DNA of 34,342 bases from Candidatus Kuenenia stuttgartensis (GTDB taxonomy: Bacteria; Planctomycetota; Planctomycetia; Planctomycetales; Planctomycetaceae), in contig CAMAVB010000056.1 in the NCBI GenBank assembly GCA_945861465.1, positions 1 through 34,342 on the forward strand. Reading direction: 5' to 3'. Positions 1 to 34,342 of the stretch are shown here, piece by piece (position 1 is the stretch's first letter; the number at the start of each line of letters is the position of its first letter). The notes beneath the pieces are model-generated. The model did no database searches. It was not told the origin of the DNA and saw only the letters and a list, made by a program, of their open reading frames with translations. The translations under genes were made by a program, and so were the position numbers.

Positions 1-63
1 CGTGAGCCCCTCGACCGCGTTGATGCTGCTTTGCCCATGGCGGTAGCTGCGAGAAAGTTGTGA
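1..63 (+). CDS. C-terminal end of an unidentified protein (partial)
   Basis: Frame 1 is open from the first base of the window and ends at a TGA at 61-63, giving about 20 residues that end in VAARKL. The other two plus-strand frames hit stops as well, so this is weak evidence for the tail of a gene starting outside the window. No family can be recognised from so short a piece. Confidence 0.3.
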   Translation, partial: REPLDRVDAALPMAVAARKL

Positions 64-413
64 TGCCTGAATCATTGCGAGTCGAAAACAGCAAGCGATG
101 GAAATTCGTGAAACGCGATGATCGTGGTGAATCGCGACTCGAATTGCAAGTCGCAGCTGTCGCCTGGAGTTCAACGACGTCCTGTCTCACCGCCAGGCTC
201 TGATCAATGCAAAATACGAAATCACATGGACGCACTGCGCGGCTGGAATTGGCTCGTTGAACCGCGTGCCCACCGGGCCGCGATTGTTCTATTTGAAATT
301 TCGTATTTGAGATTTGAAATACAAAGCGCCGGGCGTTGCCCACGCGGTTAAACGAAAGTGCAATCCTTAACCGCGCGGTATATCTCGTGTACTGAGTCGG
401 GTGAAATCCCGAG
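64..413. other. Intergenic region with dispersed repeat
   Basis: No convincing gene. A small open frame at 118-351 has no family resemblance and runs through the repeat at 256-353. The stretch at 120-150 resembles the one at 2950-2980 (both contain ATCGTGGTGAATCGC followed by a near-palindrome ending in ATTGCAAG), so it is probably a second small repeat. Confidence 0.5.
256..353. repeat. Dispersed inverted-repeat element R3, copy a
   Basis: The ends are GTTGAACCGCGTGCCCA on the left and TTGCCCACGCGGTTAAAC on the right, an imperfect inverted repeat. The core is AT-rich with the ATTTGAGATTTGAAAT motif. A second copy with the same ends and core lies at 16866-16970. It holds no coding sequence. 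Confidence 0.75.
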
Positions 414-1424
414 TCACTTCACTTTAAAGGTTGGGTGTTTTGGGACATACTCGAATAACATTTTACCATTAGCACCGCGGGTACCCATACGCACACCATC
501 CGGAAGTGGCCCAAACACATTCAGGGTCGGAGTTGTGGAAATGCTGCGGTGGTCCAGGGGACCACATTCGGAGATCGTGAGCGTGTAATGAAAATACGGT
601 GTTACAGATTCAGACTCCATCCGAGCGACTTGCTCACTCTTTTCGGGATACCAACCCCCATTGGCGGATTGACGCCACTTGCGCGTCACATGTTCAAACT
701 GCATTCCATCCCTCACATGCTGTCTGTTTTTCATCGATTCACACAGGCCTCCAGCGTCGAGTCTAAAGACCATATGACGATCACCGTCTCTTTTTTTATA
801 TGAGCGTAGAATCGTCACCGTATTTTGATTCGTCGCAATCGTCCGCTTCACCTTTTCACTCTCAGCGCTTTCATCCGGTCGAACAGTCTCTGCAAAATTA
901 TGTTTTTCCAGTGGTGAAAGACTAAACAGGAACCATTGATAGTCAGGCATGAGTCGTATCACACCGTCATCATGCTGACTGCCATCATCCGGAAACAAAT
1001 ACATCGAATCCGACGATGGATGGCCCTTTTGAGATTGATAGATGAGCGATGCAACCTCCCCATCTGCGCGGAGAATCTGAATCGAACGCTTGATCACGCC
1101 AGCCGAGAGTCCCAACTCACTTGTTTCATTTCGTTCTCCGCGAAAGTACACGTAATCTTTCGACCATTCCAATTCGCCGCTGACATCGACGCATTGATGG
1201 CCCGGATGGTCCGCTTTGCTTACGAAACGCATTTTCCCGCTGCTCCACGATGCAACGTGCTCCGCATTTGCGGACTTCAGCATCGCCAATGTTGTCGCGT
1301 CGTCAATCGCACATGCCATTCGGCAAGATTGCAGGAGCAACAGTGTCACAGCGATTGATTTCAATCCGCACATTATCCGTCGGTTGGTGGGCCGAAGCAG
1401 TTGACCAACTGATGTGAATTTCAT
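414..1424 (-). CDS. Secreted protein of unknown function
   Basis: A 336-residue protein. I do not recognise a family. The start is taken at 1424 because GGAAG lies just upstream of this ATG, while the longer frame to 1532 runs through a small palindromic GC-rich stretch and lacks a ribosome site. After a short basic N-terminus there is a signal-peptide-like hydrophobic run (SIAVTLLLLQ) ending near MACAI, so the protein is probably exported. The rest is hydrophilic, with no transmembrane helix and no CxxCH or metal motif. A planctomycete-specific periplasmic or outer-surface protein is likely. It is followed by the R3 repeat and preceded by the R1 repeat, so it is probably transcribed alone. 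Confidence 0.65.
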   Translation of the reverse strand: MKFTSVGQLLRPTNRRIMCGLKSIAVTLLLLQSCRMACAIDDATTLAMLKSANAEHVASWSSGKMRFVSKADHPGHQCVDVSGELEWSKDYVYFRGERNETSELGLSAGVIKRSIQILRADGEVASLIYQSQKGHPSSDSMYLFPDDGSQHDDGVIRLMPDYQWFLFSLSPLEKHNFAETVRPDESAESEKVKRTIATNQNTVTILRSYKKRDGDRHMVFRLDAGGLCESMKNRQHVRDGMQFEHVTRKWRQSANGGWYPEKSEQVARMESESVTPYFHYTLTISECGPLDHRSISTTPTLNVFGPLPDGVRMGTRGANGKMLFEYVPKHPTFKVK

Positions 1425-1570
1425 TCTGGCTTCCTTACTGTTTGGATCAAACAAGACTGGATTTGCGGTGGGTACGCCCCGGCGGAGCTTGCCTCCGTCG
1501 AGCGATGATCGGCACCAGATTGCGACACACATTCCGTCCTGGCCACCATGCGGCTTGGGGACTGTCGCTT

Positions 1571-1662
1571 TAATCGTTTAACGGCAAGCCGCAGGCGTCG
1601 TTGCCATGTTTCGCCTACGCCTACGGCTCGCCGTTAAACTAAAAAACTTCTGAACTGGTGCT
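1571..1662. repeat. Inverted-repeat element R1, copy a (one end missing)
   Basis: Read on the minus strand this begins AGCACCAGTTCAGAAG and continues into the hairpin arm GTTTAACGGCGAGCCGTAGG, with the opposite arm at the other side of the core. It matches the complete copy at 21618-21743, but the distal end (TGGTGCTTA) is not found here. The first base of the element supplies the last A of the TAA stop of the PQQ-propeller gene, which reads TA|AGCACC. Confidence 0.8.
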
Positions 1663-2909
1663 TATTTCTTCTCAATCCGATACAGATGCGTGTCGGTTCG
1701 CAGAAAGATCGTGTTATCCACCATCGCAGGAGTTGCCAGGGTTCGGCCTTCCAGTTTGTTGACGGCGAGCGATTCAAACTTCTTTCCGGGGGCGATCACG
1801 GTGGTTGTACCGTCTTCGTCTAACAAATAGATGCGGCCGTCGGCGAATGTCGGTGATGCGGAAAAGTTGCCTTCGAGTCGTTCCTGCCAGTGCTGTTCGC
1901 CCGTCACAGCATCCAGACAGGTGGCGATGCCGTTGTCGCTGACCAGATAAAGCTCATCGCCAACCATCAGCGGCGACGGATTCAGCGGGGAGGCTTTCTT
2001 CATGTTCCATGCCAGATGCGATTCTGTAACGTCTCCGGAGCCATCGATCCGCACGGCGTAGAACTCCGGTCGATCATAGCCAGAACTGATAAACACCAGG
2101 CCCTTGCCGACGACCGGGCGCAGTACATTCGAATATCCGTCAAAACGGAACCACCAATATTCATCGCCTGTTCGAGGATTGTACGCCACAATGCTGTCGG
2201 AACCGGTACTCAGCAATTGTGTCGTTCCATTGACATCGACCAGTAATGGCGTCGTGTAGGCCATGGGCACGTTGGATTTGCCTGAAAGTCGATCCGCGCC
2301 AATGTGTTCGCGTTTTTTCTTCCAGCGAATCTCGCCCGTGGCTTTGTCGAGCGCGACGACGAATTGAATATCCGATCCGTCGCAGTTCAGAATCAACAGA
2401 TCTTCAAAGATCACGGGAGAACCGCCAGGACCGTGCCGGTGATCGTGTTTCAGTTCCTGAGTCTTCCAGACGATGGCTCCGTCTGTCGTCAGACATGCCG
2501 TGCCGTGTGCGCCGTAATGTACATAGACACGATCGCCTTCGATCAACGGCGTCGGTGATGCATGGCTGTTCTTGGAATGCACGCTGCCGGGATTTTCCAG
2601 CGTGAACACTTCGATGTCGTGCAGCGTCTTTCCGCTGGCTCGATCGAGGGCGATGGCATGCAGTGACTTGCCGTCGTCAATCGCCGTTGTCAGCCAGATC
2701 TGATCGCCCTGGATCGATGGAGACGACCAGCCGAGTCCGGCAATCGGAACTTTCCACGCGATGTTTTCTGTTTCGCTCCACGTGAGCGGCAGATTTTTCG
2801 CGTCTGAATGACCTTGACCGCCCGGCCCGCGAAACTGAGGCCAGTCGGCAGCTTCAGTGCGAACGTTCAGACAACATGTAACCGACAACAGCAGCAAAAA
2901 GCGTATCAC
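1662..2909 (-). CDS. Secreted PQQ-like beta-propeller protein
   Basis: A 415-residue exported protein of the PQQ-binding-like (BamB-like) beta-propeller superfamily. Residues 1-20 form a signal peptide, followed by ADWPQFRGPGGQGHS, a hallmark N-terminus of this family in planctomycetes. Repeats of the type A(L/Y)D..TGE..W recur (ALDKATGEIRW, CLDAVTGEQHW), as expected for propeller blades. No dehydrogenase domain, haem site or transmembrane anchor is visible, so a scaffold or binding role is more likely than catalysis. The stop codon TAA overlaps the end of the R1 repeat. The gene lies alone; ParA starts more than 1 kb upstream on the same strand. The family is clear but the substrate is unknown. 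Confidence 0.88.
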   Translation of the reverse strand: MIRFLLLLSVTCCLNVRTEAADWPQFRGPGGQGHSDAKNLPLTWSETENIAWKVPIAGLGWSSPSIQGDQIWLTTAIDDGKSLHAIALDRASGKTLHDIEVFTLENPGSVHSKNSHASPTPLIEGDRVYVHYGAHGTACLTTDGAIVWKTQELKHDHRHGPGGSPVIFEDLLILNCDGSDIQFVVALDKATGEIRWKKKREHIGADRLSGKSNVPMAYTTPLLVDVNGTTQLLSTGSDSIVAYNPRTGDEYWWFRFDGYSNVLRPVVGKGLVFISSGYDRPEFYAVRIDGSGDVTESHLAWNMKKASPLNPSPLMVGDELYLVSDNGIATCLDAVTGEQHWQERLEGNFSASPTFADGRIYLLDEDGTTTVIAPGKKFESLAVNKLEGRTLATPAMVDNTIFLRTDTHLYRIEKK

Positions 2910-3124
2910 GGCGAGAACTCCAGGCGAGCAAAGAATGCGGCAGACTGGCTATCGTGGTGAATCGCAATCCGGATTGCAAGCGGGTGTACGTAGCACAGTC
3001 GTTCCGCCGACTGTGATTCCGAGGGAAACATCTGGAATTGCTGACGATACCTCGTTTTTGTACCGGCAAGCTGACGCCTGCCGCTCGCCAATTGTCTCAC
3101 TCGTGACCGCGCGAAGTATCGGTT
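2910..3124. other. Intergenic region with small repeats
   Basis: No gene is supported. It contains a 14-bp palindrome GCAATCCGGATTGC near 2965, and at 3046-3112 one copy of repeat R5, whose inverted partner is at 25330-25395. Confidence 0.5.
3046..3112. repeat. Dispersed repeat R5, copy a
   Basis: About 67 bp around TACCGGCAAGCTGACGC and GCCGCTCGCCAATT. The reverse complement occurs with few differences at 25330-25395. It lies immediately before the R2 element and has no open frame of its own. Confidence 0.75.
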
Positions 3125-3225
3125 AGGACTGAGACAGAAATAAGTGGGGCACGATTCCATCGTGCCGAGCACGTTAAAAACGTGCTCCACGTCCGGAAGA
3201 CGACAGCTATTTCTGCGCCGGTCCT
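3125..3225. repeat. Inverted-repeat element R2, copy a, on the parA stop codon
   Basis: A 101-bp element with ends AGGACTG-AGACAGAAATAA and TATTTCTGCGCCGGTCCT. Inside are two nested palindromes (GGCACGATTCCATCGTGCC and AGCACGTTAAAAACGTGCT). Read in the direction of parA, the gene ends GCG-TA and the element supplies the next A, so the stop codon straddles the boundary. Flanks are TA on the gene side and AA on the far side in that orientation. Nearly identical to the copy at 18804-18904. Confidence 0.85.
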
Positions 3226-4061
3226 TACGCAGCGCTGGCTGCCGGTGGTTTCGAGGATGCGGCGATCTGAGCTTCCATGGCCAGGATTTCCTGGGCCATG
3301 GCGATATAGTCGATGGCACCCGGGCAAGTCGGAGCATAGTCAATGATCGACTGGCCGAAACTTGGTGCTTCAGCCAGTTTAATATTGCGCCGGATGCGAG
3401 TTTTGAAGATCTGAGCCGACGCCCACGGAGCGTCACGGTCACTGGTGCTCAGAAACTGCCGCAGGTCTTCGGTGATGTCGGCCGCCAGACGTGTGCCTGA
3501 TTCATACAGGCACATCAGAATGCCGGTGACGCGCAGATCGCGATTCAATCGTCGGGTGACCAGTGCCGTGGTTTCGAAAAGTTTTGAAAGACCCTGGAGC
3601 GCAAAGAAGTGCGGCTGCAGTGGAATGAAGACTTCACTGGCTGCTGTCAAGGCGTTGATGGTCAGGATCCCCAGTGAAGGCGGACAATCCATCACGACGT
3701 AGTCGAAACGATTTTGTTCCTTCCAGTGCTGCATGGACTTGCGCAGAAAGAATTCGCGGCCCGACACAGTGGCCAGTTCCACTTCGGTCGCAGCAAGGTC
3801 GATGTTGGCCGGAATCAGCGACAGGTTCTCGCCCACCACTTGCCGCGTTTCATCCAGCGACACCTGCTGGATCAGGACGTCATAAACTGTCGGCATGTCC
3901 GGACCGGCTTCGACACCGACGTGAAACGACGCATGGCCCTGCGGATCAAGATCCATCAGACAGACGCGGCGCCCTTCGCGTGCGAGAGCGGCTGCAAGAT
4001 TGACACTTGAGGTCGTCTTGCCGACACCACCTTTTTGATTCATCACGGCAATCGTACGCAT
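3225..4061 (-). CDS. ParA/Soj-family ATPase
   Basis: A 278-residue ParA/MinD-type P-loop ATPase, cytoplasmic, expected to segregate or position a DNA or protein cargo. The deviant Walker A motif [10 protein letters not shown] is at residues 8-17, the switch DLDPQGHA near 39-46, and Walker [11 protein letters not shown] near 113-122. The start at 4061 is chosen because GGAAG lies about 10 bases upstream; seven more codons upstream are possible. No ParB gene or parS-like site is seen next to it, so this may be an orphan ParA rather than the chromosomal partition pair. The C-terminus is Ala/Pro-rich (SKPPAASAA). The stop codon lies on the end of an R2 repeat. Confidence 0.9.
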
Positions 4062-4635
4062 GGGCGAACTTCCTGTTTCCAATCACGAATCGAGCTTTGA
4101 ATTCCCGACATGGCTTTCGGGGCGGCGCATCATAGCCCGTCCACATCCATCCCCGACAGACCGCAAGGATGCAAAATCCCGCCGCCGCTCGCTGGCTCAG
4201 GCAACCATCGCGCCGCCAGCTTCAACACCAGCAGACTCCGCCGATTCGTATGACCAAAAGTGGCTGCTTCTGCCGAAAATGCCTGCGGATATGACTGCGG
4301 TCATTCCAGAGAATCTCAGTCGGCGGAACCACGAGCTACGCAGGCGAAGTCGCGTCCGCCGACGCTTGAAACAGGCGCTGCGATGCACATTTGCGCTCAA
4401 AAAAGGCCAGGAAACACTGCTAAGTTTACTTTAGAAGGGCTCGTGATCACGTTTTTCTGGCAAACTCTCGACTCAGACTCGCGCAGTCTGCTGATCCTGC
4501 CTGTACAATGACGACAGACGTAACTTTCCGAAATTCGGATTGTGGAATCTGAATCGTACCGTTTCAGGTCGTTTCTGGTTGATGTCCCGAGATCCTGATT
4601 TTTCCAACAATTTTTGCTCGCAGGGAAAATGTGAT
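4062..4635. other. Divergent intergenic region parA/gltA
   Basis: About 570 bp between divergent genes, so it should hold both promoters. Open frames here (4062-4434 plus, 4197-4400 minus) lack family resemblance and have a skewed Arg/Ser composition. There is an inverted repeat using GTCCGCCGAC/AGTCGGCGGA around 4325-4370 and a small inverted repeat CAGACT-CGCGC-AGTCTG at 4474-4490. TACAAT at 4504-4509 could be a -10 box for the citrate synthase gene, but no good -35 box is seen. Confidence 0.4.
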
Positions 4636-5910
4636 ATGTCAACGGCCAGTTTGAATCTGGATGGAAAATCGTACGAGCTGCCTGTGATTCGTGGCACGGA
4701 ACATGAGACGGCGGTTGACATCACAAAACTGCTCAGTCAGTCCGGCGCGATCACGATGGACCCCGGTTTCAACAGCACGGGTGCCTGCCTGAGCGCCATT
4801 ACATTCATTGACGGAGACAAAGGGATTCTGCGGTATCGTGGATATCCGATCGAACAACTCGCCGCGCGATCGGATTTTGTCGAAACGTGCTATTTGCTGT
4901 TGTACGGTCAACTCCCGACGGCTGAGCAGTTAAAGGCTTTCCGGGCGCAGCTGACGTATCACAGCATGATTCACGAGGACATGAAAAAATTCTTCGAGGG
5001 ATTCCCACCGAATGCCCATCCGATGGCCATTCTTTCGGCGATGGTCGCTTCGCTTTCGACCTATTATCCCGGCACCGCCGACGACCGGTCCGACGTCAAC
5101 ATTGTGCGTCTGATTGCGAAAGTGCGCACGATTGCGGCCTATGCTTACAAGAAGTCCATTGGTCAGCCCACGATTTATCCTCGCAACGATCTGCCGTACT
5201 GTGCCAACTTTCTGAATATGATGTTTGCCGTGCCGGCGGAGGAATACAAAATCAACCCCGTGCTCGTCAAAGCGCTCAATATGCTGCTGATTCTGCACGC
5301 TGATCACGAACAGAACTGCAGCACATCGACAGTCCGCATCGTAGCGAGCAGCCGTGCCAACATCTTTGCGTCCATTTCCGCCGGCATCGGTGCGCTGTGG
5401 GGGCCGCTGCACGGCGGAGCAAATCAGGCGGTGCTGGAAATGCTGCAGATGATTCACAACGACGGAGACGACTACAAAAAATACGTGATGAAGGCCAAGG
5501 ACAAAAACGGCGATTTCCGTCTGATGGGCTTTGGTCATCGCGTGTACAAGAACTTTGACCCACGCGCCACAATCCTGCGCACGATGGCTGGCCAGGTTCT
5601 CGATGAACTGGGAGTCTCGGATCCGCTGCTGGACATCGCCCGCAATCTGGAAAAAGTCGCGTTGGAAGACGAGTACTTTGTCAGTCGCAAACTGTATCCA
5701 AACGTCGATTTCTACAGCGGCATTCTGTACCGTGCGATGGGAATTCCCACCGACATGTTCACCGTAATGTTTGCCATTGGACGCTTGCCCGGCTGGCTGG
5801 CTCACTGGCGTGAACAACGTGACGAAGACGCCAGCCGCATTTATCGGCCACGACAGATTTATACCGGTGCGACCGAACGCAATTACGTGGCAATGGATCA
5901 GCGAAAGTAG
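4636..5910 (+). CDS. gltA: Citrate synthase
   Basis: A 424-residue citrate synthase, which condenses oxaloacetate and acetyl-CoA at the entry of the TCA cycle. The catalytic residues are visible: His in LHADHEQNCSTSTVR, His in GPLHGGAN, and Asp in PNVDFYSG, along with GFGHRVYKNFDPR. Length and motifs fit the hexameric bacterial (type II) form. The frame stays open 32 codons further upstream, but the ATG at 4636 gives the normal family N-terminus and has an AGGGAAA sequence upstream. It stands first in a plus-strand run, 73 bp before dapB, and the two may be cotranscribed. Confidence 0.96.
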   Translation: MSTASLNLDGKSYELPVIRGTEHETAVDITKLLSQSGAITMDPGFNSTGACLSAITFIDGDKGILRYRGYPIEQLAARSDFVETCYLLLYGQLPTAEQLKAFRAQLTYHSMIHEDMKKFFEGFPPNAHPMAILSAMVASLSTYYPGTADDRSDVNIVRLIAKVRTIAAYAYKKSIGQPTIYPRNDLPYCANFLNMMFAVPAEEYKINPVLVKALNMLLILHADHEQNCSTSTVRIVASSRANIFASISAGIGALWGPLHGGANQAVLEMLQMIHNDGDDYKKYVMKAKDKNGDFRLMGFGHRVYKNFDPRATILRTMAGQVLDELGVSDPLLDIARNLEKVALEDEYFVSRKLYPNVDFYSGILYRAMGIPTDMFTVMFAIGRLPGWLAHWREQRDEDASRIYRPRQIYTGATERNYVAMDQRK

Positions 5911-5983
5911 TGCGTGCCGCAGAATTATCGGTGCGGACGATATGGTTTTTGAATCAGACGCATTTCAATCAGGAATCTGAAGT

Positions 5984-6778
5984 ATGCCGCTCAAAGTCGG
6001 CGTGAATGGTGCCGGGGGAAGAATGGGACAGCGGATCGTGGCGCTGACCATGCAGGATCCCGAGCTGTCGCTCACCGCAGCGCTCGAATGGTCTGGCTGT
6101 CCACTTCTCGGTCGCGATGCGGGAGAAGTCGCTGGTGCGCGCCACGCTGGCGTTCTCATCACTCCAGTCCTGGATCAGCAGGTGGATGTGATCATCGATT
6201 TCTCCACACCGGATGGATTGAAATCTGTGCTGCCGCTGTGCGAGAGTCGTCGTATTCCGCTTGTCATCGCGACCACAGGTATTTCAGCCGAGCTCCGGGA
6301 TGACGTGCTGTCGGCGGCACAGTCAACGCCGATTGTCATGTCTCCCAGTATGAGTGTCGCGGTCAACCTGGTGATGAAGCTGGTCTCCGAAGCCGCCCGC
6401 GTTCTCAGGAACAACACGGACGGCGTCGATGTCGAGATCATCGAACGTCATCATCGATTCAAGGAAGATGCGCCGAGTGGTACGGCGTTGCAGTTCGGTC
6501 GGATTGTGGCGGAACAGATGGGTCAGGACCGTCATGTGCATGGGCGCGATGGTCGGGTTGGACAGCGTCCACTGAACGAGATCGGTTACCATGCCGTGCG
6601 GACTGGCGATAATGTCGGTGAACATACGATTGTGTTCGGGATGATTGGCGAAACGATCGACCTGACCGTCCGTGGTCATTCCCGCGACAGTTACGCTTAC
6701 GGAGCACTCGCCGCAGCAAGGTACGTCGTTTCACAAGGTGCGGGCCTGTATTCAATGGCGGATGTTCTGGGGCTGTGA
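5984..6778 (+). CDS. dapB: 4-hydroxy-tetrahydrodipicolinate reductase
   Basis: A 264-residue DapB, which reduces 4-hydroxy-tetrahydrodipicolinate with NAD(P)H in the diaminopimelate/lysine pathway. Residues 5-16 (GVNGAGGRMGQR) are the dinucleotide-binding loop. IIDFSTPDG lies mid-domain and ERHHRFKEDAPSGTA carries the catalytic His pair and Lys of the DapB signature. The length is normal. The gene lies between citrate synthase and an FHA protein and is not in a lysine operon. It implies meso-DAP-type peptidoglycan or lysine synthesis, which fits present views of planctomycete walls. Confidence 0.95.
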   Translation: MPLKVGVNGAGGRMGQRIVALTMQDPELSLTAALEWSGCPLLGRDAGEVAGARHAGVLITPVLDQQVDVIIDFSTPDGLKSVLPLCESRRIPLVIATTGISAELRDDVLSAAQSTPIVMSPSMSVAVNLVMKLVSEAARVLRNNTDGVDVEIIERHHRFKEDAPSGTALQFGRIVAEQMGQDRHVHGRDGRVGQRPLNEIGYHAVRTGDNVGEHTIVFGMIGETIDLTVRGHSRDSYAYGALAAARYVVSQGAGLYSMADVLGL

Positions 6779-6829
6779 GCCGTCCCGCGATTTTTCAGAA
6801 TTGTTTTTCAACAAAGACTATACTCCGCA

Positions 6830-7513
6830 ATGGCCAGCGTCACACTGTCAGTTCTTGAAGGCCTCGAACGCGGCCGCATTTTTCGCAACCTTTACACACC
6901 GATTACCATCGGGCGCGAAGAAGTGAACAGCGTGCAGTTGAATGACGAACGGATCAGTCGCCTGCATGCCAAACTTCAGGACGATCATGGGAATGTGATA
7001 TTTACAGATCTGAACAGCACCAATGGCAGTCGGGTCAACGGACATCCCGTTCAATTGCGAATCCTCCGTCCTGGAGATCATCTGCAGTTGGGACGCTGTA
7101 CGCTGTTGTTCGGCAGTGATGCCGAGATTGCTGAACGAGCACATCAGTTAGGCGTCAGGATTGAGGCTCTGTTGCCCCTCCTTGGACGGCCTGGCCGATC
7201 ATTGCCAGCCGCCGGATCGCCGGACGCCGAGTTCAGTCTGGCCGAAAACATCAACAGCGACAATCTGCTGCCACCACTGTTTCACAGTGAACGTCCACCA
7301 CTGCCGAAAGATCTCACGACGCTGCAGCAGGCCCGCATGTCGGACGTGCTCGCCTGTGTTCATGAACAACTGCAGAACGTTATTCTTTCGGCAGCGGAAT
7401 ACGATGAATCCGATGAACGCGGAATGGAATTGCCGTGGGATCGCCTCCAGAACCTGCTCCTGCTGCAGCGAGATATTGCAAAGTGGCTGCAGCAGTCAGC
7501 CAATCCGGATTGA
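6830..7513 (+). CDS. FHA-domain protein
   Basis: A 227-residue cytoplasmic protein. Residues about 1-95 form a forkhead-associated domain, which binds phosphothreonine peptides: the motifs TIGREEVNSVQL, SRLHAKL and LNSTNGSRVNG hold the conserved Gly-Arg, Ser-Arg-x-His and Asn-Gly. The C-terminal 130 residues show no known domain and contain helical Leu/Gln-rich stretches. The start at 6830 gives MASVTLSVLEGLERG, the usual FHA N-terminus. It follows dapB by 51 bp. Planctomycetes have many Ser/Thr kinases, so a signalling role is plausible, but no kinase or phosphatase is adjacent. Confidence 0.88.
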   Translation: MASVTLSVLEGLERGRIFRNLYTPITIGREEVNSVQLNDERISRLHAKLQDDHGNVIFTDLNSTNGSRVNGHPVQLRILRPGDHLQLGRCTLLFGSDAEIAERAHQLGVRIEALLPLLGRPGRSLPAAGSPDAEFSLAENINSDNLLPPLFHSERPPLPKDLTTLQQARMSDVLACVHEQLQNVILSAAEYDESDERGMELPWDRLQNLLLLQRDIAKWLQQSANPD

Positions 7514-7585
7514 AAAATGCCGTACCGTGAAGGCACAGGACCGCTGCAGGCCATGCCGCATGTTTTCCAGCAAGAAGAGGTCACG

Positions 7586-9535
7586 ATGCACACAGGGTCA
7601 GGACTACGCACCACCACGGCATGGCTCCTGATCGCGCTCGGTGCGAACGCTCAGGGGTTTCAAGTTCCGGAGGATGTCAGCTTCACTGCAGGAACCGACG
7701 GCACGGAACAGCGTTACGTGATCCTGTTGCCGGATCCATTTGACGTCAATGTTCCACATGATGTGATGATCGCTCTGCATGGGCACGGGTCGGATCGATG
7801 GCAGTTTGTCACTGACCAGCGACCCGAATGCCGGGGAGCCCGCGACATGGCTGCGCGGCGGAAGATGATTTTTGTGTCACCCGACTATCGAGCCAAAACG
7901 TCCTGGATGGGACCAGCCGCCGACGCCGATCTGCGGCAGATGCTCGATGAACTCAACGGTCGCTTTCGAATCCGCGATGTGGTGATCTCAGGCGGTTCGA
8001 TGGGTGGGACTTCGGCGCTCTCCTTTGCGGCGATGCATCCCGACTGCGTTGACGGCGTTGTGGCTCTCAACGGCACTGCAAATCTGATTGAGTACCCCAA
8101 TTTCAACGACGCACTCGCAGAATCGTACGGCGGAACGAAGACAGAAAAACCAGAAGTCTACCGCGAACGTTCAGCTGAGTTGTTCCCTGAACGCCTGACA
8201 CTGCCCGTTGCGGCGACCACCGGAGGCAACGATACGCTGGTGCCCCCGGACAGCACGCTGCGACTCCTGGCGGCCTTGAAAACGCTGGGGACTCCAGCCC
8301 TTTCCATTCATCGGCCGGACGGCGGGCATGAAACAGACTACGACGATACCGTGACTGCATTCCAGTTTGTGTTTGATCAGCTCGATGCAAAAGAGGCTGC
8401 GTCCGCCGCACCGGTACTCAGTTCCTTTCACAAGGAAACGACCGTCGTCTGTCTCGGCGACAGCGTCACTGGCGTCTATTATCACACGGGCGGTCATCGA
8501 GCCTTTCCAGAGATGCTGGAACTGGCTCTCAGGCAGATTAAGCCTGATGCCGCGCTGCACGTGATCAACGCGGGAATCAGCGGCCATACCACAACCGATG
8601 GGCTGGCGCGACTTGAACAGGATGTCCTGCAACATCATCCCACGCTCGTCACAATCAGCTTTGGACTGAACGATATGACGCGCGTGCCGCCCGAGCAGTT
8701 TCGCGCCAACCTTGAACAATTGATCGATCGCTGCCGCGTTTCACAATGTCTGGTTGTGCTCTGCACGCCCAACGCAGTGATCGACACGGAAAGTCGTCCG
8801 ATCAGCAGGCTGCGAGAATACTGCGAAATCGTTCGTGACGTGGGACGTATGAAAACAGTTGCTGTCTGTGATCAGTATGCGGCAGGCGAACGGCTGAGGG
8901 CTCGTGCCCCCTGGACATGGCGGCTGACGATGAGTGATGAGATTCACCCCAACATGGACGGCCACAAACGCATGGCGGAGGAACTTTGTCGCACCATCAG
9001 TGGCGCAAAAATTTCTTTGGATGCAATTCAACCTCCGCCCGCACTGGTCAGGACTCAAGTGCAACTGGCGGCTGGAAATCCCATCAAGGTACTCGCGATG
9101 GAACCCATGGGCTCGATGATCGCATCAGCCATTCAGCGACATGACCCCGGTGCCACAGTGGAAGTGACAATCTGGCCCGTTGCGGGAAAAACACTGGCTC
9201 AACTGGAACAGGGAGCAAAGGACCTCGTCCGTGCGATGAAACCTGACCTCGCTGTGCTCAGCATCCCTGCCAACGCTGTTGCTGTTGACGATGAACAACG
9301 TGTCCATGCAATTTCATGGATCATGAACTGGTCACTCAGCTTCGGCCATCAGGAATGGGACTGCATCGTCGTGCATCCGAATGTCGTCGATCCGAACGCT
9401 GATCCAGTCCAGGCGTCGGTGATCCGTAAACTGGCACGCGCCCAGCATCTGCAAGTAATCGAGCGAGAATCAGGTGACGCTTCGGATGCCGAGACGATCG
9501 TGCAAGCGTGGTTTCAGTCGCAGTTAAAGCGATAG
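7586..9535 (+). CDS. Secreted three-module esterase / SGNH hydrolase
   Basis: A 649-residue exported protein. The start at 7586 has AAGAGG upstream and is followed by a signal peptide (residues 1-23). Module 1 (about 35-270) is an alpha/beta hydrolase of the PHB-depolymerase/feruloyl-esterase type with GGSMGG (Ser138), GGND (Asp216) and GGHE (His248). Module 2 (about 283-475) is an SGNH hydrolase with GDS (Ser293), NAGISG, GLND (Asn362) and DEIHPN (Asp451, His454). Module 3 (about 499-649) resembles an SGNH fold by its pattern (AMEPMGSM in place of GDS, then VLSIPAN), but the catalytic residues are lacking. The substrate is probably an acylated polysaccharide or ester outside the cytoplasm; this is inference. 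It follows the FHA gene by 72 bp. Confidence 0.85.
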   Translation: MHTGSGLRTTTAWLLIALGANAQGFQVPEDVSFTAGTDGTEQRYVILLPDPFDVNVPHDVMIALHGHGSDRWQFVTDQRPECRGARDMAARRKMIFVSPDYRAKTSWMGPAADADLRQMLDELNGRFRIRDVVISGGSMGGTSALSFAAMHPDCVDGVVALNGTANLIEYPNFNDALAESYGGTKTEKPEVYRERSAELFPERLTLPVAATTGGNDTLVPPDSTLRLLAALKTLGTPALSIHRPDGGHETDYDDTVTAFQFVFDQLDAKEAASAAPVLSSFHKETTVVCLGDSVTGVYYHTGGHRAFPEMLELALRQIKPDAALHVINAGISGHTTTDGLARLEQDVLQHHPTLVTISFGLNDMTRVPPEQFRANLEQLIDRCRVSQCLVVLCTPNAVIDTESRPISRLREYCEIVRDVGRMKTVAVCDQYAAGERLRARAPWTWRLTMSDEIHPNMDGHKRMAEELCRTISGAKISLDAIQPPPALVRTQVQLAAGNPIKVLAMEPMGSMIASAIQRHDPGATVEVTIWPVAGKTLAQLEQGAKDLVRAMKPDLAVLSIPANAVAVDDEQRVHAISWIMNWSLSFGHQEWDCIVVHPNVVDPNADPVQASVIRKLARAQHLQVIERESGDASDAETIVQAWFQSQLKR

Positions 9536-9835
9536 CGCCGCTGGCTGGGACACGTGGCTGACAAGTTGTTTGAAATCCGTCCCCGCAGGACGAACACCGG
9601 TATTCGTGCCCGGCTGTTGCACGGGCTTCAGGCGTGAAGTATCACCCAGTCTCAGCGTGCAAACGCCGCACGTCTTGACGAAAACATCCGGCAAACTTCC
9701 GATTCGTGAGACATTCCAGTCGCATGAATCTTCTACTTGACCAGAATCGGTGCGGAGATAGACTTCGGATGCGCGATTTGTAGCCAAGGCTACATTCAGG
9801 AAGAATGGACACGAGTTGGGTTGGGAAGAATCTTT
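9536..9835. other. Intergenic region upstream of the metal importer
   Basis: No gene is supported. A minus-strand open frame (9541-9787) has no ribosome site and no recognisable domain, and looks like a repeat (it contains the palindrome-rich stretch around 9575-9640). The 3' part holds the palindrome at 9779-9794, a candidate operator. Confidence 0.45.
9779..9794. promoter_or_regulatory. Candidate metalloregulator operator
   Basis: TGTAGCCAAGGCTACA is a palindrome with 7-base arms and a 2-base centre, ending 41 bases before the start of the metal-binding lipoprotein gene. Size, symmetry and position resemble operators bound by DtxR/MntR- or Fur-family repressors. No regulator gene stands next to it. 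The assignment is inferred from position and symmetry only. Confidence 0.4.
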
Positions 9836-10879
9836 ATGCAGACAGTTCGCTCCACAGTTTCAATGGCGTCCTGGGAGCTGTGTCGATGGTCGAACCACCA
9901 GTTGTTTGCTGTCGTGCTGTCAGTTCTGCTGTCGGGTTGTCAGAAAGCGGCAGACATCGATCCGACTTCCGAATCAGATAACGCGCAACGGATCAAAGTG
10001 CTGGCGACGGTTGGGATGGTGGCGGACCTTGTGAAGCAGATCGGTGGCGAACACACCAACGTGCAGCAGCTCATGGGTCCAGGCGTTGACCCGCATCTCT
10101 ATAAAGCCACGCGCGACGACATGCAACAGATCATGCTGGCTGACATTGTGTTTTCGAGCGGCCTCATGCTGGAAGGTCGCCTCGAAGACACGCTCAACAA
10201 AGTTGGTGAAAAGCGCCCTGTGTTCGCGATCACAAGTCGCCTGCCTCCCGAAATGCTTCTTTCGCCGGATAGTGCGGGTGGGCATCCTGATCCGCATGTG
10301 TGGATGGACGTTGCGGCCTGGAGCAGTTGCATTGATGTCATTGAGGACGCTCTGAGTGGACATGATGCAGCTCATGCAGCCGACTTCAAAGCCAACGCCG
10401 TACCCCTGCGCACACAATTGCGAGCCCTGCATGAATACGGGCTGTCCTCGATTGCCTCGATTCCGCAATCCAACCGCATTTTGGTAACTTCGCACGATGC
10501 GTTCAGTTATTTTGGACGAGCCTACGGTTTGGAAGTTGTCGGCGTGCAGGGGCTTTCCACAGAATCTGAAGCGGGCCTGCAGCGTATCAATGAACTGGTC
10601 GATCTGCTTGTGGAACGAAAAGTGGCGGCCGTGTTTGTCGAGAGCAGCGTGCCGCAGAAGAACATGCTGGCGCTGATCGACGGTGCGAAATCCCGAGGCC
10701 ACGATGTCAGAGTCGGAGGCGAACTTTTTTCCGATGCGATGGGTGCTGAGGGTTCTTACGAAGGAACCTACGTCGGGATGCTCGACCACAATATCACAAC
10801 CGTCGCACGGGCACTGGGAGGATCAGTTCCCGCAGGCGGATTGCTGGAAAAATTAGCGGCAGTTAAGGAGCGGCCATGA
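9836..10879 (+). CDS. Metal ABC transporter, substrate-binding lipoprotein (TroA/ZnuA type)
   Basis: A 347-residue solute-binding lipoprotein of the cluster A-I family for Zn or Mn uptake. The start at 9836 is preceded by GGGAAG. A lipobox LLSGC puts the lipidated Cys at about residue 35. Metal ligands are His in GVDPHLYKAT, His in DPHVWMD, His in TSHDAFSYF and Asp in GELFSDAMG. This is the three-His-one-Asp set of TroA/ZnuA; Mn-specific PsaA-like proteins have Glu in the third place. Zn or mixed Mn/Zn/Fe use is therefore possible. It is first in a four-gene operon; the next gene overlaps it by 4 bases. Confidence 0.92.
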   Translation: MQTVRSTVSMASWELCRWSNHQLFAVVLSVLLSGCQKAADIDPTSESDNAQRIKVLATVGMVADLVKQIGGEHTNVQQLMGPGVDPHLYKATRDDMQQIMLADIVFSSGLMLEGRLEDTLNKVGEKRPVFAITSRLPPEMLLSPDSAGGHPDPHVWMDVAAWSSCIDVIEDALSGHDAAHAADFKANAVPLRTQLRALHEYGLSSIASIPQSNRILVTSHDAFSYFGRAYGLEVVGVQGLSTESEAGLQRINELVDLLVERKVAAVFVESSVPQKNMLALIDGAKSRGHDVRVGGELFSDAMGAEGSYEGTYVGMLDHNITTVARALGGSVPAGGLLEKLAAVKERP

Positions 10880-11664
10880 ACGCAACTTTGCCGCTTAATG
10901 CATCTTTGCCGCTGACGGTCAATGATCTGACCGTCGCATGGCATCGCAAGCCCGTGATCTGGGATGTGGATCTTGAAGTGCAGCCGGGGCAGCTTGTCGG
11001 CGTTGTCGGACCGAACGGAGCCGGAAAGAGCACGCTGCTGAAGGCAATCATGGATCTTGTCCCCAAAGCGTCGGGACGTGTCGGGATCTTCGGACAGTCC
11101 TACCGGCAGAGTCGTCATCGAGTTGGTTATGTTCCGCAGCGAGAGAGTGTCGACTGGGATTTTCCCATCAGCGTGCTCGATGTTGTCACGATGGGGCTGT
11201 ATGGAAAAATTGGCTGGTGTATGCCGGTTCGCCGCAAGCATCGTGATATCGCGCGGCTGGCGTTGGAACAAGTGGGCATCAGTGAACTTGCGAATCGTCA
11301 GATCAGCCAGCTTTCCGGCGGTCAGCAGCAGCGCACGTTTCTGGCTCGTGCATTGGTGCAGGATGCGGATTTGTATCTGATGGATGAACCGTTTGCGGCG
11401 GTCGATGCGGCGACCGAAAAAGCCATAGTGGAGATTCTGCGCGGAATGCGGAAGGCCGGAAAAACGGCGCTGGTTATTCATCATGATCTGCCGACTGTGC
11501 CGGAGTATTTTGATTCGGTGGTCCTGCTCAACATGCGCGTCGTAGCCAGCGGCCCGACGAAGGATGTGTTCACTCGCGAAAATCTCGAACGCACTTACGG
11601 CGGTCGGTTGACGCTTCTCGACGAAGCCACCGAAGCCATGCGCCGACGGGAGCGAACACTGTGA
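10876..11664 (+). CDS. Metal ABC transporter, ATP-binding protein
   Basis: A 262-residue ATPase of the metal importer (TroB/MntB/ZnuC group). Walker A is VGPNGAGKST, the Q-loop region is GYVPQRESVDWDFP (the PQ...DW.FP pattern typical of this family), the ABC signature is LSGGQQQR, Walker B is LYLMDEPFA and the switch is VIHHDL. The start codon overlaps the stop of the binding-protein gene (ATGA), and its stop overlaps the next permease start, so translational coupling is expected. Confidence 0.95.
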   Translation: MNATLPLNASLPLTVNDLTVAWHRKPVIWDVDLEVQPGQLVGVVGPNGAGKSTLLKAIMDLVPKASGRVGIFGQSYRQSRHRVGYVPQRESVDWDFPISVLDVVTMGLYGKIGWCMPVRRKHRDIARLALEQVGISELANRQISQLSGGQQQRTFLARALVQDADLYLMDEPFAAVDAATEKAIVEILRGMRKAGKTALVIHHDLPTVPEYFDSVVLLNMRVVASGPTKDVFTRENLERTYGGRLTLLDEATEAMRRRERTL

Positions 11665-13244
11665 TTGTGTGGCTGATTCTCCTGAGTGTATTCGCCAGCG
11701 GCGTGCAGAGCGTTCCGAGCATACCTGGTTCCGCAGCTGTGGATTTCAGATTTCAGATTTCAGATTTCAAATCGCTTCCGTCGTCACTTGCGATTGCAGA
11801 ATCCCTGACCAATCGCTCAATCTCATGGCCGGAATGGGGGCAATGGAAGCGAGTTCTCCTGCTTCAGGATTATAACACGCGGGTCGTGATGACGGGGACC
11901 GGATTACTGGGCTTAGCAGCAGGCCTCGTGGGCAGTTTTACGTTGCTTCGCCGCCGCGCGCTCATGGGCGATGCGCTCAGTCATGCTACGCTGCCGGGTG
12001 TGGGGCTGGCGTTTCTCCTTGCGCCGTTTCTGGGACTCGATGGAAAATCACTGCCGGTTCTGCTGACAGGTGCGGCCTTGAGCGGCATCCTGGGAGTCCT
12101 GGCGATTCTGTATATTCGCAATCTGACACGCTTGAAAGAAGACGCGGCGCTAGGGATCGTGCTCAGCGTTTTCTTCGGGGCGGGCATCGCCATTCTGACG
12201 ATCGTACAGCAGGTTCCGTCAGGCCATGCGGCGGGACTGGAATCGTTCATCTACGGCAAGACGGCTTCGATGATTGCGAGCGATGCCCGACTCATCGCGA
12301 TCGCCGGCTCACTCGCCGTGGTCATGATCGCACTTATGTACAAGGAGCTCACGCTGCTGTGCTTCGACGAAGGTTTTGCAGCGTCGCGCGGGTATCCGGT
12401 GCTGTTCCTCGATCTGTTGCTCATGGCGCTGGTTGTCATCGTGACCATCATTGGCCTGCAGGCCGTGGGGTTGGTGCTGATGATCGCATTGCTGGTAATC
12501 CCTGCCGCAGCGGCGCGATTCTGGACGCATGACCTGAAACGCATGATGCTGATTTCATCCGGCATCGGTGGTGTCGGCGGACTCGCAGGATCGGCGATGA
12601 GCGCCGTGTTTCCAAATCTGCCGTCCGGTGCCATGATCGTGATCGTCTGCAGCAGTTTGTTTTTCTTCAGCATGCTGTTCGGCCGCTCACGCGGCGTGCT
12701 GGTTCGAATCGCGCGGCGCTGGGAACTGAATCGCAAAGTCGATCGGCAGCACCTGCTGCGGGGAATGTACGAATTGCTGGAGGCACGCGACGCGGCGCCA
12801 GGCCCGGCGGAAATCGGCGTTCCGTTATCGGAGTTGCTGGCGATGCGAACATGGTCTTCGTTTCGACTGCTGCGGCAGATCGAACGCTGTCGCCGCCAGG
12901 GTCTGCTCGGGCGTAAAGCTGACGGCGGTCTTTCGCTGACGGTCGCTGGCCTCGCGGAAGCCTCACGGCTAGCACACGAGCATCGTCTTTGGGAATTGTA
13001 TCTGATCACTCAGGCCGACGTCGCGCCGGGGCGCGTGGATCAGGCGGCAGACGCCATTGAGCACGTGCTGGAACCGGAACTCATTGCGCAACTGGAACAA
13101 CTCCTCGCTCAACAGCTGACTTCGCGCGGTGTGGTCGCCAGCCCGCATCCGCTGGAATCCTCCGCCGGGCTGCGAACGGCCGGGCTGCAAGGGGTGTCCG
13201 GGAACATTTCGCAGCCGCCCTTTTTGAAGGGGCGGATGCCATGA
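11661..13244 (+). CDS. Metal ABC transporter permease with C-terminal DtxR/MntR-like domain
   Basis: A 527-residue protein; plain permeases of this family are about 280-300. Residues 1-60 are an extension with a hydrophobic start and a segment encoded by four ATTTCAR heptamers (FRFQISDFK). Residues about 70-345 are an ABC-3 family permease with RRRALMGDALSHATLPG near its start and 8-9 hydrophobic segments. Residues about 355-500 look like a DtxR/MntR-type winged helix (VPLSELLAM, RQIERCRRQGLLGRK, LSLTVAGLAEA) followed by the dimerisation segment (EHRLWELYLI, DAIEHVLEPEL). The last 25 residues are loosely composed. The domain may let the permease sense cytoplasmic metal. Confidence 0.9.
   Translation: MIVWLILLSVFASGVQSVPSIPGSAAVDFRFQISDFKSLPSSLAIAESLTNRSISWPEWGQWKRVLLLQDYNTRVVMTGTGLLGLAAGLVGSFTLLRRRALMGDALSHATLPGVGLAFLLAPFLGLDGKSLPVLLTGAALSGILGVLAILYIRNLTRLKEDAALGIVLSVFFGAGIAILTIVQQVPSGHAAGLESFIYGKTASMIASDARLIAIAGSLAVVMIALMYKELTLLCFDEGFAASRGYPVLFLDLLLMALVVIVTIIGLQAVGLVLMIALLVIPAAAARFWTHDLKRMMLISSGIGGVGGLAGSAMSAVFPNLPSGAMIVIVCSSLFFFSMLFGRSRGVLVRIARRWELNRKVDRQHLLRGMYELLEARDAAPGPAEIGVPLSELLAMRTWSSFRLLRQIERCRRQGLLGRKADGGLSLTVAGLAEASRLAHEHRLWELYLITQADVAPGRVDQAADAIEHVLEPELIAQLEQLLAQQLTSRGVVASPHPLESSAGLRTAGLQGVSGNISQPPFLKGRMP
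11743..11770. repeat. ATTTCAG heptamer repeat inside the permease gene
   Basis: Four near-perfect heptamers (ATTTCAG three times, then ATTTCAA) lie within the N-terminal extension of the permease. The motif resembles the AT-rich core of repeat R3. It is translated as a short FRFQISDFK segment ahead of the first conserved membrane helix. Confidence 0.7.
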
Positions 13245-14566
13245 ACGAACCTGTCGGGTTGTCATGGGACTACGACGGCTGGATTGTGCTCGCCGGGATG
13301 CTGTGTGCCGTCGCCGCATCGTTGCCCGGAAATTTTCTGCTGTTGCGCCGCATGAGTCTGCTCGGTGACGCCATCAGTCATGCGATCCTGCCAGGCCTGG
13401 CCGTGGCATTTTTCGTCAGCGAAAGCCGATCCAGTCTGCCCATGTTTCTGGGAGCTGTGATTGTCGGAATTCTGACGGCACTGTTTACTGAATGGATTCG
13501 CAACTTCGGCGACGTCGATGAGGGCGCGTCGATGGGTGTCGTCTTTACGACTCTGTTCGCCATCGGACTGGTGATGATCGTGCAGGCGGCAGATCATGTC
13601 GATCTCGATCCCGGCTGCGTACTGTACGGCGCGATTGAAGCGACGCCATATGACCTGATCAAAGTCGCGGAGCTGGAAATTCCACGCGTCGTGATTGTAT
13701 TGGGCATCGTGACGGTGATCAATCTGCTGTTTGTGTTGCTGTTCTTCAAAGAACTGAAACTCAGTGCCTTTGATCCGGCGTTAGCGACGAGCATCGGATT
13801 CAGCTCGCGGTTAATGCACTATCTGCTGATGGTCATTGTGGCCGTGACGGCGGTGGCCAGTTTCGAAACGGCAGGCAACATTCTCGTAGTGGCCATGTTT
13901 GTGGTACCGCCCGCAACCGCGTTTCTGCTGACAAAACGTCTGGGGATGATGATTTTTTGCAGCACAATAATCGCAGTTCTTTCAGCTGTTTGCGGACATC
14001 TGTCGGCGGTCCTGGTGCCGCATGTCTTTGGATTTCGAAGTACCAGCACGTCAGGAATGATGGCGCTCTGTGCGGGGGCGTTGTTCTTTGTCGCGTCGCT
14101 TGTTTCGCCTCGCAACGGCGTCATCGTGCGGGTTGTGCGCCGACAAAAGCTGGCACTGCGAATTCTGTCCGAAGATCTGATTGCGTTATTGTACAGGATG
14201 GACGAACGTGCGCGAGATTGTACCGTGTCGGTCCAGAAGCTCAGTTCGATACTGCTGGCTCGCCCGTGGCTGGCGGCATGGTTGATGAACGGACACGTAC
14301 GTACGGGCCATGTGATTCCGTCAGAGACCGGGTTTCGGCTCACGGATGCGGGGCGTCACCTGGGATCGGTCCTGGTCCGTTCGCACCGCTTGTGGGAACA
14401 GTATCTGGTGTCGGAAGGCGGCGTCGCAGTGGACCGAATTCACGGTCAGGCAGAAAAACTGGAACACTTCACGAACCGCGAACTCCGCGATCGCCTGGAT
14501 GAGGTCACGGCAGCCCCATCGACCGATCCCCACGGTCGCCGAATTCCCTCTGAACGCACGAATTAG
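13241..14566 (+). CDS. Second metal ABC transporter permease with C-terminal DtxR/MntR-like domain
   Basis: A 441-residue permease that starts inside the stop of the first permease (ATGA overlap). Residues about 10-295 form the ABC-3 membrane domain with RRMSLLGDAISHAILPG and 8-9 hydrophobic segments. Residues about 305-441 again resemble DtxR/MntR: a helix-turn-helix-like section (VSVQKLSSILL), TDAGRHLGSVLVRSHRLWEQYLV, then HGQAEKLEHFTNRELRDRLDEV and DPHGRRIP, the last being a signature at the end of the DtxR dimerisation domain. Two different permeases imply a heterodimeric channel as in TroCD. It ends the operon, followed by a strong hairpin. Confidence 0.9.
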   Translation: MNEPVGLSWDYDGWIVLAGMLCAVAASLPGNFLLLRRMSLLGDAISHAILPGLAVAFFVSESRSSLPMFLGAVIVGILTALFTEWIRNFGDVDEGASMGVVFTTLFAIGLVMIVQAADHVDLDPGCVLYGAIEATPYDLIKVAELEIPRVVIVLGIVTVINLLFVLLFFKELKLSAFDPALATSIGFSSRLMHYLLMVIVAVTAVASFETAGNILVVAMFVVPPATAFLLTKRLGMMIFCSTIIAVLSAVCGHLSAVLVPHVFGFRSTSTSGMMALCAGALFFVASLVSPRNGVIVRVVRRQKLALRILSEDLIALLYRMDERARDCTVSVQKLSSILLARPWLAAWLMNGHVRTGHVIPSETGFRLTDAGRHLGSVLVRSHRLWEQYLVSEGGVAVDRIHGQAEKLEHFTNRELRDRLDEVTAAPSTDPHGRRIPSERTN

Positions 14567-14594
14567 TACTCTGTCACGGATTCATTGAATGGGT

Positions 14595-14660
14595 TGTGTG
14601 CCACTGGCTGTGCCAGTGCGCCCCTTTTGCAGGGAGCACTGGCAGAGCCAGTGGCACACA
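14595..14660. repeat. Perfect-arm hairpin, possible terminator of the metal importer operon
   Basis: The arms TGTGTGCCACTGGC and GCCAGTGGCACACA are perfect 14-base complements with a second inner pair (TGCCAGTGC / GCACTGGCA) and a short loop. It stands 28 bases after the second permease stop. There is no T-run, so it is not a classical intrinsic terminator; it is probably a dispersed palindrome that may still stop transcription or protect the mRNA end. Confidence 0.6.
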
Positions 14661-14717
14661 TCAATATACGACTGACCCAGCATTAGTACCATTTCAGGCT
14701 TGAAAAAAGGGGGCATC

Positions 14718-15419
14718 GTGGAACTTGATCGTCTACGTCGTGAAATCTGCTTTGAAGCCGCTCGACTGATGAGTACGCGCAAGGAAACCAACTACACGCA
14801 GGCGAAATGGCGCGCAGCAAGATCGCTCACGCGGAGTTATATTCCGCCGGAAGCGCTGCCGACAGACTTTGAGATTCGTCAGTCGCTGCAACAGCTTGTC
14901 GCGGCCGATGGCGAATTCCGGGCCGACGCCGATCCGAACGCAGAAAATCGCCGCTATTACTATTTTCTGTCCCTGCTGTTGCCGCTGGATCGTGTTCGTC
15001 AGGATCGCGATTTTCATCCGGAAGGAGACGTGCTGTACCACAGCCTGCAGGTTTTTGAACTGGCACGCGAAAAATTTCCATGGGACGAAGAACTACTACT
15101 GGCGGCACTGCTGCATGATGTCGGCAAGGGCATCGATCCGATGGACCACATCACGGCCGGACTTGCGGTGCTGGATGGCTACATCTCTGAGCGAACAAAA
15201 TGGCTCATCGAAAATCACGGACTGGCCCAGCGTGTGCATGATGGAACGGCGGGTATTCGGGCAAGACGCCGACTGACAAATTCGGAAGACCACGAAGCTC
15301 TCGACACGCTTGCCGCCTGCGACCGCGAAGGCCGAATCCCAGGCCGTGTGGTCTGTTCGGCGGAGGAAGCGGTTGAATACATTCGACAACTGGAAGCAGA
15401 CAACCAAGGTAACGCATAG
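14718..15419 (+). CDS. HD-domain phosphohydrolase-like protein
   Basis: A 233-residue protein. The start is set at GTG 14718, with AAAAAAGGGGG upstream; a TTG six codons earlier is also open. An HD domain covers about residues 95-180: His in YHSLQVFELA, the HD pair in LLHDVGKGIDPMDH and a downstream Asp-rich segment, the metal ligands of this superfamily. Such domains hydrolyse nucleotides or phosphoesters, often cAMP-, (p)ppGpp- or tRNA-related substrates; which one is not visible. The N-terminal 90 residues show no known domain. It stands alone, between the metal importer and an aminotransferase. Confidence 0.75.
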   Translation: MELDRLRREICFEAARLMSTRKETNYTQAKWRAARSLTRSYIPPEALPTDFEIRQSLQQLVAADGEFRADADPNAENRRYYYFLSLLLPLDRVRQDRDFHPEGDVLYHSLQVFELAREKFPWDEELLLAALLHDVGKGIDPMDHITAGLAVLDGYISERTKWLIENHGLAQRVHDGTAGIRARRRLTNSEDHEALDTLAACDREGRIPGRVVCSAEEAVEYIRQLEADNQGNA

Positions 15420-15481
15420 TTCGACTGTCCCAGATCCAACTACGCGACCGCATCCAGCTCGCCTGCAATGGCGTGGGCTAA

Positions 15482-15560
15482 AGGCGAGCGGGGGATGTCA
15501 ATCTCCTGATGTTGTTACAAATGACATGAAAATCAGGGCACTTACGTACCCCGCTCGCCT
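15482..15560. repeat. Inverted-repeat element with GGCGAGCGG ends (R6-like)
   Basis: AAGGCGAGCGGGG on the left and CCCCGCTCGCCTT on the right form the ends of a stretch of about 80 bp in the gap between the HD-domain gene and the aminotransferase gene. The ends resemble those of R6 at 18906-19029. The core is different. No gene is seen in 15420-15685. Confidence 0.65.
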
Positions 15561-15685
15561 TCAAATCCCTTGTTTCTCCCCTGAATTCCGCGTTTTTCGC
15601 TTCCGTCTGGCAGCATTGGCGAAAAACAGCTAAATAGCATCTTCAATTCCCCTGCTTTTCCGGCGCGATGACATGGAGGTCACCT

Positions 15686-16858
15686 GTGCGTAATTCATTT
15701 CTGTCATTTTCACTCCCGCTCATTGGCCAGGAAGAGATCGACGAAGTCGTCGAGGCTCTGAAATCCGGCTGGCTGACATCCGGGCCTCGGACGAAACAGT
15801 TTGAGCACGATTTTCGCGACGCCGTTCAAGCCCCCGCAGCACTTGCGCTGAATTCCTGCACTGCCGGACTGCACGTCGCGTTGAAAGTTCTGAACATCGG
15901 CCCAAACGATGAAGTCATTACGACTCCGATGACCTTTGCTGCCTCCGTCAACGTCATCGAACACGTCGGCGCGACGCCGGTGCTTGTTGATGTGGAACCG
16001 GACACGCTCAATCTCCAGCCGGACGCCGTCGAACGGGCCATCACCCGGAAGACGAAGGCCATTATCGCCGTCCACTACGCTGGTCATCCGGTGGAACTGA
16101 ACGCGTTGCGAGCGATCGCTGAGGAATACCATCTGGATCTGATCGAAGACGCCGCGCATGCGGCCGGTGCCAGTTTTGAAGGTCAGCCGATTGGTTCCGG
16201 ATCGAACCTGACAGCCTTCAGCTTTTACGCCACGAAGAACCTGACCACCGGCGAAGGCGGGATGCTGACTGGCGCGGCTGATCTTCTCGACCACGCGCGC
16301 GTCGTCAGTCTGCATGGGATGAATCGCGAAGCATGGAGTCGCTATTCCGCTGGCGGCAAATGGGCCTACGACATCGTCGAGCCCGGGTTCAAGTACAACA
16401 TGACGGACATTCAGGCTGCGCTCGGTCTGCAACAGTTGAAACGTTTCGATCGCATGCAGGAGCGCCGTCGTGAGATCGTTGAGATGTACAACACCGCCTT
16501 CGGCCCCAGCGGCTCATTTCTGACGCCAACCACGCGCGAGCATGTAACAAATGCATGGCATCTGTACGTGCTGCGTCTGCGATCATCGGAACTCACGATC
16601 GGTCGCGACCGGTTTATCGAGGAAATGACAGCGCGCAATATCGGCACGTCCGTACACTTCATCCCGATCCACATGCATTCCTTCTACCGAAACAAGTACA
16701 ACTACGCTCCGGACGATTTCCCGGTGGCTCATGCCGCCTTTCAGCAAATGCTCAGCCTGCCTCTGTCGCCGTCCATGTCGAATCAGGACGTCGCCGACGT
16801 CATTGATGCCGTGCTTGATATCCGAGCCAAATTCGGTCGCCGACGAGCAGCGGCATAG
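15686..16858 (+). CDS. DegT/DnrJ/EryC1/StrS-family aminotransferase
   Basis: A 390-residue PLP-dependent aminotransferase of the sugar aminotransferase family. GTG 15686 is chosen because GGAGG lies at good distance; an ATG six codons upstream overlaps that ribosome site. The PLP lysine is Lys184 in FSFYATKNLTTGEGG. LIEDAAHAAGA has the Asp and neighbouring residues that hold the cofactor, and NMTDIQAALGLQQL is a typical substrate-side motif. Such enzymes aminate nucleotide-linked keto-sugars for surface glycans. No sugar-nucleotide dehydratase or glycosyltransferase is adjacent, so the substrate is open. Confidence 0.93.
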   Translation: MRNSFLSFSLPLIGQEEIDEVVEALKSGWLTSGPRTKQFEHDFRDAVQAPAALALNSCTAGLHVALKVLNIGPNDEVITTPMTFAASVNVIEHVGATPVLVDVEPDTLNLQPDAVERAITRKTKAIIAVHYAGHPVELNALRAIAEEYHLDLIEDAAHAAGASFEGQPIGSGSNLTAFSFYATKNLTTGEGGMLTGAADLLDHARVVSLHGMNREAWSRYSAGGKWAYDIVEPGFKYNMTDIQAALGLQQLKRFDRMQERRREIVEMYNTAFGPSGSFLTPTTREHVTNAWHLYVLRLRSSELTIGRDRFIEEMTARNIGTSVHFIPIHMHSFYRNKYNYAPDDFPVAHAAFQQMLSLPLSPSMSNQDVADVIDAVLDIRAKFGRRRAAA

Positions 16859-16865
16859 GTGTTGC

Positions 16866-16970
16866 GTTTAACCGCGTGCCCAGTAGGCCGCGATTGTCCT
16901 GTTTGAGATTTGTGATTTGAGATTTCAAATTTGAAATGCGAAGCGCGGGGCGTTGCCCACGCGGTTAAAC
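16866..16970. repeat. Dispersed inverted-repeat element R3, copy b
   Basis: Ends GTTTAACCGCGTGCCCA and TTGCCCACGCGGTTAAAC are inverted repeats around an AT-rich core with GATTTGAGATTTCAAATTTG. It matches the copy at 256-353. It lies between the convergent aminotransferase and thiG genes, where it could serve both as a transcription stop. Confidence 0.78.
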
Positions 16971-16983
16971 GAATCGGCTATCC

Positions 16984-17862
16984 TCACCCCAGCGGTCGGC
17001 TGATCACGCCTTCCGTCGGGCTGGAGGCGGTAGCATAGAGTTTCCGAGGAATCCGACCCGACAGGACCGCATGGCGACCGGCTTCGCACGCCAGTTTCAT
17101 TGCAACGGCCATTCGTAACGGGTCGCGGGCACTGGCGATGGCAGTGTTGAGCAGGACTCCGTCGCAGCCGAGTTCCATCGCGAATGCCACGTCGCTGGCG
17201 GTACCGACTCCAGCATCAATGATCACCGGATAGTCTGGATCATTCTCCTTCAGGTATTCGAGGCAGATGCGAATGTTGTTGGGATTCAGGACTCCCTGGC
17301 CACTGCCGATCGGACTTCCCGCCGGCATGACGGATGTGGCTCCGGCGGATTTGAGACGTCGCGCGATAATCGGATCGTCGGACGTGTAGCAGAGAACCTG
17401 AAATCCATCATCCACCAGCTGCTTGCAGGCCTCGACAGTGGCAACAGGATCTGGAAGCAGCGTGCGTGTATCGGCCAGAACTTCCAGTTTGACCCAGTCC
17501 GCGCCAGGGTTTTCGAGTCCCCTCAGAATTTCACGACCAAGGCGTGCGACGCGGATCGCGTCTTCGGTGTTGAAACAGCCGGCCGTATTCGGCAGGATCG
17601 TGTAACGCTTGAGATCAATGAACTCCAGGATGTTGCGACCGGAAGAATCAACGAGTCGCTCCCGACGCACGGCGACCGTGATGACGTCTGAGCCGCTGGC
17701 TTCCAGGCATTCCTGCATGAGTTCAAAGGTGGAGTATTTTCCCGTGCCGACGATCAGGCGGGAATTCAGAGTGTGAGTTCCGAGGACAAGCGGCTTGTCG
17801 GGAGGCAGTGCAGTCATTTTTGTTTGAGTACTTTCATCCTTGGATTTACGGTCCACTGTCAC
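16984..17862 (-). CDS. thiG: Thiazole synthase
   Basis: A 292-residue ThiG, which forms the thiazole phosphate of thiamine from deoxyxylulose phosphate, dehydroglycine or iminoglycine and ThiS thiocarboxylate. [14 protein letters not shown] opens the TIM barrel; Lys125 in [10 protein letters not shown] is the expected Schiff-base lysine; [15 protein letters not shown] and [28 protein letters not shown] are the phosphate and late barrel motifs. The GTG start overlaps the stop of thiS (GTGA), so the two are coupled. The first 15 residues before MTALPP are poorly conserved and a start there is possible. No other thi gene is in the window. Confidence 0.95.
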
Positions 17863-18059
17863 CCTCCACCCACAAGCGTTACGACTTCGATCCTGTCACC
17901 AGGCTCTAATCGGCAATCCGAATGTTCCTCGCGCGGGACGACTCGGCTGTTGCGTTCCACCGCACAATAGCGATTTTCGATCTTAAGATCATTGAGCAAA
18001 TCTGCAATCGTCCACGACGCTTCAATCGTGCGCGGTTCACCATTAAGCTGAATTTCCAT
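17859..18059 (-). CDS. thiS: Sulfur carrier protein ThiS
   Basis: A 66-residue ubiquitin-like sulfur carrier that ends in VVTLVGGG. The C-terminal Gly-Gly becomes the thiocarboxylate that gives sulfur to the thiazole. [20 protein letters not shown] is the family N-terminus; the frame opens seven codons earlier at TTG but ATG 18059 fits the family better. It is directly upstream of thiG with a 4-base overlap. I looked for a TPP riboswitch (THI box) in the 200 bp upstream and did not see one. Confidence 0.93.
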
Positions 18060-18258
18060 ATGTGAAGGTTTCCGAGGCAATTCCTGCTGGTCTGCGGCGA
18101 AAGTCGAACGGTGAATTGTATCGGGACTCCCGCAGGAGTGAGAAATTGTGCTTACGAGAAAATTCGGGAAACGCTACATTTTCCTGCGCCGCGAATAAAG
18201 ATTCTTGCGGAATCTGGAGCGATCGAGCGACTTTCAATGTGTAAGAACGGACTGTGAC

Positions 18259-18804
18259 ATGAACTTCAAACGGTGCATACTGGCTGGCACGGCGCTTGGA
18301 TTGCTCACTTTCTCAAGCGGGTGTTCAACACCAATGAAGGTATTGAAGTCGCGCGCCAAGGCTGACACCGACTCTGTCGAAACCGACTCTCCAAAGATGC
18401 CGGTCTTGTTCACGGACGAGGATTCGCTTCAAAGCGGGACTGGCGTTATGGACGATGACGCTCCCGGGGAATTTACAACGACCCGTTCCGGCCTGAAGTA
18501 TCGCGTGCTGCGCCATTCGGACGGCAAGCAGCCACTGGCCCACAACACCGTCACGGTCAACTATCGTGGCTGGCTGGACAATGGACGTGAATTTGACAGC
18601 TCTTACAAACGCGGCGAACCAATTTCGTTTCCTCTGGGAGGCGTGATCGCCGGCTGGACCGAAGGTATGCAACTGGTCGGCAATGGCGGCATGATCGAAC
18701 TCTGGATTCCGTCAGACCTCGGCTACGGTGCAGCTGGTTCACCACCGTCAGTACCTCCGAACGCGACGTTGCATTTCATCGTGGAACTGCTGGCCGTGAA
18801 GTAA
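18259..18804 (+). CDS. FKBP-type peptidyl-prolyl isomerase lipoprotein
   Basis: A 181-residue lipoprotein. The ATG at 18259 starts a signal peptide ending in a lipobox-like TFSSGC (Cys at about residue 20). Residues 21-75 are a linker rich in Asp and Ser. Residues about 76-181 form an FKBP domain: TTRSGLKYRVLR, VTVNYRGWLDNGREFDSSY, GGVIAGWTEGMQLV and IPSDLGYGAAGSPPSVPPNATLHFIVELL hold the active-site aromatic and Asp residues. It would help fold exported proteins. The TAA stop straddles the end of an R2 repeat. The upstream 200 bp are shared with the divergent thiSG operon. Confidence 0.93.
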   Translation: MNFKRCILAGTALGLLTFSSGCSTPMKVLKSRAKADTDSVETDSPKMPVLFTDEDSLQSGTGVMDDDAPGEFTTTRSGLKYRVLRHSDGKQPLAHNTVTVNYRGWLDNGREFDSSYKRGEPISFPLGGVIAGWTEGMQLVGNGGMIELWIPSDLGYGAAGSPPSVPPNATLHFIVELLAVK

Positions 18805-18904
18805 GGACTGGGGCAGAAATAAGTGGGGCACGATTCCATCGTGCCGGGCACGTTATCAACGTGACCCACGTCCGGAAGACGACAGTTATTTCTGCGGTGG
18901 TCCT
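18804..18904. repeat. Inverted-repeat element R2, copy b, on the FKBP stop codon
   Basis: 101 bp with ends AGGACTGGGGCAGAAATAA and TTATTTCTGCGGTGGTCCT and the same nested palindromic core as copy a (GGCACGATTCCATCGTGCC, then a GGCACGTTATCAACGTG palindrome). Left flank TA is part of the FKBP stop codon, whose last A is the first base of the element; the right flank is AA, where the R6 element begins. Confidence 0.87.
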
Positions 18905-18905
18905 A

Positions 18906-19029
18906 AGGCGAGCGGCAGAAATGAATTTACCGGTACGACGGACTTCCAGTCCGTCGCATGGTGCTACTCGACGGACTGGAAGTCCGGCGTACGAATTGCG
19001 AATGGTAAGTTCTATCCTGCCGCTCGCCT
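18906..19029. repeat. Inverted-repeat element R6, abutting R2
   Basis: 124 bp with ends AGGCGAGCGGCAG and CTGCCGCTCGCCT, flanked by TA on the left and AA on the right. The core contains a long palindrome built from CGACGGACTTCCAGTCCGTCG and its complement ACTCGACGGACTGGAAGTCC. It starts at the last base pair of the R2 element, so one element has inserted at the end of the other. Confidence 0.8.
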
Positions 19030-19066
19030 AAGTGTCTGCAGGACCGACATCCATATCCGTCGGCTG

Positions 19067-20977
19067 TCAGTCGGCAAATTCCCACGCCGTGCGGTAGCTG
19101 CCGGTTTTTTCGACCCAGGCCAGCAGCGATTGGAAGAATTTGTCGGACCCGAGGGTCGCACTGTCCCCGACAATGATCATTTTTCGCTTTGCCCGCGTCA
19201 GTGCCACGTTCATCCTTCTGGCGTCCGACAGGAAGCCGATTTCACCAATCGCATTTGAGCGGACTAAGGAGATGACTACAGCCTCCTTTTCGCGGCCCTG
19301 GAACCCATCGACCGTATCAATTTCCAGCTGATCATAAATGGCGTTTTCCCGCAGCCAACGCACTTGCGCGGCATACGGAGCGATCACCGCAATATCGGAT
19401 GGGGCAAGGCCCGCTTCACACAGCGCATTGACCTGTTTCAGAACCAATCGACCTTCCTCCGGATTTCGTTTGCTCAGACCCTCCGGTTCCAGTTCTTCCT
19501 GCCATCCCGTTCCTGCGGTATCGATGAACGTGACCGGGTCGTCTGAGACAAGGTCATTCTGGATCCTCGGCAGATCGGACAGCACGTGCCTGCGAACGGA
19601 TTCATCGGCGATCAATGTGTTGTCATAAAAATGCTGCGACGAAAACCCCATGATCGATTCATGCATCCGATACTGGACGGTCAATTGCCGCGTCACGAGA
19701 TCGCCGTAGTGATTGACCAGACGCTCCATCATGCTCACAGCATAACCTTCCTTCTTTGCCGCATCAGACAGTATTGTCGGTGGCAACTGCAGATGATCAC
19801 CTGCCAGAATGAGCCGATCAGCTCGCCGGAGCGGAACCCAGCAACCAGGCTCGACACTTTGGCAGGCCTCATCAATGACAAGTACGTCGAATCGCAGATC
19901 ATCCAGAACCGAATCATCAAACGTCGTTGTCGCACAAATGACACGGGCATCTTTCAGCAAATCCGCGATCGCCTGTTTCTCAAGAATCCGGGCATGGCGT
20001 TTGAGTTCGCGTGCTTCCTGACGCTGCTGACCTCTGTGTCCCGGAGCCGGTCTTCCGCGAGTGTACTTAGCCGCCTGCCGTTCAATCTGCTCCGCTTCCC
20101 GCATCATCTGATGCACGACCATCATAGCTTCGTGCCGTCCTACCAGAGCGTCCAGCGAATGCTGTCGCAGATCTTCGGAAACTCGCGCGGGATGCCCAAG
20201 TCGCACGGCTGGCTCACCGATAGCCAGCAAGCGTTCCAGCAGATTGTCCACCGCCGTATTACTCGGAGCACATGCCAGCACACGCTGCCCGCGCGCGACG
20301 AGCAGCCTAATAACCTCCACGACGGTTGTGGTCTTTCCGGTTCCCGGCGGTCCATGAATAATGGCCAGATCATTTGACGAGAGAGCATGCCGGATCGCAT
20401 CGTGCTGGGACGGGTTGAGTCGCTGTGAGATGTCCGTCGGGGGTTTCATGTTGCGGTGAAACGTCGGTTCGCGCTCACCCAGCAACAGATCACGAAGCTG
20501 TGCGTGACGCCCCGTCGCTTTCGCAGCGCTCTGCAATGCCGCAGACTGGCGTTTGCGAGTGACTTCATCCGGAGACAGATCCAGCCGAAACCGATCACTC
20601 GATGGCCAGTCATCAACGGCGACTTCCAAAGAATCAACACGACGCGCACTCACCACGCCCTGCAAGGATTCCGCGTCTTCGTCACGATTGTCCGACAGCA
20701 GGATCGGGCTGCCGACCTTGAATCGATTCCACGGTAAGCGATCGGGCGACCTTCGTTTGGCCAGCGTAATCAGATATCGCCCGCCCAGACCCGTCGTATG
20801 TGTCCGAATCACCAGATCCAGCAGTGTTTCGCCCGAGCGTTCAGCAGTGTCCGACGACTGAGCTTTTCGCCGCTGAGCCAGTCGCTCCCGTTCCGCCTCG
20901 CCCTCCATCTCAAGCCAGCGGTGCATACTTGAAAAATGCCTGTCAGCCAGCAACGGTCGCTTTGCAGATAACGTCAT
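19067..20977 (-). CDS. Superfamily 1B DNA/RNA helicase (DNA2/NAM7, IGHMBP2-like)
   Basis: A 636-residue helicase. Motifs in order: Q motif LNPSQHDAI (about 187-195), Walker A IHGPPGTGKTTT (207-218), Ia ACAPSNTAVDNLLERL, Walker B VLVIDEACQ, III AGDHLQLPPT, IV QYRMHESIMGF, V IDTVDGFQGREKEAVVISLVRS and VI DARRMNVALTRAKRKMIIVGD. The N-terminal 180 residues resemble the beta-barrel region of Upf1-like helicases (LITLAKRR, RFKVGSPILLSD). Length and order fit the bacterial IGHMBP2-like family, whose cell role is not settled. Start ATG at 20977. It stands alone and no nuclease is attached. Confidence 0.92.
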   Translation of the reverse strand: MTLSAKRPLLADRHFSSMHRWLEMEGEAERERLAQRRKAQSSDTAERSGETLLDLVIRTHTTGLGGRYLITLAKRRSPDRLPWNRFKVGSPILLSDNRDEDAESLQGVVSARRVDSLEVAVDDWPSSDRFRLDLSPDEVTRKRQSAALQSAAKATGRHAQLRDLLLGEREPTFHRNMKPPTDISQRLNPSQHDAIRHALSSNDLAIIHGPPGTGKTTTVVEVIRLLVARGQRVLACAPSNTAVDNLLERLLAIGEPAVRLGHPARVSEDLRQHSLDALVGRHEAMMVVHQMMREAEQIERQAAKYTRGRPAPGHRGQQRQEARELKRHARILEKQAIADLLKDARVICATTTFDDSVLDDLRFDVLVIDEACQSVEPGCWVPLRRADRLILAGDHLQLPPTILSDAAKKEGYAVSMMERLVNHYGDLVTRQLTVQYRMHESIMGFSSQHFYDNTLIADESVRRHVLSDLPRIQNDLVSDDPVTFIDTAGTGWQEELEPEGLSKRNPEEGRLVLKQVNALCEAGLAPSDIAVIAPYAAQVRWLRENAIYDQLEIDTVDGFQGREKEAVVISLVRSNAIGEIGFLSDARRMNVALTRAKRKMIIVGDSATLGSDKFFQSLLAWVEKTGSYRTAWEFAD

Positions 20978-21090
20978 TCAGGAACCAGAACATGAGAAAG
21001 AGGAATACAGGATTGTCACTGCATTCTACCGTGCCTGGCCATGAATGAGGCATGCCGTGTCACAGAACCCCGTCATTTTCCCATGCCCGT

Positions 21091-21600
21091 TCAGATTCCA
21101 AAGAAACCGCCACCGGCGCTTTCCGTGCCACCGACACGGTGACGAAAACGACGCCAACTGGAACTAACCCTTGCAAACTGACTCTGTTGCAGCAGATTCC
21201 AGACCCACTGATCCGTTTCCTGAAGTCTGGCGGCAAGAATCCTCGCTACGTTGTTCACGAGCCTCAGAGCTACGTCATTGTTGGTCTCGAAAATTTCATT
21301 AAACGCGACACGGCTTAGAGAAAGGAGTGTGACGGAATCGGACCCACAACTGGCCGACATCGTATGAGATGTCTCTGAAAAGAATGTACTCTCACCAAAC
21401 ACGCCGCCCGGATTCAGATTCACGATTGAACTCTCTTCAACGGGCAGTTCCGGCAGGACGACTTCCACATCCCCCGCGAGCACAACATAGAGAGATTCAA
21501 GGGTTTTGGAGAGACAACGCATCGCGCTGCAGCGTTCAAGACGGCGGCAAAAAAGATGGGTGTCAAGGTGACGGGAATGTACTGGACCTTGGGGGATCAC
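21091..21600 (-). pseudogene. Cyclic nucleotide-binding domain protein, 5'-truncated
   Basis: Residues from about 36 onward match a Crp-type cNMP-binding fold: SLYVVLAGDVEVVLPEL, VNLNPGGVFGESTFFSE (with the phosphate-cassette-like GE) and VTLLSLSRVAFNEIFE, then a helix NDVALRLVNNVARIL. The usual first 30-40 residues of the fold (the F..G..I...GD..D strands) are missing; the codons before Ser36 are antisense to a GYD-domain gene and have no family likeness. The reading frame opens at a GTG (21600) with no good ribosome site. It may be a dead gene or a shortened survivor. There is no DNA-binding domain at the C-terminus. Confidence 0.55.
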
Positions 21601-21881
21601 GACGGATTGATGATCTAAGCACCAGTGCAGAAGTTTTTTAGTTTAACGGCGAGCCGTAGGCGTAGGCGGAAGCACGCTGGATTCGCCTACGCCTACGGCT
21701 CGCCGTTAAACAATTTGTGCCAACTTACTTATGCACCAGTGCTTACGACGCCCCGGATGACGAAACCGCGACAGCCATGTTGCTTCATCTCGGTTCGCTG
21801 GGCAACGTACACACTTCGACCGTTCGTGCGTTCAATTCCGCTGAAATGGACGGTATTCTGAAGCGAACTCAGCCTGCGTAG
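21505..21881 (+). pseudogene. GYD-domain protein gene, truncated and split by an R1 element
   Basis: Two parts in the same frame family. 21511-21615 gives ETTHRAAAFKTAAKKMG followed by VKVTGMYWTLGDHDGLMI, and 21744-21881 gives YDAPDDETATAMLLHLGSL and NVHTSTVRAFNSAEMDGIL. Together they make the C-terminal three quarters of a GYD-domain protein (a small family near 95-100 residues, function not well known). Between them is the R1 element, which brings an in-frame TAA directly after LMI. The first 20-25 residues are missing at the junction with the truncated cNMP-binding gene. Removing the element and one TA restores ...LMI-YDAPDD without a gap. Confidence 0.8.
21618..21743. repeat. Inverted-repeat element R1, complete copy b, inserted in the GYD gene
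   Basis: 126 bp. The ends are AGCACCAGTGCAGAAGT and ACTTATGCACCAGTGCT, and inner arms GTTTAACGGCGAGCCGTAGG / CCTACGGCTCGCCGTTAAAC make a long hairpin. It is flanked on both sides by TA (21616-21617 and 21744-21745), which fits a TA target-site duplication as made by IS630/Tc1-mariner-type transposases. It carries no gene, so it is MITE-like. Confidence 0.88.
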
Positions 21882-21941
21882 ACCGCGATGCTTTCGCTTG
21901 TTTCAGGACCAGGGCGGCAGCCTGATGGGGGACATCGCCGC

Positions 21942-23102
21942 TCAGGTCCTGCAGGACTCGTCCGCAGACCAGAGTGGCAGTAATCGACCAGCGACCCACA
22001 ATGCGATCAGCGGCAGCGTCAGCACCACGGCGGCGGCAATCAGGCCCTCGCGACCGCCGATAGACAGTGGAAATTCCACGAAGCCACGGAAGCTCTTCGA
22101 GAACAGTTGCCCGCCGACCACCACGTTCCAGCGCATTGCAAAGACCTGGACCAGGATCAGTACAGATGCCAGACCGCTCAGCGGCATCATCATCTTAGGA
22201 TTCCTTCGAGGATGAATCGCCAGCAGCAGCAACACGAACGGACACAGCGAACCGATAAGCACCTGCACAACTCCGTAGGACACGGCGAGGCGTTCTGTAA
22301 GCAACGTCGACAGCACATGCCATTCGGCACCCGCTTCATAGGCCATGTGGACCAATTCCAGCATCTCCAGTGAAACCGCGATAATCAGCGAACTCCACAG
22401 GTAGCGTGACAGCGACCGGACGCAGGCTGCGTCCGGCGTCACGTTGCGGCGCCAAGACATGAACAGATAGAGCACAATCAAAGCCGCGATTCCCGACACC
22501 ACTGCCGATGCCAGAAAGATGACTGGCATCAACGCCGTCGACCACCACGGGTTGGCTTTGACTGCACCAAACAGAAATCCCACATATCCGTGCAACACGC
22601 ACGCGGCCGGGATTCCGACAATCGACAGCGCGCGGATCAGCCATGCGTCGGCGGCCTGTGATTCTTTGGTGATTTCCCGATCACCGAAGGACAAGATTCG
22701 GTACAGAAGTCCGGACGGGCCGCGAGCGGATCGTGCTCTCGCCACAATGTCTGCCCGAAAAACCAGCCACACTTCGACCACCAGCAGCAGCATGTACAGA
22801 CTGTAGATGATGCCGAACCCGGACATGGCCGACGTGGCGCTGGGCGTAATCATGATATTGAACGCTCGTTCCGGATGATGCAGATGCAACAGCAGTGGCA
22901 CCGTCGCGAATGCACAGAAGCACAGCGCCTTGACCAGCGCCAGGCGCGCGACGGGGCGGAGTACTTCCTGATGAAACACATGATACAGCGATGAAACAAT
23001 GAATGCTCCGGCCACCAGACCTGTGATGTATGGATACAGCACGATCATGATGCTCCAGGCCACATGCGAGTCGTTTGGGAACACGAACGATGAGCCGTCC
23101 AT
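21942..23102 (-). CDS. NrfD/PsrC-type membrane quinol subunit
   Basis: A 386-residue integral membrane protein with eight or nine hydrophobic helices, fitting NrfD/PsrC, the membrane anchor that exchanges electrons between the quinone pool and a partner ferredoxin. The N-terminal part VLYPYITGLVAGAFIVSS and the following helices fit the family; HHPERAFNIMITPSATSAMSGFG lies at the end of the third helix region, where the quinone site is found in related proteins. It starts at the stop of the ferredoxin gene (TAATG overlap), so the two form a NrfCD-like pair. No molybdopterin catalytic subunit is present; the partner is more likely the tetrahaem or octahaem cytochrome upstream. Confidence 0.88.
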   Translation of the reverse strand: MDGSSFVFPNDSHVAWSIMIVLYPYITGLVAGAFIVSSLYHVFHQEVLRPVARLALVKALCFCAFATVPLLLHLHHPERAFNIMITPSATSAMSGFGIIYSLYMLLLVVEVWLVFRADIVARARSARGPSGLLYRILSFGDREITKESQAADAWLIRALSIVGIPAACVLHGYVGFLFGAVKANPWWSTALMPVIFLASAVVSGIAALIVLYLFMSWRRNVTPDAACVRSLSRYLWSSLIIAVSLEMLELVHMAYEAGAEWHVLSTLLTERLAVSYGVVQVLIGSLCPFVLLLLAIHPRRNPKMMMPLSGLASVLILVQVFAMRWNVVVGGQLFSKSFRGFVEFPLSIGGREGLIAAAVVLTLPLIALWVAGRLLPLWSADESCRT

Positions 23103-24022
23103 TAGTTGACCTCCCCGGTGATTCCGATATAACGAAGTTTTGGATGCGTCCCGAGATGCTCCTTCAGAACACTGGTCGGAATCTTTGCAATCCGTTTACT
23201 GATTTCACTCTCAGGATCATCCAGTCGCCCGAACACGCGGGCTCCAACCGGGCAGGCTTCAACACAGGCGGGCTGTTCGTCTCGCTGAATTCTGTGGTAG
23301 CACCAGGTGCATTTGTCGGCGATGCCGGTATCGGGATTGATGAAACGCACGCCATACGGACACGCCTGAACGCAGTACGCACAGCCGATACAGCGATCGG
23401 GATCGACCAGTTCAATTCCTTCCGGCGATGTAAAAGCCGCATGCACCGGGCACACCTGATTGCAGGGAGCGTCCACACACTGATTGCACAGCTTGGGAGC
23501 GAAGTAGGCACGTTCAACAAGGTCCGGATTAATGGCCGGGATGTCCGACCCGGCGTAACCCGTTTCCGGAACCAGATCGACCTGAACTCGCCCATCTTTG
23601 AAATGCACAAAACGCTCGACCCATGTTCGCGAGTATCCTTCCGGAACGTTGTTTTCGACGCGACATGCCGTCAGACACTTGCCAGCACCGACGCATTTTT
23701 CCGTATCGACCAGAAATCCATACAGGACTTCTTTTTCTTTCACCGCTGCTGCGCCGGAAACGCCTGTCGCGGAAGAGGCACCGCAGGCCAAAGCGGATGC
23801 CTGTTGTTCGGCAGCGCCGCCAGATGACACGGGCAGCAGCGTCAGGCTGAATGAACCGAAGGCGATAGTTGTCGCTCTTTTCAGAAAATCCCGGCGGGAT
23901 CGTTCGGGCGGAGCTTCACGGCAACCACCGCACGCGCCGTGGTCTCCACAGCCATCGCTTGCTGAATTGCCGGAACCACAACCGCCCGCAGAATTGTTCA
24001 GTATGTTCAATCCGAAATTCAT
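23102..24022 (-). CDS. Tat-exported four-cluster ferredoxin subunit (NrfC/PsrB type)
   Basis: A 306-residue iron-sulfur protein. GGGAG lies upstream of the ATG at 24022. Residues 10-40 are unusually Cys/Gly-rich (five Cys), then SRRDFLKRAT (42-51) and a hydrophobic run make a Tat signal, so it acts on the outer side of the membrane. Four [4Fe-4S] motifs follow: CVGAGKCLTAC, CNQCVDAPCNQVCP, CIGCAYCVQACP and CTWC...CVEACP. This pattern is that of NrfC/DmsB/PsrB subunits. It carries electrons between the NrfD protein encoded next and a cytochrome partner. The Cys-rich leader before the Tat motif is odd. Confidence 0.92.
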   Translation of the reverse strand: MNFGLNILNNSAGGCGSGNSASDGCGDHGACGGCREAPPERSRRDFLKRATTIAFGSFSLTLLPVSSGGAAEQQASALACGASSATGVSGAAAVKEKEVLYGFLVDTEKCVGAGKCLTACRVENNVPEGYSRTWVERFVHFKDGRVQVDLVPETGYAGSDIPAINPDLVERAYFAPKLCNQCVDAPCNQVCPVHAAFTSPEGIELVDPDRCIGCAYCVQACPYGVRFINPDTGIADKCTWCYHRIQRDEQPACVEACPVGARVFGRLDDPESEISKRIAKIPTSVLKEHLGTHPKLRYIGITGEVN

Positions 24023-24040
24023 GATGATCTCCCGCACTCG

Positions 24041-24865
24041 CTAAATGCCCGGACTGTGCCCCGCATGGCATTCGAAGCATACATTCTTGTCATTGACGTT
24101 TTCCGCGCCCTGTTCTTCCAGATGTTTCACCACATCAATGCTGCGAAAGCTGCTCGGCATTCCGACGACTGATGTGTGGCATGACAGACAGGTCGCTCGA
24201 TCCTGAGTAATAAACAGGTCCATCTTCGTGTGAAAATCTCCGTCCCACTCCCCGGCAGGCGGAATGACATCACCGGGCGTGCCTGCCGCCTTGATCGCAG
24301 CCGCGATATGTTCATGACCGTTGCCATGACAGTGCATACACAGGACGGCTTTGTGAGGTGACTCGGCACGTTCTTCCTGCACTTTGGAGTGGCATTTCAG
24401 ACAGTCGGCATCGGACGACAGCCTGCTGGGCTGCGATGCAATCTGCTCCAAAGCGGCCGCGCGGTAAGGACCCCTGTCGCCATATGCTTTGGGAACCAGT
24501 TGACTGCGAACAAACATCGCACCTGCACCACCGACTGTGATCAGGAAAACCAGAACTCGCAAGTGACGGGTGTGTCGCGACCAAAGCAGTCGCGAATTCA
24601 TCGTGAAACCGTTTTCCGCGCCTGCTCCCTGCGGCCAAAACTGGCTGCTCGAACCAACGACGCTGGTTGTTTCCATCACTGCTGCATGCGAATGCACGGG
24701 GTTGCCGGAGAAGGCCGGGATCGCTGATGTGTCGGCGCGTCTGGAATGCGATCGATGCACGGAGGCATCCGACAGCTCAAACACGACATCAATAAACAGC
24801 ACCACGAAGATGGTGAACATGGCCAGGACGGCAAATGCAATCCCGGCAAAAACGATGACAAGCAT
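24041..24865 (-). CDS. Membrane-anchored tetrahaem cytochrome c
   Basis: A 274-residue protein with four haem-binding CxxCH motifs at about residues 155-159 (CLKCH), 176-180 (CMHCH), 226-230 (CLSCH) and 263-267 (CFECH). Two transmembrane helices precede them: residues 1-30, and 101-118. TTGGAGGAATC upstream of ATG 24865 is a strong ribosome site. The 60 residues between the helices are polar and low in order, and an internal MNSRLLWS at about 89 could be the original start of the cytochrome, so the gene may be a fusion of a small membrane protein with an NrfH/NapC-like cytochrome. It is first in the operon with the ferredoxin and NrfD and probably passes electrons to or from them. Confidence 0.88.
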   Translation of the reverse strand: MLVIVFAGIAFAVLAMFTIFVVLFIDVVFELSDASVHRSHSRRADTSAIPAFSGNPVHSHAAVMETTSVVGSSSQFWPQGAGAENGFTMNSRLLWSRHTRHLRVLVFLITVGGAGAMFVRSQLVPKAYGDRGPYRAAALEQIASQPSRLSSDADCLKCHSKVQEERAESPHKAVLCMHCHGNGHEHIAAAIKAAGTPGDVIPPAGEWDGDFHTKMDLFITQDRATCLSCHTSVVGMPSSFRSIDVVKHLEEQGAENVNDKNVCFECHAGHSPGI

Positions 24866-24972
24866 TGTAGATTCCTCCAATGGTGGGAATTGGGTCGCGT
24901 CACGGGGGAACGCGGTGGAGGTTTGAAGTTCGGCAGAACAGTCGGGCGGGGGTTGAGGGCAGGAGATTCACT

Positions 24973-25009
24973 TTATGCATAAGAAGATACACATATCCAT
25001 AATATGCAT
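24973..25009. promoter_or_regulatory. Candidate Rrf2/NsrR-type operator region
   Basis: A perfect 10-base palindrome TTATGCATAA (24973-24982) and a second site TAATATGCATCGA with core ATGCAT at 25004-25009 lie 110-145 bases upstream of the tetrahaem cytochrome start. The core ATGCAT is that of the known E. coli NsrR half-site (AANATGCATTT). An Rrf2-family gene is in the same cluster. The similarity is short and could be chance. Confidence 0.3.
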
Positions 25010-25059
25010 CGACAACACCCATGTCAACCGAACAGGCAAAAATCGAAAATTCGCAGCTA

Positions 25060-25161
25060 AGGACCGCTCGAGAAATAACTGTCTCTTTTTATACCCCTCA
25101 CCCTGCCCTCTCCCCTTCCAGGGGAGAGGAGGATGCGGTCAATTATTTCTCGAACGGTCCT
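25060..25161. repeat. Inverted-repeat element R2-type, copy c, with a different core
   Basis: 102 bp with ends AGGACCGCTCGAGAAATAA and TTATTTCTCGAACGGTCCT, flanked by TA on the left and AA on the right, just as copies a and b. The core differs: it holds CCTCTCCCCTTCC-AGGGGAGAGG, a separate palindrome. The ends are therefore shared while the cargo changes. Confidence 0.85.
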
Positions 25162-25329
25162 AATCAGCATCAGCGGTCGTCAATCAGATCCGTCTCAATC
25201 GTGACAACCGTCAGCTACTCAGTGTTCGTATCAGCTGCAGGGCGCCAGGAGTCTGTCTGAATAACACTGTTCTTGTGAGCGCCTTGCGGCTCACGGTTTT
25301 GGAGTATCAGGGCAGACTCCGAGACTCCA

Positions 25330-25395
25330 CGCGGTCATGATTGAGAGAATTGGCGAGCGGCATGCGTCAGCTTGCCGGTACAGGAAAGAGGTACG
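25330..25395. repeat. Dispersed repeat R5, copy b
   Basis: Inverted copy of 3046-3112, with AATTGGCGAGCGGC and GCGTCAGCTTGCCGGTA conserved and a few differences elsewhere. It ends just before the 3' end of the octahaem cytochrome gene. Confidence 0.75.
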
Positions 25396-25420
25396 CCATG
25401 GGAATAAATTCTCTGTGGCG

Positions 25421-27148
25421 TTACGGTTCAGGGGCAATGGTTGCGGCAGCGGCTGCATCAACTGGGTTAGCCGTGTCGGGATTGGTTGAAGTTGCGTCAG
25501 CAACAGGGTCGGCTGCGTCGGCTGGGACGGTGACGGCGGCGTGATCCGCAGCACCCTTCTTCAGCGTTGTCTTCATTTCTTCATACCACGTATGCTCCGG
25601 ACGATTCAACAGATCGTCGATGACCTTTCGCACGGCCTCGGCTTCGGCTGTCTGGCCCGCTTCTTCTGCCTGATGAGCGAGTTCGCGAGCCTGCGGAATC
25701 AGTTCCTGATAGAACCGCTCGGCGACTTCGTACATGCCGTGCCAGTGAGCATAGTCAGGCGCCATCATCGAAGCACCATGACGCGCACGGCGACCTTCGT
25801 GATGCCACAGATAGAACCAGGTCCATTCAATCTCTTCATCAAATTCCTGCTTCGTGATCAGCTTCTGTTCGCGAAGCACTGTCATGATCGACTGACCGGG
25901 CTTGGCGAATTTTTCGTTGTAATTGATCACGAAATCATCGTACTGCGTGTAAAATGCATCAACGTAATTTTCTGTGTGGCAGTGAGTGCAGACGTTCTTC
26001 ATGGCGATACGTTTGTCCTGCCATGAATGAGCCACCAAAGCCTTGCGCTTCTCGGGATCGGTTTCTTTCACAACCTCACCGTTGGCATCGGTGTCCATTA
26101 CGAGGCTCACCGGTGGACGATTGGTCCATGAAATTCGTCCGCTCGGGTCGTGCGTGACTTTGCCACCATTGCGACTGTGTCCCGACATGTGACAGGTGGC
26201 GCAGGTCGGCGCCTGGGTGTAGTCGACTCCCAGAACCCAGTCTTTGGCATTCAGATTCATGTGGTCATGCAGGTCGCGGAACGCCACGCCGTGCTTGGAT
26301 TCTTCGAAGATTTCTTTCTGCGGATGATCGGGTCCCAGATGACACTTTCCACAGTTCTCAGGCTGACGCGCACGTCGTGGCGAAAAATCGTGGCGGGAAT
26401 GGCAGGCCGAACAGGAACCGCGCGATCCGTCGAGATTCAACCGACCAATTCCCGTGTTTGGCCAACTGCTGGCTGCCAGAATAGGACGCCCGGTCGAGGC
26501 CTTTTTGATCTGAGCCACAATATCCAGATTGGTCGGCTTACCATCTTTGTCGGGCTTGAGGTCATCGACCGTGATCAGACTGCCATCATTGGCTTCCAGA
26601 GCCACTTTGCCCCCATGGCACTGCTTGCAGCCGGTATCCACGCTGGCCATGCCGTTGACCATCGTGACGTCCCGACCGGGCGTGGGTGAATGAGGATTGA
26701 ACGGAGCCCGCGAGCCTTCGACCGTCTCAGCCAGAAAATTGTCCAATGAGGCGAGGATGTTGCCAGCCTTCGCATGGTGGCTGGCCATGAATTCTTCGGT
26801 CTCAGTCTTATGGCAGCGGCCGCAGTCACGAGGAGTGACCACGACGGCAATCATGGCTCCATAATGATCAAATGCATCGGCGTCGTGTTTCTCCGCCTGA
26901 TGACATTCGACGCAGCCCACGCCCTTCACGGCATGCGTGCTCCCCGTCCAGTGGTCGATAATCCCTGGCGAAGACTGCTGATGGCACTTCACGCAGGCCT
27001 GCGAACTGGAGGGAATCGCGACGTGCTTTACTCCACGTCCGGATTCCTGTTCGCGGCGCGTGACTTCCGTCCATTGCACGAAGATCAGCGAAATGATGAA
27101 CGCAGTACTCAAAAGGGCGATGATGATCTGCTTTGTACGGATGGTCAT
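25421..27148 (-). CDS. Octahaem cytochrome c, hydroxylamine oxidoreductase (HAO)-like
   Basis: A 575-residue protein with an N-terminal membrane helix (residues 7-25) and eight CxxCH motifs at about 52, 79, 109, 174, 246, 266, 316 and 387. Order and spacing fit the octahaem HAO family. After the last haem, WHHEGRRARHGASMMAPDYAHWHGMYEV is the conserved end of many HAO-like proteins; Tyr466 (PDYAHWHG) may align with the Tyr that crosslinks the catalytic haem in oxidative HAO, but this needs an alignment. Without that crosslink such enzymes are reductive. The last 45 residues are Ala/Pro/Asp-rich with no homology. It follows cytochrome b by 13 bp. Substrates could be NO, hydroxylamine or nitrite. 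Confidence 0.9.
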   Translation of the reverse strand: MTIRTKQIIIALLSTAFIISLIFVQWTEVTRREQESGRGVKHVAIPSSSQACVKCHQQSSPGIIDHWTGSTHAVKGVGCVECHQAEKHDADAFDHYGAMIAVVVTPRDCGRCHKTETEEFMASHHAKAGNILASLDNFLAETVEGSRAPFNPHSPTPGRDVTMVNGMASVDTGCKQCHGGKVALEANDGSLITVDDLKPDKDGKPTNLDIVAQIKKASTGRPILAASSWPNTGIGRLNLDGSRGSCSACHSRHDFSPRRARQPENCGKCHLGPDHPQKEIFEESKHGVAFRDLHDHMNLNAKDWVLGVDYTQAPTCATCHMSGHSRNGGKVTHDPSGRISWTNRPPVSLVMDTDANGEVVKETDPEKRKALVAHSWQDKRIAMKNVCTHCHTENYVDAFYTQYDDFVINYNEKFAKPGQSIMTVLREQKLITKQEFDEEIEWTWFYLWHHEGRRARHGASMMAPDYAHWHGMYEVAERFYQELIPQARELAHQAEEAGQTAEAEAVRKVIDDLLNRPEHTWYEEMKTTLKKGAADHAAVTVPADAADPVADATSTNPDTANPVDAAAAATIAPEP

Positions 27149-27161
27149 AACACACAGTCTT

Positions 27162-28211
27162 TCAATGAGCCACAACGGCTTCCCAAACAGTCAATCCAAT
27201 CAGCAGAAAAGTTCCAACGATACCAACGTAAACACTGATCTCTTCGATGCCCGTGACCTTTCGCAGCACGCGGTCAATCCAGGGCCACACGAACATCGCT
27301 CCGACGATGAACCCCGAACTGATCACCGCGAACGACAGTGAGAACAACTTCAACCAGCGAAACGAAACGTAGAAAAACCATTCTGGTTTGATGACTTCAG
27401 GCGTCGTCAGTGGATCCGCTTTCGGCCCCATCGTCGCAGGCAGCGTCACTGCCAGCGCACACAGAATGATCATCAGCACTAAACCGAGCGTGAGTTCCGT
27501 CAGCATATGATCAGGAAAGAAGTTGAAATGCTTTGGAGCAGAGGGCTCGTCATCAGGTTCAGGAAATTCCGTAACGCCGTGCATTCGGATCTGAGCGATA
27601 TGCAGAATGACCAGCAGCATCAAAGTCGTGGGCAGCACTGCCGCATGCAGAATGTAAAATCGCGACAATGTGCGCGCATTGTACTCATCGCCACCCAGCA
27701 GCAACTGCTTTCCGAGCGGTCCGACGATCGGTATGTTATCGCTGATGTTCGCCGCGACCGTCGCTCCCCAGTAGCTCAATTGTTCAAAGACCAGACTGTA
27801 ACCAGTAAAACCGATCAGCAACGTGCACATCAGCAGCGACATGCCGATCATCCAGTTCAGTTCACGCGGTTTTCGATATGCTCCGGTGAAGTACACTCGC
27901 ATCTGATGCAGAATCATGGCCGCGATCATCAGTGTCGCAGCCCACTTATGCATGCTGCGAAGAAACCAGCCAAACGAAGCCTCTTCGGTGATGTATCGAA
28001 TCGATTCAAAGGCCGAAGCGGTGGATGGCTGATAGTACAGAGCCAGCAGAATTCCCGTCACAATCTGTACGACAAACAGATATGCCGGTGTTCCGCCGAG
28101 GCAAAACCACCAGCGTTTCAGATGATTCGGAACGGGTTCATTCGTTAACTCCGCCAGTTGCTCACCGGAAATCGGGACTCGTTCGTAAAGCCACTCAGCA
28201 ATCTTCCCCAT
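27162..28211 (-). CDS. Cytochrome b of a Rieske/cytochrome b complex
   Basis: A 349-residue membrane protein joining a b6-like N-terminal half and a subunit-IV-like C-terminal half. Haem ligands are His88/His102 (MHKWAATLMIAAMILH) and His189/His204 (LHAAVLPTTLMLLVILH). The second pair has 14 residues between, as in b6 rather than mitochondrial cytochrome b (13). The quinol-site motif PEWY appears as PEWFF (about 276-280), keeping the Glu. ATG 28211 is chosen over the upstream frame because it follows the Rieske stop by one base and starts MGKIAEWLYERV, the family N-terminus. It should oxidise or reduce quinol together with the Rieske protein. Confidence 0.93.
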   Translation of the reverse strand: MGKIAEWLYERVPISGEQLAELTNEPVPNHLKRWWFCLGGTPAYLFVVQIVTGILLALYYQPSTASAFESIRYITEEASFGWFLRSMHKWAATLMIAAMILHQMRVYFTGAYRKPRELNWMIGMSLLMCTLLIGFTGYSLVFEQLSYWGATVAANISDNIPIVGPLGKQLLLGGDEYNARTLSRFYILHAAVLPTTLMLLVILHIAQIRMHGVTEFPEPDDEPSAPKHFNFFPDHMLTELTLGLVLMIILCALAVTLPATMGPKADPLTTPEVIKPEWFFYVSFRWLKLFSLSFAVISSGFIVGAMFVWPWIDRVLRKVTGIEEISVYVGIVGTFLLIGLTVWEAVVAH

Positions 28212-28212
28212 C

Positions 28213-28824
28213 TCATGCGACTCCTGAATGATCGGTGCCAGGAGCGACGTCTTCACGGTTCGGGAGACAAGTCTTTGATGGTTTTGCAGGACACGAGGCA
28301 ATCGATTCCATGGGAACTTCGAGAAACAGCAGACCGTTCTCCACTTTCAGCGGAAATCGAACCAGAGACTGATTTGCGGCCTGAGGAGGCCCGGCAACCG
28401 GCTTCCCTTCCCGATCAAATGCACCATTGTGACACGGACAAAAGAAGCGATCGTTTTGAGACTCCCAGTGCACCCGGCAACCCAGGTGCGGGCAGACACT
28501 GGACAGGGCAAGAAAGTCCTCGGCCGCCATCCCCGCCCCCTGTCGAGCCACCACCACTTTCACACCGACCGGCGACGTGAAGTCCAGAGCTTCCCCCTGC
28601 GCAAGAGACTCAGTCGTACAGACAAACAGCCAGCCTTTTGTTTTCCCTGCGGCAGGGTAAACAAATTCCCCGAGCATGTAGCCAAAGGTTCCATAGGCAC
28701 CCAGCAATCCGGCAGTCATGGCCGCTCCGCTGGCGGTTGTCAGAAACCTTCGTCGCGGCTGATCGTCACTTGACGGCAGAAGCGCCGCGTTGTGGTCGTC
28801 GTGTGCGGGCTTATCATTGGCCAT
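28213..28824 (-). CDS. Rieske iron-sulfur protein
   Basis: A 203-residue Rieske subunit. The start at 28824 overlaps the end of the protoglobin gene by 11 bases. RRRFLTTASGAAMTAGLLGAY (24-44) is a twin-arginine leader that also serves as membrane anchor. The [2Fe-2S] ligands are Cys111-Pro-His113 in CPHLGC and Cys129/His132 in CPCHNGAF, with Cys116 and Cys131 as the stabilising disulfide pair. It forms the high-potential arm of the complex with the cytochrome b encoded next. No cytochrome c1 or f gene follows; the octahaem cytochrome takes that place in the operon. Confidence 0.94.
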   Translation of the reverse strand: MANDKPAHDDHNAALLPSSDDQPRRRFLTTASGAAMTAGLLGAYGTFGYMLGEFVYPAAGKTKGWLFVCTTESLAQGEALDFTSPVGVKVVVARQGAGMAAEDFLALSSVCPHLGCRVHWESQNDRFFCPCHNGAFDREGKPVAGPPQAANQSLVRFPLKVENGLLFLEVPMESIASCPAKPSKTCLPNREDVAPGTDHSGVA

Positions 28825-29407
28825 CCACGGGAACTCCTGCCTGGTAGTGACGCGTGATGAAGTCGTTCTGAATCCACAGTAACTTGTTGAAGGCACGCTG
28901 TGTCTGCAGGCTCTTTGTGCTGTCCAGTGGTGATTCCGCAACAGTTTCCATGATCGCGTCCGACAGCAGTCCCATCAGGGCGTTCATCTGAACCAAAGGC
29001 ACAATGATCGCCTTGCTTCCGGCATGAGGGGTATGCATCCTGCCGACCATGTCCAGATACTGCACCATTTTGGCATCGTATGACCGACCGATGAGTTGCA
29101 TGAAGTATCGATTCAGGTGATCTTTGCGAAAACGAATCTGCGGATGATTCGTAGTGAGGTCCGCCAGTTTTTCCGGCACATCACCCTCGTATCCGTGCTG
29201 TCTCGGCACGAAATGACGTGCTGTGGCGTCATAGCCAAGAAGTTTCGTGTAGGTTTTTTCAACCAGTTCGCCGATACGCGGGCCGATGTGTGGTGCAAAC
29301 GCCTGAATTAGCGCAGCATCCGCAGCCCCAAAGCCGATGAATTCCGCGAGGTATTCGTAGCGATACTGCGAGTCCGTCTCGAGTCGTGCTTCGTCGATCG
29401 TCTTCAT
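28814..29407 (-). CDS. Protoglobin-family haem protein
   Basis: A 197-residue single-domain globin of the protoglobin/globin-coupled-sensor group. RYEYLAEFIGFGAADAALI is the typical pre-A/A helix region, HFVPRQ and the Phe/Tyr-rich middle are in the B-E region, and His125 in LDMVGRMHTPHAG is the expected haem-binding F8 histidine. No output domain follows, so it is a sensor without effector or, more likely, an NO/O2-binding protein. The ATG at 29407 is preferred to the frame start at 29452. It follows HCP by 145 bp and overlaps the Rieske gene, which ties it to the redox operon. Confidence 0.88.
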   Translation of the reverse strand: MKTIDEARLETDSQYRYEYLAEFIGFGAADAALIQAFAPHIGPRIGELVEKTYTKLLGYDATARHFVPRQHGYEGDVPEKLADLTTNHPQIRFRKDHLNRYFMQLIGRSYDAKMVQYLDMVGRMHTPHAGSKAIIVPLVQMNALMGLLSDAIMETVAESPLDSTKSLQTQRAFNKLLWIQNDFITRHYQAGVPVDGQ

Positions 29408-29551
29408 GGTTCTTCGACTGATCTCCGGCTGATGTTTTTCTGGTGGACACACGCGCTAATCTCACACGCTGACAGAGACTCGCAACTTGTAATCAGACTG
29501 ATGATCCTGCGCACAGCACGCGCGGTTTTGAAATTGCATGTTGAATTCGTC

Positions 29552-30838
29552 TCAGGCACCCAGTTGAACAAGCTCAGCGGGCGGAGAGGATTCGATGATC
29601 TTCAGGTCGAATCTGTCCTGCAGAATCTTGAACACGTTCGGCGACACGAATGCAGGAGCCACTGGGCCAACACGAATACCTTTCACGTTCAGTGCCAGCA
29701 GGCTTAACAGCACAGCGACTGCCTTCTGTTCAAACCACGACAACACAATATCCAGCGGTAGATCATTCACGCCGCAGTCGAACGCTTTTGACAACGCCAG
29801 AGCCACCTGAACCGCTCCGTAGGCATCATTGCACTGACCCATGTCGAGGAGTCGCGGCAGTCCGGCAACCGTGCCGTAGTCGTGGTTTCGAATACGATAT
29901 TTTCCACAGCCCAGCGTCAGGATGATGGATTCGTTCGGCGAAGATTCCGCCAGCTTCGTGTAATAGTTGCGCCCGGATTCCGCGCCATCGCAGCCACCGA
30001 TCAGATAGAAGCGTTTGATCGCTCCCGATTTTACAGCGTCCACAACCTGGCCTGCCAAGCCGAGGATCACGCTGTGGTGAAAACCAATTGTTGATTCACG
30101 CACTTTGTTTTCAGGCAGCGGAGGACATTCCCTGGCTTTCGCGATCACGGCTGAAAAATCGCTGTCCTTCAGGCGTGTTCCTCCCGGAACTGCCGTGACT
30201 CGATTTGTGAACAAACGGTCGGCATACGTATCCGGCGGAATCAGCACGCAGTTCGTAGTGCCCAGGATCGGCCCCGAGAACATCGGGAACTCCCACAACT
30301 GATTCTGCCACGGGCCACCATAATGACCGGCCAGATGCGGATGCTTCTTGAGGCCGGGATAGCTGTGAGCCGGCAACATTTCACCGTGGGTATAGACGTT
30401 GATTCCCGTGCCCGCTGTTTGCTCCAGCAGGTCGGAAAGATCGAGCATATCGTGCCCGGTGACCAGAATTCCGGGACCTGCTTTCGTGCCCTCGTAAACG
30501 ACAGTTGGCTCGGGCGTGCCAAATCGTTCAGTATGTCCTTCGTCGAGCATCTGCATCACGCGGAGATTCTGACGACCACACTCCAATACCAACTCAAGCA
30601 GACTTTCCAAATCGAAGTTGACATTCGTGACAGTCGAAAACAGAGCCTCTTCGATGAAGGCACTCACGTTCTCGTCAGTTTTCCCCAGCCGCCGGGCATG
30701 ATGAGCATATGCAGCCATCCCTTTGACACCATACAGAAGAATCTCCTGCAGTGACTGCATATCTTCATCTTTTCCGCAGACACCGATGTCGGTACATCCG
30801 GTTCCATTTTGAGTCTGTTCGCACTGATTACAGAACAT
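29552..30838 (-). CDS. hcp: Hybrid cluster protein (hydroxylamine reductase/NO reductase-like), short form
   Basis: A 428-residue Hcp. The N-terminal cluster ligands are Cys3, Cys6, Cys15 and Cys21 (C-x2-C-x8-C-x5-C), and the hybrid-cluster Cys residues are in TTNCVLIPP, IGGCDGAE and LGCGKYR. E. coli Hcp has about 550 residues; here the middle helical region is shortened, as in the class III proteins. HCPs reduce hydroxylamine in vitro and NO in vivo, and are usually induced by nitrosative stress. No Hcr reductase is adjacent. GAGGGG lies upstream of the ATG. It is the first full gene after the Rrf2 gene. Confidence 0.94.
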   Translation of the reverse strand: MFCNQCEQTQNGTGCTDIGVCGKDEDMQSLQEILLYGVKGMAAYAHHARRLGKTDENVSAFIEEALFSTVTNVNFDLESLLELVLECGRQNLRVMQMLDEGHTERFGTPEPTVVYEGTKAGPGILVTGHDMLDLSDLLEQTAGTGINVYTHGEMLPAHSYPGLKKHPHLAGHYGGPWQNQLWEFPMFSGPILGTTNCVLIPPDTYADRLFTNRVTAVPGGTRLKDSDFSAVIAKARECPPLPENKVRESTIGFHHSVILGLAGQVVDAVKSGAIKRFYLIGGCDGAESGRNYYTKLAESSPNESIILTLGCGKYRIRNHDYGTVAGLPRLLDMGQCNDAYGAVQVALALSKAFDCGVNDLPLDIVLSWFEQKAVAVLLSLLALNVKGIRVGPVAPAFVSPNVFKILQDRFDLKIIESSPPAELVQLGA

Positions 30839-31087
30839 CGCTGCCCCTCGTGTGGCTAGAATTGAGAACTTTATTCCACAGGAAGAACCCTCCTGCCGCC
30901 CACAGCCTACTGCCTGCTATTGTGGATGTCAAGGTCCACAAGTCCTCTTGGTGGTGAGCGATTCGAGAATTGCGATCAATGAGAACACCGTGAAGGCTGT
31001 TGCTTCAGCATCCGTCACAGCTGCTCGGTTGAAATCTGTGTCTCAGATGCGACTTGACACCTTGCCTTGGTGTCTTCGCCTCAACCC

Positions 31088-31516
31088 CTATTTCTTGTCT
31101 CTCGATTTTCGGGCAGCAGGTTTCGATTTCCCTCCGACTGAACATCCCATCCCCAGTGAGATGAGTTTCTTTTCTTCACACAACGGTGTGACGCTGCCGG
31201 GCTGTGAGAGTCGCTCCGCCAGGGTGGTTTCTCGAAAAATCTTCTCGGTCGCCGCTATTGCGTTATCGAGCCGCTGATGCAATGGACACAGATTCGTCCC
31301 GTGCGATTGAATCCGGAGTGGACATTGAACGATCCGCCTGATGGGCTCAACAATACTGACGACATCAAGTATCGTCAGTTCGTTCGGGCTTCTTGTGAGC
31401 AGAAAGCCGCCGTGCAGTCCACGTTGCGAAGTTACCAAGCCACCGCGTACGAGTCCCTGCATCAGCTTGGACAGATAGGGTAATGGCACCTGAGTGATAT
31501 GTTGAGGGGCATACAA
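31088..31516 (-). CDS. Rrf2-family transcriptional regulator (5'-truncated)
   Basis: 142 residues starting at a TTG. From PYLSKLMQGLVRGGLVTSQRG through LHGGFLLTRSPNELTILDVVSIVEPI it matches Rrf2 proteins, then CPLRIQSHGTNLCPLH with Cys65 and Cys77. The family normally begins about 35 residues earlier with a first helix (SxxTEYALRAL...), which is missing, and translating further upstream in frame shows no likeness to it. The winged-helix is therefore incomplete and DNA binding may be lost. Family members NsrR and IscR sense NO or Fe-S state. It sits upstream of hcp on the same strand, as expected for an NO regulator of this block. Confidence 0.75.
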   Translation of the reverse strand: MYAPQHITQVPLPYLSKLMQGLVRGGLVTSQRGLHGGFLLTRSPNELTILDVVSIVEPIRRIVQCPLRIQSHGTNLCPLHQRLDNAIAATEKIFRETTLAERLSQPGSVTPLCEEKKLISLGMGCSVGGKSKPAARKSRDKK

Positions 31517-31588
31517 CGGGAAAAGAAGACCGTTGGTACGGTTGGTTTTCTGCGTTTGGAGGGTCCTGTCGCATGGGGCGCGTCTCCA

Positions 31589-32185
31589 ATGCTCGTTGCG
31601 ATGTTGATTCTTCTGACGTCATCCACAGCCTTTGCCCAGGACACACCGGACTACTTCCGTCAGAACTGTATCAACTGCCACACGGTCGGGGGCGGGCGGC
31701 TGACAGGACCAGACCTGAAGAGCGTCGGTCAGCGGCGTGAGGCGGAGTGGCTGATTGGCTTCATGCAGAATCCAAAGGCGGTCGTTGACAGCGGTGATGG
31801 CTTTGCGGTGAAAATGGTTGAAGAGTCTCGTGGCGTTGTGATGCCGATTGCTCCTGGCATGACGCGCTATCGTGCCGAGCAGATTCTCAAAATGCTGGAA
31901 GTGGAATCGGCCCTCGAAAAATCACAGTTCGAAGGTGTCAAGATTTCCAACAAGCCGTTCACTGACCAGGATCGTCTGACTGGGCATCAGTATTTTGTTG
32001 GTACACGCAGAAGAATGGCGGGGCGGCGTGTATTTCCTGTCACGGCATGCACGACATTTCTGCGCTGGGCGGCGGTCGACTGGGGCCTGATCTGACTCGC
32101 GTCTATGAACGGCTCAAGGGGCGAAAAGCACTGAGCGCGTGGCTGATGGCACCGGCAACGGAAACGATGCAGCCCATCTTTAAGC
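31589..32185 (+). pseudogene. Dihaem cytochrome c gene, frameshifted and cut by an IS
   Basis: From ATG 31589 a signal peptide (MLVAMLILLTSSTAFA) and a first haem motif CINCH are followed by TGPDLKSVGQRREAEWLIGF, as in class I c-type cytochromes. Near 31995-32010 the frame is lost; in the plus-two frame the sequence goes on as NGGAACISCHGMHDISALGG (second haem motif at 32029-32043), then GRLGPDLTRVYERLKGRK and ends at QPIFKP, where the insertion sequence begins. One base too many or two too few explain the shift; a read error is possible. The 3' end lies beyond the IS copies. The gene diverges from the Rrf2 gene with about 70 bp between. Confidence 0.8.
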
Positions 32186-34190
32186 CGAACTTGAACCGCC
32201 ATTCAGATAAAGATCCGCAGCGGAACCCAGTGTTTTTCAATGAAAAGTCGTCATGAAACCTTGAAAAGAAAATGCGATCTCTGGCTACGCATGGGTTGAG
32301 AGCAGTTCGAGGGCGCGGCGTTGCAGAGGTGTGGATTCGGTCAGCTGATGGAACTCAGACTCGCCGGATTCGAAGCGGATGCTGTTACGAGTCAGCGTCG
32401 CCATGTCCTTCAGCAGATCCTGGAAGCTCTGCACCGGAAGGTTATCCGGCGTACGGAGTGTCGCGTCCTTTTGCTTCGCAGACTCCGACCGCCTGGCTTT
32501 CGTCACGACAGACTTCCGCGTCGCCTGAGCGGCTTCAATCTCTTCGTCGTCAAAGATCAATTCACGCAGCGCATCCCGCATGTGCCATTCGACATAATAC
32601 GCCAGCATACACAGGAACACATGCGCTCGTATACGATCGTCGTTCGAGTGGCGAATCGAACGAATGTGCAGATCGATCGACTTCAGACTTCGAAACGCAC
32701 GCTCGACTTTCGCAAGGCTCTTGTACGTCAGCACGACATGATCTGAATTCATTTGCTCGGAAGACACGCACGTGCGAATCACGTACAAGCCATCCAGTGC
32801 AGCCTCCGCTGCAATGTCATCCTGACGACGTGCATATGAGAAACTGTTTTTCGTGATCGTCAGCTCAAAGTGCTTCTTCATTTTGTGATCGTCGATGACC
32901 TGGCCCACCGCCAGTCCGATCGCATCTTCACCATGCAGCGGCTCGCGTGTTCGCTGAGTGGCGGCGACGATCTTATCCAGATCTTTTTCGGTCGCCATGA
33001 GCAGTTCTTCACGCTTGCGAGCACGTTCGTCGGCCAGCAGCGGATTGCGACAGACGATCAATCGTTCACCGGGAAAAAGTTCTTCGTCCGTGATCTCCGC
33101 CAGATCCTTTTCGTCGAACAATGAACGGCTGATTTTGCCCGCGTCCATGAGTGACCGAATGCCTTCCGTGCGCAGTGCCGAAATCCATTCGAGCCCGTCT
33201 ACGTCTCGCAGATCTTCGTTGATCCGTTTCGTCGTGATCATCCCGCGATCGCCCACGAACACCACATTCGTGATGCCGAATCGCTTGCGCACTTCCGCGA
33301 CGATGCTGGTGAATGCTTTCGGGTCTGCAGTGTTGCCAGGGAACACTTCGACGGCGATCGGACGCCCTTCCGGATCACACAGCAGACCGTACACAATCTG
33401 CGGTCGATCACTGCGATGATCGCGACTGTAGCCATGCGTGATGAGGCTCGATTTCTTGCCCGTGTAGAAACTGGAAGACACATCAAACAGCACCAGAATG
33501 CCGTCTTTCAGATGCGTCTTCGCCAGTTTGTTCTCAATGCGAACCTGTCGTTCCAGGAGCCAGTCCATCGCGTCGTAGAGTTCATGCACATCGACTTCGC
33601 CCAGCTGCAGTTCTTCCGCGAGCGTGTTCTGCGCTGTCTCCGGATGCATGCCTGCCGAACAACTGAGTTTTGATCCAGGCGAGAGAATCCGATCAACAAT
33701 CATGGCCATCACGAGGCTTCGCTCACGACACGGCCTTGCTGCGATGAACGGATCAAGTCCGATGTTCCGCATCGTGCCGAGCACAGCGGCGACATTCCCA
33801 TGCGGCAGGCTTCGCTGAATGGTCATGGTGCCGCCATTGCCGACGAGCGGCTGTCCCGTGGCCAGCCGATTCTTGATGACGGCGAGCAGATCGTCCGGCA
33901 GGTCGGAGATATTGGCCACGGTCTCATGCTTGACCTTGCCATCCTGGCGAAACGTCCGGCGGAGGTACGTCGAAACGTGGACCTTGCCTTTGTATGTCTT
34001 TTTGATTTCCGCCACATGCACGCGGCGTTTGTCTGGGTTGCTCATGACGGATTTGTAGCGGCAGGAAAAACAAAGTCCAGGAAAAACCGGATATGTTCTG
34101 GCTACACATGTAATTTGAGAATAGCCGTTTCTTGGCAAAACCTCAGTCTTCTGCAACTCGAAGCTCAATTTGGAGCCGTTCAAGTTCGGG
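32186..34190. mobile_element. IS1634-like insertion sequence, copy 1
   Basis: A 2.0-kb element with terminal inverted repeats: left CGAACTTGAACCGCC, right end read inward CCCGAACTTGAACGGCTCC. It carries one transposase gene on the minus strand. It is preceded by TTAAGC (32180-32185) and followed by TTAGGC (34191-34196), perhaps a 6-bp target duplication with one change. A second, partial copy follows directly. Confidence 0.85.
32285..34045 (-). CDS. IS1634-family transposase
   Basis: A 586-residue DDE transposase of the IS4-related IS1634 group. LVLFDVSSSFYTGKKSSLITHGYSRDHRSDRPQ holds the first Asp, NVVFVGDRGMITTKR the second, and KSLAKVERAFRSLKSIDLHIR, with Y/E...R..K, the late YREK-like segment with the Glu. 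ATG 34045 is chosen because the upstream codons to 34213 read through the terminal inverted repeat. It has no internal stop or shift, so it may be active. Confidence 0.9.
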   Translation of the reverse strand: MSNPDKRRVHVAEIKKTYKGKVHVSTYLRRTFRQDGKVKHETVANISDLPDDLLAVIKNRLATGQPLVGNGGTMTIQRSLPHGNVAAVLGTMRNIGLDPFIAARPCRERSLVMAMIVDRILSPGSKLSCSAGMHPETAQNTLAEELQLGEVDVHELYDAMDWLLERQVRIENKLAKTHLKDGILVLFDVSSSFYTGKKSSLITHGYSRDHRSDRPQIVYGLLCDPEGRPIAVEVFPGNTADPKAFTSIVAEVRKRFGITNVVFVGDRGMITTKRINEDLRDVDGLEWISALRTEGIRSLMDAGKISRSLFDEKDLAEITDEELFPGERLIVCRNPLLADERARKREELLMATEKDLDKIVAATQRTREPLHGEDAIGLAVGQVIDDHKMKKHFELTITKNSFSYARRQDDIAAEAALDGLYVIRTCVSSEQMNSDHVVLTYKSLAKVERAFRSLKSIDLHIRSIRHSNDDRIRAHVFLCMLAYYVEWHMRDALRELIFDDEEIEAAQATRKSVVTKARRSESAKQKDATLRTPDNLPVQSFQDLLKDMATLTRNSIRFESGESEFHQLTESTPLQRRALELLSTHA

Positions 34191-34196
34191 TTAGGC

Positions 34197-34342
34197 TGAA
34201 CTTGAACGGCCATTCAAATAAGGATCCGCAGCGGAACCCAGTATTTTTCAATGAAAAGTCGTCACGAGTCCTTGAAAAGAAAATGCGGTCTCTGGCTACG
34301 CGTGGTTTGAAAGGAGTTCGAGGGCTCGGCGTTGCAGAGTTG
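34197..34342. mobile_element. IS1634-like insertion sequence, copy 2 (start only)
   Basis: From TGAACTTGAACGGCCATTC the sequence follows copy 1 (32186-32331) to the end of the window with about one difference in eight bases. The spacer TTAGGC separates the copies. It also has the same stop of a transposase gene. It continues beyond the window. Confidence 0.82.
34296..34342 (-). CDS. IS1634-family transposase, C-terminal end (partial)
   Basis: Reads LQRRALELLSNHA-stop, compared with LQRRALELLSTHA in copy 1. Only the last 15 codons are in the window. Confidence 0.75.
   Translation of the reverse strand, partial: TLQRRALELLSNHA

Follow-up and report, generated by a model that had tools for sequence, protein, structure and literature searches.

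This analysis confirmed that both permeases of a metal ABC importer encoded in the window (the whole stretch of 34,342 nucleotides of Candidatus Kuenenia stuttgartensis DNA that was analysed) carry C-terminal tails related to the DtxR/MntR repressors. The reading that we favour, with a confidence slightly above even, is that these tails are MntR-derived domains which keep metal binding and dimerisation, are devoid of sequence-specific DNA recognition and would inhibit their own importer, transcription being controlled by a free MntR. A more specific form of it, to which we give a little less than even chances, is that the two tails would make up an asymmetric MntR-like heterodimer under the membrane, which senses Mn(II)/Fe(II) in the cytoplasm and shuts the ABC importer down directly. 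Such post-translational control would exist alongside the usual MntR operator and would be widespread in Planctomycetota. The homology of the tails, the fold of tail 2, the conservation of ligand positions, the loss of the recognition pattern, the operator class and the presence of free MntR in the genus were computed directly.

The operon is made up of the following features, the genes with PF01297 and ABC_tran matches being located directly upstream of both permeases:
9779 to 9794, no strand assigned: palindrome TGTAGCCAAGGCTACA, a probable operator of MntR type for this operon
9836 to 10879, forward strand: substrate-binding lipoprotein, TroA-like (PF01297, E = 1.2e-71, match reported from 9854)
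10876 to 11664, forward strand: importer ATPase (ABC_tran, E = 6.9e-31)
11661 to 13244, forward strand: permease 1 with C-terminal DtxR/MntR-type tail (ABC-3, residues 73-340, E = 1.3e-62; Fe_dep_repr_C, residues 427-483)
12687 to 13241, forward strand: tail 1, 185 aa, made up of a winged-helix-like half, which contains a conserved RSW motif, and a metal/dimerisation half after it
13241 to 14566, forward strand: permease 2 with C-terminal DtxR/MntR-type tail (ABC-3, residues 15-288, E = 4.1e-45; Fe_dep_repr_C, residues 368-436)
14117 to 14563, forward strand: tail 2, 149 aa, AlphaFold model with a mean pLDDT of 93.7

The permease reading frames, of 527 (GTG start) and 441 residues (ATG start), lie at 11661-14566 exactly where an earlier, sequence-only reading of this DNA had placed them, and the matches to the ABC-3 profile (PF00950, profile positions 5-257 in permease 1 and 8-257 in permease 2) cover the entire membrane part. 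The lipoprotein frame has an alternative TTG start at 9737. Its product was closest to Treponema TroA (1toa, E = 6.9e-70), and its description as PsaA-like was dropped; as it is closest to TroA and not PsaA-like, the binding protein does not fix the metal. For the ATPase, NCBIfam gave as best matches a manganese/iron ABC ATPase (E = 3e-67) and a manganese ABC ATPase (E = 8.5e-66), both below the curated cut-offs, and permease 2 matched the manganese permease 7kyp/7kyo (E = 4e-30) in a search which also returned MntR/ScaR chains. With these matches to TroA and to 7kyp/7kyo, the operon resembles Treponema TroABCD and the streptococcal PsaBCA-type importers; the solved manganese permease chains (282-290 aa), by contrast, have no such tail. 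The operon is read as coding for an ABC importer of the TroABCD type that takes up a divalent transition metal, most likely Mn(II). An Rfam search of the window gave no match.

Tails were defined as the residues after the last membrane segment. The "about 150 extra residues" announced for each permease held for tail 2 (149 aa), but not for tail 1 (185 aa). Fe_dep_repr_C (PF02742) scored 40.7 bits in tail 1 (E = 2.5e-10) and 68.7 bits in tail 2 (E = 4.4e-19), both above the Pfam cut-off of 27 bits, which rules out a chance resemblance to DtxR/MntR; by sequence homology, both tails belong to this family, in line with the domain assignment of the sequence-only reading. The RLWE(L/Q)YL helix was indeed found, as RLWELYL in tail 1 and RLWEQYL in tail 2, the tryptophan of HRLWE being tail-specific, and DPHGRRIP was found as described in the second permease, in tail 2 only. 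The "(A/L)EH(V/F)" helix was slightly misread: the first tail has IEHV here and the second LEHF. A winged helix was predicted in both tails, as the earlier reading had it, but PF01325 (Fe_dep_repress, the DNA-binding half) had no match in either window tail at E <= 1.

Structural comparison with MntR, which had been proposed as a check, was conclusive for one tail. In the AlphaFold model of tail 2, the DtxR/MntR match spans residues 13-149, with E = 4.1e-9 against DR2539 MntR and Z = 19.3 over 135 residues at 1.9 A against DtxR; tail 2, as modelled, has the DtxR/MntR fold. In the model of tail 1, pLDDT falls to about 60 over residues 111-130, the dimerisation helices; this model matched IdeR (E = 6e-4, TM 0.44) and gave Z = 11.1 over 89 residues for MntR, versus about 10 for unrelated MarR/HxlR winged helices. 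The poor model of these helices in tail 1 was counted against a sensing role of the tails.

The metal ligands, whose conservation had also been proposed for checking, are retained in both tails. The ligand-equivalent residues, in tail numbering, are H22, H99, E103, D122, E125, H126 and H154 in tail 1, and D20, H90, E94, E113, E116, H117, D137 and H139 in tail 2. In the tail 1 alignment (A3, 60 sequences), H99, E103 and E125 are invariant and H22, D122, H126 and H154 are conserved in at least 90%; in that of tail 2 (A2, 58 sequences), D20, H90, E94, E116, H117, D137 and G140 are invariant and H139 is conserved in at least 90%. At ScaR/MntR positions 7, 76, 80, 99, 102, 103, 123 and 125, tail 2 reads D, H, E, E, E, H, D, H, and tail 1 reads H, H, E, D, E, H, S, H. 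The ligand roles of these DtxR/MntR positions are those given in a published account (PMC4805248). At the DPHG position tail 1 lacks the aspartate, which was likewise counted against sensing.

In ScaR numbering, the alignment comprised 42 tail 1, 44 tail 2 and 33 free MntR sequences, after removal of 9 sequences that were shorter than 100 aa or without the trimming motif. H76, which we take to be a ligand of ScaR's second site, was kept in 85, 88 and 100% of tail 1, tail 2 and free MntR sequences, respectively, E80 in 100, 88 and 100%, both E102 and H103 in 97, 100 and 100%, and H125 in 85, 84 and 100%. Mean information over the four core ligands was 4.04, 4.12 and 4.32 bits in the same order. 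The choice of loci by their tails (Fe_dep_repr_C and a pattern containing HRLWE) favours some of this conservation. The metal-ligand positions are kept in the tails of the planctomycete homologues, which points to putative metal binding. What the sequence-only reading had named as counter-evidence, an unrelated fold or the loss of all metal-binding residues in both tails, was not seen: the model of tail 2 shows a DtxR/MntR fold, and the ligand positions persist in both tails.

DNA recognition followed an opposite course. A recognition pattern, drawn up after the free MntR consensus was known, scored 5 or 6 out of 6 in 27 of 28 free MntRs versus none of 82 tails, and both window tails scored 1 out of 6. 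Mean information in the recognition helix was 1.71 (tail 1) and 1.43 bits (tail 2), versus 2.91 bits in free MntR, and tail 1 and tail 2 share no recognition-helix sequence. Between the window and two close relatives (loci L036/L128), dN in the helix-turn-helix and wing was 0.37/0.39 for tail 1 and 0.61/0.65 for tail 2, versus 0.12/0.14 and 0.17/0.16 in the metal half and 0.13-0.14 in the membrane part, the block "L129 P1", which compares permease 2 with permease 1, being left out. Among these close relatives, the rate of change in the recognition helix and wing of the tails is consequently 2.7-4.1 times that of the metal half. Free short MntRs show the reverse order: over 36 pairs, the DNA half is the more conserved (identity 0.67), ahead of the metal half (0.58). 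Judged on these alignments, the recognition helix and wing are conserved in neither tail across the planctomycete group. In a tree built without the DNA-binding columns, 97 tails were separated from 34 free domains with no exceptions (support 0.70, unrooted). The winged-helix half of tail 1 is nevertheless under some constraint, as it has its own conserved RSW motif, and in both tails the winged-helix half may contact DNA or lipid, since its mean charge is more positive in the tails (+3.2 and +2.3) than in free MntR (+1.0); both points were set against the favoured reading.

Homologous operons were selected by Fe_dep_repr_C matches and the HRLWE-containing pattern, and the operon counts are conditional on that; "at least one tail" per operon is thus a product of selection, the loci having been chosen for their tails. 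In this sample, tails were present on both permeases in 87 of 102 operons, and exactly one of the two tails contained DPHG in 96 of 102. Operons with no tail on one side and operons with a winged-helix-only tail 2 (5/102 each) were counted against a sensing role.

The palindrome noted earlier at 9779-9794 is real, presumably resembles the E. coli MntR box and is separated by 42 bases from the ATG at which the first gene starts; TGTAGCCNNGGCTACA, within 1 mismatch, occurs as a single copy in the genome. Of 96 non-duplicate operons, 35 have the operator TGTAGC-N4-GCTACA (at most 1 mismatch) upstream of the gene for the binding protein (37 of 107 before duplicate removal, for 0.05 expected from a mononucleotide shuffle), and two classes of operator are found repeatedly upstream of operons with tails. 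Free MntR is present in 16 of 18 genomes of the same genus. It was not found in the window's own genome, a 474-contig assembly, and this absence of the operator's expected MntR was counted against a sensing role. In a relative (G245) the MntR gene adjoins a glycosyltransferase gene; at the equivalent site of the window genome the sequence is continuous with no MntR, which may reflect loss or another location. That the tails took over repression in a genome without MntR was ruled out by its presence in 16 of 18 genus genomes, which makes an assembly gap or a recent loss likelier. Since free MntR occurs in the genus and the palindrome falls in a recurrent operator class, a separate free MntR probably controls transcription at this site.

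The two mechanisms put forward by the sequence-only reading fared differently, metal-dependent gating being favoured and membrane-tethered repression disfavoured. In the latter, uncut tails would bind the operon promoter from the membrane, for which the repressor fold modelled for tail 2 and the nearby operator could be invoked. We consider it very improbable, because the recognition helix and wing are conserved in neither tail and the genus has a separate MntR and operator class; a shared recognition helix is also missing from the two tails of one transporter. That reading had moreover called the role of such fusions little known, overlooking chlamydial YtgC-YtgR. According to three papers (PMC5599777, PMC6504234, PMC7755916), in Chlamydia trachomatis the domain is located on only one of the two permeases and is released by cleavage as YtgR, an iron-dependent repressor which binds DNA with iron; a review among them mentions permease-repressor fusions in 11 phyla (PMC5599777). 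A similar release, in which a protease frees one or both tails and the soluble domain, as a metal-bound dimer, represses the operon, has this precedent of a YtgR that represses its own operon, and would fit a winged helix still predicted to fold, with a slightly positive charge, and a perfect operator in a genome where free MntR was not found. It is unlikely here, the recognition helix and wing being degenerate in both tails throughout the sample, free MntR being widespread in the genus, and two operator classes recurring although the tails share no recognition pattern.

Somewhat less unlikely, although still doubtful, are tails that do not switch anything, acting as a structural clamp joining the permeases or as a relay that receives and passes on imported metal. 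Kept metal and dimerisation features with DNA recognition lost would be expected there too, and DPHG in a single tail of most operons suggests a division of labour; the two potential sites of tail 2, which has every ligand expected of a metallosensor, exceed the needs of a clamp, however. From a mechanistic point of view, in the feedback inhibition that we favour, both tails would lie side by side at the cytoplasmic face of the importer and pair as MntR subunits do. Cytoplasmic metal would fill their putative sites and cause a conformational change, and the metal-filled tails would slow or stop the pump, a feedback trans-inhibition, with operon transcription under separate control by free MntR at the upstream palindrome. 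One sensing pair per transporter would be suited to the restriction of DPHG to exactly one tail.

The window operon has in common with YtgC-YtgR a binding protein/ATPase/two-permease metal operon and an ABC-3 permease followed by a DtxR-type domain, this permease and domain lying in one polypeptide according to profile search; it differs from the published description by tails on both permeases and by the missing recognition pattern. With the MntR/ScaR/DtxR repressors (ScaR 3hrs, DR2539 8pvt, DtxR 2qq9), the tails share sequence homology, the modelled fold of tail 2 and ligand positions, but they are fused to permeases, their recognition helix and wing are not conserved, and the two window tails are without the SH3-like third domain. 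In MetNI and ModABC, C-terminal domains act on the transporter, with trans-inhibition by the imported substrate (PMC10710835). By analogy, an imported substrate would bind a paired cytoplasmic domain and stop the pump, although those systems have their domains on the ATPase, with different folds, whereas here they are on the permeases and repressor-derived. The location of described trans-inhibition domains on the ATPase and not on the permease was also counted against a sensing role.

Bacterial metal-uptake control is mostly described as transcriptional. Permease-repressor fusion as such was already known; the doubled fusion without DNA recognition is frequent in the planctomycete sample, and no paper describing fusions on both permeases at once, or such tails in planctomycetes, was found in the open-access literature searched. 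A sensing role is easily testable, because clear mutants can be designed from the metal ligands, the HRLWE tryptophan specific to the tails and the absent recognition helix. If it is true, sensors derived from a repressor would give the pump direct feedback and would explain the role of permease-repressor fusions outside Chlamydia, and the occurrence of both a free repressor and a fused sensor within one genus would make the two layers of control separable.

The metal importer is encoded by an operon of four genes, every neighbouring pair of which shares a four-base overlap, in a genome of 8.2 Mb (474 contigs):

9836-10879, + strand, binding protein, closest to Treponema TroA (E 6.9e-70)
10876-11664, + strand, ATPase, closest to manganese and manganese/iron systems
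11661-13244, + strand, permease 1, third gene of the importer operon
13241-14566, + strand, permease 2, matching a solved manganese permease (E 4e-30)

The TroA-like binding protein, the manganese-type ATPase and the match of permease 2 make Mn(II) the likeliest substrate as judged from sequence, Fe(II) and Zn(II) being possible alternatives. The named homologous loci belong nearly all to Planctomycetota, e.g., Gimesia, Thalassoglobus and Rhodopirellula. The N-terminal extension of permease 1 contains a short tandem repeat of ATTTCAG units (11739-11775), and a 73-bp palindromic repeat lies 3' of the operon (14592-14664), with at least 40 copies in the genome at 89-100% identity, each site's place being counted once. 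A second, different palindromic family (70-80 bp) occurs at locus L117 (5052-5131) and on many contigs of the window's genome (G000), in which a search with a stretch from a relative (G245) gave dozens of matches.

The sequence-only reading had placed DtxR/MntR-like domains at the C-termini of both permeases (tails 1 and 2), and the Pfam metal-binding/dimerisation domain was indeed found above cut-off in each. Tail 2 on its own matched ScaR (E 3.7e-13), and its AlphaFold model (58 homologues in the input alignment, mean pLDDT 93.7) had the Deinococcus manganese repressor DR2539 as top Foldseek match (E 4.1e-9) and, in a second structure comparison, matched DtxR with a Z of 19.3 (135 residues, 1.9 A). 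The expected structural likeness to MntR was thus clear for tail 2 and equivocal for tail 1, whose sequence matches were weaker (best E 5.7e-5) and whose model (60 homologues, pLDDT 80.9, about 60 in the dimerisation helices) ranked DtxR/MntR first, with other winged-helix families scoring almost equally. Both tails are DtxR/MntR domains, an assignment which for tail 2 also draws on the predicted model and for tail 1 rests on sequence, since structure matches barely separate these families. Genome-wide, the dimerisation domain was matched by the two tails only, no protein, tails included, matched the family's DNA-binding half above cut-off, and one Fur-type regulator was present.

The metal half was compared in an alignment of 42 tail-1, 44 tail-2 and 11 single-permease-system tails with 33 free (stand-alone) MntRs, numbered on ScaR, ligand positions of MntR, ScaR and DtxR being taken from PMC4805248. 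H76, E80, E102, H103 and H125 were conserved in 84-100% of tails, in agreement with the metal-binding features noticed earlier. Position 99 varied (E, D or H); at position 7, tail 1 had H, N or D and tail 2 had D. The 58 sequences of the family closest to the window showed no variation at D20, H90, E94, E116, H117 and D137 of tail 2 (tail numbering). The four core ligands carried a mean information of 4.04 (tail 1), 4.12 (tail 2) and 4.32 bits (free MntR). A tryptophan at position 79 (HRLWE), found in 97-100% of tails versus 6% of free MntRs, is a candidate contact to the transporter.

The DNA half had a different fate. Positions 34-46, which correspond in our alignment to the base-contacting helix of IdeR (PMC10317159), carried a mean of 1.71 and 1.43 bits in tails 1 and 2 versus 2.91 in free MntRs (sets thinned at 80% identity to 41, 41 and 28 sequences). 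A six-residue recognition pattern, composed only after the free MntR consensus had been seen, scored 5 or 6 in 27/28 free MntRs and in 0/82 tails. When the window was compared with two close relatives (dS at or close to saturation), dN of the helix-turn-helix and wing was 0.37 and 0.39 (tail 1) and 0.61 and 0.65 (tail 2), versus 0.12 and 0.14 (tail 1) and 0.17 and 0.16 (tail 2) in the metal half, and 0.13-0.14 in the permease membrane part. Free short MntRs showed the opposite: over 36 pairs, identity was 0.67 for the DNA half and 0.58 for the metal half. At a metal-half identity of 0.60-0.75, DNA-half identity was 0.52 in long free MntRs and 0.33 and 0.22 in the tails. Judged from these alignments, the tails have retained the metal half and lost the DNA-recognition half, that of tail 1 being still constrained in part, with a conserved RSW motif of its own.

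The dimerisation domain was matched in 60/61 genomes of the family sample and 108/197 of the phylum sample, non-fusions included. By a motif rule, two full tails were present in 87 of the 102 non-duplicate operons for which both permeases were visible; the others had an altered-motif tail 1 (5), a winged-helix-only tail 2 (5) or lacked one tail (5). DPHG occurred in exactly one tail in 96 operons, in both in 3 and in neither in 3. At L067, L068, L069, L070 and L084, the tail of permease 2 is a winged helix of 82-94 residues without metal domain, and tail 1 of the same operon carries DPHG. Outside the family, some loci encode a single permease with a tail. In six single-permease systems (L075, L082, L085, L087, L088, L090), the tail reaches about 220-230 residues through an extra C-terminal part, which may be SH3/FeoA-like. 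L093 encodes a free 346-residue protein (8301-9338) in which the HRLWE motif typical of tails is combined with a long additional C-terminal part. An unrooted tree built from the metal half set all 97 tails apart from 34 free domains (support 0.70), which is compatible with a single origin of the fusion.

Transcriptional control appears to be exerted elsewhere. The palindrome at 9779-9794, a probable MntR-type operator, is the sole copy in the genome at up to one mismatch. Upstream of the binding-protein gene, TGTAGC-N4-GCTACA (up to one mismatch) was found in 35 and TTTTGA-N4-TCAAAA in 18 of 96 non-duplicate operons, versus a chance expectation of 0.05 per class over 107 raw regions (mononucleotide shuffle); 37/96 had neither class nor a third form. 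A short free MntR was present in 10/12 chosen genomes of the family, an eleventh having a fragment where a contig ends, and in 16/18 genomes of the genus, the exceptions being G274 and the window's genome, where none was found although the operator is perfect. In genome G242, the free MntR gene adjoins the operon divergently, with a palindrome between. On this sequence evidence, a free MntR as transcriptional controller is the norm, and the tails therefore probably have some other role. The main rival is the path known from Chlamydia, where YtgR, once cleaved from the permease YtgC, acts with iron as repressor of its operon, permease-repressor fusions being reported from 11 phyla (PMC5599777); such release of a tail as repressor is disfavoured here, as the recognition pattern is lost in the tails and a free MntR exists.

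In an ABC importer the two permeases lie face to face, which should bring the tails together, and DtxR/MntR domains act as dimers. In the likeliest scheme, tails 1 and 2 would pair at the cytoplasmic face as a reader of metal, which would inhibit transport when the cell is metal-replete, by analogy with the inhibitory C-terminal domains of MetNI and ModABC (PMC10710835), although these sit on the ATPase and not on the permeases. The retention of one tail only in some operons speaks against such inhibition. The fusion as such is already known; our search of the open-access literature did not find a case in which both permeases are fused and DNA recognition is lost, and the operon would thus represent a new form of the known permease-repressor fusion.
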